The notes beneath the pieces were generated by a model. That model was given only the letters and a program-made list of their open reading frames with translations, had not been told where the DNA came from and made no database searches. Below are positions 1-64,000 of a DNA stretch of 64,000 nt, in pieces. Every line of letters starts with the position of its first letter. Position 1 is the first letter of the stretch. Both the position numbers and the translations under genes were made by a program. The stretch is taken from the NCBI GenBank assembly GCA_027622715.1, contig JAQBYN010000001.1, forward strand, positions 152,076 through 216,075, given 5' to 3'. This DNA is from Pseudomonadota bacterium. GTDB taxonomy: Bacteria > Pseudomonadota > Alphaproteobacteria > SHVP01.

Positions 1-1837
1 CCGTACCTCGGGTCGAGTTAATTTCGACGTACTCCCCTTTGCGAAAGGCATCATCCATTAAGAAGAACGCGCCAGAGAAGATGTCGCGGATCAACGTCTG
101 TGCGCCGAAACCGACCGCGATACCGACCACACCGGCACCCGCAAAGATTGGGCCGATATCGAAACCCAGGGTCGAAAGGATCACCATGCCGGCAATCGAA
201 AACAGCAGAATGATCATCATGTAGCGCATGATCGGCAGCAGGGTTGCGATGCGCGACGCGCCGGGGCCACCGCCTTCCCCGCCCAGTTCTTCTTCCTCGC
301 CTTCCGGTAGCGGCGCACCGCCTTCTTCAGCGATGCGATGATCGATAAAGACGTTGAGCGCGCGATAACCAAGCCAGCAGAGCACTGCTGCGAGCGCGAT
401 GTTTAGACTCGCGTCCCAAAGATTGCCTTCACCACCTACGTCGATTCCCCACCAACGCCCCAGCTCGCCTAATGCGACGGTCGCAATTATTGCTAACGCA
501 GCATTCTCAAAGAACGAGCGAAACACTGGCCGATACTCGAAGCTGGCGGCTGTTAGCGCGGCACCTGCCGCGCCGTCTGCGTCGTCGATTTGGCCGGCCT
601 CACTCTCTTGGCGCGCACGTTCAGCAGCAGCAAGTTCTTCAAAACGGCGCAGCCGCCGATTGTAAAACCACTGAATGATGATCAGGACGAATCCGTAGGC
701 GATCATCGCCGCAAACATAATTGCAAAGGGCGCGACGATGACGAGGGCTGGCGCAGGCTGGTCCAGCGCAAGGCGAAAAACGAACATGGCAAATGCAAAG
801 GCGGCATACAGCAGCAAGATGCCCGGCACGAAACGGGCCAGATTGGTACGGACACGGAACATGGCCGCGCTCGGATATCTAGGCGCGAGAATATGCTGCA
901 ACGCCTTCCTGTTCTTCAGCGCGAAAATGACGAAGACGAGGATCGAAAACGCCGCTGCGCAGATTTGCAGGAAACGAATGTTCTCGGCGGTGAGGCCGGC
1001 ATCCAGTTGACCCGCACCGGCGAGACCGAGAAACCGTGCGGTTGCGACGAAGACGATGACAACCGCGACGGCAATGCCCCAATCTCTCTCGATTCTAATC
1101 GCTTCGTCATCCCGCAGGTTAACCAGACGATGGCTCGGGGCGTCGTAAACGAACAAATTCCATGAGATCCCGCGGCGCATCACGCGATAGACGGAATACC
1201 CGATAGCGCACTCAAAAATGAAGAGCCTGGAAGCCTCCAGGACCGGGTCAAGAACGATGGCGACCGCCATCATCATCAAGAAAAACACAACAGCGTAAAC
1301 AAGAGCCAACACCACACGGAACAACAAGTACTTCGCCTTATCGGCGGTTGTTTCTGGGTTTGGGTCATACATATAGGCGAAGTACTGCCGGCCGGCTTTC
1401 TGGATGCGGGTGATCACAAACCACCCAATAAGAAATCCTAGCAACGCCGTCCCGATCGCCCGGAGCATCCAAAGGTACCCGCCCTCCGGACTTGCGCGGC
1501 GAAGCGTTTCTTCGATGTTCGGCCCAAGTGTCGGAACGCTCAGCAGAATTTCCCGTATGCGGGTACGCGCTTTTAAGAATTGCGCGGTGCGGAGAGCGCC
1601 GACTTCATCGCCGCGGGCCGCTTCGGCGCTCCCAGCCGGTGTGACCACGATGACGGTGGATCCGTCTTTTCTTGCTTCTTCGAGAAGCACTTCCAATCCG
1701 TTTGCCGGCTCTGCCTTCGACGTCCCTGCCCCGGGCAAGAACTGGGCATGAGCCAGCTGCGAGGCCGACAGCGCGAACAGCGCGAACAGCGCGGGTATCA
1801 AAACGAGACGAATTGGATGGAGAAGGAGGCGGTGCAT
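1..1837 (-). CDS. MscS-family mechanosensitive ion channel, large form (C-terminus beyond window)
   Basis: The reading frame is open from an ATG at 1837 down to the window edge, about 612 codons, so the stop is not seen. The N-terminus looks like a signal peptide (residues 1-31, hydrophobic core then AHA before Q32). A soluble stretch follows, then roughly ten hydrophobic segments. The last visible part is the MscS pore signature, GAGVVGIAVGFGAQTLIRD, followed by an FSGAFFLMDDAFRKGEYVEI beta-domain entry. MscS pores open under membrane tension to release solutes in osmotic downshock. The extra N-terminal helices resemble the larger MscK/YbiO-type members. A charged Glu/Gly-rich loop precedes the pore. 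The family call is firm; the ion or osmolyte preference cannot be told. Confidence 0.9.
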   Translation of the reverse strand, partial: MHRLLLHPIRLVLIPALFALFALSASQLAHAQFLPGAGTSKAEPANGLEVLLEEARKDGSTVIVVTPAGSAEAARGDEVGALRTAQFLKARTRIREILLSVPTLGPNIEETLRRASPEGGYLWMLRAIGTALLGFLIGWFVITRIQKAGRQYFAYMYDPNPETTADKAKYLLFRVVLALVYAVVFFLMMMAVAIVLDPVLEASRLFIFECAIGYSVYRVMRRGISWNLFVYDAPSHRLVNLRDDEAIRIERDWGIAVAVVIVFVATARFLGLAGAGQLDAGLTAENIRFLQICAAAFSILVFVIFALKNRKALQHILAPRYPSAAMFRVRTNLARFVPGILLLYAAFAFAMFVFRLALDQPAPALVIVAPFAIMFAAMIAYGFVLIIIQWFYNRRLRRFEELAAAERARQESEAGQIDDADGAAGAALTAASFEYRPVFRSFFENAALAIIATVALGELGRWWGIDVGGEGNLWDASLNIALAAVLCWLGYRALNVFIDHRIAEEGGAPLPEGEEEELGGEGGGPGASRIATLLPIMRYMMIILLFSIAGMVILSTLGFDIGPIFAGAGVVGIAVGFGAQTLIRDIFSGAFFLMDDAFRKGEYVEINSTRGT

Positions 1838-1999
1838 GGTCTGGGTCCAATCGGAGTACTGAATTGCCCATCAGTATGGCGCCATCAGGCGGGCAACGGC
1901 ACGAACTGACAGGGTTCGATGCTTACCCTAAATTCTCTGGGTCTGCCTGCAAGGTTTCTCTAGCCAGCGGGGCCCCGCCCAGTGGTTGCCGCGCGAGGC

Positions 2000-3064
2000 T
2001 CAGAGCGCGCCGAGGATCGCGTCGCCCAACTCTCGGGTATTCGCGGTGCCGCCCATATCCGGCGTGCGCACCGCGCCGTCCGCCAGAACTGCCTCAATGG
2101 CGCGCATAATAGCGGCGGCCGCTTCGGGACACCCGAGATGGTCGAGCATCATTGCGCCTGACCAGATTTGCCCGATCGGATTGGCAATCCCCTTCCCCGC
2201 AATATCCGGTGCCGAGCCGTGCACCGGTTCGAACATCGACGGCGCGGTGCGCGCTGGGTTGATATTGCCGGACGGCGCGATGCCGATGGTACCGGTGGTC
2301 GCCGGTCCGAGGTCGGACAGAATATCGCCAAATAGATTGCTACCCACCACGACGTCAAACCAATCCGGATTGCGCACGAAATGCGCGGTCAAAATATCGA
2401 TGTGAAACTGATCAGTGCTGATCGAAGGATATTCTGCCGCGATGGTCGCAAAGCGTTCGTCCCAATACGGCATCGTGTGAATAATCCCGTTCGATTTGGT
2501 CGCCGAAGTCAGGTGCTTGCGCGGCCGACGGGCGGCAAGCTCAAACGCATAGCGCATGATCCGGTCGACCCCGCGGCGCGTAAAAACGCTCTCTTGCGTT
2601 GCCATCTCGAACTCGGTGCCGCTATAGAGGCGACCGCCGATCTCGGAATACTCGCCCTCGACGTTCTCGCGCACGATCCAGTAGTCTATGAAACCCGGCA
2701 GACGTCCGGCGAGTGGCGACGGCACGCCTTCAAACAAGCGCACAGGTCGCAGATTGACGTACTGATCGAAACCGCGCCGAATCGGAATCAGCAAACCCCA
2801 CAACGAGACATGGTCGGCCACCCCGGGGAACCCAACCGCACCAAAATAGATCGCATCGAATGGCCGTAATTGGTCGAGACCGTCTTCCGGCATCATCCGT
2901 CCCGTCTTGTGGAAGCGCTCACAACTCCAGTCGAAGGTCTGCCATTGCAGATCGATTCCTTGGGCGCTGGCAACACTTTCAAGGACCTTGACCCCTTCAG
3001 GCACCACCTCGTTTCCGATCCCGTCCCCAGGGATCAACGCGATACGAAAAGTCTTGGATGCCAT
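2000..3064 (-). CDS. ttuC: Tartrate / D-malate dehydrogenase (isocitrate-isopropylmalate dehydrogenase family)
   Basis: This 354-residue protein oxidises and decarboxylates (R)-malate or tartrate with NAD in the cytoplasm, by family membership. It opens with the nucleotide-fold motif IPGDGIGNEVVPEG (residues 11-24). It has the substrate-site segment YWIVRENVEGEYSEIGGR, the metal-binding run VVGSNLFGDILSDLG and the adenosine-binding run FEPVHGSAPDIAGKGIANP. The ENVEGEYSEIGG form and the length fit the TtuC/DmlA branch better than LeuB or Icd. It stands alone, with a 115 bp divergent intergenic region to the nuclease gene and 162 bp to the MscS gene. LeuB-like or 3-isopropylmalate activity is the main alternative. 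Confidence 0.88.
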   Translation of the reverse strand: MASKTFRIALIPGDGIGNEVVPEGVKVLESVASAQGIDLQWQTFDWSCERFHKTGRMMPEDGLDQLRPFDAIYFGAVGFPGVADHVSLWGLLIPIRRGFDQYVNLRPVRLFEGVPSPLAGRLPGFIDYWIVRENVEGEYSEIGGRLYSGTEFEMATQESVFTRRGVDRIMRYAFELAARRPRKHLTSATKSNGIIHTMPYWDERFATIAAEYPSISTDQFHIDILTAHFVRNPDWFDVVVGSNLFGDILSDLGPATTGTIGIAPSGNINPARTAPSMFEPVHGSAPDIAGKGIANPIGQIWSGAMMLDHLGCPEAAAAIMRAIEAVLADGAVRTPDMGGTANTRELGDAILGAL

Positions 3065-3179
3065 AGGCGTTCACAACTATCTGTCAAAGAGGCGCGCCGG
3101 GGCGGGTGGCGCGAAACCACGGTCGTGCGGTACTTTGGCATGGACGTTTCGGATGGAAAAGTGCTGAGGAGCTTCGGCA

Positions 3180-3695
3180 GTGCCAATTCTGATGGCGATC
3201 ATCGTTCTTGTCGCATTGTTGGCGGATCCGTATCGCGCCGCGGCGCAAGAGTGGTTCTTCGACAGCCCGCGGGTCGTGGACGGCGACACACTGTTGTTTT
3301 CGCCTCGGGACAAGCAAACGATGAGGGCGCATCTCGACGGCATCGACGCCGTTGAAGACAAGCAGCGCTGCGGTGCCGGTGTGCGCGAGACTGCGGAGTG
3401 GAGTTGCGGCCTAACCGCCCGCCTCTATTTGATGCGCACGCTCGAACGCCGCGGTTTTTTGCATTGCCGGTTGGTGGGCCAATATGACGACGGCTTACCA
3501 ACAGTCTTTTGCATGACGCGCGGGGGCGGCAGTTTGAGCTATGAAATGGTCAACGAAGGACTAGCGCTCGCGCTGCCGGGTGCCGACCGCGAACTCCAGC
3601 GGGCGCAGACCGATGCAAAGCAGGAGAAACGGGGAATCTGGCAAGGACCCTTTACGGCGCCCTGGGATTGGCGGCGCGATAACTCGGGTTCCTAA
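3180..3695 (+). CDS. Secreted staphylococcal-nuclease-like (TNase) protein
   Basis: This 171-residue protein has an N-terminal signal sequence (residues 1-22, ending RAAA before Q23) and then a single SNase domain. The opening strand carries VVDGDTL (32-38). An Arg-containing strand then leads to the GIDAVE segment, matching the calcium- and substrate-binding Asp/Glu positions of thermonuclease. The domain end shows the usual EGLALA...AQTDAKQEKRGIWQG pattern. Members hydrolyse nucleic acids outside the cytoplasm or act as binding proteins. The usual GIDAPE motif has Val for Pro here, a mild change. It is divergent from ttuC and not obviously in an operon; the MFS gene starts 47 bp downstream. 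Confidence 0.85.
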   Translation: MPILMAIIVLVALLADPYRAAAQEWFFDSPRVVDGDTLLFSPRDKQTMRAHLDGIDAVEDKQRCGAGVRETAEWSCGLTARLYLMRTLERRGFLHCRLVGQYDDGLPTVFCMTRGGGSLSYEMVNEGLALALPGADRELQRAQTDAKQEKRGIWQGPFTAPWDWRRDNSGS

Positions 3696-3742
3696 CGGTC
3701 GCAAATTCCGCACGTAATGTTCGAGGGAGAGAGCAGAAAATC

Positions 3743-4930
3743 ATGAAAAGCGTTGCGGTCATTGTCACCGCAGGTTGCCTGATCTCGGCGATATCGTTCG
3801 GGGTGCGCGCGGGATTCGGCCTGTTCTTGGATCCGATGTCGGTAGATTTGGGATGGGGTCGCGAGGTCTTCGCCCTGTCACTAGCGATCCAGAACCTCGT
3901 CTGGGGCTTGGGCCAACCTTTCGCAGGTGCCATTGCCGATCGCTACGGATCGGGCCGCGTGCTGGCGGGCGGCGGCGCGATCTACGCCGCGGGCGTGGTG
4001 CTGATGTCGGTCTCCTCCACGCCGCTGAGTATGCACCTGACCGCCGGTGTCATGGTCGGACTGGGAATTTCCGGCGCATCGTTCGCCGTTGTGCTCGCCG
4101 CCCTATCGCGTTTGGTGCCGCCCGAGAAGGTTGGTTGGGCGATGGGCATCGGCACGGCGGCGGGTTCGCTCGGACAATTTCTTGTCGTGCCGCTGGGCCA
4201 AGCGTTCCTGGCGGCCTATGGCTGGCCAACCGCCCTGCTGCTGCTCGGGGTGGTCGCCGCATTCATGATTCCGCTTGCGGGCGCGCTGACCGGCAAACCA
4301 GGCAAAGTTGGACGCGAGCAAACGATGAGCCAAGCCCTGCGCGAAGCTGGCGGTCACCGAGGTTACTGGCTTCTGCTTTCAGGGTTTTTCGTTTGTGGGT
4401 TTCACGTTGCCTTCATTCAGGTTCATCTTCCGGCCTATCTCACCGGCAATGGCCTATCGCCTGCAACGGCCGCTTATAGCCTGGCGGTCATCGGCTTGTT
4501 CAACATCGCCGGCGCCTACGCGGCCGGAACTTTTGCGGGCCGCTTTCGCGACAAGAAAATCCTGAGTGGTATCTACCTCGTTCGCGCAGTCGCTATCGCA
4601 GCATACGTTCTCTTGCCGATCTCGGTGTGGAGCACATATGCGTTCTGCGCCGTCATGGGGCTTCTTTGGCTGTCGACAGTGCCGCTGACATCATCGATCG
4701 TTGTTCACGTGTTCGGACCACGTTACGTCGGTACATTGTTCGGGATCGTTTTTTTCAGCCACCAAATCGGCGCCTTCGTCGGCGTCTGGCTTGGCGGTCG
4801 TGTCTACGACGCAACCGGCAGCTATCTCCCGGTTTGGTGGGCGGCCGCCGCGCTCGGGGCATTTGCCGCATTGGTCAATCTCCCGATCGACGACCGCAAG
4901 CTCGTGGCCAAAGAACCCGTCTCAGCTTAG
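3743..4930 (+). CDS. MFS transporter
   Basis: This is a 395-residue inner-membrane protein with about twelve hydrophobic segments and a charged central loop around residues 185-205 (GKPGKVGREQTMSQALREAG). The motif GAIADRYGSGRVLAGG after TM2 matches the MFS loop 2-3 signature. The overall pattern (RAGFGLFLDPMSVDLGWGREVFALSLAIQN) is that of the oxalate/formate-antiporter-like or monocarboxylate-type MFS group, so a carboxylate substrate is a reasonable guess only. A GAGGGAGAG-like purine run lies upstream of the ATG. The last codons overlap the 3' end of the convergent mscS gene by 9 bp. Confidence 0.88.
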   Translation: MKSVAVIVTAGCLISAISFGVRAGFGLFLDPMSVDLGWGREVFALSLAIQNLVWGLGQPFAGAIADRYGSGRVLAGGGAIYAAGVVLMSVSSTPLSMHLTAGVMVGLGISGASFAVVLAALSRLVPPEKVGWAMGIGTAAGSLGQFLVVPLGQAFLAAYGWPTALLLLGVVAAFMIPLAGALTGKPGKVGREQTMSQALREAGGHRGYWLLLSGFFVCGFHVAFIQVHLPAYLTGNGLSPATAAYSLAVIGLFNIAGAYAAGTFAGRFRDKKILSGIYLVRAVAIAAYVLLPISVWSTYAFCAVMGLLWLSTVPLTSSIVVHVFGPRYVGTLFGIVFFSHQIGAFVGVWLGGRVYDATGSYLPVWWAAAALGAFAALVNLPIDDRKLVAKEPVSA

Positions 4931-5767
4931 GTCAACATCGCCGGCCAATGCCTCCCCGGAAAACGCGAGACCCGAAGCCGGTAGCAACGCAACACCACGC
5001 GCCCGAAGGGACAATTGGGCCGCTTTGTTCGCGGCATATCGCACTTCAAAATACCGCATACTCGGCACCCAAAAGCGTATACCGATCACGAAACCGCCAT
5101 AGGTAAAGTCATGAAGACCGACCCGTGGGGCCGGGTCGGCCGCGACGCCGTCAACCGAGCGGATCGCGTCACTCAAGGCGATGAAGGTAGCCTCTAGATC
5201 CGTATCTTCCTCGACCGCTATTCTCGTTTCTACAATCCGGAACGCGTGAGAATTCACCAGAACCTGACCGACGACATCCTTGTTGGGAATCGTAATGCGC
5301 TCGCCGTCTTCGCCATCAAGCAATGTCGCGGTCAAAGAGATTTCGTTGACCACACCGCTCACGCCTTGCACACGAATCGTGTTCCCGACAACGAAGGGAC
5401 GGGTCAAGATCAACGCTAGGCCCGCAGCGTAGTTGGACAGGACCCCTTGTAAAGCGAACGTTGCGCCCAATGCGCCCGCACCGACAAATGCTACAATCGG
5501 TGCCAGTTCGACGCCCAAGTTTCCCATGGCGATAATGAGGACGAAGACAACGGCAAAGAACCGAATAACATTGCCAATGAAGCGCGATAGTGTTGGATCA
5601 ATACCTCGGGCCTCGGCAATCCGCGATACCCGGCTCCCACCCCAGCGAGCAAAGCGAAGGCCCAAGAGCAAGATGAGTAGCGCGCCGGCGATTTGGAAAC
5701 CGTACGAAATCGCGAAGTCGACAATCGTGTCAACAAAACCGGTGACCGCTTGAACCTGATCTTCCAC
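4922..5767 (-). CDS. mscS: Small-conductance mechanosensitive channel MscS
   Basis: At 281 residues this matches the length of classical MscS. It has three transmembrane segments (about 15-40, 60-85 and 90-125). The third is the glycine/alanine-packed pore helix GAGALGATFALQGVLSNYAAG. A beta domain follows (VVGNTIRVQGVSGVVNEISL) and a mixed C-terminal domain. It would gate in the inner membrane during hypo-osmotic shock. It is the second MscS-family gene in the first 6 kb, but it is not a close copy of the larger one. It converges on the MFS gene with a 9 bp overlap and is divergent from the DNA glycosylase gene across 75 bp. Confidence 0.93.
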   Translation of the reverse strand: MEDQVQAVTGFVDTIVDFAISYGFQIAGALLILLLGLRFARWGGSRVSRIAEARGIDPTLSRFIGNVIRFFAVVFVLIIAMGNLGVELAPIVAFVGAGALGATFALQGVLSNYAAGLALILTRPFVVGNTIRVQGVSGVVNEISLTATLLDGEDGERITIPNKDVVGQVLVNSHAFRIVETRIAVEEDTDLEATFIALSDAIRSVDGVAADPAPRVGLHDFTYGGFVIGIRFWVPSMRYFEVRYAANKAAQLSLRARGVALLPASGLAFSGEALAGDVDLS

Positions 5768-5842
5768 GCTGATCCTCCTGCACCGACAAGGAGACAGTTA
5801 TCATATCGGCATTGCATTTGGCCAAACGAAAGCTGATCGGAA

Positions 5843-6757
5843 ATGCCGGAACTGCCCGACATCGCCGTCTACGTTGAGTCCATTGAAGGGAAGGCCGCCG
5901 GGCAACGCCTGTCGAAGGCCAGAATTGCGAACCCGTTTCTTTTGCGAAGCGTTGATCCGCCGATCGGCACGGCCGAGGGGTGCAAACTCCTATCGGTCGC
6001 GCATGTCGGCAAAAGAATCGTCCTCGGTTTCGAAAACGACCTGTTTCTCGTTATTCACCTAATGATCGCAGGTCGCTTGCATTGGAAGGACCCAGGAACG
6101 CCGCTGAAGGGAAAACAGAATCTTGCCGCCCTGGATTTTGAGACCGGTAGCTTGGTTCTGACCGAGGCTGGCTCAAAACGGCGGGCATCGTTTCATCTCG
6201 TAACCGGGACCGCTGCAGTCGCCGAGTTCGATCCGGGCGGGATCGACGTAATGCGCTGTACCCATGAAACGTTTAGCGCGGCGCTCACAGCCACCAACCA
6301 CACTGTTAAACGCGCGCTGACAGACCCACGAATCTGCAGTGGCATCGGCAATGCCTACTCGGACGAGATTCTCCACCGTGCGAATCTCTCGCCGCTTCAA
6401 TGGACATCCCGGCTTGACCAAGACGGCATGTCGCGTCTTTACGAGGCGGTCGGCGCGGTGCTGTCAGAGTGGACCGACCGGCTCCGCGCCGAGGCCGCCG
6501 CAAACGACGGATGGCCGCTGAAGGTCACGGCTTTTCGAAAAGAAATGGCCGTGCACGGTCGCCACGGAGAGCCTTGCCCGATCTGCACAAACGCGGTTCA
6601 GCGCATCGCCTATGCCGACAACGAAACCAATTATTGCCCGACTTGCCAGACGAATGGGGTATTGCTCGCCGATCGATCCTTGTCGCGGCTCCTAAAAAAG
6701 GATTGGCCGCGGACGCTGGCTGAATTTGATGAACTGAAACGCGCGGCGCGCGGCTAA
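5843..6757 (+). CDS. Fpg/Nei-family DNA glycosylase (formamidopyrimidine-DNA glycosylase type)
   Basis: This 304-residue base-excision repair enzyme starts MPELPDIAVY, giving the catalytic Pro2-Glu3 pair of Fpg/Nei glycosylases. The helix-two-turn-helix DNA-binding region reads DPRICSGIGNAYSDEILHRA. Near the C-terminus there is a zinc finger with C245-x2-C248 and C265-x2-C268. The protein should excise oxidised bases and nick DNA by beta/delta elimination in the cytoplasm. Its N-terminal MPELPD form and its length differ from the usual MutM (about 270 residues), and about 30 residues follow the finger. It may be a Nei-like paralogue and not the cell's main MutM. Confidence 0.9.
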   Translation: MPELPDIAVYVESIEGKAAGQRLSKARIANPFLLRSVDPPIGTAEGCKLLSVAHVGKRIVLGFENDLFLVIHLMIAGRLHWKDPGTPLKGKQNLAALDFETGSLVLTEAGSKRRASFHLVTGTAAVAEFDPGGIDVMRCTHETFSAALTATNHTVKRALTDPRICSGIGNAYSDEILHRANLSPLQWTSRLDQDGMSRLYEAVGAVLSEWTDRLRAEAAANDGWPLKVTAFRKEMAVHGRHGEPCPICTNAVQRIAYADNETNYCPTCQTNGVLLADRSLSRLLKKDWPRTLAEFDELKRAARG

Positions 6758-7025
6758 CTTTCGAAATTGTCTAAAATTCGATACAAATGCCTAGGCACGA
6801 CGGGCGTTGCTCTGGTGCGAAAGTTCTGCTTTCATGGCCCCACGGTACGTCACATTTGTGGCAAACAGGGTCAGCAGAAGCCGCGGACCGACCGTCCATC
6901 AGCGAAGAATTTGTCTGACTGTTAGCAACGCGCGGTTCGCCGTGACGTTGGCGAGCGTCAGTTTGGATCAGAAGATCCCCCGCTTCCAGGCGGGAGACCG
7001 GGCGCTTCGAACCAAAGGCTTCGCT

Positions 7026-7865
7026 ATGGTTGACGGTCTGTCGGTCAAAACCAACACCAGCGCCAACATCGCGCTGCAGCAGTTGACGATCCTGAGCAAG
7101 AGGATTGAAACGACGCAGCTGCGCATAACCACTGGGCTCAAAGTCAGCAGCCCAAAGGACGATGCGGCAACGTTCCAGATTGCGACGCGGCTTCGCGGCG
7201 ACGTGGCCGGCCTTGGCGCAGTCAAGACGGCCCTGGCCAACGGCGACTCAATTGTCTCGGTGGCGATCGCCGCGGGCGACGCGATAACCGATCTTCTTAC
7301 AGAGATCAAAGGCAAGGTTGTACAGGCGAATCAGTCGGGGCTCGATACCGCGTCGCGCAGCGCCCTTGAGGAAGACTTTCAGTCGCTGCGTAGTCAGATT
7401 GAGACCATCGTCTCGACCGCCGATTTCAACGCGGTCAATTTGATCGACGCGAGCGCCACCAATTTGGATGTTCTGAGTAGCGTAGCAGGAAGTGTGATTA
7501 CGGTGAGTGCCCAATCGCTCGACACAACCACGCTCGGAATAAACGCCGAAAGCCTGTCAACCAGTTCCGCCGCGGCCAACGCGCTGACCGCAATCGAGAC
7601 GGCAATAGATCTGGCGGCGAACAAACTGGCGGCGCTAGGGTCGTCCGCGACTGGGCTTGAGATACAAAGTCAATTTACCACAACACTGATCAACGTCATC
7701 GAGGAAGGTATTGGCAATCTCGTCGATGCCGATTTGGCCGAGGAGAGCGCCAAGCTGCAGTCTCTACAGGTTCAACAGCAGCTCAGCGTCCAAGCCTTAG
7801 CGATTGCCAACGCCGCACCCTCGCTGGTGCTCAACCTCTTCCCAATACCGGGCTCGCAGAGGTAA
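7026..7865 (+). CDS. Flagellin-like protein
   Basis: From the ATG at 7026 the protein has 279 residues. The frame is open further upstream, but only the part from MVDGLSVKTNTSANIALQQL onward is flagellin-like. It has both conserved filament-core ends. The N-terminal D0/D1 helix region contains RITTGLKVSSPKDDAATFQI. The C-terminal helix contains DADLAEESAKLQSLQVQQQL and then ALAIANAAPSLVLNLF. The variable middle is very short, so it would build a thin, low-ornament filament or act as a minor flagellin. No export, chaperone, hook or motor gene is nearby, so it is an isolated locus. Upstream, 6758-7025 holds no gene and no promoter I can name. Confidence 0.85.
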   Translation: MVDGLSVKTNTSANIALQQLTILSKRIETTQLRITTGLKVSSPKDDAATFQIATRLRGDVAGLGAVKTALANGDSIVSVAIAAGDAITDLLTEIKGKVVQANQSGLDTASRSALEEDFQSLRSQIETIVSTADFNAVNLIDASATNLDVLSSVAGSVITVSAQSLDTTTLGINAESLSTSSAAANALTAIETAIDLAANKLAALGSSATGLEIQSQFTTTLINVIEEGIGNLVDADLAEESAKLQSLQVQQQLSVQALAIANAAPSLVLNLFPIPGSQR

Positions 7866-7868
7866 CGA

Positions 7869-8264
7869 TTAACCGATTGGCCCGACCGGCACCTCGGTGC
7901 TCTTCATGACAGCGACCCACGTGTTAAAGCGTTGCTGGAGCAAGATGGCGCGGTCGCTTTCGCTATTGCCGCTGCGGCCGCGGCCGCCACGCGTCAAATC
8001 GAAGGCCGCGCCGTCAACGGTTGAGACCGCGCGCATCGTGCGAATGCGCACCGGCGCCGTAATAATCTCAAAAGCCGCGCGAATGTCGTGCGCGGCGTCG
8101 ATCTGTTCTTGCGTCAATCGCCCACGTTGCAACAGCGTCCACAGCGGATCGGGCCGTAGCCTGGCAACGGTTTGCGGTGTCGGCGCGCCCTCTGGTCGCA
8201 AAGGCCGCGCCTTTCGACGGGCGCGGCGGGAACGGGCAAGGCGCGAACGAGCGTGCGAGGTCAT
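7869..8264 (-). CDS. Uncharacterised small protein divergent from the LexA-like repressor
   Basis: I do not recognise this protein. The frame is open to 8402, but the ATG at 8264 has a good ribosome site (GGACAGGAG about 8 bases upstream), giving 131 residues. The N-terminus is strongly Arg-rich (ARSRLARSRRARRKAR). The middle, RLTQEQIDAAHDIRAAFEII, looks like a helical segment faintly similar to small phage-associated alphaproteobacterial proteins of the DUF6456 kind. It is transcribed away from the S24-type repressor across a 358 bp control region, which suggests it is a target of that repressor. Its 3' end faces the flagellin gene with a 3 bp gap. Confidence 0.55.
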   Translation of the reverse strand: MTSHARSRLARSRRARRKARPLRPEGAPTPQTVARLRPDPLWTLLQRGRLTQEQIDAAHDIRAAFEIITAPVRIRTMRAVSTVDGAAFDLTRGGRGRSGNSESDRAILLQQRFNTWVAVMKSTEVPVGPIG

Positions 8265-8517
8265 GGCGAAAGCTCCTGTCCAGGCGTGGGGATTAGTCGT
8301 GGCGGTCGTTACCCAAGGTGACGTGCTCGGCGCGCAGCCAGCCTTCGAGAAACGCGCCACCGTCGTTGTCGAAGGCGGCATCGAGCGGCTGAATACAGGC
8401 ACTCGGATCGTGCGCGGCAGCCCCGCGGCGCACCTGTCCAGCTCGGCGCCCTACCGGTCTATGTTTTCTGCGGATTTTTGTGCGCCGGCTCGCAAAACGT
8501 CGAGTGTATATATGCAT

Positions 8518-8527
8518 AATACGTATT
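8518..8527. promoter_or_regulatory. Perfect 10 bp palindrome AATACGTATT, candidate operator
   Basis: AATACGTATT is self-complementary and lies in the AT-rich part of the region upstream of the S24-type repressor, about 95 bp from its start. HTH_XRE repressors bind short inverted repeats, so this is a candidate operator half or full site. This is an inference from position and symmetry only. Confidence 0.4.
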
Positions 8528-8552
8528 TACTTCGCTTAGATACCCACTGTCA

Positions 8553-8565
8553 ACGCATTTTGCGT
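8553..8565. promoter_or_regulatory. Perfect inverted repeat ACGCA-TTT-TGCGT, candidate operator
   Basis: The arms ACGCA and TGCGT are exact complements around a TTT centre. The site lies 58 bp before the repressor start and 26 bp from the AATACGTATT palindrome. A further TGCGT occurs at about 8603-8607, right after the upstream alternative start codon. Repeated half-sites of this kind are expected for cooperative repressor binding. Confidence 0.4.
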
Positions 8566-8622
8566 CCGTTCATCTTGCTCAAAAGCAAGAAAATTCATAA
8601 GATGCGTACTTCTGGGGATCGC

Positions 8623-9285
8623 ATGACGGGCAACGAAGAACCGCACATCACGGCGCGGCTGCGCGCCTTACGCAAGCGTGCCGGCTATTCGATGGATGCC
8701 CTCGCGCAGGTTGTCGGCTATCGCGCGGCATCGGGTTATCAGCGCTACGAATCGGCGGCGCATTACCACAAGCCCTATCTCCCCACCGACCTGGTGCATC
8801 GTTTGCTCCAAGTGCTGGTCGGGCGCGGAAACCCGCCGGTAACCCAAACCGAAGTGCTGGAACTCGCTGGCCTCGCCAACATGGCTGGCGTCGCAGAACC
8901 CGTGTTCGAAGTGCCGTTGATCTCGTGGGTGCAGGCTGGCCATCTGACGGAAAGCGTCGAGCCGTCAGACTTCGGCGACGTGCGCGAACGGGTCGTGGTG
9001 CCCTATCGCCGCGAATCTCTATTTGCGCTGGAGGTGCGCGGCAACAGCATGAGCCGCGTCGCCCCCGACGGCAGTCTGATCGTCGTCGACTACTACGACC
9101 GCGAGTTGATGGACGGCAAGTGCTACATCTTTCGCGTTGGCGGCGACACGACCTTCAAGCGCTACCGCGCCAACCCTGCGCGGCTCGAACCTGACAGCAC
9201 CGAATCGGGGCACGACACCCTTTTCCCCCAAGACGGGATCGAAGTCGTCGGCCGCGTCGTACGGGTCATCATTTCCAATCCCTAA
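8623..9285 (+). CDS. LexA/CI-like transcriptional repressor (HTH_XRE plus S24 autoprotease)
   Basis: The ATG at 8623 is preceded by GGGGA at a 6-base spacing and gives 220 residues; the frame continues upstream without homology. Residues 9-50 form an XRE-type helix-turn-helix (TARLRALRKRAGYSMDALAQ). Residues 95-215 are a peptidase S24 domain with the self-cleavage bond Ala105-Gly106 (SWVQAGH), catalytic Ser142 (GNSMSR) and Lys179 (TTFKRY). The Ala-Ser and Ser-Lys spacings of 37 residues are close to LexA. The family binds operators as a dimer and cleaves itself when RecA filaments form. The XRE fold is more like phage C2/CI repressors than true LexA. It is divergent from the unknown small gene. 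Confidence 0.85.
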   Translation: MTGNEEPHITARLRALRKRAGYSMDALAQVVGYRAASGYQRYESAAHYHKPYLPTDLVHRLLQVLVGRGNPPVTQTEVLELAGLANMAGVAEPVFEVPLISWVQAGHLTESVEPSDFGDVRERVVVPYRRESLFALEVRGNSMSRVAPDGSLIVVDYYDRELMDGKCYIFRVGGDTTFKRYRANPARLEPDSTESGHDTLFPQDGIEVVGRVVRVIISNP

Positions 9286-9317
9286 GGGAGGCCGCTCAAA
9301 CTGAGCGGCAAACACGC

Positions 9318-9620
9318 ATGAGCGAAACCTCAAAATGGTCGCAAGCAGTACAGACCAAGAAGCATGAAGATGAGCGAGTGCGCGTCTCAGAATGGCGTTT
9401 TGCGCCCGGCGCCGCGACCGGCTGGCACCAGCATGCCTTCGACTATGTTGTGGTGCCGATGACGACGGGCCGTCTGTTGATCGAAACCAAACCCGGCGAA
9501 GAGGATTTCTACCGCGATCTCAGCGCCGGCGATCCTTACACCGGTCCTGCCGGGGTTGAGCACGACGTCATCAACGACAGCGACCAGGAAGTTGTCTTCA
9601 TCGAGATCGAGCTCAAATAA
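9318..9620 (+). CDS. Small single-domain cupin protein
   Basis: This 100-residue protein is one cupin beta-barrel. The first metal motif is GWHQHAFDYVVVPMTTGR, the second GVEHDVIND. Such proteins bind a metal and often a small carboxylate, or act as stress-related sensors. The form RVRVSEWRFAPGAATGWHQH resembles small cytoplasmic cupins found alone beside metabolic genes. It starts 32 bp after the repressor and converges on the DMT transporter gene with 21 bp between. No substrate can be deduced. Confidence 0.75.
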   Translation: MSETSKWSQAVQTKKHEDERVRVSEWRFAPGAATGWHQHAFDYVVVPMTTGRLLIETKPGEEDFYRDLSAGDPYTGPAGVEHDVINDSDQEVVFIEIELK

Positions 9621-9641
9621 AGGTCGTCTCTAGCCCGCTCG

Positions 9642-10550
9642 TCAACTCTCGACGGGCCTAACCGCCGTGCCATCTTGCTTGATCCGCGTTTCGCGAAACG
9701 CAATGTAGAGCGTCGACCCGAAGATCACCGCTCCGCCCAGCCAAGTCCACAGGTCGGGAATTTCGGCAAACACCAGAAAACCCAAGACCGACGCCCAAAT
9801 CAGCCGCAGAAAGTCATACGGCAAGACGGCCGTCGCATCGGATTCCTTGAACGCTTGCGCCAGCGCAGAATGACCGATCCCGCCAAAAATGCCGATCAAT
9901 GCCAGATACAGGTACATCTCGCCCGTGGGCCATTGCCAAAAGAACAACGCCGGGATTAACGAGAGCGGCGCCATGAACAAGCCCATGTAGACGGTGATCG
10001 TCAGGCTCGATTCGGTCCGCGACAGAATCTTGATGATGATCATCGAGCCCGCCCAGATACACGACGACGCAACTACCAGAAGGGCGCCGGTGTTCACCAC
10101 CGCAAAGCCCGGGCGAATAACGATCCAGGCGCCGATAAAACCCGCGATCAGCGCGCCCCAGCGCCGCCACCCGGCCCGCTCGCGCAGAATGAATATGGCA
10201 AGGACCGTCGTGAACAACGGCGCCATAAAGCTTAAAGCGATGTTTTGTGCCAGCGGCGCTAACGTAAGCGCGGTAAAGAAGAACAACATGCCGGTTGTCT
10301 GCAGCGACCCACGCAGCGCATGCAACTTCAGTTGCGAGGTCCGCAGAACGCCAAAGCCATACCGAAACAGTAGTGGCGAGACAACGAGAAGTCCGAAAAA
10401 ATTCCGGAAGAACGCCACCTCAAAAGGATGAAGATCTTCGGCAGCAAACCGTACGGTGACCTGCATCCCGGTAAAGAGCAGGGTTGATACCAACATAAAA
10501 AAAACGCCTCGTAGGCGCGTTGGAACCGCGTTGAACTGACCGAATGCCAT
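9642..10550 (-). CDS. EamA/DMT-superfamily transporter
   Basis: This 302-residue inner-membrane protein has ten hydrophobic helices arranged as two EamA repeats (about 15-150 and 165-300). The first repeat includes HPFEVAFFRNFFGLLVV, the second FGGIGHSALAQAFKESDATAVLPYDFLRLIW. This matches the drug/metabolite exporter family that includes S-adenosylmethionine and amino-acid exporters, and it is close in form to the RhaT/EamA SAM-uptake-like group. The substrate is unknown. It is convergent with the cupin gene and divergent from the cyclase gene. Confidence 0.88.
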   Translation of the reverse strand: MAFGQFNAVPTRLRGVFFMLVSTLLFTGMQVTVRFAAEDLHPFEVAFFRNFFGLLVVSPLLFRYGFGVLRTSQLKLHALRGSLQTTGMLFFFTALTLAPLAQNIALSFMAPLFTTVLAIFILRERAGWRRWGALIAGFIGAWIVIRPGFAVVNTGALLVVASSCIWAGSMIIIKILSRTESSLTITVYMGLFMAPLSLIPALFFWQWPTGEMYLYLALIGIFGGIGHSALAQAFKESDATAVLPYDFLRLIWASVLGFLVFAEIPDLWTWLGGAVIFGSTLYIAFRETRIKQDGTAVRPVES

Positions 10551-10673
10551 GGGCGCTCAACCTATCACAGCGCACCGGTCGGACAATCGCCGAAAAAGTT
10601 GGTGCATCGCCGCGACGTCTCCGAGAACACTGCGCCCAGACGGACTATGCTTGACCCGAAGGAGCAAAAAAAA

Positions 10674-12032
10674 ATGAAACCATTCAGGGCAGCACGATTG
10701 CCTATGCCAGCGCCGGTGGCCGCGGCCCTACGTGCCGAAGAAATTGCCGGGCAACGGCTCTTCGGTTATGCGCGCTTTGCGGTGTTGGTCGGATTAACCA
10801 TCGTCACACTGGGCCTGCAACCGGCACCGTACGGCTACTACAACCTCGGGCCGATCGTCCTAATCGCGCTGGTTGGCGCGGTTCCGTTTTTCCTCCCGCA
10901 CGCGGTGAAGCGACGCGGATTGCCCTATCTGTTCTTCGCCCTCGACGTGGTGCTGGTCACGCTCTGGATGTGGGTTTTTAACCCGATCATATGGGATGGC
11001 TTGGTACCGGAGATGCTTTTTGCCTGGGGTGTGGTCACCTTCTATTTCCTCCTCATCGTTCTCGCTGCCCTTTCGTATGATCCAAAACTACCGTTGTGGA
11101 CCGGGGCGCTCAGCGCCGTCGCTATTCTCGTTGTGTATGGCCTGGTTGCATCGCGCGATGGCGCCGTCGACAGCATGTTGTTGATGCTCAACGCGGGCAA
11201 TCTGCCACCCGATTACGATCAGATTTCGCCGGCGGAACGCTTCGCCTTTGCGGCGATCCCACGCATTCTCGAAGCGGCCGTATTGCTTCTCGCCGCGTGT
11301 GTCGTCGCCGTGGCGGTTCAACGTTCCCGACGCCTCGTCGTTCGAGAGGCCGAAGCGGCACGCGGCCGCGCCAATCTCTCCCGGTATTTCTCTCCCGCGA
11401 TTGTCGACGAACTGCTCACGACCGACGCGCCCCTGGGCACGGTGCGGACACAGCCGGTAGCGGTGCTTTTTGCCGACATCGTTGGTTTCACCCGAATCGC
11501 GGAAACGCAAAGCGCCCAGGATGTGATCGACCTGTTGCGTGGGTTTCACCAGCGCATGGAGAACGCCGTGTTCGCCCATGGCGGCACGCTCGATAAGTTC
11601 TTAGGCGACGGCCTGATGGCGACTTTCGGCACGCCGCGAACCGGCCTAAAGGACACGATCAACGCCCTCGCCTGCCTGCGCGCCATGCTTGCCGCCATCG
11701 ACCTGTGGAATGCTGAGCGCGCCGCCAGCGGTGCCAGCACCCCACTGCGCCTTTCCATCGGGTTACACTTTGGCATGGTCGTCCTGGGCGACATCGGGTC
11801 CGAACGTCAGCTCGAATTCGCAGTCGTCGGTGATGTCGTCAACGTCGCAAGCCGGCTTGAGGAATTGACCCGAACGATGAACGTGCGAGCGGTTGTCAGC
11901 GAGGCATTTGTGCAGGCCCTGCACGAACAGGCTGGTTCCGACGCAAACGCGCTCTTGGCCGGCGTCGCAGTCCAGCCACCGCAGATTCTTCGTGGCCGTA
12001 GCGAAGCCGTGGCGGTTCGCACCCTTGCCTAA
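10674..12032 (+). CDS. Membrane-bound class III adenylate/guanylate cyclase
   Basis: The ATG at 10674 is preceded by GGAG (10661-10664), so the upstream in-frame starts are unlikely; the product has 452 residues. The N-terminal half has about six transmembrane helices (residues 45-235) and no recognisable sensor fold. The C-terminal catalytic domain has the first metal Asp in VLFADIVGFTRIAE, the second in LDKFLGDGLMATFG and the Asn/Arg pair in VVGDVVNVASRLEELT, so it looks active. It would make cAMP from ATP (or cGMP) in response to a membrane signal. It is followed 108 bp later by the hibernation-factor gene. Confidence 0.9.
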   Translation: MKPFRAARLPMPAPVAAALRAEEIAGQRLFGYARFAVLVGLTIVTLGLQPAPYGYYNLGPIVLIALVGAVPFFLPHAVKRRGLPYLFFALDVVLVTLWMWVFNPIIWDGLVPEMLFAWGVVTFYFLLIVLAALSYDPKLPLWTGALSAVAILVVYGLVASRDGAVDSMLLMLNAGNLPPDYDQISPAERFAFAAIPRILEAAVLLLAACVVAVAVQRSRRLVVREAEAARGRANLSRYFSPAIVDELLTTDAPLGTVRTQPVAVLFADIVGFTRIAETQSAQDVIDLLRGFHQRMENAVFAHGGTLDKFLGDGLMATFGTPRTGLKDTINALACLRAMLAAIDLWNAERAASGASTPLRLSIGLHFGMVVLGDIGSERQLEFAVVGDVVNVASRLEELTRTMNVRAVVSEAFVQALHEQAGSDANALLAGVAVQPPQILRGRSEAVAVRTLA

Positions 12033-12140
12033 GGACCTCCAAGTCACCAGACTCATAGTAGGCGACACCCGCGTTGATCACGGTCAAGGCGCGGTTGCCG
12101 CGGCCCGCGTTTAGTGTAGCGACTGTAAAGGAGTACCAGC

Positions 12141-12485
12141 ATGGAGACCCCCCTTCAGATCACTTTCCACAACATTGACCCCTCCCCCGCGCTGGAGACG
12201 ACCATGCGAGAGCGCGTTGCTAAACTCGAACAGTTCTACGACCGAATTACCAGTTGCCGCGTCACCTTCGATGCACCGCACCAGCACAAGACCCACGGCA
12301 AGCGCTATCAGGTCCGAATCGACATCGCTTTACCGGACGGGGCCGAAGTCGTCGTCGACCGCAACCACGAGAAAGACGGCGGCCACGAAGACCCGCAAGT
12401 CGCGATCCGCGACGCATTCGGCGCGGCCGAGCGCCAACTCAAAGCCTTTGCCGATAAACACCGCCGCGGCCACGCCAGCGGCTGA
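12141..12485 (+). CDS. Ribosome hibernation-promoting factor family (HPF/RaiA short form)
   Basis: This 114-residue protein begins LQITFHNIDPSPALETTMRE and continues with paired basic and acidic strands (RYQVRIDIALPDGAEVVVDR), the pattern of the S30AE/RaiA fold. The family binds the 30S decoding centre and stores ribosomes in stationary phase. It lacks the extra C-terminal domain of long HPF, so it resembles the short form. The ribosome site AAAGGAG lies just before the ATG. Its 3' end converges on the alpha/beta-hydrolase gene with a 9 bp gap. Confidence 0.82.
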   Translation: METPLQITFHNIDPSPALETTMRERVAKLEQFYDRITSCRVTFDAPHQHKTHGKRYQVRIDIALPDGAEVVVDRNHEKDGGHEDPQVAIRDAFGAAERQLKAFADKHRRGHASG

Positions 12486-12494
12486 CGACCCAGC

Positions 12495-13334
12495 CTAATC
12501 CGCGTCGAGAAATTCCCGCAAAATCGGCGCGACCGCCTGGAAACGGACCAACAGCATCTCGCGCCCCCACTCCGGCAAGTCCACCATCCGGCCATTGCGA
12601 ATAAAGGGCCGCGCACGCGCCGTCGGCGCCCACAAGTCGTCCTGCGCGTGCAAGATCAACACCGGTTGGCTGACGCGTGGCAGGGCGTCACGATGTTGGT
12701 AGCCGAACGCCGCATGATGCCCGTGCCACACGTGGGCGCCCGCCCGCAGCGACTCGGCAACCTCTAGCAAAACTGCGTCCAACGGTGTGTCGGCACCGCG
12801 CTGGTGCATGGCCCACGCCCAACGCGCCAAGATGTGCTCGCCGTCCCCGCCAAAGCGCTCGACCGCCACGTCCTGCTGCTGCAACGCGTCAAGTTCGGCG
12901 GCCGCGTAAACCGGCGCGGCATTTAGAACGACGCGGCGCACCCGCTCGGGGTTTTGCAACGCACATTCGACGGCAATCTTGGCGCCGGTATGATCACCAA
13001 AAACATCGACCTGGGGCAACGAAAGCGCGTCGATCAGGTCGCCCATTGCGCCCGCATAATCGGCAATCGACGGTGCATGCGATGGCGGGTCGGACGCACC
13101 GAACCCCGGGGTGTCGACGGCGATTGCAACGCGGTCGCGGCCCATTTCACCGATTAGGCCTTCGTAACAGCGCCCAGATGTCGGCGTCTGGTGAAACACC
13201 AGCAGCGGCGGAAACCGCGGCGCGCTCGGCGCCGCGATCCGGTAGTGCAGTTGGCCAAAGCGGCACGGCGCATAGGCGCGTCGCAGCCCGGGTGGGACGG
13301 CCCACACGTCGATGCTGTTTTTGCTCGCCGCCAT
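12495..13334 (-). CDS. Single-domain alpha/beta-hydrolase-fold protein with His at the nucleophile elbow
   Basis: This 279-residue protein has the alpha/beta-hydrolase order: an oxyanion-loop motif FHQTPTSGR (47-55), DTPGFGASD (74-82), the strand-5 elbow FGDHTGAKIA (112-121) and a late DDLW acid segment. At the elbow G-x-Nuc-x-G reads G113-D-H115-T-G117, so His replaces the usual Ser, Asp or Cys. The usual catalytic His near the C-terminus also appears to be missing (WGREM). It may therefore bind, or catalyse something other than ester hydrolysis. It lies 7 bp after the larger fusion gene and is probably co-transcribed with it. Family alignment is by eye. Confidence 0.8.
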   Translation of the reverse strand: MAASKNSIDVWAVPPGLRRAYAPCRFGQLHYRIAAPSAPRFPPLLVFHQTPTSGRCYEGLIGEMGRDRVAIAVDTPGFGASDPPSHAPSIADYAGAMGDLIDALSLPQVDVFGDHTGAKIAVECALQNPERVRRVVLNAAPVYAAAELDALQQQDVAVERFGGDGEHILARWAWAMHQRGADTPLDAVLLEVAESLRAGAHVWHGHHAAFGYQHRDALPRVSQPVLILHAQDDLWAPTARARPFIRNGRMVDLPEWGREMLLVRFQAVAPILREFLDAD

Positions 13335-13341
13335 GGATGGC

Positions 13342-15048
13342 CTAGGCGTCGTAAAAGCTGCGCAAGTATCCGGCTATTTCGTCGGCCTGTGTCTCCATGA
13401 AGCCATAACTGTATTGCAGCAAGTCGATGAGCTGCGCGTTCTTCAGCAGCGGCTTGGCCCGCAACGTGTTCTCTTCCAACCCATCCTTGGGCCGGAAAAC
13501 CAGCATGGGCTGGTCTATCTTGGGCAGGACCGGGTCCATGTCGTAGGAAAACACGGCGTGGTGGCCCCAATGGCCGAACGGTCCGCCCCTCAGGGTCTCG
13601 ACGAAATTGCGCTCCACATCGCGCATACCCATGGCGGGACCGTAGATCCGAACCATCGACTCCCAACGCTTTTTCAAATGGGCCGCGTCGGCCGTCGGCG
13701 CTTCGTACACCGAATGCGCAACCTTTTCCGCCCGTTCATCGGCATTGAAATACGGCACCGTATTCAACGCGACTTTTCTGATCAACGCCGGATAGCGCGC
13801 CGCCAAATCGATCGCAATCACGGCCCCGGTGTGGTCACCCATAAGGTCGATCGGACCGGCACCGGCAACCGCTTTGGTCACGTCGGTCATGATATCGGCA
13901 AGGTCGGCAATTGTAGGCAATTTCTGCGGCGCTTCGGATTCGCCAAACCCCGGAATGTCTGCAGCGAAGGCCAAACGATCTTTGCCGAGGCGCACCAACA
14001 ACGGCTCGAAGTTGCGGCTCGAAACCGGGCTCATGTGCAAACAAAGCACGGGGACCTTTGTCGTCCGACCGGGGTCGACGACACGCACATGAACCTGCTT
14101 CGCGCGGCTGTCGATAAACCGTCGCCGCACCGGCTTCGCGACAAGTGCTGGTGCGGCGGGCGCTTGGCGCGGCGCGGCACGGGGTTGCGTGTCGTCCGCC
14201 GGACCGTCGAGAAAGTCGCGGAGGATCTTCGCCAGCTCGGTCGAATGCTGCGAAATCGCGCCCATCCCAAACTGCCGCAATTCCAAAATGGTGCCGTTCT
14301 TGAGATAGGGCTTGCTCGCCATTGTCGCGTCCCACAGCCCGTCGTCGGGGCACAGAACGAGAATCGGCTGACTGACATGCGGCAGATTGTCCGAATGTTT
14401 GACAGCAAACGCGGCGTTGTGGCCGTACCAAGCGAGATCCAACCCCCGCAAGCTTTCGCAAAAATCGCGGTTATACAGTTCCATCGGCGCGTCGGGCTTG
14501 TACGACCCTTTGGTACCTTTCCACCGATGAAGAATGTGGCTGCCGTCTTGTGGCACGATGTCCTTGGGCCGCTCGGCTTCAAGATGGGTCATCATCTCGG
14601 CCATCTTTTCGGGCGAGTAGACCGGGCAAGCGTTGAATACCAGGCGGCGTACCAATTGCGGTCGCTGCAACGCGAGCTCTACGCCGACTTTTGCACCGGT
14701 GTGGTCGCCAAAAACGTCCACCTCGTCGAGCTTCAGCGCATCCATAAAACTGGCCACCGCAGCGGCATAATCGGCAATCGTCGGCGGCGCGGGCGGTGCA
14801 TCGGAATCGCCAAAGCCCGGCGTGTCGACGGCGATCGCGATACGATCGCGCCCCATCTCGGAGACCAGCCCCTCAAAAGGTCGGCCTGAAGACGGGCTCT
14901 GATGAAAAAAGATAATCGGCGGGTGTGCCGCAGCGGCGCCATCCGTTGGCACCGCGATGCGATAATGCATCTGGCCATAGCGACCGTCGACATAGGCGCG
15001 TTTGACGTTGTCAGGTTTGCGCCAGTAAAGCGCGGCGTCTCCGATCAT
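13342..15048 (-). CDS. Double-domain alpha/beta-hydrolase-fold fusion with His elbows (copy 1)
   Basis: This 568-residue protein is two complete alpha/beta-hydrolase domains in tandem (about 1-282 and 308-568) joined by a Pro/Ala linker. Each repeat has FH[QM]SPxS[SG]R, D[TI]PGFG[DE]S and an elbow G-D-H-T-G, with His116 and His406 in place of the nucleophile. The late acid segments are PDDGLWD and PKDGLEE. At the usual triad-His position I see Met in domain 1 and Tyr in domain 2. Domain 1 has another conserved His nearby, in SQH (268). The start is supported by GGGAGGGAG upstream. It is probably the first gene of a unit with 12495-13334. A cytoplasmic location is likely, as there is no signal peptide. 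Confidence 0.82.
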   Translation of the reverse strand: MIGDAALYWRKPDNVKRAYVDGRYGQMHYRIAVPTDGAAAAHPPIIFFHQSPSSGRPFEGLVSEMGRDRIAIAVDTPGFGDSDAPPAPPTIADYAAAVASFMDALKLDEVDVFGDHTGAKVGVELALQRPQLVRRLVFNACPVYSPEKMAEMMTHLEAERPKDIVPQDGSHILHRWKGTKGSYKPDAPMELYNRDFCESLRGLDLAWYGHNAAFAVKHSDNLPHVSQPILVLCPDDGLWDATMASKPYLKNGTILELRQFGMGAISQHSTELAKILRDFLDGPADDTQPRAAPRQAPAAPALVAKPVRRRFIDSRAKQVHVRVVDPGRTTKVPVLCLHMSPVSSRNFEPLLVRLGKDRLAFAADIPGFGESEAPQKLPTIADLADIMTDVTKAVAGAGPIDLMGDHTGAVIAIDLAARYPALIRKVALNTVPYFNADERAEKVAHSVYEAPTADAAHLKKRWESMVRIYGPAMGMRDVERNFVETLRGGPFGHWGHHAVFSYDMDPVLPKIDQPMLVFRPKDGLEENTLRAKPLLKNAQLIDLLQYSYGFMETQADEIAGYLRSFYDA

Positions 15049-15223
15049 CCGACTCCCTCCCCTGTATTGTTGGCCCCGCTTGGGGCTCAGGGAGAATAGG
15101 CGGCGGAAACCGCGGGGGCGAGTCCTCTCGGACGCACTGCCCGGGGCGGCACTATCGCAAGATTACCGGGAGTCTAACGCGCCCGGTCCCGCGACGGAAA
15201 TCACGTTCTCTGTCCCCAAACGT

Positions 15224-16960
15224 CTAGCTGCGCAAAAACCCATCAATATCGCGGGCGACCTCAGCGACCCGGTCTTCCAGCATCGAATTGCCAAGTCCGG
15301 CATATTCCTTGTAGCGGCCATTGCGCAACAGAGCCGCGCCCCGCCGGCTCGGTTCAATCAAACTGTCCTCATCCGAACACATCAACAGTATCTCTCGTTC
15401 GATATGCGGCAGAACCTCGCCCAGTAGATACATGTTGGCGGCACGTGGCCCCCACCACATGCACGGCCCGGCACGAATCGTCTCGAAGAACCGAAACGCA
15501 ATTTGATCCGATGTCAGCTTGCCGCGGTTCAAATTTTGGTAGCGTTCCCACAGCGCGGCGTAATGGCTGCCATCTTCCTGAACGTCAATCGTACCCATCT
15601 TGCTTTGCCAGCTCTGCTGTTCCTCGGCCGAGTAAACGCCGGCGGTGTTCATAACGATCCGGCGCACCAGATCGGGCCGCTGATGGGCCAGTTCGATCGC
15701 AACCTTGGTGCCGGTGTGATCGCCCAACAAGTCGACGGTCTCGAATGTCATCCCGTCGATCATTGAGGCCATCGCCCGCGCATAACCCGGCACGTCCAGG
15801 CGTTGCGCCGGTTTGTAAGATTCCCCATAGCCGGGCGTGTCTGGTGCAAACACCTGGCGGTCGGCTGATAAGGCGGCCAGCAGCGCCTCGAAGTAGTGGC
15901 CCGAGCGCGGGCTCATGTGAAAACAAAACAGCGGCGGCGCCGTAGCGCCCAATCTGCCGGCCGCCCGCAAATGAATTTGGCCGGCCGACGAATTGGCGAA
16001 CAGACGGTTGATGCCGAGCCCGTCGTCGGTCCCCGAGACAACAACCGGCGGCGCAGCCATTGCCGGCTCATCGTCGAAAAATTTGCGCAGCATCGCGGTG
16101 AGCGTCTCGGCGTGCTGCGATATTGCGCCAACCCGCCAGTCGGCCCGATGAACCAGCTCCCCGTCCGGGACTAGTTTCGCCGCCCGGTGTGTTTCTTCCC
16201 ACAGTCCGTCATTTGCCGAGACCATCAGTATCGGTTGTTTGACCTGTGGCAGCGCGTCGGCAAACGAATAGCCATAAGCCGCCTGATAACCCCACCAGGC
16301 TTTGTCGCGCGTGCGCAAGGATTCGGCGAAGTCTCGGTCGACTAAAGCGAGCGGCGCATCGCCCGCATAGTGCGTCCTTAGGCTGTGCCATTTCTTCGCG
16401 AGAAATGCCCCATCCTCGGGCAGCGGCACGCCAGCCTCGCGAATTTTTTCCGCTAACAAATCGCGCTGGGCGTTGCGCTGATCCGCGCTGTACACCGGGG
16501 CGCCGTATAGAACCAGTTTGCGCACCAGCTGTGGCTGCTGGCGGGCGATCTCAACCGCAATTTTCGCCCCGGTATGGTCACCAACAATATCCACCCGGCC
16601 GATTCCAAGTCCGGCGATTACCGTCGCAATCGCCTCGGCATACTCAGCGATACCCACCGGTTCGTCGGGCCTGTCTGAGTCGCCGAAACCTGGTGTGTCC
16701 GGTGCAATCGCCACGCGAGTCTGGCCAAGGCGCGCGAGAACGCCCTCCCATGCCCGGCCTGACGACGGCGTTTGGTGGAGTAGAACAACTGCTGGGCGCT
16801 CCGGCACCTCGGGCTGCGCATAGCGAAAATGGAAATGCCCGAACGGCCCCGCGACATAGGCCCGGCGCACGCCTTTGGGTGCACGCCAATAGCCAAGCAA
16901 CGCCTCAAGCGTGGCTGCGTCGTCGGGCCAACCGGTTTTCTCAGAGGATCCGACGTTCAT
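15224..16960 (-). CDS. Double-domain alpha/beta-hydrolase-fold fusion with His elbows (copy 2)
   Basis: The ATG at 16960 has GGGGAG six bases upstream; an earlier in-frame ATG contains that site, so the shorter 578-residue form is preferred. Two domains (about 1-298 and 318-578) each carry the family marks LHQTPSSGR / FHMSPRSGH, DTPG[FY]G[DE]S and G-D-H-T-G, with elbow residues His129 and His415. The late acid motifs are ANDGLWE and SDEDSLI. The second domain ends GNSMLEDRVAE and has lost the SQH histidine seen in domain 1 (His283). It is divergent from psuK across 99 bp and 175 bp upstream of the first fusion gene. Confidence 0.82.
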   Translation of the reverse strand: MNVGSSEKTGWPDDAATLEALLGYWRAPKGVRRAYVAGPFGHFHFRYAQPEVPERPAVVLLHQTPSSGRAWEGVLARLGQTRVAIAPDTPGFGDSDRPDEPVGIAEYAEAIATVIAGLGIGRVDIVGDHTGAKIAVEIARQQPQLVRKLVLYGAPVYSADQRNAQRDLLAEKIREAGVPLPEDGAFLAKKWHSLRTHYAGDAPLALVDRDFAESLRTRDKAWWGYQAAYGYSFADALPQVKQPILMVSANDGLWEETHRAAKLVPDGELVHRADWRVGAISQHAETLTAMLRKFFDDEPAMAAPPVVVSGTDDGLGINRLFANSSAGQIHLRAAGRLGATAPPLFCFHMSPRSGHYFEALLAALSADRQVFAPDTPGYGESYKPAQRLDVPGYARAMASMIDGMTFETVDLLGDHTGTKVAIELAHQRPDLVRRIVMNTAGVYSAEEQQSWQSKMGTIDVQEDGSHYAALWERYQNLNRGKLTSDQIAFRFFETIRAGPCMWWGPRAANMYLLGEVLPHIEREILLMCSDEDSLIEPSRRGAALLRNGRYKEYAGLGNSMLEDRVAEVARDIDGFLRS

Positions 16961-17059
16961 CTGGTTCTCCCCGGGCGTCACCCCAACAGACGACGGGCTT
17001 GCCTCACGCGCGCCCCTACTCTAGTCACGAACAACGCAAACCAACAGTTCGGATCCGCC

Positions 17060-17986
17060 ATGCCTTCGATTGCCTGTTTCGGCGCGGTAAACCTCGATCG
17101 CACCGCACGCTGCCTCGGCGAACTGGTATTGCGCTCCTCCAATCCGGTGGCGGTCCGCCAAGCCGCTGGCGGGGTCGCGCGCAACGTTGCCACCAATCTC
17201 GGACGGCTCGGCCAACATGTCGGGCTCGCATCCGTCGTCGGCGCCGATGCGGGCGGCGAGGAATTGATCCGCGCTCTCGAAGCGGATGGCATCGACACAT
17301 CAGGGACAATGCGCCGCGACGACGAAGCAACGGCAAGCTACACCGCGGTACTTGATCGCGACGGTGAACTTCTGATCGGGCTTGCCGACATGGCCATTTA
17401 CGACGGCTTCGCGCCCGGGTCCCTGCGCGCGTCTGACGCGCCCGCCCAAGAGGACGCATGGTTCGTCGATGCCAACCTGCCGGACGCCTGCATCGACCGG
17501 CTGACCGCGATTGCATCGGGGCACACCCTACTAACCGCCAGCACCGTCTCAACGCCAAAGGCCGTCCGACTAGCGCCTTACCTAGCGCGGCTCGATGTGC
17601 TCTTTGCCAATCGTGCCGAAGCAGCGGTCCTCAGCGGTGTGAATATCCAAACCGACGACGACGCGCTAAAGGCAGCCGATTGGTTACGCGACGCTGGAAT
17701 CGGCACGGTGTTCATTACATTGGGCCCGCGCGGCGCGGTCGCCGCCAACGACCAAGCGCGCATCGCATTGCCGGCAATCCCAGGCGCCGCGCGCGACGTC
17801 GTTGGCGCGGGCGACGCGTTTGCCGCCGGCGCCCTCACAGCGCTGTTGGAAAAGAAGTTGCTGCGCGACGCCCTGATTTCGGGCTTGGCAACGGCGAGCA
17901 TCACCGTCGAGGTCGACGGCCCAACGGATCCGCATCTCAGCCCCGCGCGCGTTGCCGATCGCGCGCAACACAAACTCACGGCCTAG
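17060..17986 (+). CDS. psuK: Pseudouridine kinase (PfkB family)
   Basis: This is a 308-residue PfkB sugar kinase with the N-terminal signature AAGGVARNVATNLGRLG and the C-terminal signature DVVGAGDAFAAGALTALL, whose GAGD Asp is the catalytic base. On its own it could be any ribokinase-like enzyme. The next gene is a clear pseudouridine-5'-phosphate glycosidase with a 1-base gap, so phosphorylation of pseudouridine is the natural role. The start at 17060 is chosen because the homology begins there (MPSIACFGAVNLD). The upstream in-frame sequence overlaps the divergent hydrolase gene and is not homologous. Confidence 0.88.
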   Translation: MPSIACFGAVNLDRTARCLGELVLRSSNPVAVRQAAGGVARNVATNLGRLGQHVGLASVVGADAGGEELIRALEADGIDTSGTMRRDDEATASYTAVLDRDGELLIGLADMAIYDGFAPGSLRASDAPAQEDAWFVDANLPDACIDRLTAIASGHTLLTASTVSTPKAVRLAPYLARLDVLFANRAEAAVLSGVNIQTDDDALKAADWLRDAGIGTVFITLGPRGAVAANDQARIALPAIPGAARDVVGAGDAFAAGALTALLEKKLLRDALISGLATASITVEVDGPTDPHLSPARVADRAQHKLTA

Positions 17987-17987
17987 G

Positions 17988-18899
17988 ATGACGCTGCCCC
18001 TGGTATTCGCTCCCGCCGTAAAACAGGCCATCGACACTGGCGCGCCCGTCGTCGCCCTCGAGTCGACCGTCATCGCGCATGGCCTGCCCGCGCCCCGCAA
18101 TCTCGAACTCGCGCTGGCGTGCGAAAGCGCGATTCGCGCAAGGGGTGCGACGCCCGCCACCATCGCGGTAATCGACGGCGAAATCGTCGTCGGGTGCACC
18201 GAAGACCAAATTCATCACCTCGCCACTGCGAGCGACGTCGCCAAAGTCAGCCGACGCGACATCACCGCCGTGATCGCTCGACGAGGAACGGGCGCGACGA
18301 CAGTGGCCGGGACGCTGCTGTGCGCCGCCGCCGCGGGTATCAAGATCATGGCGACCGGTGGCATCGGCGGCGTCCACCGCGGCGGTGAATCATCGCTCGA
18401 CATTTCGGCCGATCTATCCGAATTGGCCCGCTCGCCGGTTGCCGTCGTTTGTTCCGGTGCGAAATCAATCTTGGATCTACAGCGGACGCTGGAAGTTCTC
18501 GAAACCAACGGTGTGCCGGTTGCCGGATACCGCACCGCGGAATTCCCAGCCTTCTACGCGCAGACCAGTGGGCTCGCCCTGGAGATACGGCTCGACAGCG
18601 CCCGCGAGGCGGCGGACCTTATCCGAGTGCATCGCACTCTGCCCGGCGCCGGCGCCGTCGTTATCGCCAATCCCGTGCCGGCGTCAGCGGCTATTCCTGC
18701 AACCACCGTCGATCGTTGGATCGAGACGGCGTTGGCGACGGCCAACCAGCGCGGCGTCACCGGCAAGGATGTCACACCATTCCTGCTCAAGGCGCTGGTT
18801 GAACTCAGCGGCGGGGCGACGTTGAACACCAACATTGCGCTCCTGGAAAACAACGCCGCGGTTGCCGCCTATATCGCGGTTGCCCTCGACGAGGCCTGA
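17988..18899 (+). CDS. psuG: Pseudouridine-5'-phosphate glycosidase
   Basis: This 303-residue enzyme reversibly cleaves pseudouridine 5'-phosphate to uracil and ribose 5-phosphate. It carries the family signature ALESTVIAHGLPAPRNLELA, then RGTGATTVAGT, ATGGIGGVHRGGE with the metal/phosphate loop, and the late segments VIANPVPASAAIP and GGATLNTNIALLENNA. The start ATG lies one base after the psuK stop (TAG-g-ATG); upstream in-frame codons lie inside psuK. The stop TGA shares its last base with the ATG of the next gene (TGATG), so translation is coupled. The assignment is strong because the family is very conserved. Confidence 0.95.
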   Translation: MTLPLVFAPAVKQAIDTGAPVVALESTVIAHGLPAPRNLELALACESAIRARGATPATIAVIDGEIVVGCTEDQIHHLATASDVAKVSRRDITAVIARRGTGATTVAGTLLCAAAAGIKIMATGGIGGVHRGGESSLDISADLSELARSPVAVVCSGAKSILDLQRTLEVLETNGVPVAGYRTAEFPAFYAQTSGLALEIRLDSAREAADLIRVHRTLPGAGAVVIANPVPASAAIPATTVDRWIETALATANQRGVTGKDVTPFLLKALVELSGGATLNTNIALLENNAAVAAYIAVALDEA

Positions 18900-19675
18900 T
18901 GCCCCGTTTCTCCGCCAACATCTCGACGCTCTTCACCGAGCGTGAACCCTATGACCGGATCACCGCCGCCGCCGACTGCGGGTTCACCGCCTTTGAGGTC
19001 CAGTTCCCTTACGAACTGCCGATCGACGGTTGGGTCGCCGCCAAGGAGAAAGCGGGTCTCGACGTTTCCGTCATCAACCTGCCGGTCGGCGATATGACAC
19101 GGGGCGGACCGGGCCTCGCATCGGTACCTGGGCGCGAAGGACAGTTTCGCGCTGCCGTCGCCGAAGCCCGTCTCTATGTCGAAGCCCTGCAGCCGCGTTG
19201 CGTCAATCTGCTAGCGGGTATCGCGCCGGAAAAACTTGGCTTGGCGGCGTGCCGGGCGACCTTGGTCGAAAACACACGCTACGCCGCCGAAGCATTCGCG
19301 CCGCTTGGCGTTCGTGTTGTCATCGAAGCAATCAACACGCGTGACCGTCCCGGTTTTTTCATCGCCACGTCGGCGGATGCGATCAGTCTGATCGACGAGG
19401 TCGGCCATCCCAACCTCGCGCTTCAGCACGACCTATACCATATGCAGATCATGGAGGGTGCTTTGATCGAAACACTCACCCGCCTCATCCACCGCGTCGC
19501 ACATATCCAGTTTGCCGACGTCCCCGGTCGGCAAGAACCTGGGACTGGACAGATTGACTTCGCGACGGTCTTCGCAGCCATCGACGCGTTGGGCTACGAC
19601 GGTTGGGTGGCGGCAGAATACATTCCCTCCACCCGTACCGAAGACACATTGCATTGGCTACCGACCAAGGAGTGA
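18899..19675 (+). CDS. Hydroxypyruvate isomerase family protein
   Basis: This 258-residue TIM-barrel protein belongs to the xylose-isomerase-like group. The start PRFSANISTLFTEREPYDRI matches the Hyi/OtnI branch. The metal ligands expected there are seen in VIEAINTRDRPGFF (Glu), LQHDLYHMQIMEG (Asp/His), HIQFADVPGRQEPG and VAAEYIPS (Glu). Members interconvert hydroxypyruvate with tartronate semialdehyde or similar 2-oxo sugars. It is translationally coupled to psuG, which is unusual company. It may handle a sugar released by the operon or a different keto-acid. The exact substrate is not known. Confidence 0.85.
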   Translation: MPRFSANISTLFTEREPYDRITAAADCGFTAFEVQFPYELPIDGWVAAKEKAGLDVSVINLPVGDMTRGGPGLASVPGREGQFRAAVAEARLYVEALQPRCVNLLAGIAPEKLGLAACRATLVENTRYAAEAFAPLGVRVVIEAINTRDRPGFFIATSADAISLIDEVGHPNLALQHDLYHMQIMEGALIETLTRLIHRVAHIQFADVPGRQEPGTGQIDFATVFAAIDALGYDGWVAAEYIPSTRTEDTLHWLPTKE

Positions 19676-19677
19676 CT

Positions 19678-20433
19678 GTGGGCAAATTAGACGGGAAGTA
19701 TGCCTTGATAACCGGGGCTTCACGCGGCATCGGCGCCGGTATTGCAAGAGCTTTTGCCGCCGAGGGCGCGCACGTCGCGGTCAATTATCCCGAGGAGTCC
19801 GAGCGGGCGAATACCGACGCGGTATGTGCGGAGATCAACGCGTTGGGCCAAAAGTCACTGGCCGTTCAAGCCGACATTTCCAGCGAAGCCGAGGTCGACG
19901 ACATGGTCGATCGCACACTCGCGGCCTTCGGTCGAATTGATATTCTGGTCAACAATGCTGGGATTGCGCCAGGCATGTTGATTGAAGACACCTCGACCGA
20001 AGTGTTCGATCGCATTTTTGCCGTCAATGTCCGCGGGCCATTTATGGTGACGCGTCGCGTGTTGCCGCTGATGTACGCCCAAGACTACGGCAAGATCATC
20101 AACACGGCGTCGCAGCATGCCTATTCGGGATGGCCGGGTTTGACGGCCTACACCGCGTCGAAAGGCGCGATCGTGTCATTTACGCGCAGCCTCGCGCGTG
20201 AAGTCGGCGCGCGAAACATCAACGTCAATTGCGTGGCGCCGGGCGGCACGCGGACACCGATCCTAGCCGACGTTCCAGAGGAACTCGTGGAGCAAGTGCG
20301 CCTAGGTATTCCAAAGCAACGCATCGCTGAAGTCGAGGACATCGTGCCCGCCTACATCTTCCTCGCCTCGGACGAGAACCGCCATTTCCACGGCCAGTGC
20401 CTAAGTCCCAACGGCGGCGACGTGATGCTCTAA
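19678..20433 (+). CDS. Short-chain dehydrogenase/reductase
   Basis: The preferred start is GTG at 19678, with AAGGAG at 19667-19672, two bases after the previous stop; this gives 251 residues. The Rossmann motif GASRGIGAG, the NNAGIAPG motif, catalytic Ser in NTASQHAYSG and YTASK (Tyr-x3-Lys) make a complete classical SDR active site. It would use NAD(P)H on a carbonyl or alcohol in the cytoplasm. It is the last gene of the psuK-psuG-hyi-like operon, so a tartronate semialdehyde or keto-sugar substrate is plausible but not shown. It converges on the TPR/cyclase-like gene with a 5 bp gap. Confidence 0.9.
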   Translation: MGKLDGKYALITGASRGIGAGIARAFAAEGAHVAVNYPEESERANTDAVCAEINALGQKSLAVQADISSEAEVDDMVDRTLAAFGRIDILVNNAGIAPGMLIEDTSTEVFDRIFAVNVRGPFMVTRRVLPLMYAQDYGKIINTASQHAYSGWPGLTAYTASKGAIVSFTRSLAREVGARNINVNCVAPGGTRTPILADVPEELVEQVRLGIPKQRIAEVEDIVPAYIFLASDENRHFHGQCLSPNGGDVML

Positions 20434-20438
20434 AGCGT

Positions 20439-22442
20439 CTAGCGCACGCCCGCTTTGCGCAGCGCCTCAACAAAGCGATTGAGGTCGGCACGATTGCGAT
20501 AAGGGGTTCGATCGCCGGCAATAACCGAGGGCATCACCGACCGAACCGCACTCTGTCCCAGTTCGAATTCAGCCCTAGCAGGATCCCCTGCCTCGGCATA
20601 GCTCGCCGCAAGATAGTAGCGATTTGCCAACCACGTCGGGTTGCTCTCGACGCCCTCGCGGAATGCGACGATCGCGCCCTCATAGTCTTCCATCACGAAT
20701 CGCGCGTGACCAAGGGCAAACAGATACCAGAACGGGGGCCGCGGATTGCGACGCAGCGCCTGCTCCACGGCTTCCTCGCCGCGCTCGGCGGAACCCGCCC
20801 ACGTCAATATTTTGCTCAACGTCGCGTATCCGTCCGCGTAATTCGGATTGACCGCGATTGCTTTTTCAGCCTCTTCCAATGCGCGGTCGTAATCACCCCG
20901 GGCCAAGTATGAAGCGCCCAAGACGCTATGGGCGGCAGGCAAATCTTCGTCGAGCGCGACCGCCCGCTGCGCCGCGGCAAAGGCGCTGTCAGTTGGCGCG
21001 CGGTCGCTCCATTGCTGAGCGCTCAAATGCGCGTTGGCAAGCCCCTCATATGCCCGTGCGAATGAACGGTCGGTATCGACGGCCGCTTGAAATAATCGAA
21101 TCGCTTCATCTGTCGCGGCGCGGTTCTGTTGGCGCATCGCGTGATGCGCCCGGAGGAGTAGATCGAATGCCTCAGGGTCGGCCGACTCTTGGCGCTTGAG
21201 ACGATTAACGTCGGCGGCTGTGAGCGCCGAGCCCACTGCAGATGCCGTCAGCTGGGCGACGCGTCGACCGGCGCTGGCAACTTGGTCCGGACCGAGATCA
21301 AACGTGCGCAACAGGAGCGGTGCGACAGCGCCGTTTTCCATAAGTTGGATTGACAGCCGAACATGATCGCCGCTGCGCACGACCTTGCCCAGCAGCACAA
21401 AGCGAACACCCAGCGCTTGTGCTGCTTCGGGTACCGAATCGGGGTTTGATCCGAAGGCGAGCGCCGAATGGGGCGAGGCAATGAACAGCCCGCGGCTCCT
21501 CGACAAGGCAATGGCTACTTCTTCGGCTAGGCCGGTCGCGACATAGTCCTGCGTTCGGTCGGACGACGCGTTGGCGAACGGCAAAACCGCAATCGATGGT
21601 TCGCTCGGCAACGTCATTGGAACCGAGAACGCCCCGGCGTCTGCCGCCTCCTGGGTGGACTCAGCCCCGGCCTGGCCCTCACCAACATCACCATCGCCGT
21701 CGCCTTCTGCAGAACCGCGTCCGAAACCCTTTTTCAGTCCGCCGCCAGCCGAGCCCTCGAACGGCGAACCGCCGCCGGCCTCCTGGTCACCGCCCGATAA
21801 CGGGCCCTGCTGGATGAAAAACACGACGAGGACCACTGAAACGATGAGCCCTAGGGCTATCCCGGCTATGCCACGACGGCCTAACCCGACCGCGAGACGC
21901 CGGCCCGCACCACCCGATGCGTAGGCGTCGATATTCTCGACCCCCCGCAACACCGAAACGTCCTTGCCGCCCACCGACTGTTCGCCGAGGTCTTCCCATT
22001 CCAGGTCCACTCGTTCAACCACCTGCTTGTGGGTCGCACCGGTGACGGCCGTGGCCCCACCTGCGGAATAGTTCCGCAGGGCTTGCGCGGCGCTCACGGC
22101 ATCACCCTTTACGTCACGGCCGGTGCCACTGATACCGCCGACATGGACCGCGCCGCGGAACCACATCTTCTGCGCTTCTTTAAGTTCTTCGTTATATCCG
22201 GCAACGTCTTCGTGAATCGCGTTGACGGCGTGAATCGCCGCGACCGGGCTCGGAAACTCAGCTAGGAAGGTGTCCCGTTCCGCTGAAAATAGCGTGCCCC
22301 GATTCTCCGCCACCGAATCGCGCACGATCCCGAGAAAATTGCGCAAGTGAGACAGCGTCGCTTTCTTGTTCGACGCCTCAAAGGACGCAAAATCCTCGAT
22401 ATCGAGCGCAAGGATAGCTGCCAGTCGCTGCCGTTCGGCCAC
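20439..22442 (-). CDS. Degenerate class III cyclase-like domain, TM segment and TPR protein
   Basis: This 667-residue protein starts at a GTG with GGAG five bases upstream. Residues 1-165 resemble a class III cyclase domain. The first metal Asp (ALDIEDF) and an Asp in RDTFLAEF are present. The catalytic Asn/Arg pair is gone (GDAVSAAQALRNY) and the usual GD after the beta strand is GG. One transmembrane helix (about 185-210) is followed by a Gly/Asp/Glu-rich linker. Next comes a TolB/FlgO-like segment (SIAVLPFANASSDRTQDYVATGLAEEVAIAL), then several TPR repeats to the C-terminus. This architecture is common in alphaproteobacterial CadC-like or cyclase/TPR sensor proteins. Likely a signalling or scaffold protein, not an active cyclase. 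Confidence 0.8.
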   Translation of the reverse strand: MAERQRLAAILALDIEDFASFEASNKKATLSHLRNFLGIVRDSVAENRGTLFSAERDTFLAEFPSPVAAIHAVNAIHEDVAGYNEELKEAQKMWFRGAVHVGGISGTGRDVKGDAVSAAQALRNYSAGGATAVTGATHKQVVERVDLEWEDLGEQSVGGKDVSVLRGVENIDAYASGGAGRRLAVGLGRRGIAGIALGLIVSVVLVVFFIQQGPLSGGDQEAGGGSPFEGSAGGGLKKGFGRGSAEGDGDGDVGEGQAGAESTQEAADAGAFSVPMTLPSEPSIAVLPFANASSDRTQDYVATGLAEEVAIALSRSRGLFIASPHSALAFGSNPDSVPEAAQALGVRFVLLGKVVRSGDHVRLSIQLMENGAVAPLLLRTFDLGPDQVASAGRRVAQLTASAVGSALTAADVNRLKRQESADPEAFDLLLRAHHAMRQQNRAATDEAIRLFQAAVDTDRSFARAYEGLANAHLSAQQWSDRAPTDSAFAAAQRAVALDEDLPAAHSVLGASYLARGDYDRALEEAEKAIAVNPNYADGYATLSKILTWAGSAERGEEAVEQALRRNPRPPFWYLFALGHARFVMEDYEGAIVAFREGVESNPTWLANRYYLAASYAEAGDPARAEFELGQSAVRSVMPSVIAGDRTPYRNRADLNRFVEALRKAGVR

Positions 22443-22517
22443 TGCTACTCCGTCCTATTGCTTAATATCATGGTACGGCCCTCGCCCCCGGCGACAAGGC
22501 CGGACGGCAGGCGACCC

Positions 22518-22550
22518 CTGAATTCTTGTGGATAACTTTGTGCAATTCAG
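22518..22550. promoter_or_regulatory. Exact DnaA-box consensus (22527-22535) between inverted CTGAATT/AATTCAG arms
   Basis: TGTGGATAA at 22527-22535 is the reverse complement of the DnaA box TTATCCACA. It is framed by perfect 7-base inverted arms CTGAATT (22518-22524) and AATTCAG (22544-22550). The site lies about 75 bp upstream of the GTG start of the minus-strand cyclase-like/TPR gene, in a 236 bp gap. It could mark DnaA control of that gene or be chance. It is a single site with no AT-rich unwinding element, so it is not an origin. Confidence 0.35.
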
Positions 22551-22678
22551 TGTGTCAGCACCGAACATCTGAAAGCGCTATCAAGGTCAATTGTCCCAAA
22601 CTGGTTCACAGTCGAAACGAAATGCCCTGCACTGGCCCCGATATCCAACAACACCGCAATTACTGTACCAAGAGCCGA

Positions 22679-23311
22679 TCACCCCAGCACGATGTCGAAC
22701 ATCGCGCGGCGCCCGCCGGCATCGAGATCCGCTGCCGACGAAAGGTCGACGGCAAGTTGGTCCCGGGCCTGGGAATCCCGGAGGCGGCCGAATAGCACGT
22801 CTCGATCGTTCGACGGATGCCCACGCAGATACATCTGCGTGACAAAGGAATCACCGTTGCGCATCACCACTTTGAAATGGATGTGCGGCGCTCGTCCGGG
22901 ATAGGGTACCGGTACGATCGTGCGAAACCGGTATAGCCCATCGGCGTTGGTCTCGGTTCGGCCAAAACCTTGGAAATCGGCATCGGCCTTAACCCCACCG
23001 CGTCGATCGCGCGGATGATGATATCGGCCTTGCGCATCGCACTGCCAAATTTCCACGCCGGCCGCTGCAATCGGCCCCCCGTTCAAATCACTCACGCGGC
23101 CGGATAGATGGAGCGGTTCGCCCGCACCACGCCCCTGGCGTCCCGCGATCTGTAGCAAATCATTGTCGGCATCGAGCGGCAGCGACTCTGGATAGTACGG
23201 CCCGGTGGCCTGCCGAGGCGTCGCGGTTAGAACAGCGGCGCGCAACGGTGTGGCAACCGATATGGCTAACGCACCGCCCAAAACCGCGCGGCGCGTGAGA
23301 GCGTTTCCCAT
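22679..23311 (-). CDS. Intradiol ring-cleavage dioxygenase-like protein, exported
   Basis: This 210-residue protein has a twin-arginine-like leader (LTRRAVLGGALAISVATPL). A catechol-dioxygenase beta sandwich follows: GPYYPES, VEIWQCDAQGRYHHPRD and YPGRAPHIHFKVVM. The Tyr in GRYHHP, a Tyr in GLYRFRTI or VPYPGR, and the two His of HIHFK match the Fe(III) ligands (2 Tyr, 2 His) of protocatechuate 3,4-dioxygenase-type enzymes. The length fits a stand-alone single-subunit form. Exported intradiol dioxygenase homologues exist, but their substrates are mostly unknown. It lies 66 bp downstream of the GlcG-like gene on the same strand. Confidence 0.85.
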   Translation of the reverse strand: MGNALTRRAVLGGALAISVATPLRAAVLTATPRQATGPYYPESLPLDADNDLLQIAGRQGRGAGEPLHLSGRVSDLNGGPIAAAGVEIWQCDAQGRYHHPRDRRGGVKADADFQGFGRTETNADGLYRFRTIVPVPYPGRAPHIHFKVVMRNGDSFVTQMYLRGHPSNDRDVLFGRLRDSQARDQLAVDLSSAADLDAGGRRAMFDIVLG

Positions 23312-23377
23312 CAGTGTCCCCTCAGTGTCCCGTCTCGCTTCGAACTAACACGCCCGGCGCGCGGCAAATCCGTCGCC

Positions 23378-23815
23378 TCACGGTTGAGCTGCGTCGCAGC
23401 CCAGCCCTGCCGCGCGAATGCCGGCGATGGCACAGGCCTCGTCTTTGTCTGACCGATCGCCGCTAATGCCAACAGCCCCGATCACGCCACCATCGGCCCG
23501 TCTTATCAGGACGCCGCCTGCTGCGGGGACGACACGTCCCTGCGACATGGCCGCCAAGGCGTTAAGAAAAGGCGCATTCCCCGCGAGTCGTTCAGCCAAG
23601 GCGCCCGACGAGGTGCCCATGCCGAGCGCGCCCCAGGCCTTTCCAATAGCAACATCTGGTCGCAAAATCCCAGACCGGTCCTCGCGCTGAAAAGCGACGA
23701 GATGCCCGCCGGGATCGAGTACCGCAACCGTCAGGGGCGCGCATCCCGTCTCGCGCCCTAGGCGCAAGGCGGCATCGACGATCCGATTGGCCGCGTCCAA
23801 GGTTAGCTCCGTCAT
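23378..23815 (-). CDS. GlcG/HbpS-family heme-degrading-domain protein
   Basis: This is a 145-residue protein of the GlcG/HbpS fold. Its pattern is typical: PLTVAVLDPGGHLVAFQRED, then SGILRPDVAIGKAWGALGMG, PAAGGVLIRRADGGVIGAVGISGD and DEACAIAGIRAAGL. The family often accompanies glycolate or aromatic catabolism genes and binds small ligands or heme. Here it lies just upstream of the exported intradiol dioxygenase on the same strand and is divergent from the MBL hydrolase gene across 77 bp. No enzymatic residues can be assigned with certainty. Confidence 0.82.
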   Translation of the reverse strand: MTELTLDAANRIVDAALRLGRETGCAPLTVAVLDPGGHLVAFQREDRSGILRPDVAIGKAWGALGMGTSSGALAERLAGNAPFLNALAAMSQGRVVPAAGGVLIRRADGGVIGAVGISGDRSDKDEACAIAGIRAAGLGCDAAQP

Positions 23816-23892
23816 AGTACCACCGTGTCTAATCTGCCGTGCCGTGATTGGTCCATACCCTATAGTGGCCTGCGGCAGAGGAGTGAACCAAC

Positions 23893-24792
23893 ATGAATAT
23901 CCCGTTCGTCCGGGAATTGGCGTTCGAGTATGGCGTGGTCGACCGCCTGTCCCCGCTGGTCCGGCGTATCGTCGCCAAGAACCCCTCGCCCTTCACCTAT
24001 TACGGGACCGGCACCTATGTCATCGGCAACGGCGAGGTTGCGGTGATCGATCCCGGCCCCGATTTGGCTAGCCACGTCGACGCCCTGGAACACGCGCTGG
24101 CGGGTGAGTCGGTCACGCACATCATGGTCACCCACACGCACCGCGATCATTCGCCCGCCGCTCGCTTGTTGCAGCATCGCGTCGGCGGGATGATCCATGC
24201 GTTCGGGCCACACGGATCGGGGCGTCCAGAAGCCGGTGGTGCCGTCGAAGAGGGCGCGGACCACGACTTCACGCCGGATATCCGCTTGCGCGACGGCGAT
24301 TCTATCAAAGGCTCCGACTGGACCCTGCAAGCCGTTCATACGCCCGGTCATTGCTCAAATCACCTCTGTTACCGCTTGCCGGAGGAACGCACCCTGTTTA
24401 CCGGCGACCATGTGATGGGCTGGTCCACGACCGTGATCGCGCCGCCCGACGGCGATATGCAAGCTTACATGCGCTCGCTCCACCGGTTGCTTGAGGCCGA
24501 CGACGCGATCTATTGGCCAACGCATGGGCCGGCCATCCGCGAGCCGCGATCCTTCGTCCACGCCTACATCGCCCACCGCGAATCGCGCGAGGCCCAAATC
24601 CTGGACTGTATCCGGGCGGGCGAAACCACCATCGAGCAGATGGTTAAACGAATGTATGCCGAGGTCGACCCGCGGCTTCATCCCGCTGCGGCCCGCTCGG
24701 TGTTGTCCCACCTAATCCACTTGGTCGAAACCGGCCGTGCCTCAACCCCCGCTGTGCCCTCGCTCGACGCGCCCTACACGATTCACCCTTAG
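23893..24792 (+). CDS. Metallo-beta-lactamase-fold hydrolase (LACTB2-like)
   Basis: This 299-residue cytoplasmic protein has the zinc motif VTHTHRDHSPAARLL (HxHxDH form), later GHCSNHLCY and GDHVMGW, and a final His in YWPTHGPAIREP. These ligands would bind two metals. The C-terminal part (TIEQMVKRMYAEVDPRLHPA) is the winged-helix-like tail seen in LACTB2 and RNase-Z-related hydrolases. It may cleave a thioester, lactone or RNA. Its start is supported by GAGGAG a few bases before the ATG. The quinone oxidoreductase gene follows 54 bp downstream. Confidence 0.88.
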   Translation: MNIPFVRELAFEYGVVDRLSPLVRRIVAKNPSPFTYYGTGTYVIGNGEVAVIDPGPDLASHVDALEHALAGESVTHIMVTHTHRDHSPAARLLQHRVGGMIHAFGPHGSGRPEAGGAVEEGADHDFTPDIRLRDGDSIKGSDWTLQAVHTPGHCSNHLCYRLPEERTLFTGDHVMGWSTTVIAPPDGDMQAYMRSLHRLLEADDAIYWPTHGPAIREPRSFVHAYIAHRESREAQILDCIRAGETTIEQMVKRMYAEVDPRLHPAAARSVLSHLIHLVETGRASTPAVPSLDAPYTIHP

Positions 24793-24846
24793 AGTCTCGC
24801 CGCCAGCACACGCCTCGCCTGCCCCGCACTTGAACAAAGAGTCCCC

Positions 24847-25812
24847 ATGACCCATGCACTGCGCTTTCACGAGACCGGCGGCCCCGACGTGTTTCGTTGG
24901 GAAGAGGTCGCGGTACCGGCGCCCGGCGATGGCGAGGTCCGTATTCGCCACGCCGCGCTCGGCTTCAACTCGCTTGATGCCGACCAGCGCGCCGGCCGCA
25001 TGGCGCCATCGTCATTTCCCTGTATCACCGGGATCGAAGGCGCCGGCACTGTCGAGGCGGTGGGATCCGGGGTCGACGGTTGGCACGAAGGTGACCGCGT
25101 CGCCTATCCGCTCTCGTTCGGCGCCTATGCCGAAACGCGTCTGGTCAAAGCCGCGGCGCTCGTCGCGCTACCCGACGACATCACCGAGACGCAAGCGGCG
25201 GCGGTGCTCACCAAGGGCCTGACCGTTTATCAGCTGTTCGTCCGCATGAGCCGATTGGCACGCGGCGACACCATCCTCTTCCATGCCGCCGCCGGTGGTG
25301 TCGGCTTGCTCGCGTGCCGCTGGGCCGCGCAGATCGGGGTCCGCTTGATCGGCACCGTCGGGAGCGACGACAAGGCCGCGATCATCAAGACCAATGGCGC
25401 GGCCGAGGCGATCGTCTATACCCGCGAAGATACCGCGGCGCGGGTGCGAGAGATCACCGGCGGCGCCGGAGTCGCGGCAGTGTTCGATTCGGTGGGCAAG
25501 GACACCATTGACTCGTCGATTGCCGCTCTGGGGACCTATGGGACGCTGGTTCGTTTCGGCGATACCTCGGGCGAGGTCGTGACCTCAAGCAAGAGCCTGC
25601 CGGTCTCGACGTTTTTCGCCAAGGCGTCGGTCATGACCTTGATGCGTCATCCTGACGACTACCGGGCGGCATTGGATGCTGTCTGGTCGATGACCCGCGA
25701 CGGCACCTTGCGGGCCGACGAAGCCGCGACGTTTACGCTGCAAGACGCCGGCGCCGCGCACACGCTTTTCGAGACCCGGCGCAACATCGGCCCGATCGTG
25801 TTTACGGTTTAG
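24847..25812 (+). CDS. NADPH:quinone oxidoreductase (zeta-crystallin-like MDR)
   Basis: This is a 321-residue medium-chain dehydrogenase/reductase without the zinc ligands of alcohol dehydrogenase. It shows the GroES-like N-terminus (HETGGPDVFRWEEVAVPAPG), the quinone-reductase segment TKGLTVYQLFVRMSRL and the nucleotide loop FHAAAGGVGLLACRWA. It then has VGSDDKAAIIKTNGA and FDSVGKDTID. It would reduce quinones or enals with NADPH in the cytoplasm. It may be co-transcribed with the MBL hydrolase. It converges on the USP gene with 31 bp between. Confidence 0.9.
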   Translation: MTHALRFHETGGPDVFRWEEVAVPAPGDGEVRIRHAALGFNSLDADQRAGRMAPSSFPCITGIEGAGTVEAVGSGVDGWHEGDRVAYPLSFGAYAETRLVKAAALVALPDDITETQAAAVLTKGLTVYQLFVRMSRLARGDTILFHAAAGGVGLLACRWAAQIGVRLIGTVGSDDKAAIIKTNGAAEAIVYTREDTAARVREITGGAGVAAVFDSVGKDTIDSSIAALGTYGTLVRFGDTSGEVVTSSKSLPVSTFFAKASVMTLMRHPDDYRAALDAVWSMTRDGTLRADEAATFTLQDAGAAHTLFETRRNIGPIVFTV

Positions 25813-25843
25813 TGGCGGCGGCGCGACCCGCGACAACGTCGGT

Positions 25844-26710
25844 CTAATGCGCCATCAATACCGGAATATCAGCATTCTGGAGCACAACGCTCGTTGGCCC
25901 GCCGATCATCAAGTGCCGCAACCGGCTATGGGTGTAGGCGCCCATCACCATCATATCGGCGCCAACCTCGGCAGATTTTTCCAAGAGAACGTGCCCAATG
26001 GGACCACCGCCTTCTTCGATCTCCGCGACCTCCGCCTTGATGTCATGACACGCAAGATAGGTCACCAAGTCGTCGACATGCGAAGCCGTGCGGAACGCCT
26101 CGGGTACCACCATGATGACGACCCTGTCTGCTTCATCGAGAAAATGAAGCCCCGCGCCGGCACCGATCGCGCGGACCGCCTCAATGCTGCCATTCCACGC
26201 AATGCTCACCGTCTTGCCGAACAGGTTGGGCCCCGTTGGCGGGGTCAAAAGCACGGGGCGTCCCGTTTCCAGTAGGGCGATTTCGACGGTGGTCCGCTGC
26301 GTGTCGCCCTTTCCGCCCGATCGGGCGGCGACAATCAGGTCGGACAGGCGCCCGCGAATGGCCAGCAGATCGTCTTCGCGACCAACCGCGGTGGCAAAGC
26401 TCGCCGAGAACCCGCCGCCGGACCGGCCCTGGGTGATCGGCGCATCGGCCTCCTTGGACAACCGCGTGAATTGCTCGTGCGCGCGTTCGCGCCGTTCCTC
26501 GCCCTCTTTCTCAACCGCCGACATGATGTCCTGGATCATGTTGCTGGTCATACCTTCGGCCATGTAGGCGACGCTATCGCGCGGATCCAGCGACACGTGG
26601 AAGGCTTCAACATGGGCGCCAAGATGTCGGCCGACATGGAGCGCACTGGCCAGTGTCGCTTCGGTGCTTTCGGCGCCGCTCATAGGCGCAAGAATGATTT
26701 TTATTGCCAC
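25844..26710 (-). CDS. Tandem universal stress protein
   Basis: This 288-residue protein holds two USP domains (about 1-145 and 150-288). The second has the ATP-binding pattern MGAYTHSRLRHLMIGGPTSV (G-x2-like loop, then GG-P-T/S) followed by NADIPVLMAH. The first is less conserved in this loop (IVAARSGGKGDTQRTTVEI). The proteins help survival in stasis and membrane or oxidative stress and often bind ATP. It is monocistronic, with 64 bp to the upstream CDF gene on the same strand. No regulatory site is evident. Confidence 0.9.
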   Translation of the reverse strand: MAIKIILAPMSGAESTEATLASALHVGRHLGAHVEAFHVSLDPRDSVAYMAEGMTSNMIQDIMSAVEKEGEERRERAHEQFTRLSKEADAPITQGRSGGGFSASFATAVGREDDLLAIRGRLSDLIVAARSGGKGDTQRTTVEIALLETGRPVLLTPPTGPNLFGKTVSIAWNGSIEAVRAIGAGAGLHFLDEADRVVIMVVPEAFRTASHVDDLVTYLACHDIKAEVAEIEEGGGPIGHVLLEKSAEVGADMMVMGAYTHSRLRHLMIGGPTSVVLQNADIPVLMAH

Positions 26711-26774
26711 GGCTTAGGGTCTCCCGTTTTTTGCCGCACCATCATAGCTTGATGCCATCCACGAACCTAGGCGG

Positions 26775-27701
26775 CTAACGGAATACCGCACGGTTTTCGT
26801 CGACCCCCTCGGGATCTTGGTGGATCATCACCTCGGCGTCGGGAAAGGCGCGCTGCAATTTTTCCTCGACCTCATCGGAAATTCGGTGGGCTTCCAGGAG
26901 CGACATCGTCGCCGCCAGTTCGAGATGGAGTTGAATAAACGAATCGCGTCCCGAACTGCGAGTCCGCAAATCGTGTACGTCGATGACTTCATCGGGTGCG
27001 GTCGCGATCTCCCTGATCTGGCGCCGCAGGTCTTCGGGAAATTCTCGATCCATTAACTCGTCATAGGATCTTCTGAATATTCGCCACGCGCTGTAGACCA
27101 CGAACGCGGCAATCCCGATAGCAAATAGCGGATCGGCAAACGTGACACCAAAGGTTCCCGATAACACCAGCGCCGCAATAACCGAGGCGTTGAGCGCAAG
27201 ATCCGACTTGTAGTGCAACGAATCCGCCGCAATCGCGACGGACTTCGTCTTGCGCACCACATAAGACTGGTAAAGAACCAAACTGATCGTCGCCACAATG
27301 GCGAAGATCGACACCACAATGCCGACTTCACTGTTCTCGACAACCACCGGGCGCGCGAGCCGCTGTGCCGCTTCGATCACCAAAAACACCGCAGAGCCGG
27401 TGATGAACGCGGCTTGGCCAAGCCCCGCGAGTGCCTCGGCCTTGCCATGGCCGAACCGGTGTTCGCGGTCGGCGGGCTGTAGTGCATGGCGCACCGCGAA
27501 CAGGTTGATAAGTGATGCCGCGGCATCCAGCAGCGAATCGATCAGCGCGCTCAACATCGCCACCGAATCGGTAATCGCCCAAGCGGCAAATTTGGCAACG
27601 ATCAGCGTGCTGGCAACGGCAACCGACGCATAGGTCGCGCGCCGCATCAATTGCCCGACGCGGGCTATTTCACTAACGGGTTTGGCGGCTTCGTCCGGCA
27701 T
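26775..27701 (-). CDS. Cation diffusion facilitator family metal exporter (FieF-like)
   Basis: This 308-residue protein has about six transmembrane helices and a cytoplasmic C-terminal domain. TM2 contains LIDSLLDAAASLINL (the D-x3-D metal pair), followed by HRFGHGKAEALAGLGQ. TM5 contains ADSLHYKSDLALNASV (the H-x3-D pair). Together they form the zinc/iron/manganese transport site of the FieF/MntE branch. The cytoplasmic end (VEEKLQRAFPDAEVMIHQDP) is the ferredoxin-like regulatory domain. It exports divalent metals by proton antiport. pdxH ends 3 bp upstream on the same strand, so the two are co-transcribed. Confidence 0.92.
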   Translation of the reverse strand: MPDEAAKPVSEIARVGQLMRRATYASVAVASTLIVAKFAAWAITDSVAMLSALIDSLLDAAASLINLFAVRHALQPADREHRFGHGKAEALAGLGQAAFITGSAVFLVIEAAQRLARPVVVENSEVGIVVSIFAIVATISLVLYQSYVVRKTKSVAIAADSLHYKSDLALNASVIAALVLSGTFGVTFADPLFAIGIAAFVVYSAWRIFRRSYDELMDREFPEDLRRQIREIATAPDEVIDVHDLRTRSSGRDSFIQLHLELAATMSLLEAHRISDEVEEKLQRAFPDAEVMIHQDPEGVDENRAVFR

Positions 27702-27704
27702 TGT

Positions 27705-28310
27705 CTAAGGGTACAGGAGCCGGTGACCCCAGTCGCCCGTGGCACTGCGGCGGAATTCGACCCGCTCGTGCAATCGCGATGGCAACTCCCACCAAAACTC
27801 GATTAAGTCGGGCATCAACCGGTAGCCCGACCAAAACGCTGGACGCGGCACGTTGGCGTCGCCAAAACGCTGTTGGGTGTCGGCCACGTCGGCCTCAAGC
27901 TGGGCGCGGCTTACCAGCGTCGCAGATTGATGCGACGCCCAGGCGCCGATCTGACTGCCACGATCGCGGCTAGCGAAATAGGCGTCCGCCTCGTCCGACG
28001 AAACCGCGACAACCGCGCCCTCGACCCGAATCTGACGCCGCAATGTCTTCCAATAGAGGCAAAGCGCAGCCCGCGGGTCAGCGGCAAGGTGGGTGCCTTT
28101 GCGGCTTTCTAGGTTGGTGTAAAAGACGAACCCCGTCGGATCGACGCCTTTCAGCAAGACCATGCGGACGCTCGGCGCCCCGCTCGGATCGATCGTCGCC
28201 AAGGCCGCCGCCGTGGGGTTGAACGATTCGCTGGCCGCAGCTGCATCCAACCAGGCGTTGACGGTGGTAATGGGGTCTTGATGGGTCGGGATATTCACGC
28301 GATGCGCCAC
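27705..28310 (-). CDS. pdxH: Pyridoxine/pyridoxamine 5'-phosphate oxidase
   Basis: This is a 201-residue FMN-dependent enzyme that makes pyridoxal 5'-phosphate. Seen are the FMN-binding segment SVRMVLLKGVDPTGFVFYTN, ESRKGTHLAADPRAALCLYW and the C-terminal signature IEFWWELPSRLHERVEF. The usual form of that signature has Gln after the first EFW; here it is Trp, which is unusual but next to otherwise intact residues. The gene is transcribed away from the lipoprotein gene and runs into the CDF exporter gene. In related alphaproteobacteria pdxH sits next to the J-domain/fabI/aroC block, as it does here. Confidence 0.93.
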   Translation of the reverse strand: MAHRVNIPTHQDPITTVNAWLDAAAASESFNPTAAALATIDPSGAPSVRMVLLKGVDPTGFVFYTNLESRKGTHLAADPRAALCLYWKTLRRQIRVEGAVVAVSSDEADAYFASRDRGSQIGAWASHQSATLVSRAQLEADVADTQQRFGDANVPRPAFWSGYRLMPDLIEFWWELPSRLHERVEFRRSATGDWGHRLLYP

Positions 28311-28405
28311 CCTCGAACTGCCTCCGCAATAGGCCCAGAAACCTGCCCAACACGCCTATCCCATTGCGGGATCGACGGAGGCGCCACCAGGCATACGTGA
28401 GAGTT

Positions 28406-28434
28406 TCGCCAGATTGATGTCGTTTCTATATAAT
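28406..28434 (+). promoter_or_regulatory. Candidate promoter (TCGCCA, 17 bp spacer, TATAAT)
   Basis: A perfect TATAAT at 28429-28434 stands out in this GC-rich DNA. At a spacing of 17 bp there is TCGCCA (28406-28411), which matches four of six positions of TTGACA. Transcription would start around 28441 and produce an 80-base leader that includes the hairpin at 28443-28470 before the lipoprotein start at 28521. This is the best sigma-70-type promoter I saw in the window. Confidence 0.5.
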
Positions 28435-28442
28435 GGTGCTGC

Positions 28443-28470
28443 CTCGACCAGCAAGGGCCGTCTGGTCGAG
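28443..28470. promoter_or_regulatory. Perfect 9 bp inverted repeat in the lipoprotein 5' leader
   Basis: CTCGACCAG (28443-28451) and CTGGTCGAG (28462-28470) are exact complements around a 10-base loop. They begin just after the predicted transcription start. The stem could fold in the mRNA 50 bases ahead of the start codon, stabilising or regulating the message, or could be an operator. No T-run follows, so it is not an intrinsic terminator. Confidence 0.5.
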
Positions 28471-28520
28471 ATGGGGGCGGCGCGACCACTTGGTTGCAAT
28501 TGAATGGATGGAGAATCTAG

Positions 28521-28991
28521 ATGTCCCTTTCTAAATTTGCTTTCGTCGCCGTACTGGGCCTTGCCCTCGCGGCATGTCAAGACACGGGCCAAAAACAAGG
28601 CGCGGGCACCGTTATCGGTGCCGTTGGCGGTGCGATTGCCGGCGCCCAATTCGGAAAAGGCGATGGACAGCTTGCGGCGACAGCCGTCGGCACGCTGCTC
28701 GGCGCGTTTCTCGGCAGCGAGGTCGGCAGGTCGCTCGACCGCGCAGACCAGCTCGCCATGGGTCAGACCACCCAACGGACGTTGGAAGCCGCACCCAGCG
28801 GCGGCACCAATTCGTGGAGCAACCCGGATTCGGGAAATTCGGGTACCATTACTCCAACGCGCACGTATACCAAGAATGACGGGCAGCCATGCCGCGAGTT
28901 CCAGCAGACGGTCACCATCGGCGGCAAAATCGAAGAAGCCTACGGCACCGCCTGTCGCCAGGCCGATGGTACCTGGAAGATCAACGGATAA
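28521..28991 (+). CDS. Glycine-zipper outer-membrane lipoprotein (17 kDa surface antigen family)
   Basis: This 156-residue protein has a lipoprotein signal ending LGLALAAC with lipidated Cys19. A two-helix glycine zipper follows ([17 protein letters not shown], then [15 protein letters not shown]). The C-terminus is the antigen-type domain with [13 protein letters not shown] and [12 protein letters not shown]. It is likely anchored in the outer membrane and structural. The start has a purine-rich ATGGAGAA site upstream. An unusually clear promoter and a hairpin leader precede it. The Sel1 protein follows after 17 bases on the same strand. Confidence 0.9.
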
Positions 28992-29008
28992 CCGCTGTTG
29001 CCTGGGCT

Positions 29009-30493
29009 GTGACCAAACCGGCTCATCACCGCGGCAAGAATGACCGGCGCGGGCGCCTTATTGGCGTCGGCGCCGCCGTCATTCTTGCGCTCCTCATAAC
29101 CAACCTTTCGATCGAACCGGCGCGCGCCGACTTTGAAAGTGGCGTGAAGGCCTACGACGCCGGCGATTTCACCACCGCGTATAACGATTGGCTGCCCATT
29201 GCGGCCGGTGGCGATGCCTTTGCCCAACGCAATATCGGCCACTTGTACCGGCTCGGTCTTGGGGTTCCGCAGAACTTCGAAGTTGCTTTCAAATGGTATC
29301 AGCGCGCCGCCGGTAAGGGGCTGGTGCGCGCTCAGGCGAACCTCGCCAACATGTTGCTGCGCGGCCAGGGCGTCGACCAAGATCCCAAAGAGGCCGCCGA
29401 GTGGTTCCACCGCGCGGCGACCGCAGGCCACGCAATTTCCCAATTCAACATCGGGCAGATGTACCGCAAGGGTCTAGCGGTCCCGCAGGACGCCGCCAAA
29501 GCGCTGGGATGGTTGCAACTTGCAGCCGATGCCGGGCACGAACGCTCGATCGAACTTGTTGCCATCATGAGCGCCGAGGGGATTGAGCCGGCAGCCGGTG
29601 ACGCGCTACTCGCGCCGCCCTTTGGCAGGGCGGCCGCACCGACAGAACCGGCGCAAGCCGATAGTAGTGCCGACGAGACCGACGATAATGTCGCACTCAA
29701 AAACGAAGAGGACGACGAGGAAGACGACACCTTTGGTTCGATTCTCGCAGACGATGACGATGCGGACGAAGCGACCGACGCCAACCGCATTGCCGCGACC
29801 GACACCGACGATGCGGCAACGCCGGCCGATGACGATGCGGCGGCGCCGGCGGATGACGATGCGGCTGGCGACGACACCTTGGGTGGCAGCGACGACGACG
29901 AGGATCGCCCCGCGCCGGCCCAAGTCGCTGCCCTACCCGCCGCCCAGCCAACGACGCCTACCGTAAATGACGGCGCTATCGTCGGCGGCGACAGTGGGGG
30001 TGATGCGCGGCCGGCCCAACCCACCGAAAATCTTGAAGAGAGCGACGATCTATTAGGTGACGACGACCTATTGAGTGACGATGACGACGCGGCGACCCCC
30101 GCCGCCCAACCGGTCGCACCGCCGCAAGTTGCCGCGCGCGCACCCGAGCCTTTAACGCGCCAACCAAGGATTTCCGACGAGGCCATGGCCGCGGCGGTGA
30201 GCGAAGGGCTCAAGGCCTACCAAGGCAAGGACTACACAACGGCGCTGCGCACCTGGCTTCCTCTCGCCCAGGCCGGCAATCGAGACGCCCAATTCTTTGT
30301 TGGCGGCCTTTACATGGACGGCGCCGGCGTTCCCGAAGATCGGGTGCGTGCGCATGCCTGGTGGCGGCTCGCCGCGGACCAGGGGCACACCCGCGCCAGT
30401 GAGTTTCTCGAGGTCATCGTCGCCATCATGACCCCTGAACAGATGACCGAGGCGGGCGAGCTAGCGACCGAACTACAAGCGTCGATTCGCTAA
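29009..30493 (+). CDS. Secreted Sel1-repeat protein with a long acidic linker
   Basis: I place the start at GTG 29009, since the signal peptide (RRGRLIGVGAAVILALL... ending PARA before DFESG) follows it; the frame is open upstream inside the lipoprotein gene. The product has 494 residues. Three to four Sel1 repeats lie in residues 45-175 (for example NIGHLYRLGLGVPQNFEVAF). A linker of about 190 residues follows, dominated by Asp, Ala and Pro (ADDDAA units). A further Sel1 region comes at about 400-475 (FVGGLYMDGAGVPEDRVRAH). Sel1 proteins mediate protein contacts in the envelope and often affect polysaccharide or stress systems. No enzyme motif is seen. Confidence 0.8.
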   Translation: MTKPAHHRGKNDRRGRLIGVGAAVILALLITNLSIEPARADFESGVKAYDAGDFTTAYNDWLPIAAGGDAFAQRNIGHLYRLGLGVPQNFEVAFKWYQRAAGKGLVRAQANLANMLLRGQGVDQDPKEAAEWFHRAATAGHAISQFNIGQMYRKGLAVPQDAAKALGWLQLAADAGHERSIELVAIMSAEGIEPAAGDALLAPPFGRAAAPTEPAQADSSADETDDNVALKNEEDDEEDDTFGSILADDDDADEATDANRIAATDTDDAATPADDDAAAPADDDAAGDDTLGGSDDDEDRPAPAQVAALPAAQPTTPTVNDGAIVGGDSGGDARPAQPTENLEESDDLLGDDDLLSDDDDAATPAAQPVAPPQVAARAPEPLTRQPRISDEAMAAAVSEGLKAYQGKDYTTALRTWLPLAQAGNRDAQFFVGGLYMDGAGVPEDRVRAHAWWRLAADQGHTRASEFLEVIVAIMTPEQMTEAGELATELQASIR

Positions 30494-30494
30494 C

Positions 30495-30514
30495 GGCGGT
30501 TAACCGCCTATTAA
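30495..30514. promoter_or_regulatory. 14 bp palindrome overlapping a TTAA-N7-TTAA (CtrA-type) box
   Basis: GGCGGTTAACCGCC at 30495-30508 is a perfect palindrome right after the Sel1 gene stop. TTAA at 30500-30503 and TTAA at 30511-30514 are separated by exactly seven bases, matching the CtrA recognition pattern of alphaproteobacteria. A third TTAA lies near 30524. The site is about 50 bp upstream of the J-domain gene and could control it, or the palindrome could be a short transcription-end hairpin. Confidence 0.45.
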
Positions 30515-30560
30515 TCCTATTCCGTTAACCTTTAGACTGGTTGGCAGAATATCGGTTCCC

Positions 30561-31631
30561 ATGAACGACCCGTACAGGACGCTCGGCATCCCGCGAAAAG
30601 CGCCGCAGGACGCCGTCAAGCAGGCCTATCGACGGCTGGCGATGGAGTTGCACCCCGATCGCAATCCGGAAAATCCGCGCATCGCAGACAAGTTCAAAGA
30701 GGTCAGTGCCGCCTACGCCATCATCGGTGACACCGGTAAGCGCGCACGATTCGATCGTGGCGAGATTGATGCCTGGGGCCGACGTCGGCCGCGATCTCCC
30801 ACGCCCCCCAACGCCGACAAAGCCGGCGCCGCCCGACCAAGCCAATCGCAACCCGAATCGCCCGACGCTGACAAACCGGAACGCGCGAGCGGTGGATCCC
30901 ACGACAAGACCGAAAAATCGACATCTTCAGGCGGTCCCACGGGACCGCAACCGCAATCCGCGCCCGAGCAACCGCCGCAGCCAGCGAAGAAGACTGGCAC
31001 CCAAACCCGCTGGCTGGGCGGCGGGATCAAGGCCGAAGACCTCTTCGGCCCACTGTTCCCAACCAAAGCGCAACGCGCCAAGCGCAGCACGGCAGTTACC
31101 GCAGATCCGACGCACCGTCTTCGTGTCGGCTTTGTTGAAGCGGCGCGCGGCGCGTCGAAGCGTCTAACGACGGCCCGCGGTCGGACGCTCGAAGTCGCCG
31201 TGCCGGCTGGTATTCGCGACGGCCAAGTGATCCGGCTTAAAGGCCAAGGCGAGACGGGCCCGCTAGGCGGCCGCGGCGATGCCCTCGTCAAAATTGAAGT
31301 CACACCACACAAACTGTTCCGCGCCGAGGGCGACGATGTGCACCTCGAAGTGCCGGTCTCGCTCGAAGAGGCCGTACTGGGCGCCCGCATCCGGGTCCCC
31401 ACGGTCGACGGCTCCGTCGAGGTATCCATCCCGCGCGGTGCCAATTCCGGCGCGCAGCTCCGGTTACGCGGCAAGGGCCTTCGCCGCACTGGTGCCAAGT
31501 CGTCGGGCGATCAAGTGCTCCGACTGGTGATCAAATTACCCCACGCGTCAGACCCCGACCTCGAGGCGTTTGTTCGTCGGCGGCAAGGCCAAACCGCTTT
31601 TGACCCGCGCGAGAACATGGGCGCGATCTAG
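30561..31631 (+). CDS. J-domain co-chaperone (CbpA/DnaJ type B-like)
   Basis: This 356-residue protein has an N-terminal J domain (residues 1-70) with the HPD tripeptide at 31-33 that stimulates DnaK. A charged Pro/Ser/Thr-rich linker follows (about 75-165) in place of the usual Gly/Phe region. From about residue 180 come two DnaJ C-terminal substrate domains (VPAGIRDGQVIRLKGQGETG and VSIPRGANSGAQLRLRGKGL). There is no zinc-finger Cys cluster, so it is a CbpA-like form. It is placed between the Sel1 gene and fabI on the same strand, as in related alphaproteobacteria. Confidence 0.92.
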   Translation: MNDPYRTLGIPRKAPQDAVKQAYRRLAMELHPDRNPENPRIADKFKEVSAAYAIIGDTGKRARFDRGEIDAWGRRRPRSPTPPNADKAGAARPSQSQPESPDADKPERASGGSHDKTEKSTSSGGPTGPQPQSAPEQPPQPAKKTGTQTRWLGGGIKAEDLFGPLFPTKAQRAKRSTAVTADPTHRLRVGFVEAARGASKRLTTARGRTLEVAVPAGIRDGQVIRLKGQGETGPLGGRGDALVKIEVTPHKLFRAEGDDVHLEVPVSLEEAVLGARIRVPTVDGSVEVSIPRGANSGAQLRLRGKGLRRTGAKSSGDQVLRLVIKLPHASDPDLEAFVRRRQGQTAFDPRENMGAI

Positions 31632-31729
31632 CCGCCCACGTTTTGACGCTCTAACGGGTTGGTGTAGGATGCAACGGCATCCCGCCATCGGGCGTTTCTG
31701 CCCACCAACACCACGGAGACGCTGTACCA

Positions 31730-32557
31730 ATGAGTGCTCCAGCGAGCCTTATGGAGGGCAAACGCGGTCTGATCATGGGCGTCGCCAACGACCGCTCGTT
31801 GGCCTGGGGGATTGCTCGTAAAGTCGCCGAACACGGCGCTGAAGTGGCCTTCACCTACCAGGGCGACGCGCTGGGAAAACGGGTTAGGCCGCTCGCCGAA
31901 TCGATCGGCTCGGACATCGTCTTGCCCTGCGACGTGACCGACGATGCGAGCATGGATGCGGTGTTCGATACCCTTGCCAAAACCTGGGGCCGGCTCGATT
32001 TTCTGATTCATGCCATCTCGTTCTCCGACAAGAACCAATTGCGCGGCCGCTACGTCGACACGACTGCCGACAATTTCCGGCTGACCATGGACGTTTCGTG
32101 CTTCTCGCTCACGGCATTGAGCAGACGCGCAGAACCGCTGATGACCGATGGCGGCTCCATCGTCACCTTGACCTATTACGGCGCCGAAAAGGTCATGCCG
32201 CACTACAACGTCATGGGCGTCGCCAAAGCCGCGTTAGAGGCGAGCGTGCGCTATCTCGCGATGGACCTCGGCAAAAACAACATTCGCGTCAACGCAATCT
32301 CAGCGGGCCCAGTCAAAACACTGGCGGCCAGCGGCATTGGCGATTTTCGCTATATCCTCAAATGGAACGAATACAATGCGCCCCTGCGGCGAACGACGAC
32401 CATCGAAGACGTCGGTGGCGCCGCTCTGTACCTCGTAAGCGATTTAGGCCAAGGCGTAACCGGCGAAGTGCATCATGTGGATAACGGCTATCATGTCGTC
32501 GGCATGAAGGCCGCAGACGCACCCGACATTGCGGCTATCGCCGCGGAGAAAGACTAA
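31730..32557 (+). CDS. fabI: Enoyl-[acyl-carrier-protein] reductase (NADH)
   Basis: This is a 275-residue SDR-type enoyl-ACP reductase of type II fatty-acid synthesis. It has the atypical Rossmann loop MGVANDRSLAWGIARK. FTYQGDALGKRV and PCDVTDD follow, then HAISFSDKNQLRGRYVDT and the catalytic Tyr-x6-Lys in YNVMGVAK. The IRVNAISAGPVKTLAASGI run is typical of FabI. The start at 31730 has GGAG 11 bases upstream. It is a known target of triclosan and isoniazid-type inhibitors in other species. It is followed directly by aroC with a short structured gap. Confidence 0.95.
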   Translation: MSAPASLMEGKRGLIMGVANDRSLAWGIARKVAEHGAEVAFTYQGDALGKRVRPLAESIGSDIVLPCDVTDDASMDAVFDTLAKTWGRLDFLIHAISFSDKNQLRGRYVDTTADNFRLTMDVSCFSLTALSRRAEPLMTDGGSIVTLTYYGAEKVMPHYNVMGVAKAALEASVRYLAMDLGKNNIRVNAISAGPVKTLAASGIGDFRYILKWNEYNAPLRRTTTIEDVGGAALYLVSDLGQGVTGEVHHVDNGYHVVGMKAADAPDIAAIAAEKD

Positions 32558-32558
32558 C

Positions 32559-32581
32559 CGGCCGAAAGGCCGACCTCGGCC
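32559..32581. promoter_or_regulatory. Overlapping hairpins between fabI and aroC
   Basis: CGGCC-GAAA-GGCCG (32559-32572) is a GNRA-tetraloop hairpin. GGCCGA-CC-TCGGCC (32568-32581) is a perfect inverted repeat ending one base before the aroC start. They share GGCCG and cannot form together. The only Shine-Dalgarno-like run for aroC (AAAGG, 32565-32569) lies in the first hairpin. This suggests, but does not prove, that fabI translation opens the aroC start. Confidence 0.45.
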
Positions 32582-33658
32582 ATGTCGCACAATACCTTCG
32601 GTCACCTGTTTCGTGTCACCACCTGGGGCGAGAGCCATGGCCCAGCGATCGGCGCCGTGGTCGACGGCGTACCACCTCTGATCGACCTCAGCGAAGCCGA
32701 CATCCAGCCCTGGCTTGATCAGCGTCGGCCTGGGCAGAGCCGCTTCACCACCCAACGCCAAGAGCCCGATACCGTCGAGATTTTTTCCGGCGTTTTTGAG
32801 GGCAAGACCACGGGTGCCCCGATCTCGCTGGTGATCCGCAATCAAGACGCGCGCTCGAAGGACTACAGCGACATCAAAGATACCTACCGCCCCGGTCACG
32901 CAGACTACACCTACGACGCCAAGTACGGCATCCGGGACTACCGCGGCGGCGGCCGCCAGTCTGCGCGTGAAACCGCCGTGCGCGTCGCTGCCGGCGCGAT
33001 CGCCCGCAAGATTCTCGGTACCGGCATCACCGTTCGCGGCGCGTTGATCCAAGTCGGTTCGGACACGATCGATCGGGCCAATTGGGATTGGGACGAAACG
33101 GCGCGCAACCCGTTCTTCGCCCCCGATGCCGCGGCGGTCGAACGCTGGACAACGCTGCTCGACACCATCCGCAAAGACGGCTCGTCCGTCGGTGCTATCA
33201 TTGAAGTTGTCGCCAGCGGTGTCCCGCCGGGTTGGGGCGCGCCGCTATACGGTAAACTGGACGGCGACCTCGCCGGCGCGATGATGAGCATCAACGCCGT
33301 CAAGGGCGTGGAGATCGGCGCGGGCTTTGGCGCCGCCGCCCTCACTGGCGCCGAGAATGCCGACGAAATGCGGATGGACGGCAAACGTATTGCGTTTCAA
33401 TCGAATCATGCCGGCGGCATATTGGGCGGTATTTCCACCGGCCAGGACGTCGTCGTACGCTTCGCCGTGAAGCCGACATCGTCGATCCTCAGCCCACGCG
33501 CGACGGTCACGCGGGGCGGCGAAAACGCCGAGATCGTCACCAAGGGCCGCCACGACCCCTGCGTCGGCATCCGCGCTGTCCCCGTCGGCGAAGCGATGAT
33601 GGCCTGCGTCCTGGCCGACCACTTGCTGCGCCACCGCGGGCAAACCGGCAAGTCCTAG
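32582..33658 (+). CDS. aroC: Chorismate synthase
   Basis: This is a 358-residue FMN-dependent enzyme that converts 5-enolpyruvylshikimate 3-phosphate to chorismate, the last common step of aromatic amino-acid synthesis. It shows [60 protein letters not shown] and [36 protein letters not shown] and [14 protein letters not shown] follow. The usual RGGGRSSARET signature has Gln for one Ser. Full length for the family. Confidence 0.96.
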
Positions 33659-33733
33659 ACAATATCTCACGCGGGACGCCGGAACGGCTGGAACGACTTT
33701 TACGCGATCCCAAAATAACGCCGGAGGCACTCT

Positions 33734-34312
33734 GTGACCCAACCCGACCACGTCCATGCGCTCGCTCTCAAGGAACCCGCGCGCGCCGAGCTCGACGCAG
33801 ACTTGCAGAAATATTATGCGATCTGCGACGACAAGATCGGCTTCATCCCCAACGTGCTGCGCGCCTATTCGTGGAACCAGAAAAAACTGCGCTGGTTCTC
33901 GCGCTTCTACAACGAGATTATGTTGGGCGAATCGGGCCTCACCCCGTTGGAACGCGAGATGATCGCCGTCGTCGTCTCTTCGGCTAATCGTTGCTACTAC
34001 TGCCAGGTGGCGCACGGCGCCGCGGTGCGCGACTACGCCAACGATCCGATCCTCGGTGAGTTCATGGTGATGAACTATCGCAACGCCGAGCTCAGCGTCC
34101 GCCACCGCGCCATGCTCGATTTCGCCTTCAAACTCACCACCGAATCGCACACCGTCGGCGAGGCTCACCGCCAAGCCCTACGCGACGCCGGGTTCGCCGA
34201 CGCCGACATTTGGGATATTTGCGACGTCGTCGGCCTATTCAACATGACCAACCGCGTCGCCGCCGGCGTCGACATGATGCCCAACCTCGAATACCACGCC
34301 ACGGCGCGTTAG
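33734..34312 (+). CDS. Peroxidase-related AhpD/CMD-like protein
   Basis: This 192-residue all-helical protein has the AhpD-like redox centre SANRCYYCQVAHGAAVR (Cys-x2-Cys-x3-His). The C-terminal pattern RHRAMLDFAFKLTTES followed by EAHRQALRDAGFADADIWD is typical of uncharacterised peroxidase-related enzymes. It would relay electrons to peroxides or act in a carboxymuconolactone-decarboxylase-like role. It has a GGAGG run before the start. The last codons and the stop lie inside a tandem repeat (34306-34355). Confidence 0.85.
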   Translation: MTQPDHVHALALKEPARAELDADLQKYYAICDDKIGFIPNVLRAYSWNQKKLRWFSRFYNEIMLGESGLTPLEREMIAVVVSSANRCYYCQVAHGAAVRDYANDPILGEFMVMNYRNAELSVRHRAMLDFAFKLTTESHTVGEAHRQALRDAGFADADIWDICDVVGLFNMTNRVAAGVDMMPNLEYHATAR

Positions 34313-34355
34313 CGCCAAAACCAAAATGCCGCGTTAGCGCCAAAACCCAAATGTC
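34306..34355. repeat. Two tandem 25 bp repeats spanning the AhpD-like stop codon
   Basis: Copy one (34306-34330) and copy two (34331-34355) both begin GCGTTAGCGCCAAAAC and differ at two of 25 positions. The first copy contains the final codon and stop of the preceding gene. The repeat is not self-complementary. It looks like a recent local duplication; loss or gain would not change the protein. Confidence 0.85.
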
Positions 34356-34401
34356 GCGCTTGCGTCACGGCAAAGCGCGTGAGCGGCTCGTAAGAATAAA
34401 T

Positions 34402-35658
34402 TCAGCGTGTAAACAGCGCGGCGACTTCGACGTGTTGCGACCAAACGAATTGGTCGATTGGGACGACGCGGCGCAGCGTAAACCCGCCATCCACCAGCAG
34501 GCGTGCATCGCGCGCGAAGGTCGCCGGATTGCACGATACCGCCACGACAGTGGCGACCTTGCTTGCCACCAACGCCGCGGCCTGCGCCGCCGCACCAGCG
34601 CGCGGCGGGTCAAACACCACCGCATCGTATCCCTTCAGCTCGGCGCCTTGCAGGGGCCGGCGAAACAAATCTCGCACCTCGGTCTGGAGGCCGATCGACA
34701 CCCCCCTACCCCCGGCAGCACCGCCGGCGGCCCGTAACGCGCCGATTGCCTGCGCGTCGGAGTCGATCGCCAGCACCTGACCGCGCTGTGCCAATGCGAG
34801 GGACAATGTCCCGCACCCGCAAAACAAGTCGGCGATGCGGCGGGCACCGGCCAGCATCGTCATGACCAAATCCTGCAGGGCCACTTCACCCGCAGCGCTC
34901 GGTTGCAAGAAGGCGGCGGGCGGCAACGCCACCGCTACCCCGGCCAAAGTGACCACCGGTGCGCGCCGCTGAATCACCATCTCGGCCGGTCCGCCTTGGC
35001 CCGCGCGCCAAGAAATACGCGCAACATCTGCCGCCTCGGCAAACGCGCCCATGGCCTGGCGCATCGCCAATGTTGGCTCGCGTTTTTGTTCGACGGTTAT
35101 GTCGAGACCGTTGTCGCAGCGGGTGACGTCAAGCCGCCCGGCGGCATCGAGGCGCGCCGCCAACCCGCGCAGGTCGCCAAGGCGGGCCACGATGTCCGGG
35201 TGTAATGCCGGGCACATCGTCATCGCCACGATACGGTGGGCGCCGCGCTCGCGAAATCCGAGGTCGACGTGTCCGCGGTTGGTGCGCCAGGCCAACGTCG
35301 CGCGGCGCCGTGACCCGGCACCGATCATCGTAACGTCCTCAACCGGCGGGTCGTCAAAGCCGCGCTGCCGCAACGCCGCGGCGACTTGGTCGTGCCGCCA
35401 GCCCCGGTAGGTCGGCGCGTCGAAATGCTGCGCAACGCAGCCGCCGCATGCGCCGAAGTGTTGGCACACTGGATCAGCTCGTTGCGCCGATGCCACCACC
35501 ACCTCGACCAGCGCCAGTGACGAGCCCTCGCCCGCGCGTATGCGAATCCGGTCGCCGGTCACGGTCCATGGCACATGATGGGTGTGCTCGCCAACACGCA
35601 CCACGCCGTCCCCTGCGTGCCCAATGCCAACCACGTCTGCCTCAAAACGCTCAGGCAC
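34402..35658 (-). CDS. 23S rRNA (uracil-5-)-methyltransferase family (RlmD/RumA-like)
   Basis: The start is GTG at 35658, which overlaps the tlyA stop by 8 bases; the longer frame lies inside tlyA. The product has 418 residues. It has a TRAM-like N-terminal domain (VPERFEADVVGIGHAGDGVV). The iron-sulfur cluster Cys run is CQHFGACGGC, with a further Cys in MTMCPAL. The SAM site is DLFCGCGTLSLALA and the catalytic Cys lies in VVAVSCNPATFARD. It would methylate a uridine of rRNA or tRNA. TrmA-like tRNA activity is the alternative. Translation is probably coupled to tlyA. Confidence 0.9.
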   Translation of the reverse strand: MPERFEADVVGIGHAGDGVVRVGEHTHHVPWTVTGDRIRIRAGEGSSLALVEVVVASAQRADPVCQHFGACGGCVAQHFDAPTYRGWRHDQVAAALRQRGFDDPPVEDVTMIGAGSRRRATLAWRTNRGHVDLGFRERGAHRIVAMTMCPALHPDIVARLGDLRGLAARLDAAGRLDVTRCDNGLDITVEQKREPTLAMRQAMGAFAEAADVARISWRAGQGGPAEMVIQRRAPVVTLAGVAVALPPAAFLQPSAAGEVALQDLVMTMLAGARRIADLFCGCGTLSLALAQRGQVLAIDSDAQAIGALRAAGGAAGGRGVSIGLQTEVRDLFRRPLQGAELKGYDAVVFDPPRAGAAAQAAALVASKVATVVAVSCNPATFARDARLLVDGGFTLRRVVPIDQFVWSQHVEVAALFTR

Positions 35659-36394
35659 GACGGGCCGCGATAAGAAATTCCTTGTTGCCGGCCGGGCCGA
35701 TAATAGGGCTCTCGGCCAGCCCGATGAAGGACCACCCGCACTCTTGTTCAAGCCAGGCGCGAATTGTGGCGCACACCTCCTCATGCACAGCCGGGTCGCG
35801 GACCACGCCGCCTTTGCCGACCCGCGCCTTGCCCGCCTCGAATTGCGGTTTGATCAGCGCAATCAGGCGCGCGCCGGGCGCCGCCAGCCCCAGCGCCGCC
35901 GGTAAGACGGTACGTAGGCCAATGAAACTCGCATCGCACACAATCAGATCGACCGGTTCTGGAATCTGTTCCTTGGTCAGCGTACGCGCATTGGTCCGCT
36001 CCAACACGACCACCCTATCGTCATTGCGCAGCGCCCAAGCGAGTTGACCATGACCGACGTCGACTGCGTAAACGCGTGCCGCGCCGTGGTGCAACAGGAC
36101 ATCGGTAAATCCGCCGGTCGACGCACCGATATCGAGCGCGGTCATGCCGGCCACCGACATCTCAAACGTCTCCAGCGCATGGGCGAGCTTCAAGCCGCCG
36201 CGCGATACCCAGGGATGGTCGCCGCCCTTCACCTCGATCGCGACATCCTCAGGCACCGAGGTACCGGGTTTGTCGAGCCGTGCACCGGCAACAAACACGG
36301 TGCCCGACATGATCAACGCACGCGCGCGTTCGCGGCTTGGCGCCAGCGCGCGCGCGACCAGCAGCACGTCGAGCCGTTGTTTTGACAACTTCAT
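35651..36394 (-). CDS. tlyA: TlyA-family rRNA methyltransferase/hemolysin-like protein
   Basis: This 247-residue protein has an N-terminal S4 RNA-binding domain (QRLDVLLVARALAPSRERAR). An FtsJ-like SAM fold follows with motif I ALDIGASTGGFTDVLLHHGA, VYAVDVGHGQLAW and LIVCDASFIGLRTVLPAAL. The family 2'-O-methylates 16S/23S rRNA. It overlaps the rlmD-like gene by 8 bases on the same strand. In related genomes the gene next to it is dxs; here dxs is absent from the neighbourhood and two plus-strand genes lie between it and ispA. Confidence 0.92.
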   Translation of the reverse strand: MKLSKQRLDVLLVARALAPSRERARALIMSGTVFVAGARLDKPGTSVPEDVAIEVKGGDHPWVSRGGLKLAHALETFEMSVAGMTALDIGASTGGFTDVLLHHGAARVYAVDVGHGQLAWALRNDDRVVVLERTNARTLTKEQIPEPVDLIVCDASFIGLRTVLPAALGLAAPGARLIALIKPQFEAGKARVGKGGVVRDPAVHEEVCATIRAWLEQECGWSFIGLAESPIIGPAGNKEFLIAARRA

Positions 36395-36575
36395 ATACGA
36401 TCCGCAGAGTCAACCTTGACCCAGCATACTAGTCCGCTATGGTTCATACAGCGTCGCCCCTAATCCCTGTATCAGGTCGAGCATGGTGGGCGACAGACAC
36501 GCGAGCTCCCGGTTCGCCATATTCGTCGCTCGAGTACACAGCCTGATCACGCCGGCCGCGACGGAGGCAACTCGT

Positions 36576-37502
36576 ATGTCTATTGCCACAAGCGACGAAG
36601 AAACCACACGTGCACCGCACAAGATACATGCCGCGCACAAAATCGGCGCCGAGGTCAACTTCGGTGAAGTCAACGAAGGCAAATCCGACTTCGATGACAT
36701 TTACAACGCGCCCGATCCACGGGGGTATTGCCGAGCCTTAGGCAAACTGGACTATCGCATTCCGTCGGAAGCCAAGCCGATCTTTCGCGCGTTGATCCAT
36801 GCACTCCAATCCGGTCGCCATGACCCCGTGCACATCGTCGATATCGGTTGTTCCTATGGAATCAATGCGGCGTTGTTGAAATACGGCATGAACCTCAGCA
36901 CGTTCTTTGAGCGCTACACCGCGTCGGGTGTGCCCGCCTTACCGGACGCCGTGCTTCGGCGCGAAACTGCCTTTTTCGACGATCGAAATAGCGATGGGGC
37001 GATCGAGGTCGTGGGCATCGACGTTTCGGGCCACGCGCTCGACTTCGCCAGAACCGTCGGCCTGCTGGACCACACGATTGAACAAAACCTCGAAGACCGG
37101 CCACTCACCGATGCCAATCGTGATCTTGTCGACGGCGTCGACCTCATCATCTCGACAGGCTGCGTTGGCTATGTCAGCGACAAGACGTTCCGTCACGTCA
37201 TGGATGCCGCCGGTGATGACAACCGCGCGCCCTATGTCGCGTCCTTCGTGCTGCGCATGTTCCCCTACGCGCCAATCGCCGACGCACTCGCGGACTACGG
37301 CCTGGTCACGGAAAAGCTTCAAGACGTCACCTTCCGCCAGCGTCGCTTCGAGAACGAGGACGAACGCGCCCACGTCTTCGAGCAGTTGCGCGCCCGCGGA
37401 CTCGAGCCCAGTTTCGAGGACGACGGTTACTATCACGCCGAATTCTTTTTGAGCCGCCCAGCGGCTGAAGCCAAGGCGCGCCCGCTCGGGTATCTGCTAT
37501 AA
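36576..37502 (+). CDS. SAM-dependent methyltransferase, substrate unknown
   Basis: The ATG at 36576 has GGAGG about 8 bases upstream and gives 308 residues. Motif I is VHIVDIGCSYGINAALLKYG (about residues 85-105), followed by an Asp in VVGIDVSGHALDFA, so SAM binding is likely. A Cys near motif IV (ISTGCVGYVS) and the late QRRFENEDERAHVFEQL region are unusual. I do not recognise the family more exactly. It is divergent from tlyA and precedes a secreted Pro-rich gene by 45 bp. It stands where dxs is usually found. Confidence 0.75.
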   Translation: MSIATSDEETTRAPHKIHAAHKIGAEVNFGEVNEGKSDFDDIYNAPDPRGYCRALGKLDYRIPSEAKPIFRALIHALQSGRHDPVHIVDIGCSYGINAALLKYGMNLSTFFERYTASGVPALPDAVLRRETAFFDDRNSDGAIEVVGIDVSGHALDFARTVGLLDHTIEQNLEDRPLTDANRDLVDGVDLIISTGCVGYVSDKTFRHVMDAAGDDNRAPYVASFVLRMFPYAPIADALADYGLVTEKLQDVTFRQRRFENEDERAHVFEQLRARGLEPSFEDDGYYHAEFFLSRPAAEAKARPLGYLL

Positions 37503-37547
37503 TGTAATCTCTGCCCCAGGTTTAGGGGGCGCCAGTCGTGCCTACCG

Positions 37548-38153
37548 ATGCGTCATTTCTGCTCTGCCGCCCTGCTTTGTCTCCTGATCGGCGCGCTGAG
37601 CGCGCTCGCCGCCCCTGCGAGCGCCCAGAGCACCATGATCGGCGCGAATCTGGATTGGTGGAAGCTGGAACCTGACATGCTGACGTTCGTGTGTCTGCCC
37701 GATGTTCGACCGGCCTGGTGCGCTGATGCCCGCGACGGTGTCCGCCCGCCGCCACCGGCCCCACCCGCGCCGCCGCCACAAGATCGCCGCCGCGGCCGCA
37801 GTGAACCGCCACCGCCGCCGCCACCACCTCCAAAAAGCGTAGACGACGACACGTGGCAAAATCTGTTAGCGGAACTCACCCGCCGGCGACCGCGGCCGGA
37901 GGACATCACGACGCTCGAGCGCCGCGGGTTCGAAGACAATGATCCGACCGCGTTCGAAGTGCTCGGATTCACCTTCGCGACCGGCCGGGGTCGGCCCAAG
38001 GACCTGGCGACCGGCTACCAATATTACGGCCTGGCGTTGGTCCGCGGTCGCGCCGATATGCGCACCAACTTGGATGAAATCTGGCGTTTCCTTAGCGCCG
38101 ACCAACAGCAATTCATCCGGTTTCGCTTTGAACGCGCCTTCCCTCGACCCTAA
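37548..38153 (+). CDS. Secreted proline-rich Sel1-like protein
   Basis: This 201-residue protein has a signal peptide (about 1-26, ending ASA before QSTM). The next stretch is proline-rich (PPPPAPPAPPP and PPPPPPPPP, about 66-95). The C-terminal part (ERRGFEDNDPTAFEVLGFTF, then GYQYYGLALVRGRADMRTN) resembles one or two Sel1/TPR-like repeats. No enzyme motif. It may be an envelope or spacer protein. It converges on ispA with 8 bp between. The function is unknown. Confidence 0.65.
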   Translation: MRHFCSAALLCLLIGALSALAAPASAQSTMIGANLDWWKLEPDMLTFVCLPDVRPAWCADARDGVRPPPPAPPAPPPQDRRRGRSEPPPPPPPPPKSVDDDTWQNLLAELTRRRPRPEDITTLERRGFEDNDPTAFEVLGFTFATGRGRPKDLATGYQYYGLALVRGRADMRTNLDEIWRFLSADQQQFIRFRFERAFPRP

Positions 38154-38161
38154 GTCGCCGG

Positions 38162-39046
38162 TCAAGACTCCCGCTCGACGACAAACCGCGCCAGCGCCCG
38201 CAGCTGATCCGCATCGGCGCCGAAATCGTGTAGGTGTGCGGCGGCCTGGTCGGCCAGCATCTGGGCCTGCTGGCGCGCGCGTTCAACACCCAAAATCGAC
38301 ACGAACGTCGCCTTGCCGGCAGCGGCATCCTTACCCACCCGCTTACCGACCGTCGCGGCATCACCTTCGATGTCCAGCAAGTCGTCTTTGATTTGAAAGG
38401 CGAGCCCCAGGTCATGCGCGTAACCGTGCAACGCCATCCGTTGGGCACCGCTCGCCCGTCCGAGAATAGCGCCGGCCTCACAGGCAAACGCCAGCAGCGC
38501 GCCGGTCTTCATGGCCTGCAACCGGGTAATTTGCGGCAGCTCAAACGTCTGGTCTTCAGCCAACAAGTCGATCATCTGGCCGCCGGTCATGCCATGGCCG
38601 CCTGCCGCCAAGGCAAGCGCATGCACGAGGTCGCTGCGGACCTCGGCCATTTCGTGGGTTTCGTGACCCGCCAAAATCTCAAACGCCTGTGTCAGCAAGG
38701 TGTCGCCCGCCAGCACCGCCGTCGCCTCATCGAACTTCTTGTGGGTGGCTGGATGGCCGCGGCGTAGATCGTCGTCATCCATGCAAGGCAGGTCGTCGTG
38801 AACCAACGAATAGGCGTGCACCATCTCGACCGCCGCCGCGACCCGCATGGAACAAGCGCGGCGAACCCCAAACATGTCCGCGCTGGCCACGACCAGGTAG
38901 GGCCGCAACCGCTTGCCGCCCAACAACACCGCGTAGCGCATGGCCTCGAATAGGCGCGCCTCGGGGCCATCGGGACTTTCGATAAATTCGTCGAGAACAG
39001 CGTCGATTTCAGCGGTAAACGCGTCCAGCGCCTTAGACAGGGCCAT
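38162..39046 (-). CDS. ispA: Polyprenyl diphosphate synthase (farnesyl/geranylgeranyl type)
   Basis: This is a 294-residue trans-prenyl chain elongating enzyme. The first Asp-rich motif is DDLPCMDDDDLRRG (84-97), the second QIKDDLLDIEGD, with KTGALLAFACEAGA between. It condenses IPP with DMAPP or GPP in the cytoplasm. The DDxxxxD form of the first motif is typical of bacterial FPP synthase. It lies 8 bp downstream of xseB, so the genes are co-transcribed with the HDAC-like gene. Product length cannot be told from this alone. Confidence 0.93.
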   Translation of the reverse strand: MALSKALDAFTAEIDAVLDEFIESPDGPEARLFEAMRYAVLLGGKRLRPYLVVASADMFGVRRACSMRVAAAVEMVHAYSLVHDDLPCMDDDDLRRGHPATHKKFDEATAVLAGDTLLTQAFEILAGHETHEMAEVRSDLVHALALAAGGHGMTGGQMIDLLAEDQTFELPQITRLQAMKTGALLAFACEAGAILGRASGAQRMALHGYAHDLGLAFQIKDDLLDIEGDAATVGKRVGKDAAAGKATFVSILGVERARQQAQMLADQAAAHLHDFGADADQLRALARFVVERES

Positions 39047-39054
39047 TGGGATTG

Positions 39055-39318
39055 TTACGCGATATCGGCTGGTTCGGTGGCAATGCCGCCGTCGGGTCCG
39101 GGCACGATCTTGTCGATCCGCTCCTGCGCGAGCCGCAGCTTCTCCTCGCAGTGACGCCGCAGATGCGTACCCCGCGTGTAGATATCGATCGATTCTTCAA
39201 GCGAGACGGCGCCGCCCTCAAGCCGCGAGACGATCTCCTCTAGCGCCGCCAGCGCTTCCTCGAACGACAACTTGACGATGTCGCCCGGAATTTTCTCGTT
39301 CTTGGCCGATTCGCTCAT
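39055..39318 (-). CDS. xseB: Exodeoxyribonuclease VII small subunit
   Basis: This 87-residue protein matches XseB: LSFEEALAALEEIVSRLEGG, VSLEESIDIYTRGTHLRRHC and LRLAQERIDKIV. It binds the large subunit XseA and cuts single-stranded DNA from both ends. XseA is not in the window. The gene is 8 bp upstream of ispA and 60 bp from the HDAC-like gene. Confidence 0.95.
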   Translation of the reverse strand: MSESAKNEKIPGDIVKLSFEEALAALEEIVSRLEGGAVSLEESIDIYTRGTHLRRHCEEKLRLAQERIDKIVPGPDGGIATEPADIA

Positions 39319-39378
39319 ACGCCCTCCACTACCCGATCATAGAAAGCGCGATAGGTGCGGGCAAGGAAGGGGCACGGG

Positions 39379-40302
39379 TCATTCGGCCATCAAGGCCGCC
39401 ACATGCGCCGCCGCACTCGCGGCGAGCGCCGCCAAGTCGTAGCCGCCCTCAAGGCACGACACGACGCGGCCCTCAGCGCTCTCCTCCGCCACCGTCATCA
39501 ACTCGCGGGTGACCCAGGCGTAATCGTCCTCGACCAGATTCAGGTTGGCCAACGGATCGCGAGCATGACCGTCGAAACCGGCCGAGATCAGCACGATGTC
39601 GGGCGCGAAACGGCGCAGCGCGGGCAGCACGGTCTCGCTCATCACCGCGCGGAACGCGATGCCATCGGCGCCGGGTTGCAGTGGCGCGTTGACGATGTTG
39701 CCGACGCCCTTCTCGGCGGCTCGTCCGCTCCCCGGATACAGCGGCATTTGGTGGGTCGAGGCATAGAAAAAGTCCCGGTCCTCCCAGGCAAAGGCTTGCG
39801 TCCCGTTGCCGTGATGGACGTCGAAATCGACCACCGCGACCCGCTCCAAGCCATGGACCGCGCGCGCCTGCATCGCCCCGATCGCAACGCTGTTGAACAA
39901 ACAAAACCCCATCGCCCGGCTCGGCTCGGCGTGATGGCCGGGCGGGCGCACCGCGCAGAACGCATTTTTCGTGGCACCGCCAGCGACCGCGTCCACCGCC
40001 GCGCACAAGGCGCCTGCCGCATGGAACGCCGCGTCGCTGCTTTTTGGCGACACCACCGTATCGCCGTCGATTTGCGCGAGGCCGGAGTCTGGAATGATGC
40101 CTAACACCCCCTCCACCTGGGCCGGCGGATGCACACGCTCGATCTGGGTGCGCGTGGCGGCCGGCGCCACGTGTCGCTCAAGGCCATCAAACGCGGGAAC
40201 CGCCAACCCCTTTAGCACCGCGCGCAGGCGGTCGGGCCGTTCGGGATGATGCGGGCCGGTGTCATGTTCCAGAAAGATCTCGTGGGTATAGAGCCGCGTC
40301 AC
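39379..40302 (-). CDS. Histone-deacetylase-like (acetylpolyamine amidohydrolase/AcuC type) protein
   Basis: The start is GTG at 40302, which overlaps the AlkB stop by 4 bases (GTGA); 307 residues. It has the deacetylase fold: LEHDTGPHHPERPDRL, RPPGHHAEPSRAMGFCLFN (catalytic His pair), VVDFDVHHGNGTQAF (zinc Asp/His) and ISAGFDGHARDPL. The family removes acetyl or acyl groups from polyamines or proteins using zinc. It is placed between AlkB and xseB. In related genomes the HDAC gene also lies next to xseB-ispA. Confidence 0.92.
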   Translation of the reverse strand: MTRLYTHEIFLEHDTGPHHPERPDRLRAVLKGLAVPAFDGLERHVAPAATRTQIERVHPPAQVEGVLGIIPDSGLAQIDGDTVVSPKSSDAAFHAAGALCAAVDAVAGGATKNAFCAVRPPGHHAEPSRAMGFCLFNSVAIGAMQARAVHGLERVAVVDFDVHHGNGTQAFAWEDRDFFYASTHQMPLYPGSGRAAEKGVGNIVNAPLQPGADGIAFRAVMSETVLPALRRFAPDIVLISAGFDGHARDPLANLNLVEDDYAWVTRELMTVAEESAEGRVVSCLEGGYDLAALAASAAAHVAALMAE

Positions 40303-41336
40303 ACCACGGGCCCCATCGCCGCGTCGACGCGCGGGTCCATGACCCGTCGCCACAGCGGCGGCACAAACGCCAGCAACATCGTCGCGGCATACCCCGACGG
40401 CAATTGCGGCGCCGCCGGCTCGTGGCGCAAAATCTGGTAGCGACGGCCGGCAAAATTGTGGTGGTCGGTATGCCGCCCCAAATTAAACAGCGCCAAGTTG
40501 GTCAGCCGCCGGTTGGTATTCCACGAATGCCGTGCGTCTGCCGCCTCAAACTTGCCCGGCGCCGTCTCGCGCCGGCGCAAGCCGTAGTGCTCGATATAAT
40601 TGATGGTCTCCAGCTGGAGTACCGCGATGGCGCCCTGGGCCAGGAAATACACGACACCCAACCAGCCCCACAGCAACGCGGCACCGACACTCACCGCCAC
40701 CGTCAGCGCCGCGTCCTGCAGCATCCGATTGGTGGGATGCAGCACCAGCCGTCCCTTGCGCTTAAGCCGCGCGGCTTCGATGCGCCAGGCCGAACGCCAG
40801 CTGCCTACGGTGGTCCGCACCAAGAACCGGTAAAGACCTTGCCCCCGCGGCGCGCTCGCCGGATCGTGAGGGGTTGCCACATGGACGTGATGCCCTTGAA
40901 CGTGCTCGACGCAAAAATGCGCATACATGACACTGGCCATCAACACGCGCGACAACCCGCGCTCAAAACGCCGCTGGTGCATCAATTCGTGGCCGGCCAC
41001 AATCGCGAACGCCCCGCTTGAAATGCCGACGGCGATCGTCGCCCCGACGATCTCGATCGTCGTTGCGCCCGGCGCGGTGATGAAAAACCCGCCCGCCAGA
41101 ATGACGCCAATCTGGATCGGCACCGCGCTCGCCGTCAGAATCCGATAGGCCAACCGCGAAGAAAGCGCGCCTTCTTGATCCGCGTCCGGATTACGCGAAT
41201 CAGCGGGTACCAGGGCGTCGAACACGGGGAACAAGACGTAGGACTGAGCCAGCGCCAGCCACGTCCACCAGCCGCCAAGCGCAAGACCCAACAGGGTCGC
41301 ACCGGGGATCACATAGGCCAGGGCGAAGCGCAGCAC
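40299..41336 (-). CDS. Alkane 1-monooxygenase-like di-iron membrane hydroxylase (AlkB family)
   Basis: Hydrophobic helices and the di-iron His boxes HELMH, HVQGHHVHVATPHD and LGRHTDHH are present, with NYIEHYG between. These are the AlkB/xylene monooxygenase signature. The GTG at 41336 gives about 345 residues and leaves 16 bp after the upstream gene. An in-frame ATG at 41411 would overlap it by 59 bp. Family length is around 370-400, so the start is uncertain. It would hydroxylate alkanes with rubredoxin electrons in the inner membrane. No rubredoxin gene is seen. It lies 3' of fadD-like and other oxidation genes. Confidence 0.88.
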   Translation of the reverse strand: MLRFALAYVIPGATLLGLALGGWWTWLALAQSYVLFPVFDALVPADSRNPDADQEGALSSRLAYRILTASAVPIQIGVILAGGFFITAPGATTIEIVGATIAVGISSGAFAIVAGHELMHQRRFERGLSRVLMASVMYAHFCVEHVQGHHVHVATPHDPASAPRGQGLYRFLVRTTVGSWRSAWRIEAARLKRKGRLVLHPTNRMLQDAALTVAVSVGAALLWGWLGVVYFLAQGAIAVLQLETINYIEHYGLRRRETAPGKFEAADARHSWNTNRRLTNLALFNLGRHTDHHNFAGRRYQILRHEPAAPQLPSGYAATMLLAFVPPLWRRVMDPRVDAAMGPVV

Positions 41337-41352
41337 GATCAGTTTCCGGCGC

Positions 41353-41655
41353 CTACTTTTCCTGAATCCATTGCTTGAGCACCGCGGCCGCTTTGTCGGG
41401 ATGCTTGTCAATCAGGGCGCCAACCCAGCGGGTCGAAGACGTGTTCTCGGGTACTTCGACCGACGGCGCTTCGGCAGCCGGCGCAGCCACTTTCACCGCG
41501 CGCTTCTTCGGCGCCGCGATCGATTTTTTTGCCACGGGCGCGGACACAGCCTTCACCACCTTGGGCGGCCGAGCCGGACGCAGAAAGATCCACATGAGCA
41601 AGGCTGTGACGCCAGCAGCCGCCAGAACCGCCAAGACGAGGACTACCGTGTTCAT
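41353..41655 (-). CDS. Small single-TM protein of unknown function
   Basis: I do not recognise this 100-residue protein. It has one N-terminal transmembrane helix (residues 3-25: VVLVLAVLAAAGVTALLMWI), a Lys/Ala/Pro-rich middle and a C-terminal amphipathic end, WVGALIDKHPDKAAAVLKQW. That tail loosely resembles the short C-terminal helix of FliF-type proteins. Its start overlaps the fadD-like stop by 4 bases (ATGA), so it is translated with that gene. The sequence is compositionally simple; the reading frame is supported by the overlap. Confidence 0.6.
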   Translation of the reverse strand: MNTVVLVLAVLAAAGVTALLMWIFLRPARPPKVVKAVSAPVAKKSIAAPKKRAVKVAAPAAEAPSVEVPENTSSTRWVGALIDKHPDKAAAVLKQWIQEK

Positions 41656-43349
41656 GTTGACTGAGCCCCGGCCGTGGTTGCTTTCGCTTCGGCCTTGACC
41701 TTTTCCTCTTGCACCAATTCCTTCTTGGACAACTTCCCAACCATCGTCTTGGGCAGCTCGTTGCGGAATTCTATATGGCGTGGGATTTCGTGCTTGCCGA
41801 TGTGCTCTCTCAAGAACGCAGCAAGCTGATCGGCGCCAAGGGTCTGGCCCTTTTTCAGCTTCACGAAAGCCTTGACGCTTTGTCCTTGATATTCATCCGG
41901 CACCCCAATGACGGTTACTTCCTCGACTGCCGGGTGTTTGTAAATTCCTTCTTCGACATTGCGCGGATAAACGTTGAACCCGCCGACCAAAATCAGATCC
42001 TTTATCCGGTCGATGATGAACGTGTAACCATCTTCATCCATGTAGCCAACGTCGCCCGTATGCAGCCGACCGTCGATAGTGGTCTCCGCCGTGGCATCGG
42101 GCCGGTTCCAGTATCCCAGCATCACTTGCGGGCCCTCTATACAGATCTCGCCGACTTCGCCCTGCGCCAGCACTTTGTGGGGATCGTCGCGGTCGGTGAT
42201 GACTACTTTGGTCCCGGGCATCGGTAGACCGACGGAGTTTTCCTTATTCTCGCCCTCCAACGGATTGCAACAGACCACCGGCGCGGCCTCGGTCAGGCCG
42301 TAGCCCTCGACAAGCGAACAACCAGTCAGTGATTCAAACCGCTGGCGCACCTCAAGCGGCATCGGCGCCGCGCCGGAAATGCAGCCTTTGATCGAGGTCA
42401 GATCGTACTTGGCGAGGTCAGGGTAGTTGTTGATGGCGGTGTACATCGTCGGCACACCCGGCAGCATCGTGGGCTTTTTCTTTGCAATAACCTTAAGCAC
42501 CGGCACCAGTTCAAAGCGCGGCAACATGATCACTTCGGCGCCGATGTAGAAGCTCATGTTCATGCATATCGTCATGGCAAAGACATGAAAGAACGGCAGC
42601 ACGCTGAGCATCCTGTCTTGCCCAGGTTCCGCGATGGTGAACCACATCGCCGCCTGGACCGCATTTGCGTAAAGGTTGGCGTGGGTCAACATCGCGCCTT
42701 TGGCAACGCCGGTCGTCCCGCCGGTATACTGTAGAACCGCAATATCGGTGCGCGGGTCGATCTCTGGTGGCGCGAACGTGCCGTCGTTGTTCAACAGCTC
42801 CTTGAACGAGACGTGGCGTGCATCGTCGGGCACCTTGGCAACGTCTTTCGCCTTGACCAACGGGAACAGCAAGCTCTGCGGAAACGGCAGCACTTCCGGA
42901 AGGGTCCCGACGATCAACGTCTTGAGCCGGCTTTGCTCAAGCATCGCCTTCATCTTGGGATATAGGAGCGTAAGATTCAGGGTAACCATGATGTCGGTCT
43001 GTGAATCTTCGATTTGGTGCAGCAACTCGGGTTCCGAATAGAGCGGTGAGAAGTTCACTACGGTGCCGCCGGCCTTGAGGATGCCGTAGTAGCAAACGAC
43101 GTGCTGCGGGCAGTTGGGCAAGAACAGCCCGACCTTGATGCCCTTTTTCACACCAAGCTTCTGAAACCCTGCCGCGGCATGGTCGATCATCCGACCGACC
43201 TCGCGGTACGTGTATTTCTTGTTGAGAAAATCCAAACAGGGCCGGTCGCCATAGCGACTCATCGAATCGTCAAAAATCTCGAACAGGGGCTTCGCCGGTA
43301 GCTCGGCGTCCCATTTGACGCCGGCGGGATAGATTTTGGCCCACTGCAT
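41652..43349 (-). CDS. fadD: Long-chain fatty-acid-CoA ligase
   Basis: This is a 565-residue AMP-forming ligase that activates fatty acids to acyl-CoA. The AMP-binding loop is YTGGTTGVAKGAMLTHANL. YGLTEAAPVVCC, the FACS-type run GRLHTGDVGYMDEDG and DRIKDLILVGGFNVYPRNVE follow. The catalytic lysine region LPKTMVGKLSKKEL is at the C-terminus. It lies downstream of the enoyl-CoA hydratase and acyl-CoA dehydrogenase genes and upstream of AlkB. Together they suggest alkane to fatty acid to beta-oxidation. A 155 bp gap separates it from the hydratase gene. Confidence 0.93.
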   Translation of the reverse strand: MQWAKIYPAGVKWDAELPAKPLFEIFDDSMSRYGDRPCLDFLNKKYTYREVGRMIDHAAAGFQKLGVKKGIKVGLFLPNCPQHVVCYYGILKAGGTVVNFSPLYSEPELLHQIEDSQTDIMVTLNLTLLYPKMKAMLEQSRLKTLIVGTLPEVLPFPQSLLFPLVKAKDVAKVPDDARHVSFKELLNNDGTFAPPEIDPRTDIAVLQYTGGTTGVAKGAMLTHANLYANAVQAAMWFTIAEPGQDRMLSVLPFFHVFAMTICMNMSFYIGAEVIMLPRFELVPVLKVIAKKKPTMLPGVPTMYTAINNYPDLAKYDLTSIKGCISGAAPMPLEVRQRFESLTGCSLVEGYGLTEAAPVVCCNPLEGENKENSVGLPMPGTKVVITDRDDPHKVLAQGEVGEICIEGPQVMLGYWNRPDATAETTIDGRLHTGDVGYMDEDGYTFIIDRIKDLILVGGFNVYPRNVEEGIYKHPAVEEVTVIGVPDEYQGQSVKAFVKLKKGQTLGADQLAAFLREHIGKHEIPRHIEFRNELPKTMVGKLSKKELVQEEKVKAEAKATTAGAQST

Positions 43350-43504
43350 TGCACGTCTCCCTTAGCGATTCGGGCGTATCAGACTGGGAATCCTACACTT
43401 TTCGCCGCCAAGCGGCGAGTCATCCCAAGACCCGCTCGCCCTCGGATGCAGCGGGAGACACGGCCAACCAAGGGCCTGCGCCGAAGCGCCGGACGTGCCG
43501 CGTG

Positions 43505-44302
43505 TTACTTACCGGTAAACTTGGGCGCGCGCTTCTCGAGGAACGCGGTCACCCCTTCGACGAAATCAGCGGTCGCGGTGCTCGCAGCAAAGTGCTCGGT
43601 CTCGGCATCGAGCTGTTCAACGGCGGACGAGTCAAAAGATTGGTTCATCAATAGTTTGGTGCGGCCGATCGCCTGCGTCGCGCCGCCGGCCAATCGCGCT
43701 GACAGCGCATCAACCGTCGCGTCGAGCTCGGCGCGTGGCACCACCCGGTTGGCGATGCCGAAATCGAGCGCCGCCGCAGCATCAAAGCGCTCGCCCAGAA
43801 ACGCCAACTCCTTGGCTTTTTTCAGACCAACTGTACGCGGCAGGAAGAACGACGACGACCCGTCAGGTGAGACACCCAATTGGTTGTAGGCCATGGTGAA
43901 TTTGGCATCGTCCGCAGCGATCGCAAGATCCGCGGCCAGGGCGAAACTCAACCCGATCCCGGCGGCCGCGCCCTGGACCTTGGCAACCACAGGTTTAGGC
44001 ATGCGCATCATCGTCAGCAGACCGACGTGCACCTGGTTGAGAAACGTCCGGTAATGCCGAAAGCGCCGCTCGGCGGTCCATGTGATCATGTCCTTGAACA
44101 TCTTAATGTCGCCGCCGGCGCAGAAGTGATCGCCCGCCCCTTCCAACACAACACAACGAACGCTGTCGTCCGCCTCGATCGCGTTCATGTGGGTGATAAA
44201 CCCAAGGGCGACCTCCTCGTTGAACGCGTTCAGCGCGTCGGGCCGATTGAAAGCGACACGGGCAACGCCATTCGCAATGGTCAATAGGACGGCTTCAGCC
44301 AT
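43505..44302 (-). CDS. Enoyl-CoA hydratase/isomerase family protein
   Basis: This 265-residue crotonase-fold protein has the oxyanion segments HFCAGGDIKMFKDM and GAAAGIGLSFALAADLAIA. The third region MAYNQLGVSPDGSSSFFLPR is more like PaaG/isomerase-type members, and the usual catalytic Glu pair is not obvious there. It acts on acyl-CoA in beta-oxidation or a related path. The gene is 3 bp downstream of the acyl-CoA dehydrogenase gene, so they are co-transcribed. Confidence 0.88.
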   Translation of the reverse strand: MAEAVLLTIANGVARVAFNRPDALNAFNEEVALGFITHMNAIEADDSVRCVVLEGAGDHFCAGGDIKMFKDMITWTAERRFRHYRTFLNQVHVGLLTMMRMPKPVVAKVQGAAAGIGLSFALAADLAIAADDAKFTMAYNQLGVSPDGSSSFFLPRTVGLKKAKELAFLGERFDAAAALDFGIANRVVPRAELDATVDALSARLAGGATQAIGRTKLLMNQSFDSSAVEQLDAETEHFAASTATADFVEGVTAFLEKRAPKFTGK

Positions 44303-44305
44303 TGG

Positions 44306-46114
44306 TCAGGCTCCCATGAGTTCTGGTTCGATCGCGTATAATGTCGTCGCGCCCCGGGTCACCGGACCCAGCAGCGCCGCAGCTTGCGGCAATGACTGCT
44401 CAGCAAAGAAGCGGGCCGTAAGAATTTTGTTGCGATAGAACCCGGTGTTATCGCCGCCGTCGTCCAGCGAACGCTGCGCCGCCAACGCGCTGCGCGCCAG
44501 CATGTAGCCACCGGCGACAACCCCGAACATGCGCAAATAGTTTGTGGCGCCGGCCGCTGCGTCGTCATAGCTGCGCGCCATCGCCTCACGCAACCAGCTC
44601 GATGCCGCCTCCAACGCGTCGACCCCCGCGCCCAGCGCTGTTTCGATCGTTGCGAGATGTCCGTCTGCGTCCTTCACCCCACGCAACGCGGCGCACGTAA
44701 CACGCACGGCGGCAATGTAGTCGTCGACCGGCTTACCACCCATTTGCGTCAACTTGCGGCCCACCAGATCAAGCGCCTGAATACCGTTGGTCCCTTCGTA
44801 AATCGGCGCAATCCGTGCATCGCGGTAGTGCTGGGCTGCGCCGGTTTCCTCAATGAAACCCATACCGCCATGGATTTGGACGCCAAGCGACGCCATCTCC
44901 ACACCCATGTCGGTGCACCAGGCCTTTACTACCGGCGTCAACAGATCGACCAACCCCTGGTTCTCGGCCCGCGACGCCGCATCCGGATGGTTTTTGGCCA
45001 TGTCGTAGGCAATGCCAGCCGACAGCGCCACGCCGCGCATCGCCTCGATCGTTGCCTTCATTGTCATCAACATGCGGCGCACGTCCGGATGATCGATGAT
45101 CGCGGCACTTTCCTCGGCACCCTGGCCCGGCCGCCGCCCCTGCTTGCGCTCGCGCGCGTAACCAAGCGCGTGCTGATAGGCCCGGTCGGCGATCGCTAGA
45201 CCTTCAAGCCCAACCGCCAAGCGCGCGTGATTCATCATGGTGAACATGCACCGCATACCTTGATTTTCGTCGCCGACCAGCCAGCCGACCGCGCCATCGT
45301 TGTCGCCAAACGACATCACCGCCGTCGGACTGGCGTGAATCCCCAGCTTGTGTTCCAGCGACACACACCGCAGATCGTTGCGCGCACCCAGGCTGCCGTC
45401 GTCGTTGACCAGGAATTTCGGCACCAGGAATAGCGAAATGCCTTTGGTGCCCGGCGGGCTGCCAGGTGTACGCGCCAACACCAGATGGATGATGTTGTCG
45501 GCCATGTCGTGATCGCCGTAGGTGATGAAAATCTTGGTCCCGGTAATCCGAAAACTGCCATCAGCCTGCAGTTGGGCGCGACTGCGCAGCGCGCCGACGT
45601 CCGACCCAGCATGGGGTTCGGTCAGGTTCATCGTACCGGTCCATTCGCCGGTCACCAATTTCGTGAGGTACGTGTCGCGCAAAGCCGGGGTTGCGTGCTT
45701 GATCAGCGCTTCAACCGCGCCGGTTGTCAGCAACGGACACAAGCTAAAGGCGAGGTTCGACGAGGTAATCATCTCGGTCACAGCCATGCCCACTGTGAAC
45801 GGCAGACCCTGACCGCCAATCTCCTCGGCAAATGCGAGGCCGTTCCATCCGCCGTCAACAAACGTGCGGTAGGCCTCCTTGAACCCGTCGGGTGTCTTTA
45901 CCGCGCCGTCGATCAGACGGCTGCCTTGTTGGTCACCGGTGGTGTTGAGCGGACCAATCGCGCCAGCCGTCAATTTCCCCGCTTCTTCGAGCACGGCATC
46001 AATCACATCGGGGGTCGCCGCCGTAAGGCCGGGCAACTTGTTCAGCTGGGCTGCGTCGAGAACCTCATTCAGCATGAAGCGCATGTCGCGCAGTGGCGCT
46101 TGATAGTCCGCCAT
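44306..46114 (-). CDS. Acyl-CoA dehydrogenase, long form (DmdC-like)
   Basis: This 602-residue flavoprotein is longer than a typical acyl-CoA dehydrogenase and matches the form with an added C-terminal domain. Seen are MTEMITSSNLAFSLCPLLTT, NLTEPHAGSDVGALRSRA, ITGTKIFITYGDHDMADN and APIYEGTNGIQALDLVGRK, where Glu of YEGT is the expected catalytic base. It oxidises acyl-CoA to enoyl-CoA. DmdC acts on methylmercaptopropionyl-CoA, but a fatty-acyl substrate fits the neighbours better. The enoyl-CoA hydratase follows directly. Confidence 0.9.
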   Translation of the reverse strand: MADYQAPLRDMRFMLNEVLDAAQLNKLPGLTAATPDVIDAVLEEAGKLTAGAIGPLNTTGDQQGSRLIDGAVKTPDGFKEAYRTFVDGGWNGLAFAEEIGGQGLPFTVGMAVTEMITSSNLAFSLCPLLTTGAVEALIKHATPALRDTYLTKLVTGEWTGTMNLTEPHAGSDVGALRSRAQLQADGSFRITGTKIFITYGDHDMADNIIHLVLARTPGSPPGTKGISLFLVPKFLVNDDGSLGARNDLRCVSLEHKLGIHASPTAVMSFGDNDGAVGWLVGDENQGMRCMFTMMNHARLAVGLEGLAIADRAYQHALGYARERKQGRRPGQGAEESAAIIDHPDVRRMLMTMKATIEAMRGVALSAGIAYDMAKNHPDAASRAENQGLVDLLTPVVKAWCTDMGVEMASLGVQIHGGMGFIEETGAAQHYRDARIAPIYEGTNGIQALDLVGRKLTQMGGKPVDDYIAAVRVTCAALRGVKDADGHLATIETALGAGVDALEAASSWLREAMARSYDDAAAGATNYLRMFGVVAGGYMLARSALAAQRSLDDGGDNTGFYRNKILTARFFAEQSLPQAAALLGPVTRGATTLYAIEPELMGA

Positions 46115-46305
46115 GAGTGGTCACCTCTAAACGCGGGTAGACGGCGCGTTGCGCGCCATATCTGTGTGTTTCCGCAAAGTAGCCAGAAGGCGCAGGCCAC
46201 GCAATCTTGCTGCCTTTACCCGACGGCACCCCTGGGAGGATCGCTTGACGCCACGTAAATTGGCGGTCCAACGTGCCACCGCAAACAAGGCGACGACCGA
46301 CCAGT

Positions 46306-47253
46306 ATGCCGATCTATGCCCCTATCAAGAGCAACCTCGACGCCGCGGTGGACGTGCTGCGCTCGGGCGACCACGTCGCATTTCCGACGGAAACGGTCTA
46401 CGGGCTCGGTGCCGACGCGACAAACGACGCCGCCGTCGCGCGCGTCTTCGCCACAAAACGGCGCCCCGACTTCAACCCGCTCATCGTCCATCTCGCCAAC
46501 CCGGACGACGCGGAGACGCTCGCTGTCTTTGACGACCGCGCGGAATTGCTCGCCGCCGCCCTTTGGCCTGGTCCGCTAACCCTTGTGCTGCCACGGACGC
46601 CGGATTGCCCCGTGTCGCGGCTAGCATCCGCAGGTCTTGAAACGATTGCGGTACGGACGCCTGATCACCGCATCGCCCGCGCCCTGCTGGCTGCCTTCGG
46701 CGGCCCGCTGGTTGCGCCCAGCGCAAACATCTCGGGTCAGCTCAGCCCGACACTGGCGAAGCACGTCGAACGCAGCTTTGGTGATGACGTGAGCATGATT
46801 CTAGACGGCGGGCCCTGCCGGGTCGGCTTGGAGTCAACCGTCGTCGGTTGTTTCGACGAGGCCGTATGGCTGTTGCGCCCCGGCGGGATCGAGGCCGACG
46901 CCATCGAAGACTTGATCGGCGTGCGGCTCCGTGTGCCCACACCCGGCGACGAGATCCGTGCGCCCGGCATGCTGCAAAGCCACTACGCCCCCAACCTACC
47001 GCTACGCCTCAACGCGACAACCGTGGCCGCGGGCGAAGCGCTCCTCGCGTTTGGCCCCAAACCGCCGACCGGCGCCGCCACCGTCCTCAACCTGAGCGAG
47101 CGCGGCAATCTGCAACAAGCCGCAGCGCAGCTTTTCGCCATGCTGCACGAGCTCGACCGACCCGACTACGACGGTATCGCCGTCATGCCGGTCCTCAACG
47201 ATGGACTCGGTGTTGCGATCAACGACCGGCTGCGTCGCGCGGCCGGTCTCTAA
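46306..47253 (+). CDS. Threonylcarbamoyl-AMP synthase (Sua5 type)
   Basis: This 315-residue protein (ATG at 46306; an earlier GTG at 46273 is less likely) contains a YrdC domain (VAFPTETVYGLGADATND and TKRRPDFNPLIVHL) and a C-terminal Sua5 domain (PGMLQSHYAPNLPLRL). It makes threonylcarbamoyl-AMP for the t6A modification of tRNA at position 37. The Sua5 length distinguishes it from the shorter TsaC. It stands 26 bp upstream of the D-2-hydroxyacid dehydrogenase gene. Confidence 0.92.
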   Translation: MPIYAPIKSNLDAAVDVLRSGDHVAFPTETVYGLGADATNDAAVARVFATKRRPDFNPLIVHLANPDDAETLAVFDDRAELLAAALWPGPLTLVLPRTPDCPVSRLASAGLETIAVRTPDHRIARALLAAFGGPLVAPSANISGQLSPTLAKHVERSFGDDVSMILDGGPCRVGLESTVVGCFDEAVWLLRPGGIEADAIEDLIGVRLRVPTPGDEIRAPGMLQSHYAPNLPLRLNATTVAAGEALLAFGPKPPTGAATVLNLSERGNLQQAAAQLFAMLHELDRPDYDGIAVMPVLNDGLGVAINDRLRRAAGL

Positions 47254-47279
47254 CTCGGCACCGCAGCGATGGGCCGGCC

Positions 47280-48695
47280 ATGAATGACACAACACGCGAC
47301 CGGCTGAAGGCAGCGTTGGCAGACGGCGGCTGGATCGACGACCCTGATCGCATGGCGCCGTATCTGGTCGACCAACGCGGCCTGTTTGAAGGCCGCACAC
47401 CGCTTGTCGCCTTGCCGCGCACCGTCGATGAGGTCGCCGCGGTTGTCGCAATTTGTCACGAGACCGCGACGCCGCTGGTGACCCAGGGCGGCAATACCGG
47501 CTTGGTCGGTGGCAGCATCCCGTTCGAGGCGGGCGATGAGATCGTGCTCTCGCTCTCCAAGCTCAACCGCGTCCGCGCGCTTTCGCCGGCCAATAACAGC
47601 ATCACCGTCGACGCCGGTTGCGTTCTCGCCGACATTCAAGCTGCTGCCCGTGCGGCCAACCGGCTCTTCCCCCTCAGTCTCGCCGCTGAAGGGTCATGTC
47701 AGATCGGCGGCAACCTCTCGACCAACGCCGGCGGCACCAACGTGCTGCGCTACGGCAATGCGCGCGACCTGATGCTTGGGCTAGAAGTTGTCCTGCCCGA
47801 TGGCCAAATCTGGGATGGCCTGCGCGGCCTGCGCAAAGACAACACCGGCTACGCGCTGAAGCATCTCTTTGTCGGCGCCGAAGGAACCCTTGGCGTCATC
47901 ACCGGCGCAACCCTCAAACTGTTTCCGCTACCGACCGATATCACGACCGCCGTTGTCGCGGTGCCGAGCATCACGGCTGCGATCGATCTCCTCGCACGCC
48001 TCCAATCGGCGACCGGCGGGCAGGTATCGGCGTTCGAATTGATGTCGCGTTTCGCGCTCCACTTGGTGTTGCGCCATGTCCCGGGCACGCGCGATCCGGT
48101 TCAGAGCGCCAGCGATTGGTACGTGCTGATTGAAATCGGCGCGCTCGATGCGGCCCATGGCGCAGGCCCGGCGGTCGAGCGCACCATGGCCGCGGCCATC
48201 GCCGCCGGTCTCGCAACGGACGCGTCAATCGCGCAGTCCGAATCCCAGGCGCGCGATTTCTGGCGCCTGCGCGAAACCATTCCTGAGGCGCAGACGCGCG
48301 AAGGCGCCAGCATCAAGCACGACGTCGCCGTCCCGATCCACGCCTTCGCCGCGCTGATCGAACGCGGCACCGCCGCCGTCCTGGACGAAGTGCCGGGCGC
48401 GCGGCCCTGCATCTTCGGTCATCTCGGCGACGGCAATGCGCATTTCAACATCACCCAGCCCCCCGAGATCCCCGCCGCCGACTTCCTCGCGCGCTGGGAT
48501 GCGGTCAACCGCCGCGTCCACGACATCGCCCATGACTTGGGCGGCACAATCAGCGCCGAACACGGCTTGGGACGCCTCAAGCGCGACGAAATCCTGCGCT
48601 ACAAATCGACCATCGAGATGGACCTGATGCGCAACCTAAAACGCACGCTCGACCCCAAGAACATCATGAACCCAGGCAAGGTGGTGGCGGACTAG
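47280..48695 (+). CDS. FAD-binding D-2-hydroxyglutarate/D-lactate dehydrogenase (GlcD/D2HGDH-like)
   Basis: The ATG at 47280 gives 471 residues; the open frame extends into the upstream gene but is not homologous there. It shows the FAD-binding PCMH domain (PLVTQGGNTGLVGGSIP, AAEGSCQIGGNLSTNAGG, GNARDLMLGLEVVLPDG). The C-terminal oxidase domain has HLGDGNAHFNITQ and EHGLGRLKRDEI. It oxidises D-2-hydroxyacids, passing electrons to a quinone or electron-transfer flavoprotein. The Ys2 form (HxDGNxH, EHG) fits D-2-hydroxyglutarate or D-lactate dehydrogenases; the substrate is not settled. Confidence 0.9.
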   Translation: MNDTTRDRLKAALADGGWIDDPDRMAPYLVDQRGLFEGRTPLVALPRTVDEVAAVVAICHETATPLVTQGGNTGLVGGSIPFEAGDEIVLSLSKLNRVRALSPANNSITVDAGCVLADIQAAARAANRLFPLSLAAEGSCQIGGNLSTNAGGTNVLRYGNARDLMLGLEVVLPDGQIWDGLRGLRKDNTGYALKHLFVGAEGTLGVITGATLKLFPLPTDITTAVVAVPSITAAIDLLARLQSATGGQVSAFELMSRFALHLVLRHVPGTRDPVQSASDWYVLIEIGALDAAHGAGPAVERTMAAAIAAGLATDASIAQSESQARDFWRLRETIPEAQTREGASIKHDVAVPIHAFAALIERGTAAVLDEVPGARPCIFGHLGDGNAHFNITQPPEIPAADFLARWDAVNRRVHDIAHDLGGTISAEHGLGRLKRDEILRYKSTIEMDLMRNLKRTLDPKNIMNPGKVVAD

Positions 48696-48767
48696 AACCT
48701 ATTTTCTGGCTCTAATCCTTGCATTAGGCCTCTGAAGCGAGGTTCCGGACCACCCCTTGAATTAGAG

Positions 48768-48790
48768 TAACTAGTCAGCTAACTAGTTAG
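48768..48790. promoter_or_regulatory. Palindromic repeat region upstream of the Phd-like antitoxin, candidate operator
   Basis: TAACTAGT occurs at 48768-48775 and again at 48780-48787, 12 bp apart. The second lies inside a perfect 12-bp palindrome CTAACTAGTTAG (48779-48790). It ends one base before the antitoxin start. Antitoxins of this kind autoregulate by binding such repeats. The palindrome leaves no room for a ribosome site. Confidence 0.6.
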
Positions 48791-48791
48791 A

Positions 48792-49046
48792 ATGAAGACA
48801 TGGTCGACTCAAGACGCCAAAGCGCGGTTCAGTGAAATGCTCGACACCGCCCTGACCGAAGGACCGCAAATGGTGACACGTCGCGGGGTAGAGGCCGCGG
48901 TATTGGTCCCAGCAACAGCGTGGCGTCGCCTTCAAGCCGATCGCAAGCCAACCCTCAAAGAACTGCTTTTGGCACAAGAACCCCGTGGCGACGTTCCCGC
49001 TCCCCAGCGCGGCGACAGTCGTCGCCGGCCTCCCACCGCCCTCTGA
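48792..49046 (+). CDS. Phd/YefM-family antitoxin
   Basis: This 84-residue protein starts MKTWSTQDAKARFSEMLDTA, the standard N-terminus of Phd/YefM antitoxins. QMVTRRGVEAAVLVPATAW follows. It binds DNA as a dimer and covers the toxin with its C-terminal half. The ATG at 48792 lies directly after a palindrome and has no ribosome site, so a leaderless message is possible. The stop codon lies directly before the toxin start. Confidence 0.88.
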   Translation: MKTWSTQDAKARFSEMLDTALTEGPQMVTRRGVEAAVLVPATAWRRLQADRKPTLKELLLAQEPRGDVPAPQRGDSRRRPPTAL

Positions 49047-49451
49047 GTGTATCTCCTCGACACCAACGTCGTTTCCGAGCTCCGCCGACCGCGACCGCAC
49101 GGGTCGGTCGTTGCGTGGCTGCACGAGAGACAGGACGACGAACTTTTCATCAGCGCCGTTACCCTTGGGGAGTTGCAGGCAGGCGTCGAAATCACCCGCG
49201 CTCAAGATCCGTCGCGCGCGGCGGCGATCGACCAATGGATCGATCAAGTGACCGCCACCCACAACGTTCTCGCCATGGACGGTCCGGTATTTCGACTGTG
49301 GGCGCGACTGATGCACGGGAAATCCGACACGCTCATCGAAGACGCAATGATCGCGTCAACGGCGCAGGTCCACGGGCTCACAGTAGTGACCCGGAACGTC
49401 CGATATTTCGTCCATTTTGGCGTACGAACGCTGGACCCGTTTAGCCGTTAG
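49047..49451 (+). CDS. PIN-domain toxin (VapC/FitB type)
   Basis: This 134-residue ribonuclease begins with GTG directly after the antitoxin stop. The PIN acidic residues are visible: Asp5 (YLLDTNVVSELRRP), Glu42 (TLGELQAG) and Asp99 (IEDAMIASTAQVHG), then the TVVTRNVRYF end. It cleaves RNA when freed from its antitoxin. The FitB subtype is suggested by the YLLDTNVVSE start and the pairing with a Phd-type antitoxin. Confidence 0.9.
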   Translation: MYLLDTNVVSELRRPRPHGSVVAWLHERQDDELFISAVTLGELQAGVEITRAQDPSRAAAIDQWIDQVTATHNVLAMDGPVFRLWARLMHGKSDTLIEDAMIASTAQVHGLTVVTRNVRYFVHFGVRTLDPFSR

Positions 49452-49531
49452 GACGGCGCGCTGCGGGTACCGGCCCGAGGAAATGCGGGTTCACAACAAA
49501 CGCCGCCGATAAAACGACACCAATCCACCGT

Positions 49532-49553
49532 CGTCGCGAGAAGCGTCGCGACG
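49532..49553. terminator. Hairpin between convergent toxin and ald genes
   Basis: CGTCGCGA (49532-49539) and TCGCGACG (49546-49553) form a perfect 8-bp stem around GAAGCG. The hairpin lies downstream of the plus-strand toxin gene and of the minus-strand ald gene. No T-run follows on either strand, so if it ends transcription it would need Rho or act as an mRNA stabiliser. Confidence 0.4.
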
Positions 49554-49568
49554 GACGCGCTTCGAGCC

Positions 49569-50687
49569 TTATGCCGCCAACACCTCCGCCACCGCGCGGT
49601 ACGGCAGTGACAGCGCGTCGGCCACCGGCTTGTTGGTCACCGAGCCGCCGCAAACATTTAGACCGTTGGCAAGGTGGGAATTGTCGCGCAGCGCATCCCG
49701 CCACCCCTTGCTGGCAATATCCAGGACAAACGGCAACGTCGCGTTATTGAGTGCAAACGTGGAGGTGCGCGCCATCGCGCCCGGCATGTTGGTGACGCAG
49801 TAGTGCACGACATCGTCAAGGATGTAGGTCGGTTCGGCGTGGGTCGTTGGCCGGCTGGTTTCGAAACAACCGCCCTGGTCGATCGACACGTCGACCATCA
49901 CGGCACCGCGGCGCATATGTTTGACCATTTCCGCCGACACCAGCTTGGGCGCTTCAGCCCCAGCAACGAGCACCGCGCCGATCACCAAATCGGCCTCCAA
50001 CACATGCTCCTCGATCGCATCCATCGTCGAAAACACGGTATGGATCTTCGAGCCGAATTGTAGGTCAAGCTCGTAAAGCCGCTGCGGACTCTTGTCGATC
50101 ACCCACACACTGGCGCCCAGGCCCACCGCCATCGTCGTCGCATGCGTCCCGACGACACCGCCGCCCAGAATGACGACCTTCGCGGCCGGCACGCCGGGCA
50201 CCCCGCCAATCAGTTGGCCGCGGCCGCCCATTTCAATTTCCAGGCAATGCGCCCCAACCTGAACCGACATCCGTCCCGCCACTGCGCTCATCGGCGTCAA
50301 TAGCGGCAAGCCACCGCGCGGATCGGTCACCGTCTCGTAGGCAATGGCAACGCACTGCGCCGCCATCAGTGCCTTTGTTTGCTGCAGGTCGGGCGCCAAG
50401 TGAAGGTAAGTGAACAGCACTTGATCCTTGCGGATCAACGAGTACTCGCTGGCCTGCGGCTCCTTGACCTTGACGATCATGTCCGCAGCGCCCCAAACCT
50501 CGGCAGCGCTATCGACCAGCGTCGCGCCGGCCTGCGCGTAGTGTTCATCCTCCAGGCCGATCACATGCGCGGCATTTTTTTCGACAATCACGTCATGCCC
50601 ACGGTGGACCGCCTCCCGGACGCTGCCGGGCGTCATGCCGACGCGGTATTCGTGATTTTTGATCTCCTTGGGAACACCGATTTTCAT
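49569..50687 (-). CDS. ald: Alanine dehydrogenase
   Basis: The ATG at 50687 gives 372 residues; a TTG three codons upstream overlaps the previous stop. The protein opens MKIGVPKEIKNHEYRVGMTP. It has LHLAPDLQQTKALM, the NAD-binding VVILGGGVVGTHATTMAVGL and the late DVSIDQGGCFETSRPTTH and LPFVLDIASKGW. It interconverts L-alanine with pyruvate and ammonia using NAD in the cytoplasm. It is directly downstream of an omega-aminotransferase gene on the same strand. That aminotransferase would produce alanine from pyruvate, so the two make a closed amino-group cycle. Confidence 0.95.
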   Translation of the reverse strand: MKIGVPKEIKNHEYRVGMTPGSVREAVHRGHDVIVEKNAAHVIGLEDEHYAQAGATLVDSAAEVWGAADMIVKVKEPQASEYSLIRKDQVLFTYLHLAPDLQQTKALMAAQCVAIAYETVTDPRGGLPLLTPMSAVAGRMSVQVGAHCLEIEMGGRGQLIGGVPGVPAAKVVILGGGVVGTHATTMAVGLGASVWVIDKSPQRLYELDLQFGSKIHTVFSTMDAIEEHVLEADLVIGAVLVAGAEAPKLVSAEMVKHMRRGAVMVDVSIDQGGCFETSRPTTHAEPTYILDDVVHYCVTNMPGAMARTSTFALNNATLPFVLDIASKGWRDALRDNSHLANGLNVCGGSVTNKPVADALSLPYRAVAEVLAA

Positions 50688-50692
50688 GGCGA

Positions 50693-52027
50693 TCAATCGA
50701 CCTCACGCAATATGCGACCCAGTGTCTCGAACAGCTGATCGATCTCGCGCTTTTCGATGATCAATGGGGGCGACGCTGCGACGATGTCTCCGGTCACACG
50801 AACCAACAGGCCCGCCTCGTAGCACTTGGTAAACATCTCATAGCCGCGCGCGCCGGGCGCGCCGGGGCGCGGTTCTAGCTCGATGCCCGCAACCAGGCCG
50901 ATGTTGCGAATATCGATGACGTGCGGCGCGCCTTTCAAACTGTGCGCTGCGTCTTCCCAGTACGGGGCCAACGAGGCGGCGCGTTCGAACAGGCCCTCTT
51001 CCTTGTACACGTCCATCGTCGCCAGCCCCGCCGCACAAGCCAACGGGTGCCCCGAATAGGTATAGCCGTGAAACAACTCGATCGCGCCTTCGGCTGCGCC
51101 GTCCATGAACGTCTCATAGACGTGTTTGCGGGCGAACACTGCGCTCATCGGCACCGTGCCGTTGGTCAGCCCTTTGGCCGTGGTCATGATATCGGGCAAG
51201 ACATCAAAGTAATCGGCACCAAAGGCTGCACCGAGACGCCCGAAGCCGGTAATCACTTCGTCGAAAATCAACAGGATGCCGTGCTTGTCGCAGATCTCGC
51301 GCAAGCGCTTGAGGTAGCCCTTGGGCGGCACCAAAACACCGGCCGACCCCGACACCGGTTCGACGATCACCGCGGCAATGGTCGACGCGTCATGCAGCGC
51401 GACGATCCGTTCCAATTCATCGGCGAGATGCAGCCCCCATGTTGGTTCGCCGCGCGTAAAGGCTTGATGCTCGTGGCTGTAGGTTGATGGCAAATGATCG
51501 ACGCCCGCCAACAATGGACCAAAGAATTTTCGGTTGTTGACCATGCCACCGACCGAAATCCCACCGAATCCGACACCGTGATAGCCCTTTTCGCGGCCGA
51601 TCAAACGCACCCGACTGCCCTCGCCTTTGAGGCGTTGATAGGCGATCGCCATCTTCAATGCGGTGTCGACAGCCTCAGATCCAGAATTGCCAAAAAAGAC
51701 ATGGTCGAGATCGCCCGGCGTCGTTGCCACTAATCGCGCCGCCAGTTCGAACTCCGCCGGATGCCCGATCTGAAACGCCGTCGAATAATCCAGGCGCGCC
51801 ACCTGGGCCTGCACTGCCGCGACGATGTGGTCGTTGCAATGGCCGGCATTGACGCACCAAAGCCCAGCCGAGCCGTCGAGGATCTGCCGCCCGTCATGGC
51901 TGGTGTAGTACATGCCTTTGGCGCCAACCAGCATCCTCGGGTTGGACTTGAACTGCCGGTTTGCCGTGAACGGCATCCACAGGGCATCGAGGTTGTTAGG
52001 GCTAAATTCGGCGGCGGAAGAAGTCAT
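50693..52027 (-). CDS. Omega-amino acid:pyruvate aminotransferase (class III)
   Basis: From the ATG at 52027 the product has 444 residues and starts MTSSAAEFSPNNLDALWMPF. Class-III PLP aminotransferase marks are FFGNSGSEAVDTALKMA, GREKGYHGVGFGGISVGG, ILLIFDEVITGFGRLG and the PLP lysine in MTTAKGLTNGTVPMS. The WMPFTANRQFK start is typical of beta-alanine:pyruvate transaminases. It moves an amino group from beta-alanine or another omega-amine to pyruvate. The linked alanine dehydrogenase would regenerate pyruvate. Confidence 0.92.
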   Translation of the reverse strand: MTSSAAEFSPNNLDALWMPFTANRQFKSNPRMLVGAKGMYYTSHDGRQILDGSAGLWCVNAGHCNDHIVAAVQAQVARLDYSTAFQIGHPAEFELAARLVATTPGDLDHVFFGNSGSEAVDTALKMAIAYQRLKGEGSRVRLIGREKGYHGVGFGGISVGGMVNNRKFFGPLLAGVDHLPSTYSHEHQAFTRGEPTWGLHLADELERIVALHDASTIAAVIVEPVSGSAGVLVPPKGYLKRLREICDKHGILLIFDEVITGFGRLGAAFGADYFDVLPDIMTTAKGLTNGTVPMSAVFARKHVYETFMDGAAEGAIELFHGYTYSGHPLACAAGLATMDVYKEEGLFERAASLAPYWEDAAHSLKGAPHVIDIRNIGLVAGIELEPRPGAPGARGYEMFTKCYEAGLLVRVTGDIVAASPPLIIEKREIDQLFETLGRILREVD

Positions 52028-52118
52028 CGCGGCGGCCTTTTCATATGGAACCAAGCCAAGCGAGGAGCCTATCAGGGCCGGGCCGCACCGCAAACGACCG
52101 CACGCTAGGTACCTATCT

Positions 52119-53276
52119 TCAGGGCGCCGGGGTGTACAAGACGACCGGCCCCTCGATCCCCTTCATGCCGTACTTGCCCGCTTCCTTGAACTTCAAGGAT
52201 TTGCCGGTGCACAACTCGCGCACGATATTAGTGACCAAGACTCCGTCAGTTTCGGCAGCGTCACAAACGCGCGCGGCCATCTGCACGGTTGACCCGAATA
52301 GGTCGTTGTCCTCGACGATCGGCTGGCCCGCATTGATCCCGATCCGCATATGAAGCGGCAACGCCGGGAACTCCTTATTGTGAATAATGACGCCCTTGAG
52401 CATCTTGACGGAGGCCTCAACCGACTGATCAGCATGGCCGAAACGCGCCATGATTCCGTCGCCGGTATGTTTTACTTCCGTGCCACCGTGATCTTTTAGC
52501 GCGACCCGCACGATCGCATTGTGCGCGCGCACTATTTTCTGCGCACCCTCATCGCCAAGTTCTTGAGTGATCTTGGTTGATCCAACGATATCGGTGAACA
52601 GCACCGTGATCGGCCCGTCGTTCTTTGCGATGTCACTTTCTTTCGGATTGCGCCACTTCTTAATTGTCTTTGCCATGGCGGCGACCGACTTCTCGTCGCC
52701 TTTGGCGTACTTACGCAGCGCCTTCGAGCCGTCCTGAAAGGTCCCGATATACTGTGGCTCTAGAAGGTATTCCTCGTATTTGTCGGCAAGCTTTTGCGCT
52801 GCGTCCGGCTTATTGCCGATCAGTGCCAGAGCTTTTTGAAGTAGATCAACGAACTGTTGATCGTTGAGCTTGTTCTCGTCCTTGATGACTTCCGCGGCGC
52901 CGGCGAGGAACAGGTTCGCGCCAAACTTATCAGCACCCGATATCTGGATCTTTTCCTTGATAAGGACAGCGATTGAACCTTCGAGGAATTTCATCAGTGT
53001 TTGGGTGGCGCCGTCCCCATCGCCCTCGGGTTGGGCCTCCTCTTCTTCGCCGTCCCCGTCGCCCTCGTCGGCCTCGTCAGCGGCCTCGGCGATCGCTTGT
53101 TTCACGGCCGCTGGCGAGTTGCCGACTTCTCGGGTCGCAACGGGCGCGGTCGGCATGCCCGCCATGCGCCGCAAGACCTGAAAATCGTCACTGTTGAAGA
53201 AGATCATGCCCAGCAGGGCGCCGCAGACGATGAAGGCACCGACAAAAACGATGAAACTTTGTGGGTCGAGAAACAT
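52119..53276 (-). CDS. Membrane-anchored class III cyclase with acidic linker
   Basis: This 385-residue protein has one N-terminal transmembrane helix (about 7-28), then an acidic linker (EAADEADEGDGDGEEEEAQP). A helical stretch and a C-terminal cyclase domain from about residue 220 follow. The metal Asp residues are in VLFTDIVGSTKITQ and VKHTGDGIMARFG. The expected Asn/Arg pair reads FGSTVQMAARV, with Gln for Asn, a variant common in one bacterial subfamily. It is 42 bp downstream of a gene for an acidic membrane protein and probably co-transcribed with it. Product cAMP or cGMP is not known. Confidence 0.85.
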   Translation of the reverse strand: MFLDPQSFIVFVGAFIVCGALLGMIFFNSDDFQVLRRMAGMPTAPVATREVGNSPAAVKQAIAEAADEADEGDGDGEEEEAQPEGDGDGATQTLMKFLEGSIAVLIKEKIQISGADKFGANLFLAGAAEVIKDENKLNDQQFVDLLQKALALIGNKPDAAQKLADKYEEYLLEPQYIGTFQDGSKALRKYAKGDEKSVAAMAKTIKKWRNPKESDIAKNDGPITVLFTDIVGSTKITQELGDEGAQKIVRAHNAIVRVALKDHGGTEVKHTGDGIMARFGHADQSVEASVKMLKGVIIHNKEFPALPLHMRIGINAGQPIVEDNDLFGSTVQMAARVCDAAETDGVLVTNIVRELCTGKSLKFKEAGKYGMKGIEGPVVLYTPAP

Positions 53277-53318
53277 CGTTACCTAGGTCGCGCTCGCCGA
53301 GCCTGAAGCCTATTTGCG

Positions 53319-53876
53319 TCAGAAACCGCCGCGCTGGACCATCCAGGTAACGATCGCCGCAAATGCCAAGCTCGCCCCTACGATAACGAGAATCTTAGTC
53401 AAAACAACAGCTTCCGGCCCGGAAACGACGTTTTGAACCGTCCGCGCAGCGCCGCGGGCACCGCCTCCGGTTGATTGGCGGTCGTCGTCATCGTCGCCGG
53501 CCTCGAAGTCGCCCCAGCTCCGCTCCTCAACGTCGACCTCAAAATCGTCCCAGCCGCCGTCACCGTCGCCGCCACCGCCGCCATAATCGTCGTCGTCGTC
53601 GCCGTCATCGAACCCGCCGTAGTCGTCATCGTCGCCGGGATCTTTGCGGCCGGTCTTCTGGCCCTTTTTGATTTCGCTGGAGTAGATCGTCGATTCGCGG
53701 TTCACCCCGGTGCCCGGGTTGCGTTGTTCGCGCACCACTTTGACGGCCTGGATATGACCTTGCTTCGCCATTTGTTTGGCGTCGTCGACAGCTTCTTCCC
53801 GCTGATGGGACTGGAAATGGGCTTCCAGTATCCAGCGGTCGTTCTGTTTGACGTAAAGCTCGTAGTTGATTTCCAT
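53319..53876 (-). CDS. Unknown acidic protein with C-terminal TM anchor, linked to the cyclase
   Basis: I do not recognise this 185-residue protein as a named family. The N-terminal 65 residues (MEINYELYVKQNDRWILEAH) form a compact, probably folded domain. The centre is a very acidic Gly/Asp repeat (DDDDYGGFDDGDDDDDYGGG). A transmembrane helix (about 158-180) ends the protein. It is upstream of the cyclase gene on the same strand, and both have acidic low-complexity linkers with one membrane anchor at opposite ends. They may work together. Function is not known. Confidence 0.65.
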   Translation of the reverse strand: MEINYELYVKQNDRWILEAHFQSHQREEAVDDAKQMAKQGHIQAVKVVREQRNPGTGVNRESTIYSSEIKKGQKTGRKDPGDDDDYGGFDDGDDDDDYGGGGGDGDGGWDDFEVDVEERSWGDFEAGDDDDDRQSTGGGARGAARTVQNVVSGPEAVVLTKILVIVGASLAFAAIVTWMVQRGGF

Positions 53877-53955
53877 CAGGCGGCGCGTCGCTCTATCCCG
53901 GCGGGATGGGAGTGTCCCCGGGTCGGACGGTCAAGGCAAGCCTCAATGTCCAACG

Positions 53956-55650
53956 TCATGAATCCAAAAATTGCCGAAGAATTTGACCAATTTCCGCAGT
54001 ATGCGCATCCAGCATCCCATGTGAATAGGGCAGATCGCGGATTTGACCGTTGGCCAAGAGGGGCCTTGCGCGCGGCGTCTGTTCGGCGAGATCGTCGTCG
54101 GGGTTTAGAAGAAGGATCGGTTGGCGCACCGTGGGCAGGTTTTCAGCCATGGCGTAGTTGAAGGCCGCGCGATGGCCCCACCAGCCCACCGGACCGCCGC
54201 GCAACGACTCACAAAAGTTGCGCGCCACGACGGTATCTTCAACCTCGGTGCCATAAAATTGCCATAGCCCGGCAAAGCGCTGGATCAGGTGCGAGCCGTC
54301 CTCGGCGACGGCCAGCGGCTTGTTGCGGGCGTGGCGAAGCGCGCGCTCCTCGGCGGTATAGAGCGGGGCTGAAACCATGACGACCTTGCCCACAAGGTCC
54401 GGCCGTTGGCGCGCCAATTCCATCGCCGTTTGGGAACCGGTGTGGTAGCCCATGACGTCCACCCGGGGCAGGCCAAGCCGGTCGATCAGCCCGCCCATGC
54501 ACGCAGCGTAGTCTTCAATGGATGGCGGTTGTTGCGGCGCATCGGACTCACCAAACCCCGGCGTGTCAGGCGCGATAGCCAGCCGGTCACGGCCCATTTC
54601 CGCGACCAGCGCTTCGTAAATCCGGCCCGAATTGGGGCTCATGTGAAACATGACAAAGGGTGTTCGCGGCGAATCGGCTGACCCAGCTTGGCGGAGATGA
54701 ATTAGGCCATACGGTCCGTCGTGAAACGCTCGGCGGATCGGTCCGGCCTTCAGCGCTGGTGGCACCGGCACTGGTTTCGCCGCCTCGCCTCCTGGGAGAG
54801 TCGTCGCGTCGCTGTCAAAAAACGCCCGCAGATGACGCACGAACACGTCGCTATGAACGTCGATCGACCCGTGGGAAAAGGCCGGCAGATCGACCACGCG
54901 GCCATTGGCGAGATGCGCGGCCGCACGCGCGGTCGGCGCGGTCAGGTCGTCGCCGAAATTAAACAAGAGCACCGGCTGGCGCACCTTCGGCAGGTTTTCA
55001 GCGTGAAGATAGTTGAACGCTGCGCGATGTCCCCAGGGCGCCTGCTCGCCGCCTTTGAGCGACTCGGCAAGGCTGCGATGCGCCACGATCAAGGGAACGT
55101 CGGGTTTGCGAAACGTCTTTGAAAAATTCCACCGCCAAGCAAGATGAGAACCGTCGCGTTCGATCTTCTCCGCCGCATAGTCGTGCTTTTGCTTGGCCAA
55201 TTCCTCTTCGGAATAGATCGGCGCGGAAACCAACGCCAGCTTGCGGACCAACCCAGGGCGCTGCAGCGCAAGCTCAACGCAGGTCTTGGATCCGGTGTGA
55301 TACCCCACGACATCAACCTGCGTGATCCCGAGCGCGTCGAGGAACGCGCCCATCGTCGCCGCATAGTCGGGTATTTCCGGTGGCGCCGGGGGCGCGTCGG
55401 AATCGCCGAACCCCGGCGTATCGGGTGCCAGCGCCAAGCGATCGGCTCCGAGCGCGGCAAGCGCCGCTTCCCACATGCGCCCCGACGACGGGCTCGCATG
55501 AATAAAAAGAACCGGCACCCGGGGGCTCGCACTCGGTCCCGCGGACCGGTAGTGCAGTTGGCCGTAACGGCCATCGATATAGGCGCGGGCAACGTTGGCC
55601 GGGCGGCGCCAAAACGTCATGTCGTCTGCGGCGTCCTGGGTCGTGCTCAT
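53956..55650 (-). CDS. Double-domain alpha/beta-hydrolase-fold fusion with His elbows (copy 3)
   Basis: This 564-residue protein is two alpha/beta-hydrolase domains (about 1-282 and 305-564). Each has [FI]H[AM]SPxSGR, DTPGFG[DE]SDAP and an elbow G-Y-H-T-G, giving His118 and His403 at the nucleophile position. The late acid motifs are FGDDLTAPT and PDDDLAEQT. Both domains keep a His at the usual triad position (FSHG and YSHG), unlike the copies at 12-17 kb, so this copy may be the least degenerate. Its ATG overlaps the stop of the upstream hydroxylase-like gene by 4 bases (ATGA), which puts it in an operon with two flavin-dependent enzymes. Confidence 0.85.
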   Translation of the reverse strand: MSTTQDAADDMTFWRRPANVARAYIDGRYGQLHYRSAGPSASPRVPVLFIHASPSSGRMWEAALAALGADRLALAPDTPGFGDSDAPPAPPEIPDYAATMGAFLDALGITQVDVVGYHTGSKTCVELALQRPGLVRKLALVSAPIYSEEELAKQKHDYAAEKIERDGSHLAWRWNFSKTFRKPDVPLIVAHRSLAESLKGGEQAPWGHRAAFNYLHAENLPKVRQPVLLFNFGDDLTAPTARAAAHLANGRVVDLPAFSHGSIDVHSDVFVRHLRAFFDSDATTLPGGEAAKPVPVPPALKAGPIRRAFHDGPYGLIHLRQAGSADSPRTPFVMFHMSPNSGRIYEALVAEMGRDRLAIAPDTPGFGESDAPQQPPSIEDYAACMGGLIDRLGLPRVDVMGYHTGSQTAMELARQRPDLVGKVVMVSAPLYTAEERALRHARNKPLAVAEDGSHLIQRFAGLWQFYGTEVEDTVVARNFCESLRGGPVGWWGHRAAFNYAMAENLPTVRQPILLLNPDDDLAEQTPRARPLLANGQIRDLPYSHGMLDAHTAEIGQILRQFLDS

Positions 55651-56858
55651 GAAGGCTTCTTGGTTCCGTGAAATCCAGCGGCGTCCGTGCCCAGCCCCAG
55701 CTCGCTTTTCCCGAACGGCGTCACGTTACGGTCCCAGTTGACGGCAATCTGGGTGCCCATCGCCGTTAGGTCGCGGTAATGCCGCTGAACCGGGTTGTCG
55801 TCATAAAGTCCCATCGCCCCCATTTGCCGAACAAGCCGCGTCACCGCGGCAATCAAAAGCTTGGCGACAAAAGCGCGATCGCGGTTCATTTCGAGGAGCT
55901 CCGTCGCGCTCATGCTCACGCCGGCCGCACCGCGCTCGTGCAAGATCCGGTTGTTGCTCTCATACATCAAGCGTGCCGCTTTGATCTCAGCAGCCGACTC
56001 GGCAAGACGCTGTTGCACCTGGACCAATTCGGCGATCTTGCCGCCGAATAGCGCCCCCTCACGCACCGCCGTGATGTCGCGGTAATCGGCGTAGGCACCC
56101 TCCGCCGCACCCAGCATCGGTCCCAGCAAACTCGCGCCGAAATACGGACCGAACTCCATCCGGTAGAGGTAGTGCTCAGGATTGACCGCGGCCCCCGGCG
56201 GATTGGGCGCAAAGGTCGCGCGCGAATCCATCGCCCGGTATTCCGGCACGAAAACTTCATCGCAATGCACGTCTTTGCTGCCACTGGCTTTGACACCCGA
56301 GACGAACCACGTGTCCTGTATCACGTAATCGTCTTTGGGCATCAACACCCGCAGGAACCCCGGCGCATCGTGCAGGCCGCGCTCATTGGCTTCCAGCGGC
56401 GCGGGCACCATGCACCAGTCGGCATGGTCGACGCCGGAGGCAAAGCGCCAAGTCCCCGTGACGACGTAGCCGCCATCAACCTTGCGCGCGGTCCCGTCCT
56501 TGCGCGCCGACGCCGTCGCAATGATCTGATCTTGATTGGGGCCCCAAACGTCGTCCTGACACTGTTTGGGCATGCGCGCGAGGATCGCGGCATGGGCGCC
56601 AACGACAGAGACCACCCACGCCGTCGACGAACACGCGCGGGCGAGGACCCGGGCAGCCTCGGCATGGACCGCCCAGTCCATTTCGTAACCGCCATATCGT
56701 TTGGGTTGCAAGATGCGCATCATCCCGGTGGCAAACAGGTCCTGAACTGTTGCATCAGGCAGTCGGCGAAGCTTTTCAGCTTCGGGCGCCCGCTCGCGTA
56801 GCGCCGGCAACAAGCCCTCGGCGCGTTGCAATATCTCGTCGAGAGTGGGTTGCGCCAT
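55647..56858 (-). CDS. Flavin-dependent hydroxylase of the acyl-CoA-dehydrogenase fold (copy A)
   Basis: The ATG at 56858 (GGAGAG, then AGGAG, upstream) gives 403 residues. The fold is acyl-CoA-dehydrogenase-like. The pattern STAWVVSVVGAHA, GTWRFASGVDHADWCMVPAP and DDNPVQRHYRDLTAMGTQIA is that of two-component flavin-dependent hydroxylases (HsaA/HpaB-like group). These use reduced flavin from a separate reductase to hydroxylate aromatic or other substrates. It is 35 bp downstream of a paralogue and coupled to the tandem hydrolase. No reductase is seen in the window. Confidence 0.85.
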   Translation of the reverse strand: MAQPTLDEILQRAEGLLPALRERAPEAEKLRRLPDATVQDLFATGMMRILQPKRYGGYEMDWAVHAEAARVLARACSSTAWVVSVVGAHAAILARMPKQCQDDVWGPNQDQIIATASARKDGTARKVDGGYVVTGTWRFASGVDHADWCMVPAPLEANERGLHDAPGFLRVLMPKDDYVIQDTWFVSGVKASGSKDVHCDEVFVPEYRAMDSRATFAPNPPGAAVNPEHYLYRMEFGPYFGASLLGPMLGAAEGAYADYRDITAVREGALFGGKIAELVQVQQRLAESAAEIKAARLMYESNNRILHERGAAGVSMSATELLEMNRDRAFVAKLLIAAVTRLVRQMGAMGLYDDNPVQRHYRDLTAMGTQIAVNWDRNVTPFGKSELGLGTDAAGFHGTKKPS

Positions 56859-56893
56859 AGTCTCCTGCTCTCCAATCACTGTCGTGACGTTCT

Positions 56894-58114
56894 TCACGAT
56901 ACCGCGCGACCGAGTTCCTGGTCGATGTGGGCATCGCCGGTCGCCAAGCCCAACGCCCATTTTCCGTAGGGCAGCATGTTGCGGTCCCAATTGATGCCAA
57001 TCTGCGTCGCCATCCCCATGACATCCCGGTGGTGACGTTGAACCGGGTTATCATCGAAAATGCCCATCGCACCCATCATACCGACCAAGCGCTCGGTCGA
57101 CTGAACGCACAGCTTGGCGATAAAGGCCCGATCGCGATTAATCTCCAAGCGCTTGGTCGCGGGGATAGCTGTCCCGCTGTGCCCCGCCTCGCGGAGATAG
57201 GCGATTTGATCCACCATAATCACCTCTGCGGCATGCAGTTCCGCGGCACTCTCGGCGACCCGCAGCTGCACCGGGGCGTTGTCGGCCACCGCCTCGCCGG
57301 TCATCGTGCCGGTTCGTTGCGCAGTAATCGCGCAGTAGTCGATGTATGCACCTTCGGCAGCGCCGAACATCGGGCCCAGAAGACTCATGCCGACATACGG
57401 CATGAACGGCACTTTGTAGATGTAGCTCGGGTTAACCTTGCTTCCCGGCGGATCGGCGGCAACCCACTCGCCGGCTGGCAACGTCCGGTGTGCCGGCACA
57501 AAGACGTCCTCCAGAACTAAATCCTTGGTGCCGGTACCGCGCATGCCCGAGACATACCAAGTATCTGCGATGTGCCAGTCGGTGCGCGGCACCACAATCT
57601 GGGTCGGCACTTTTTCGTCATCGACATGGACGCCGAACATCGCCCACTCGGCGTGGTCGCAGCCCGACGAAAATCCCCATTGCCCGGTGACCCGTAATCC
57701 GTCTTTATCCCGCGTGGCGCTGCCGTGGCGCTTCGCCGATGCGGTTGTGATGAGCTGGTCTTGATTGGGCCCCCAGACCTCGTCTTGAACCGCGCCCGGC
57801 ATACGCCCCAAGAAACAAGCGTGAGCGCCCACCACGGCAACGATCCATGCGGTCGACGGGCAATACTTTGCAACTTCGCGCCCGATGGCGAACTGGGCGC
57901 CCCATTCAAGTTCGAATCCGCCGTGGCGTCGCGGCTGAAAAAAGCGCACCAGCCCATTGTCAAAAAGCGCCTGCATGTTGTCTTTGAGAACGGCACGGTT
58001 GGCCTCGGTCTCGCTCGCCGTCGACCGCAACTGCGGTCCAAGCGCCCGCGCGCGCGCCACCAACACCGCCTCCATCTCCAAGGGGTCCAGCGCCTCAACG
58101 TCCCGAATGGCCAT
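56894..58114 (-). CDS. Flavin-dependent hydroxylase of the acyl-CoA-dehydrogenase fold (copy B)
   Basis: This 406-residue protein is a paralogue of the next gene: STAWIVAVVGAHACFLGRMP, GQWGFSSGCDHAEWAMFGV and DDNPVQRHHRDVMGMATQIG align directly. It probably shares the reduced-flavin hydroxylase chemistry. Copies A and B may have different substrates or form one complex. It is the first gene of the run B-A-tandem hydrolase. The dehalogenase-like gene lies 80 bp upstream on the same strand. Confidence 0.85.
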   Translation of the reverse strand: MAIRDVEALDPLEMEAVLVARARALGPQLRSTASETEANRAVLKDNMQALFDNGLVRFFQPRRHGGFELEWGAQFAIGREVAKYCPSTAWIVAVVGAHACFLGRMPGAVQDEVWGPNQDQLITTASAKRHGSATRDKDGLRVTGQWGFSSGCDHAEWAMFGVHVDDEKVPTQIVVPRTDWHIADTWYVSGMRGTGTKDLVLEDVFVPAHRTLPAGEWVAADPPGSKVNPSYIYKVPFMPYVGMSLLGPMFGAAEGAYIDYCAITAQRTGTMTGEAVADNAPVQLRVAESAAELHAAEVIMVDQIAYLREAGHSGTAIPATKRLEINRDRAFIAKLCVQSTERLVGMMGAMGIFDDNPVQRHHRDVMGMATQIGINWDRNMLPYGKWALGLATGDAHIDQELGRAVS

Positions 58115-58194
58115 GCCGTCGCCTCGCCTTAGATGCAGCCTTCTGATGACATGTTTTGTCGCATGCTAGCGGGACCACATAAATGTCTGCGCCC

Positions 58195-59094
58195 CTAAGG
58201 GTTCGTCAGGTGGTCAGACGAGCCGAAGATTTCTGCCGCAAATTCCGCAATCGCTGCCGCCATTTCTTGCGGGCTGTCTTCTTGCACAAAATGGTAGCCA
58301 TCAAGCATGACCTCGCGTTGGTTGGGCCAGGCGCGACATTGTGCACGTTGGCGTTCGGTCAAACCGGTGGCGCCACTTACCAGCAGCAACAGTTTCGGCA
58401 GATCGGACGTCGCCATGAAGGCGGCATCGGCGGTCGTCACGGCGACCACATCCGCTGGCTCGCCGCTGATCGGTAGTTGGCGCGGGAACGAAAGCGTCGG
58501 CAGCCGACCGGGCCCAGTCGCCGCGAACGGCGCGCGGTACCGCGCCATCTCCTCGGCCGTCAAGGCGCGCTGAACACTCCGAGGAATGGCCTCGACAAAT
58601 ATATTCTCCTCAAAAACCATGCGATCCCCTTCCGGACCGCGCAGCGATTCGAAGAAAGATCGGCGGCTGTCGGGGAAATCAGACCAATCACGCTCGCCCA
58701 CGACCGGCTCGCAATAGGCCAACCCACGCAGCATCGCGGCATGCGTCCGCGCCCGATGAAAGACAAGCGTTGCACCCCAGCCGTGCCCGACGACGAGATG
58801 AAGCGTCGGCGCCACCTGATCGAACCATGCGTCTAGGTAATCAATATGATCGGAAAAATGGTAGCGACACCCCGTTGGCTTTCCAGAGTCGCCCATCCCA
58901 ATCAGATCGGGCGCAAGACAACGATAGTCGGGTCGCAGCGCTGCAATGACGTTGCGCCACAAATAGGATGACGTCGGATTCCCATGCAGAAATACAATTG
59001 GGGGTCCGGCCCCCTCGTCGACGAACGCCATGTGTGAATCGTGAATCTCAAGTCGGTGCCGCTCGAACCGGTCCTGAGCGTCAATCACTGTCAC
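58195..59094 (-). CDS. Haloalkane-dehalogenase-like alpha/beta hydrolase with nucleophile replaced by Gly
   Basis: This 299-residue protein starts at GTG with a possible alternative GTG two codons later. It has HLD-like marks: VFLHGNPTSSYLWRN, APDLIGMGDSGKP, LAYCEPVVGERDW and the catalytic His in DGYHFVQEDSP. In haloalkane dehalogenases the elbow is H-D-W-G, with Asp as nucleophile. Here the codons read VVGHGWGATL, so Gly is in that place. Classical dehalogenase activity is therefore doubtful. It is 31 bp downstream of the CoA-transferase gene on the same strand. Confidence 0.82.
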   Translation of the reverse strand: MTVIDAQDRFERHRLEIHDSHMAFVDEGAGPPIVFLHGNPTSSYLWRNVIAALRPDYRCLAPDLIGMGDSGKPTGCRYHFSDHIDYLDAWFDQVAPTLHLVVGHGWGATLVFHRARTHAAMLRGLAYCEPVVGERDWSDFPDSRRSFFESLRGPEGDRMVFEENIFVEAIPRSVQRALTAEEMARYRAPFAATGPGRLPTLSFPRQLPISGEPADVVAVTTADAAFMATSDLPKLLLLVSGATGLTERQRAQCRAWPNQREVMLDGYHFVQEDSPQEMAAAIAEFAAEIFGSSDHLTNP

Positions 59095-59125
59095 CTCGAG
59101 ATTCCGTCGCGAGGGGGGTGGCCGG

Positions 59126-60319
59126 TCACCCGATCACGCCGTCCGCGCGGAGCGCCGCTATCTTCGCGTCGTCATACCCCAGACGCGCGCGCAAGATCGC
59201 CGGACCGTCGGCGCCGAGCACCGGCGCTGCGGCATAGGCGGTCTCGTCGTCGCCAACTTTGATGGGATTGCCGGCGACGGCAATGGTCGTCCCGTCCAAA
59301 TCGATCTTGGGCACCATCCGCCGCGCGACGGTCTGGGGCGACGCCGCGGCCTCGGCGACACTTTGGATCGGCGCCGCGGGCACGTCGGCGTCCGCGAAAA
59401 TCTCCAGCCATTCAGCCCGCGTCTTGCGGCTAAGCGTATCCGCTACCAAGGGCTCCAACACATCGCGGTGGGCCACGCGTGAGGCATTGCTTGAGAACCG
59501 CGCATCGGCCGCGAGTTCCGGGCGGCCGATAGCGGTGCAAAATGCCACCCAATATTTCTCGACGCCGACCGCGGCAATGACAATCGCTTCGTCGGCGGTG
59601 GCAAATGCTTGATAGGGGAAAAAATTGGGATGGCCCGCGCCGTGCGGCGGCGACGGCACACCGGTTGCAAAATAGTTGGTGATTTCGTCACCGAGCAGCG
59701 CGACTTGGGTATCGAACATGGCCACATCGACCCGGCGGCCTTTCCCCGTGCGATGACGCTCGGCCAATGCCGCCAGTAGTCCCAGCGCACCGAACAAGCC
59801 GCCCGCGGTATCGCCCAGGTGAAACGGAATATGTGCCGGGCCGCTTGAGTCGTGTCCGGTCAAACTCATGCCGCCACCCAGCGCTTGCACCGTCAAGTCA
59901 TAACCGGCGCGTTTGGCCCACGGCCCATCCTGTCCGAAGGCGCTCACCGAGCAAGAAACGATGGCCGGGTTGATTTTCGCGAGACGGGCATGGTCGACCT
60001 TGAGACGTTCGAGAACGCCAGGCCGGAAATTGTCGAACACGACATCCGCCGATTCAACGAGTTCGTCGAACACGGCCAACCCAGCGGCGCTCTTGAGATC
60101 CAGCACCAAGCTTTTCTTGTTCCGGTTATAGCTATGGAACTGTGCGTTTTCGCCGCGCACTTGTGCACCAATCTTGTTACTGCGCACCGGATCGCCGCCG
60201 GGCGGCTCGATCTTGATCACCTCGGCGCCAAGGTCCGCCAGCAACATCGTGCCGAAGGGACCGGCAATAAACATCGACAGGTCAAGAATCGTGATTCCGT
60301 GCAACACCCCTTGGGTCAT
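59126..60319 (-). CDS. CaiB/BaiF family (class III) CoA-transferase
   Basis: The ATG at 60319 overlaps the previous stop by 4 bases (ATGA) with GGGGA upstream, and gives 397 residues. Typical marks are LDLSMFIAGPFGTMLLADLG, AEVIKIEPPGGDPVR, NKKSLVLDLKS, FDNFRPGVLERL and the catalytic Asp in FHLGDTAGGLFGALGLLAAL. The enzyme moves CoA between carboxylic acids. It is coupled to the amidohydrolase-like gene upstream and may activate the same acids as the flavin hydroxylases act on. The longer frame (to 60550) is not homologous. Confidence 0.92.
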   Translation of the reverse strand: MTQGVLHGITILDLSMFIAGPFGTMLLADLGAEVIKIEPPGGDPVRSNKIGAQVRGENAQFHSYNRNKKSLVLDLKSAAGLAVFDELVESADVVFDNFRPGVLERLKVDHARLAKINPAIVSCSVSAFGQDGPWAKRAGYDLTVQALGGGMSLTGHDSSGPAHIPFHLGDTAGGLFGALGLLAALAERHRTGKGRRVDVAMFDTQVALLGDEITNYFATGVPSPPHGAGHPNFFPYQAFATADEAIVIAAVGVEKYWVAFCTAIGRPELAADARFSSNASRVAHRDVLEPLVADTLSRKTRAEWLEIFADADVPAAPIQSVAEAAASPQTVARRMVPKIDLDGTTIAVAGNPIKVGDDETAYAAAPVLGADGPAILRARLGYDDAKIAALRADGVIG

Positions 60320-61140
60320 GTCCATCCCCAGATGCGGGCCGCGTTGTCCCACAAAAAGGCCGCGCGCGATTCCGGGCGCAGGTCCATGGATGCCACATCC
60401 GATACCGGCTTGGCGTAGTCCATGAACGGATAACCGGTGCCGAACACCACTTTCTCTCGACCGTACGAATTCAAGAAATGTTTCAACGCCGGGGGCAAAT
60501 ATTTGGGACGGTGCCCCGACGTATCGATGAACACGCGCTCGTGCTTCCACGCCAGGCCGATGAGCTCATCGGTCCAGGGAAATCCGGCGTGGCCGGCAAT
60601 AATGGTCAGGTCGCGGAAGTACAGCGCGACATCATCCAGATAGAGCGGCCGCCCGACGTCGGATTTTTCCATGACGGCGGTATGCCCGGCAAGAACGAGA
60701 ACCGGAATCCCGAGGTCGACGCAGGCCGCGTAGTACGGGTAGTAGATCGCATCGTTGGGCGGCGCGCCGTAGAGGAACGGCAAAACCTTGTAACCGCGCA
60801 GACCGTCTTCGTTAACCGCGCGGCGTAGTTCGCGCACACCTTCCATGCCACGACGCGGATCGACGCTCGCGCATCCGACGATCCGATCAGGCGCGGCCGC
60901 TGCCATTTCAGCGACCTTGCGATTGTCGCTGGGTGAGCCGGGAAAATCGGTCGCCGACAAAACGATGCGCTCAACCCCACCGGCGTCGGCCTCGCGCAAA
61001 ATCATCTCGAGAGTCACTGCGGCGCGATCAGGCATCCCCAGGCGGTCGTAGAGCGCCTGCATCTGTGGGTAGGCCGCAAAGTATGCGGCGTCCCAATAGT
61101 TCGCCCAAACGTCGGCAACGCGAGGTTTTTTGTTATTCAT
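60316..61140 (-). CDS. Amidohydrolase-2-like protein lacking the N-terminal HxH
   Basis: The ATG at 61140 gives 274 residues. The fold is that of amidohydrolase family 2 (TIM barrel): IPVLVLAGHTAVME, LTIIAGHAGFPWTDELI and KVVFGTGYPFMDYAK. Two usual metal or catalytic positions differ. The N-terminal HxH place reads DVWANYW, and the late Asp of FGSDYP is Gly in FGTGYP. It could work without metal or have another role. It is the first gene of a unit with the CoA-transferase (4-base overlap). 61141-61418 upstream holds no feature that I can name. Confidence 0.8.
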   Translation of the reverse strand: MNNKKPRVADVWANYWDAAYFAAYPQMQALYDRLGMPDRAAVTLEMILREADAGGVERIVLSATDFPGSPSDNRKVAEMAAAAPDRIVGCASVDPRRGMEGVRELRRAVNEDGLRGYKVLPFLYGAPPNDAIYYPYYAACVDLGIPVLVLAGHTAVMEKSDVGRPLYLDDVALYFRDLTIIAGHAGFPWTDELIGLAWKHERVFIDTSGHRPKYLPPALKHFLNSYGREKVVFGTGYPFMDYAKPVSDVASMDLRPESRAAFLWDNAARIWGWT

Positions 61141-61418
61141 GGCGCAGGCATTCCCATCAGTCTCGCCGCGTCTGTCAAGTCCCCGGCACAAACAGGGGCG
61201 GGTGTGACCGCCGCCACGCCGCCGCGTGTTTAACGTTGCTAGCAAACAGGGCGCTCCCTACGTTCCAGAGTGCCGCTGGCATAAACCTTGCGACCAATGG
61301 AACCATCACCCGCAAACGGCGAGCTCCCAGGTCTTTATCTGGGCGAAACTGAGACACCTGCTGGGGCCCTTGCGGCGTATCCGTGTCAAATCAGGACGCG
61401 CAGCCTGTTGAAAGAAGG

Positions 61419-62339
61419 ATGGTGAGCCACGTGTTCTTACGTCATCTCGCAATCGCGACCCTTGCACTGAGCTGGACCGTTGCCGCCCATGCGGCTGATC
61501 CGCTTGTTAATGGATCTTGGGCGGTCCAAAACGCCAATGCACCGGGCATCGTGTTTCTCGATGTTCAGTCGGCCCGTAATTATCAACGCCGACAAATCCC
61601 AGGATCGATACACACCGAATATCCCGAGGACGGTTGGCGTTACTTCACCAGTGAGCTTGGCGTGGCGATTCCCTCGCCCGCTGAATTTGCCCGCATGGTC
61701 GGTGGTCTCGGCATTGCCAACGGCGATCATGTCGTCATTGTGGCGACCGGCAGCAACGAGCGCGACATGTCGGTCGCCACGGATGTTTATTGGACCTTCC
61801 GGTTTTTTGGCCACGCTGAAGTCTCCATCCTCGACGGTGGTTTGCAAGGCTATCGGAGCGCCCGTGGCCCGGTCGAATCTGGTGAAGGCACCAAACGCCC
61901 GGCCACGGAATACGCGTCGCGACGGCGCTCCCGCATTCTTGCCGAATACGACGACGTATTCGGCGCGCTGGGGGTGAGCGTCCTTGTCGATCATCGGCCT
62001 TACGCAAACTACCTCGGGATCAACAAGTCCAACCTTGCCAAATCCTATGGCGCCATCCCCGGGACCAAACATTTGCCCGCCGAATGGCTGATGAAGGACG
62101 GGGGAGGCGTATTCCGCACCAAAGACGAACTCATGCGGCTTTTTGCCTTCGCCGAAATCCGAACCGACGGTCAGACCATTTCGATCGGCGATTCCTCGCT
62201 CGAGGGATCGCTCGGTTGGTTCGCAATGTCGGAGATTCTCGGCAACCGATCAGCCAAGCTGTACACAGGCGGCATGGCGCAATGGACGCGTCGCGGCGAA
62301 AACCCGCTGGTGCGCCGGGTCAATATCGACGCGCCTTAA
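61419..62339 (+). CDS. Exported rhodanese-like protein without active-site Cys
   Basis: The ATG at 61419 is preceded directly by AAGAAGG; GTG starts at 61383, 61422 and 61431 are possible alternatives. The product has about 306 residues, with a signal peptide ending AAHA before ADPLV. Two rhodanese domains follow ([20 protein letters not shown], then [15 protein letters not shown]). The active-loop positions read [10 protein letters not shown] and [10 protein letters not shown], so neither has Cys. It may bind a ligand or be inactive. It converges on dctM with a 4 bp overlap. Confidence 0.78.
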
Positions 62340-63640
62340 TCCAGATTGCCCGCGGTGCCTGGCAAATAGGTGACGATGTCGGGAAAGACCGCAATCAGAA
62401 TCACGAATGCCGCCATGATCAGAAAGAACGGGATCGACGCCCGCGTGATCTTACCGATCGAATCGCCGGTTAAGCCTTGGACCACGAACAGGTTGAAGCC
62501 AACCGGCGGGGTGATCTGCGACATCTCCACAACCACCACCAGAAATATGCCAAACCAGATCGGGTCAAATCCGGCGGCAACCACGAGTGGAAACGTGATG
62601 GGCAGCGTCATCACGATTGCCGACAAGCCGTCCAGCACCATTCCGAGGATGGCGTAGAACACCAGCAACACGGCGATCAGCCCGAACGGGCCCAGCTCCA
62701 TCGCCGAAATCACGTCGGCCACCTGCCGCGGGACCCCCAGGAACGCCATCGCTTTGGACAAAAACAATGCGCCCGCCAGGATCAAGCCGATCATGCTTGA
62801 GGTTTTGATCGCCCCCATCAGCGCAAGCCGCAGAGTGCGCAAGTTAAGCGAACGCTGGAACGCCGCCACGACCAGGGCGCCGAATACGCCCACGGTTGCG
62901 GCCTCAGACGGTCCCGCTTTGCCCGAATACATCGACCCCAGCACCAGCGCGATGAGAAATACGATGGGGCTCAAATCGAGAAGGCCGCGCCACCGATCAC
63001 CCCAGGTAAATGTCTCATCGGTAGCCGGGGTCAGCGCCGGGTTCATCGCCGCGCGGGTACCGATATACGCCATATAGGACGCCGCCAAGATCAGACCTGG
63101 CACGATGCCGGCGATGAACAGCTGCAAGATCGACGCTTTCGTCAGGACGCCGTAAATGATCAAAATGATTGAAGGCGGGATGAGCAAACCCAACGTGCCG
63201 GCACCCGCCAATGATCCCAGCGCTAACTCGCGGTTATAGCCACGCTTGAACAACTCGGTCAGGGTGATCCGCCCGACCGTCGCGGCGGTCGCTGCCGACG
63301 ATCCGGACGCCGCGGCAAACAGCGTGCAGCCCAAAATATTCACGTGCATCAGCCGGCCCGGCAGACGCGTCGTCCACGGCGATAAACCGCGAAACAACAT
63401 CTCCGACAGCCGCGTATGAAACAACAACTCGCCCATCAAGATGAACAAGGGCAATGCGATGAGTTCCGGGCTGGTCATGCTGCCCCAGAAATCTTGCGCC
63501 ATGAACTTGGCCACCGGCATGCTGGGGCGAAACACCTCGAGGCCGATAATGCCTACCGCCATTAACGCAAACCCGACCCACACCGCCGCGCCAAGAAAGG
63601 CGATTAACATCACAATGACGGTCAGCGCGGGTAACGTCAC
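62336..63640 (-). CDS. dctM: TRAP transporter large permease subunit
   Basis: This is a 434-residue membrane protein with 12 or more hydrophobic segments. The DctM pattern includes [61 protein letters not shown] and [19 protein letters not shown]. With DctQ and a periplasmic binding protein it imports carboxylates using ion gradients. The start overlaps the dctQ stop by 4 bases. The binding protein is not in the window. Which substrate it moves cannot be told. Confidence 0.93.
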
Positions 63641-64000
63641 AGCACCGTCTCCTCGAGTTTATTTTCGCCGCCACTCGAATCCGGTGCCTCGTCGATCACG
63701 ACTCGTATCAACCGTGCGAGCAGCGCCAATGTTAGGAGACAGATGCCGAAAGAAAACGCGGTCTGCGGCCAACCCAACGGCGTTTCAGTTGGGAAAATCG
63801 AGAGGGATCCAAGCGCAAACGTCCGCGCGGTAAAATTGACCGACGCGACCGACAAATAAGTCGAAATACCGAGAGCAAAGGCCGTTCCGACCAGATCAAC
63901 TGCGCGGCGCGCCCTAGGTCCTAGGGGCTGCATAATCAAGTTGACCCGGATGTGCCCGCCTTCGCGCAGCGCCCACGCGCTGCCCCCGAACATAATGAAG
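63637..64000 (-). CDS. dctQ: TRAP transporter small permease subunit (N-terminus beyond window)
   Basis: The frame is open through the window edge, so the N-terminal part is not seen. The visible 120 residues include the typical [20 protein letters not shown] segment, [19 protein letters not shown] and two later membrane helices. The C-terminus is charged ([17 protein letters not shown]). It pairs with DctM. The gene order dctQ-dctM is standard, with a 4-base overlap. Confidence 0.9.

What the first reader, a model, noticed from the sequence alone, without database searches (positions are those of the whole stretch)
12495..16960. Alpha/beta-hydrolase family with histidine at the nucleophile elbow in every domain
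Five domains here, plus two in the 53956-55650 protein, share an oxyanion motif [LFI]H[QMA][ST]PxS[SG][RH], DxPG[FY]Gx[S] and an elbow G-[DY]-H-T-G. In alpha/beta hydrolases the middle residue is the Ser, Asp or Cys nucleophile; here all seven have His. Established: the elbow residue forms the covalent intermediate in this fold. Inference: these domains are binding proteins, lyases or enzymes with different chemistry. Because it holds in all seven copies, it is a family property and not decay of one gene.
Basis: partly seen in the sequence, partly recalled or inferred. Interest (0 to 1): 0.8.

Follow-up and report, generated by a model that had tools for sequence, protein, structure and literature searches.

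The report
Hydrolase-fold family with histidine elbow
A family of bacterial proteins built like common hydrolase enzymes carries histidine at the spot where those enzymes keep the serine, aspartate or cysteine that attacks the substrate, so it likely performs a different reaction, predicted in one branch to follow an oxygen-adding partner enzyme.

Summary
All seven alpha/beta-hydrolase domains (A 12495-13334, B 13342-15048, C 15224-16981, D 53956-55650, minus strand) carry G[DY]HTG, and models of A and D put that His at the nucleophile elbow. It is a family property: 349 of 349 high-scoring homologous domains have His. Of 20 other Abhydrolase_1 genes checked in the same genome, none does.

The Asp arose about three times; the independence test is too small to be significant. 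(2) In 22 distant two-domain relatives the first domain keeps the His in 21, the second in 2, which argues for a working site in the first. (3) An HsaA-like flavin monooxygenase gene lies upstream of D, same strand, in the window and in six of six related genomes fetched; six other loci have a divergent one.

Best reading: enzymes that use the elbow His for acid-base chemistry without an acyl-enzyme, in catabolic clusters. Reaction and substrate are untested. Nine topical searches of an open-access library found no description.

The parts
12495..13334 (-). Protein A, 279 aa, one alpha/beta-hydrolase domain, GDHTG type; Arg at the catalytic-His position (WGRE)
12990..12992 (-). Elbow His codon of A (His115)
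13342..15048 (-). Protein B, 568 aa, two domains, both GDHTG; Met and Tyr at the catalytic-His position
14701..14703 (-). Elbow His codon of B domain 1 (His116)
13831..13833 (-). Elbow His codon of B domain 2 (His406)
15224..16981 (-). Protein C, 585 aa from GTG (or from ATG at 16960), two domains, both GDHTG; Val and Asn at the catalytic-His position
16574..16576 (-). Elbow His codon of C domain 1 (His136)
15716..15718 (-). Elbow His codon of C domain 2 (His422)
53956..55650 (-). Protein D, 564 aa, two domains, both GYHTG; catalytic His kept in both (His260, His544), acid Asp234 and Asp519
55297..55299 (-). Elbow His codon of D domain 1 (His118)
54442..54444 (-). Elbow His codon of D domain 2 (His403)
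55647..56990 (-). HsaA-like flavin monooxygenase, overlaps the start of D by 4 bp; likely partner
   Evidence: NF045629 305 bits, below the 450-bit cut-off; an orthologue lies upstream of D in relatives
56894..58114 (-). Second HsaA-like flavin monooxygenase of the same cluster
   Evidence: NF045629 276 bits, below cut-off

Best explanation
All seven domains carry His at the alpha/beta-hydrolase nucleophile elbow, and this His likely works as a catalytic acid-base residue beside the oxyanion hole, so that the protein would transform its substrate without an acyl-enzyme intermediate. Shown: the elbow position, the conserved acid Asp, the two active-site types (GYHTG-like, usually with the C-terminal His; GDHTG, without it), and the gene neighbourhood of D. 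Inferred: in D the chain elbow His - C-terminal His - Asp would move protons on a substrate oxygenated by the adjacent HsaA-like flavin monooxygenase, giving C-C bond cleavage, elimination or isomerisation. In GDHTG proteins the Asp before the elbow His would take over the lost partner role. Inferred: the first domain of each tandem is the main catalytic unit.
For: His in 349 of 349 domains at 250 bits or more, with the acid Asp in 348 of 349 (exact duplicates removed only). Among 173 two-domain proteins with both elbows aligned, the first domain has His in 172 and the second in 147; among the 22 distant ones, 21 versus 2. In the distant second domains the oxyanion positions drift too: Ser53 in 2 of 16 and Thr119 in 3 of 16, against 22 of 23 for each in first domains. 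GDHTG and loss of the C-terminal His go together: 0 of 51 keep it, against 288 of 305 others, with about 3 gains of Asp on a tree of 93 domains. Purifying selection, dN/dS about 0.06-0.10. FMO orthologue upstream and on the same strand in the window and 6 of 6 fetched relatives (overlap or gap under 120 bp in the window and four of them, about 0.9 kb in two); divergent FMO homologue (37-41% identity) 167-231 bp from a family gene in six further loci. Precedent, passages seen: cofactor-free dioxygenases use only the His-Asp pair of this fold and do not need the elbow nucleophile (PMC10548524).
Against: No activity, ligand or solved structure of any member; side-chain geometry was not available. 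Only 3 gains of the Asp: the independent-pairs test has 2-3 pairs and cannot reach significance, and the C-terminal His is also lost without Asp in 17 of 305 domains. The FMO link concerns D-type genes; A, B and C have no such neighbour in the window (by eye). The profile used for scoring contains the His, and one of three patterns of the contig scan contained HTG, which favours His somewhat. Five second domains have Asp and one Tyr at the elbow in otherwise close relatives.
Confidence: 0.45

Rival explanations
1. Pseudoenzyme: the domains bind small molecules or partner proteins, and the elbow His is a ligand-recognition residue, as in receptor-like members of this fold.
For: No Ser, Asp or Cys at the elbow in the seven domains; A, B and C also lack the C-terminal catalytic His; many paralogs in one genome (47 matching stretches).
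Against: Acid Asp in 348 of 349 close domains and C-terminal His in 287 of 349; coupled residue swaps in the active site; gene order with oxygenases in D-type loci.
Confidence: 0.25
2. Covalent catalysis by the elbow His: its imidazole attacks the substrate and forms an acyl- or alkyl-His intermediate.
For: The His sits where the nucleophile sits, with the following Thr and the oxyanion-loop motif kept.
Against: None of the representatives listed for 40 families in Table 1 of PMC7034887 has a His nucleophile (section 5 part 1 read). An imidazole needs no neighbouring catalytic His as base, yet it is kept in most GYHTG-like domains.
Confidence: 0.12
3. Metal site: the elbow His, the C-terminal His and a lid His (DGxH, His169) bind a metal that does the chemistry.
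For: Lid His169 is kept in most groups (76-100%), with the elbow His and, in GYHTG-like domains, the C-terminal His.
Against: One ligand is lost in every GDHTG domain, and lid His169 is also kept in distant second domains that lack the elbow His (groups there were chosen by elbow residue). No distances could be measured.
Confidence: 0.1
4. Ordinary hydrolases whose true nucleophile lies elsewhere (migrated Ser of the PxS motif, or a misread elbow).
For: Conserved Ser56 of the PxS motif.
Against: Two confident models and the profile alignment set the His at the elbow. The PxS serine also occurs in related ordinary hydrolases such as 1a88 (PLS), so it is not a new nucleophile.
Confidence: 0.06

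Closest known systems
Chloroperoxidase L / aryl esterase group (1a88, 1zoi)
   Different: Ser nucleophile in GHSTG; here His. Identity only 18-22%.
3-oxoadipate enol-lactonase PcaD (2xua, TIGR02427)
   Different: Far below the 255.85-bit cut-off; no Ser at the elbow.
Haloalkane dehalogenase
   Same: Many PDB profile hits over the N-terminal half.
   Different: Asp nucleophile; NCBIfam scores below cut-off for A-D.
Cofactor-free dioxygenases HOD/AqdC
   Same: Alpha/beta-hydrolase fold in which the elbow residue is dispensable as nucleophile and the His-Asp pair acts as base (passages of PMC10548524).
   Different: Elbow is Ser or Ala there; here His. No sequence comparison with HOD was made.
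HsaA/HsaD steroid catabolism
   Same: HsaA-like monooxygenase next to an alpha/beta-hydrolase-fold gene; HsaD appears among NCBIfam matches.
   Different: HsaA and HsaD scores are below cut-off. That HsaD is a Ser C-C hydrolase is recalled.

Membership tests
Alpha/beta-hydrolase fold (Pfam Abhydrolase_1) | Profile match above curated cut-off | tested here: met
   PF00561 44.4, 67.9, 81.9 and 98.2 bits for A, B, C, D against 25.8
Alpha/beta-hydrolase fold (Pfam Abhydrolase_1) | Fold: canonical sheet with elbow between strand 5 and the next helix | tested here: met
Catalytic alpha/beta hydrolase | Ser, Asp or Cys nucleophile at the elbow | tested here: not met
   His in 7 of 7 domains
Catalytic alpha/beta hydrolase | Acid Asp after strand 7 | tested here: met
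   Asp in 348 of 349 close domains and in all seven window domains
Catalytic alpha/beta hydrolase | C-terminal catalytic His | tested here: inconclusive
   Met in D1 and D2; not met in A, B1, B2, C1, C2
PcaD (TIGR02427) | Score above equivalog cut-off | tested here: not met
   At most 112.4 bits against 255.85
Haloalkane dehalogenase (NF002938, NF002873) | Score above cut-off and Asp nucleophile | tested here: not met
   At most 92.4 bits against 241 (NF002938) and 73.3 against 466 (NF002873) for A-D; His at the elbow
NDR family (PF03096) | Score above cut-off | tested here: not met
   A scores 22.2 against 23.3; B, C and D not listed
Cofactor-free dioxygenases (HOD type) | Oxygenolytic activity with a His-Asp base | not testable with these tools
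   Needs an assay; His and Asp are both present in D only

The most novel reading that the evidence does not exclude
A new catalytic subclass of the alpha/beta-hydrolase fold: an elbow histidine, in a His-His-Asp or Asp-His arrangement, replaces the Ser/Asp/Cys nucleophile and drives C-C cleavage, elimination or oxygenation of monooxygenase products, and it has radiated into a large tandem-domain family in one lineage of aquatic Alphaproteobacteria.
Probability: 0.35. Interest if true: 0.85.

Novelty: new variant of a known kind. Interest (0 to 1): 0.6.

Why it matters
The elbow nucleophile is the hallmark by which this very large fold is annotated and probed. A conserved family with His there means that automatic names such as alpha/beta hydrolase or pimeloyl-ACP methyl ester carboxylesterase (the names sources gave) are probably wrong for hundreds of proteins. 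It also offers a clean test of how the fold gains non-acyl-enzyme chemistry. The gene pairing with a flavin monooxygenase gives a concrete route to the substrate. Named isolates carry members (Sphingomonas glacialis, Glacieibacterium frigidum, Nocardioides gansuensis; record titles), so the question can be tested in culture.

Tried and rejected
Literature: ten searches were answered; nine concerned elbow substitutions or related chemistry and one paralog expansions in aquatic bacteria. Searches returned nothing; none of the listings of the others showed a His-elbow family. PMC7034887: passages and section 5 part 1 of 2 read. PMC10548524 and PMC6946804: passages only. The library holds open-access papers only, so this is weak evidence of absence.

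Gene neighbourhood beyond the FMO: recurrent neighbours within 4 kb were counted by record prefix: FAD_binding_2 flavoprotein 11, a 229-aa protein without Pfam match 10, methyltransferase 6, VOC 5. Several equally frequent neighbours look like housekeeping genes shared by close relatives (13, 12, 11 and 10 prefixes), so these counts prove little. The first count gave the FMO cluster 9 prefixes, 7 with a same-strand family gene; I rely on the gene-by-gene listing instead. Fifteen of 94 loci there had both genes; four of them (L022-L025) repeat four of the relatives (L127-L130).

Independent-pairs test of the Asp / C-terminal-His swap: not significant.

Conservation groups were chosen by elbow residue, so 100% His there is by construction; I recounted without that choice and use those numbers.

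A sequence-based PDB search of a VOC neighbour found nothing. Reading two loci through stops in one frame for Pfam gave a hit for L141 and none for L142, probably the wrong frame; the elbows were read from the translations.

Full report
What is there. Four minus-strand genes encode seven alpha/beta-hydrolase domains: A (279 aa, one domain), B (568 aa, two), C (585 aa, two) and, 38 kb away, D (564 aa, two). All match Abhydrolase_1 above its cut-off, and none reaches an NCBIfam cut-off among the families listed. Pairwise identity of the seven domains is 31-51%. All have G[DY]HTG, the oxyanion motif and D[TI]PG[FY]GxS.

Is it general? For D, 265 proteins passed E 1e-5 among 7994 scored candidates; of the 120 listed, 239 domains had an aligned elbow, with His in 98% and Asp in 2%. 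For A the list is complete: 77 proteins, 75 with an aligned elbow: 65 His, 3 Gln, 3 Arg, 1 Thr, 1 Ala, 2 Ser; the two Ser proteins are the weakest hits, E 3.8e-7 and 3.4e-6. Pooled with the loci, 349 of 349 domains at 250 bits or more have His. Caveats: the profile contains the His, and one of three scan patterns contained HTG. Control in the same genome: 0 His among 20 other Abhydrolase_1 genes, 19 of which have Ser, Cys or Asp. In a published inventory of 40 families of this fold no representative has a His nucleophile (PMC7034887, Table 1).

Where it occurs. The genome scan kept 80 of 487 matching stretches; titles include Alpha- and Gammaproteobacteria, Actinomycetota (Nonomuraea, Nocardioides, Dactylosporangium), a Chloroflexi genome and two Candidatus Marinimicrobia loci. 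It is nevertheless rare: 4 of 299 genomes sampled from the phylum have a match at E 1e-25, one being the window's own; at most eight candidates per genome were scored. In the window's own taxonomic family 10 of 10 genomes have 1-18 close matches, against 0 of 21 other genomes of the class (E 1e-40). The window's genome alone shows 47 matching stretches at E 1e-3 and 55 domain matches in the stretches I fetched: 29 His, 6 Ser, 4 Ala, 3 Asn, 2 each Gln, Trp, Gly, Arg, one each Lys, Met, Glu, Asp, one not aligned.

Two active-site types. In domains above 150 bits with both positions aligned, the residue before the elbow His is Asp in 51; none of these keeps the C-terminal catalytic His (Met 21, Tyr 19, Asn 4, Val 2, Ala 2, Phe, Leu, Arg 1). 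Of the 305 others 288 keep it. In the hit list of A the same holds: 0 of 16 against 35 of 49. On a tree of 93 domains, with these columns left out, the Asp needs 3 changes and the His loss 12; all 16 Asp rows lack the His. First- and second-domain GDHTG sequences fall in different clades, so the swap was not inherited once by both halves. With 2-3 independent pairs the sign test cannot be significant. I read this as a likely exchange of partners for the elbow His, not as proof.

A division of labour between the halves. Among 173 two-domain proteins with both elbows aligned, the first domain has His in 172 and the second in 147. Among the 22 most distant ones it is 21 against 2; the second domain has Asn, Trp, Gly, Gln, Ser or Thr instead. 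In those second domains the oxyanion positions drift as well (Ser53 2 of 16, Thr119 3 of 16), while first domains keep them (22 of 23 each). Residues that are lost together in the dispensable half and kept together in the other half are probably used together. Some Rhodospirillaceae carry two adjacent single-domain genes instead of a fusion (for example L093, L088 and L092), as expected for a pair that works together.

Constraint. dN/dS of A, B, C and D against congeners is about 0.06-0.10, with dS high (1.2-2.2), so the values are rough.

Neighbourhood. D starts inside the stop codon of an HsaA-like flavin monooxygenase gene (4-bp overlap; NF045629 305 bits, cut-off 450). I fetched the D orthologues of six of the nine other genomes of the taxonomic family: in all six an orthologue of that gene lies upstream on the same strand, overlapping or within 120 bp in four (G299, G300, G302, G301) and about 0.9 kb away in two (G304, G305; a gene on the other strand lies between in G305). 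In G300 the gene runs off the contig and was seen only. Six further loci carry a divergent homologue (37-41% identity) 167-231 bp from a family gene. The cluster in the window also has a CoA-transferase and an amidohydrolase-like gene (by eye). A, B and C have no such neighbour.

How it most likely works. Shown: position and conservation of the His, acid Asp in 348 of 349, two site types, gene order. Inferred: the elbow His is a proton donor and acceptor next to the oxyanion hole; in D it is backed by His260 and Asp234; in A, B and C the preceding Asp stands in. Inferred: the substrate of D is the product of the monooxygenase. The precedent is the cofactor-free dioxygenases, where the His-Asp pair is the base and the elbow residue is dispensable as nucleophile, Ser or Ala (PMC10548524, passages). 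That work supports a non-nucleophilic elbow in general, not a His in particular.

Verdict. The fold is ordinary; the active site is not. I rate it a new variant of a known kind. Paralog expansions of catabolic enzymes in aquatic bacteria are known for other families (PMC6946804, passages), which makes a role in breaking down uncommon carbon compounds plausible but untested.

Noticed in passing
58195-59094 (-), elbow 58774-58788: Matches haloalkane dehalogenase NF002938 above its cut-off (336 against 241 bits) but has GHGWG: the Asp nucleophile position is Gly. The orthologue in a congener (L125, 69% identity) has GHGWG too. Automatic annotation would call both active dehalogenases.
   Followed up: partly
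L101:14520-15356; also L026, L031, L033, L034, L042: Another nucleophile-less single-domain type with Ala at the elbow (HPNRTNxRVW ... VGAATGGNI), found near family genes in several genomes.
   Followed up: no
L141 (G000:C40:32200-33400): An Abhydrolase_1 protein outside the family with SHAIGG, Ala at the elbow.
   Followed up: no
L073:8803-9489: A 229-aa protein without Pfam or NCBIfam match lies within 4 kb of a family gene in 10 record prefixes, same strand in 9.
   Followed up: partly
L102, L057, L100: Distant two-domain members with a single GxHTG are flanked by two-module glyoxalase-superfamily genes in the window's genome and in two Actinomycetota.
   Followed up: partly
52119-53276 and 53319-53876 (-): A cyclase-like gene (by eye) follows D; its orthologue is near D in five of the relatives fetched (L125, L126, L127, L129, L130).
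   Followed up: no
L030: A second domain with Asp at the elbow (GIDAG) in a contig titled Bordetella parapertussis MAG; the title is probably a mislabel.
   Followed up: no
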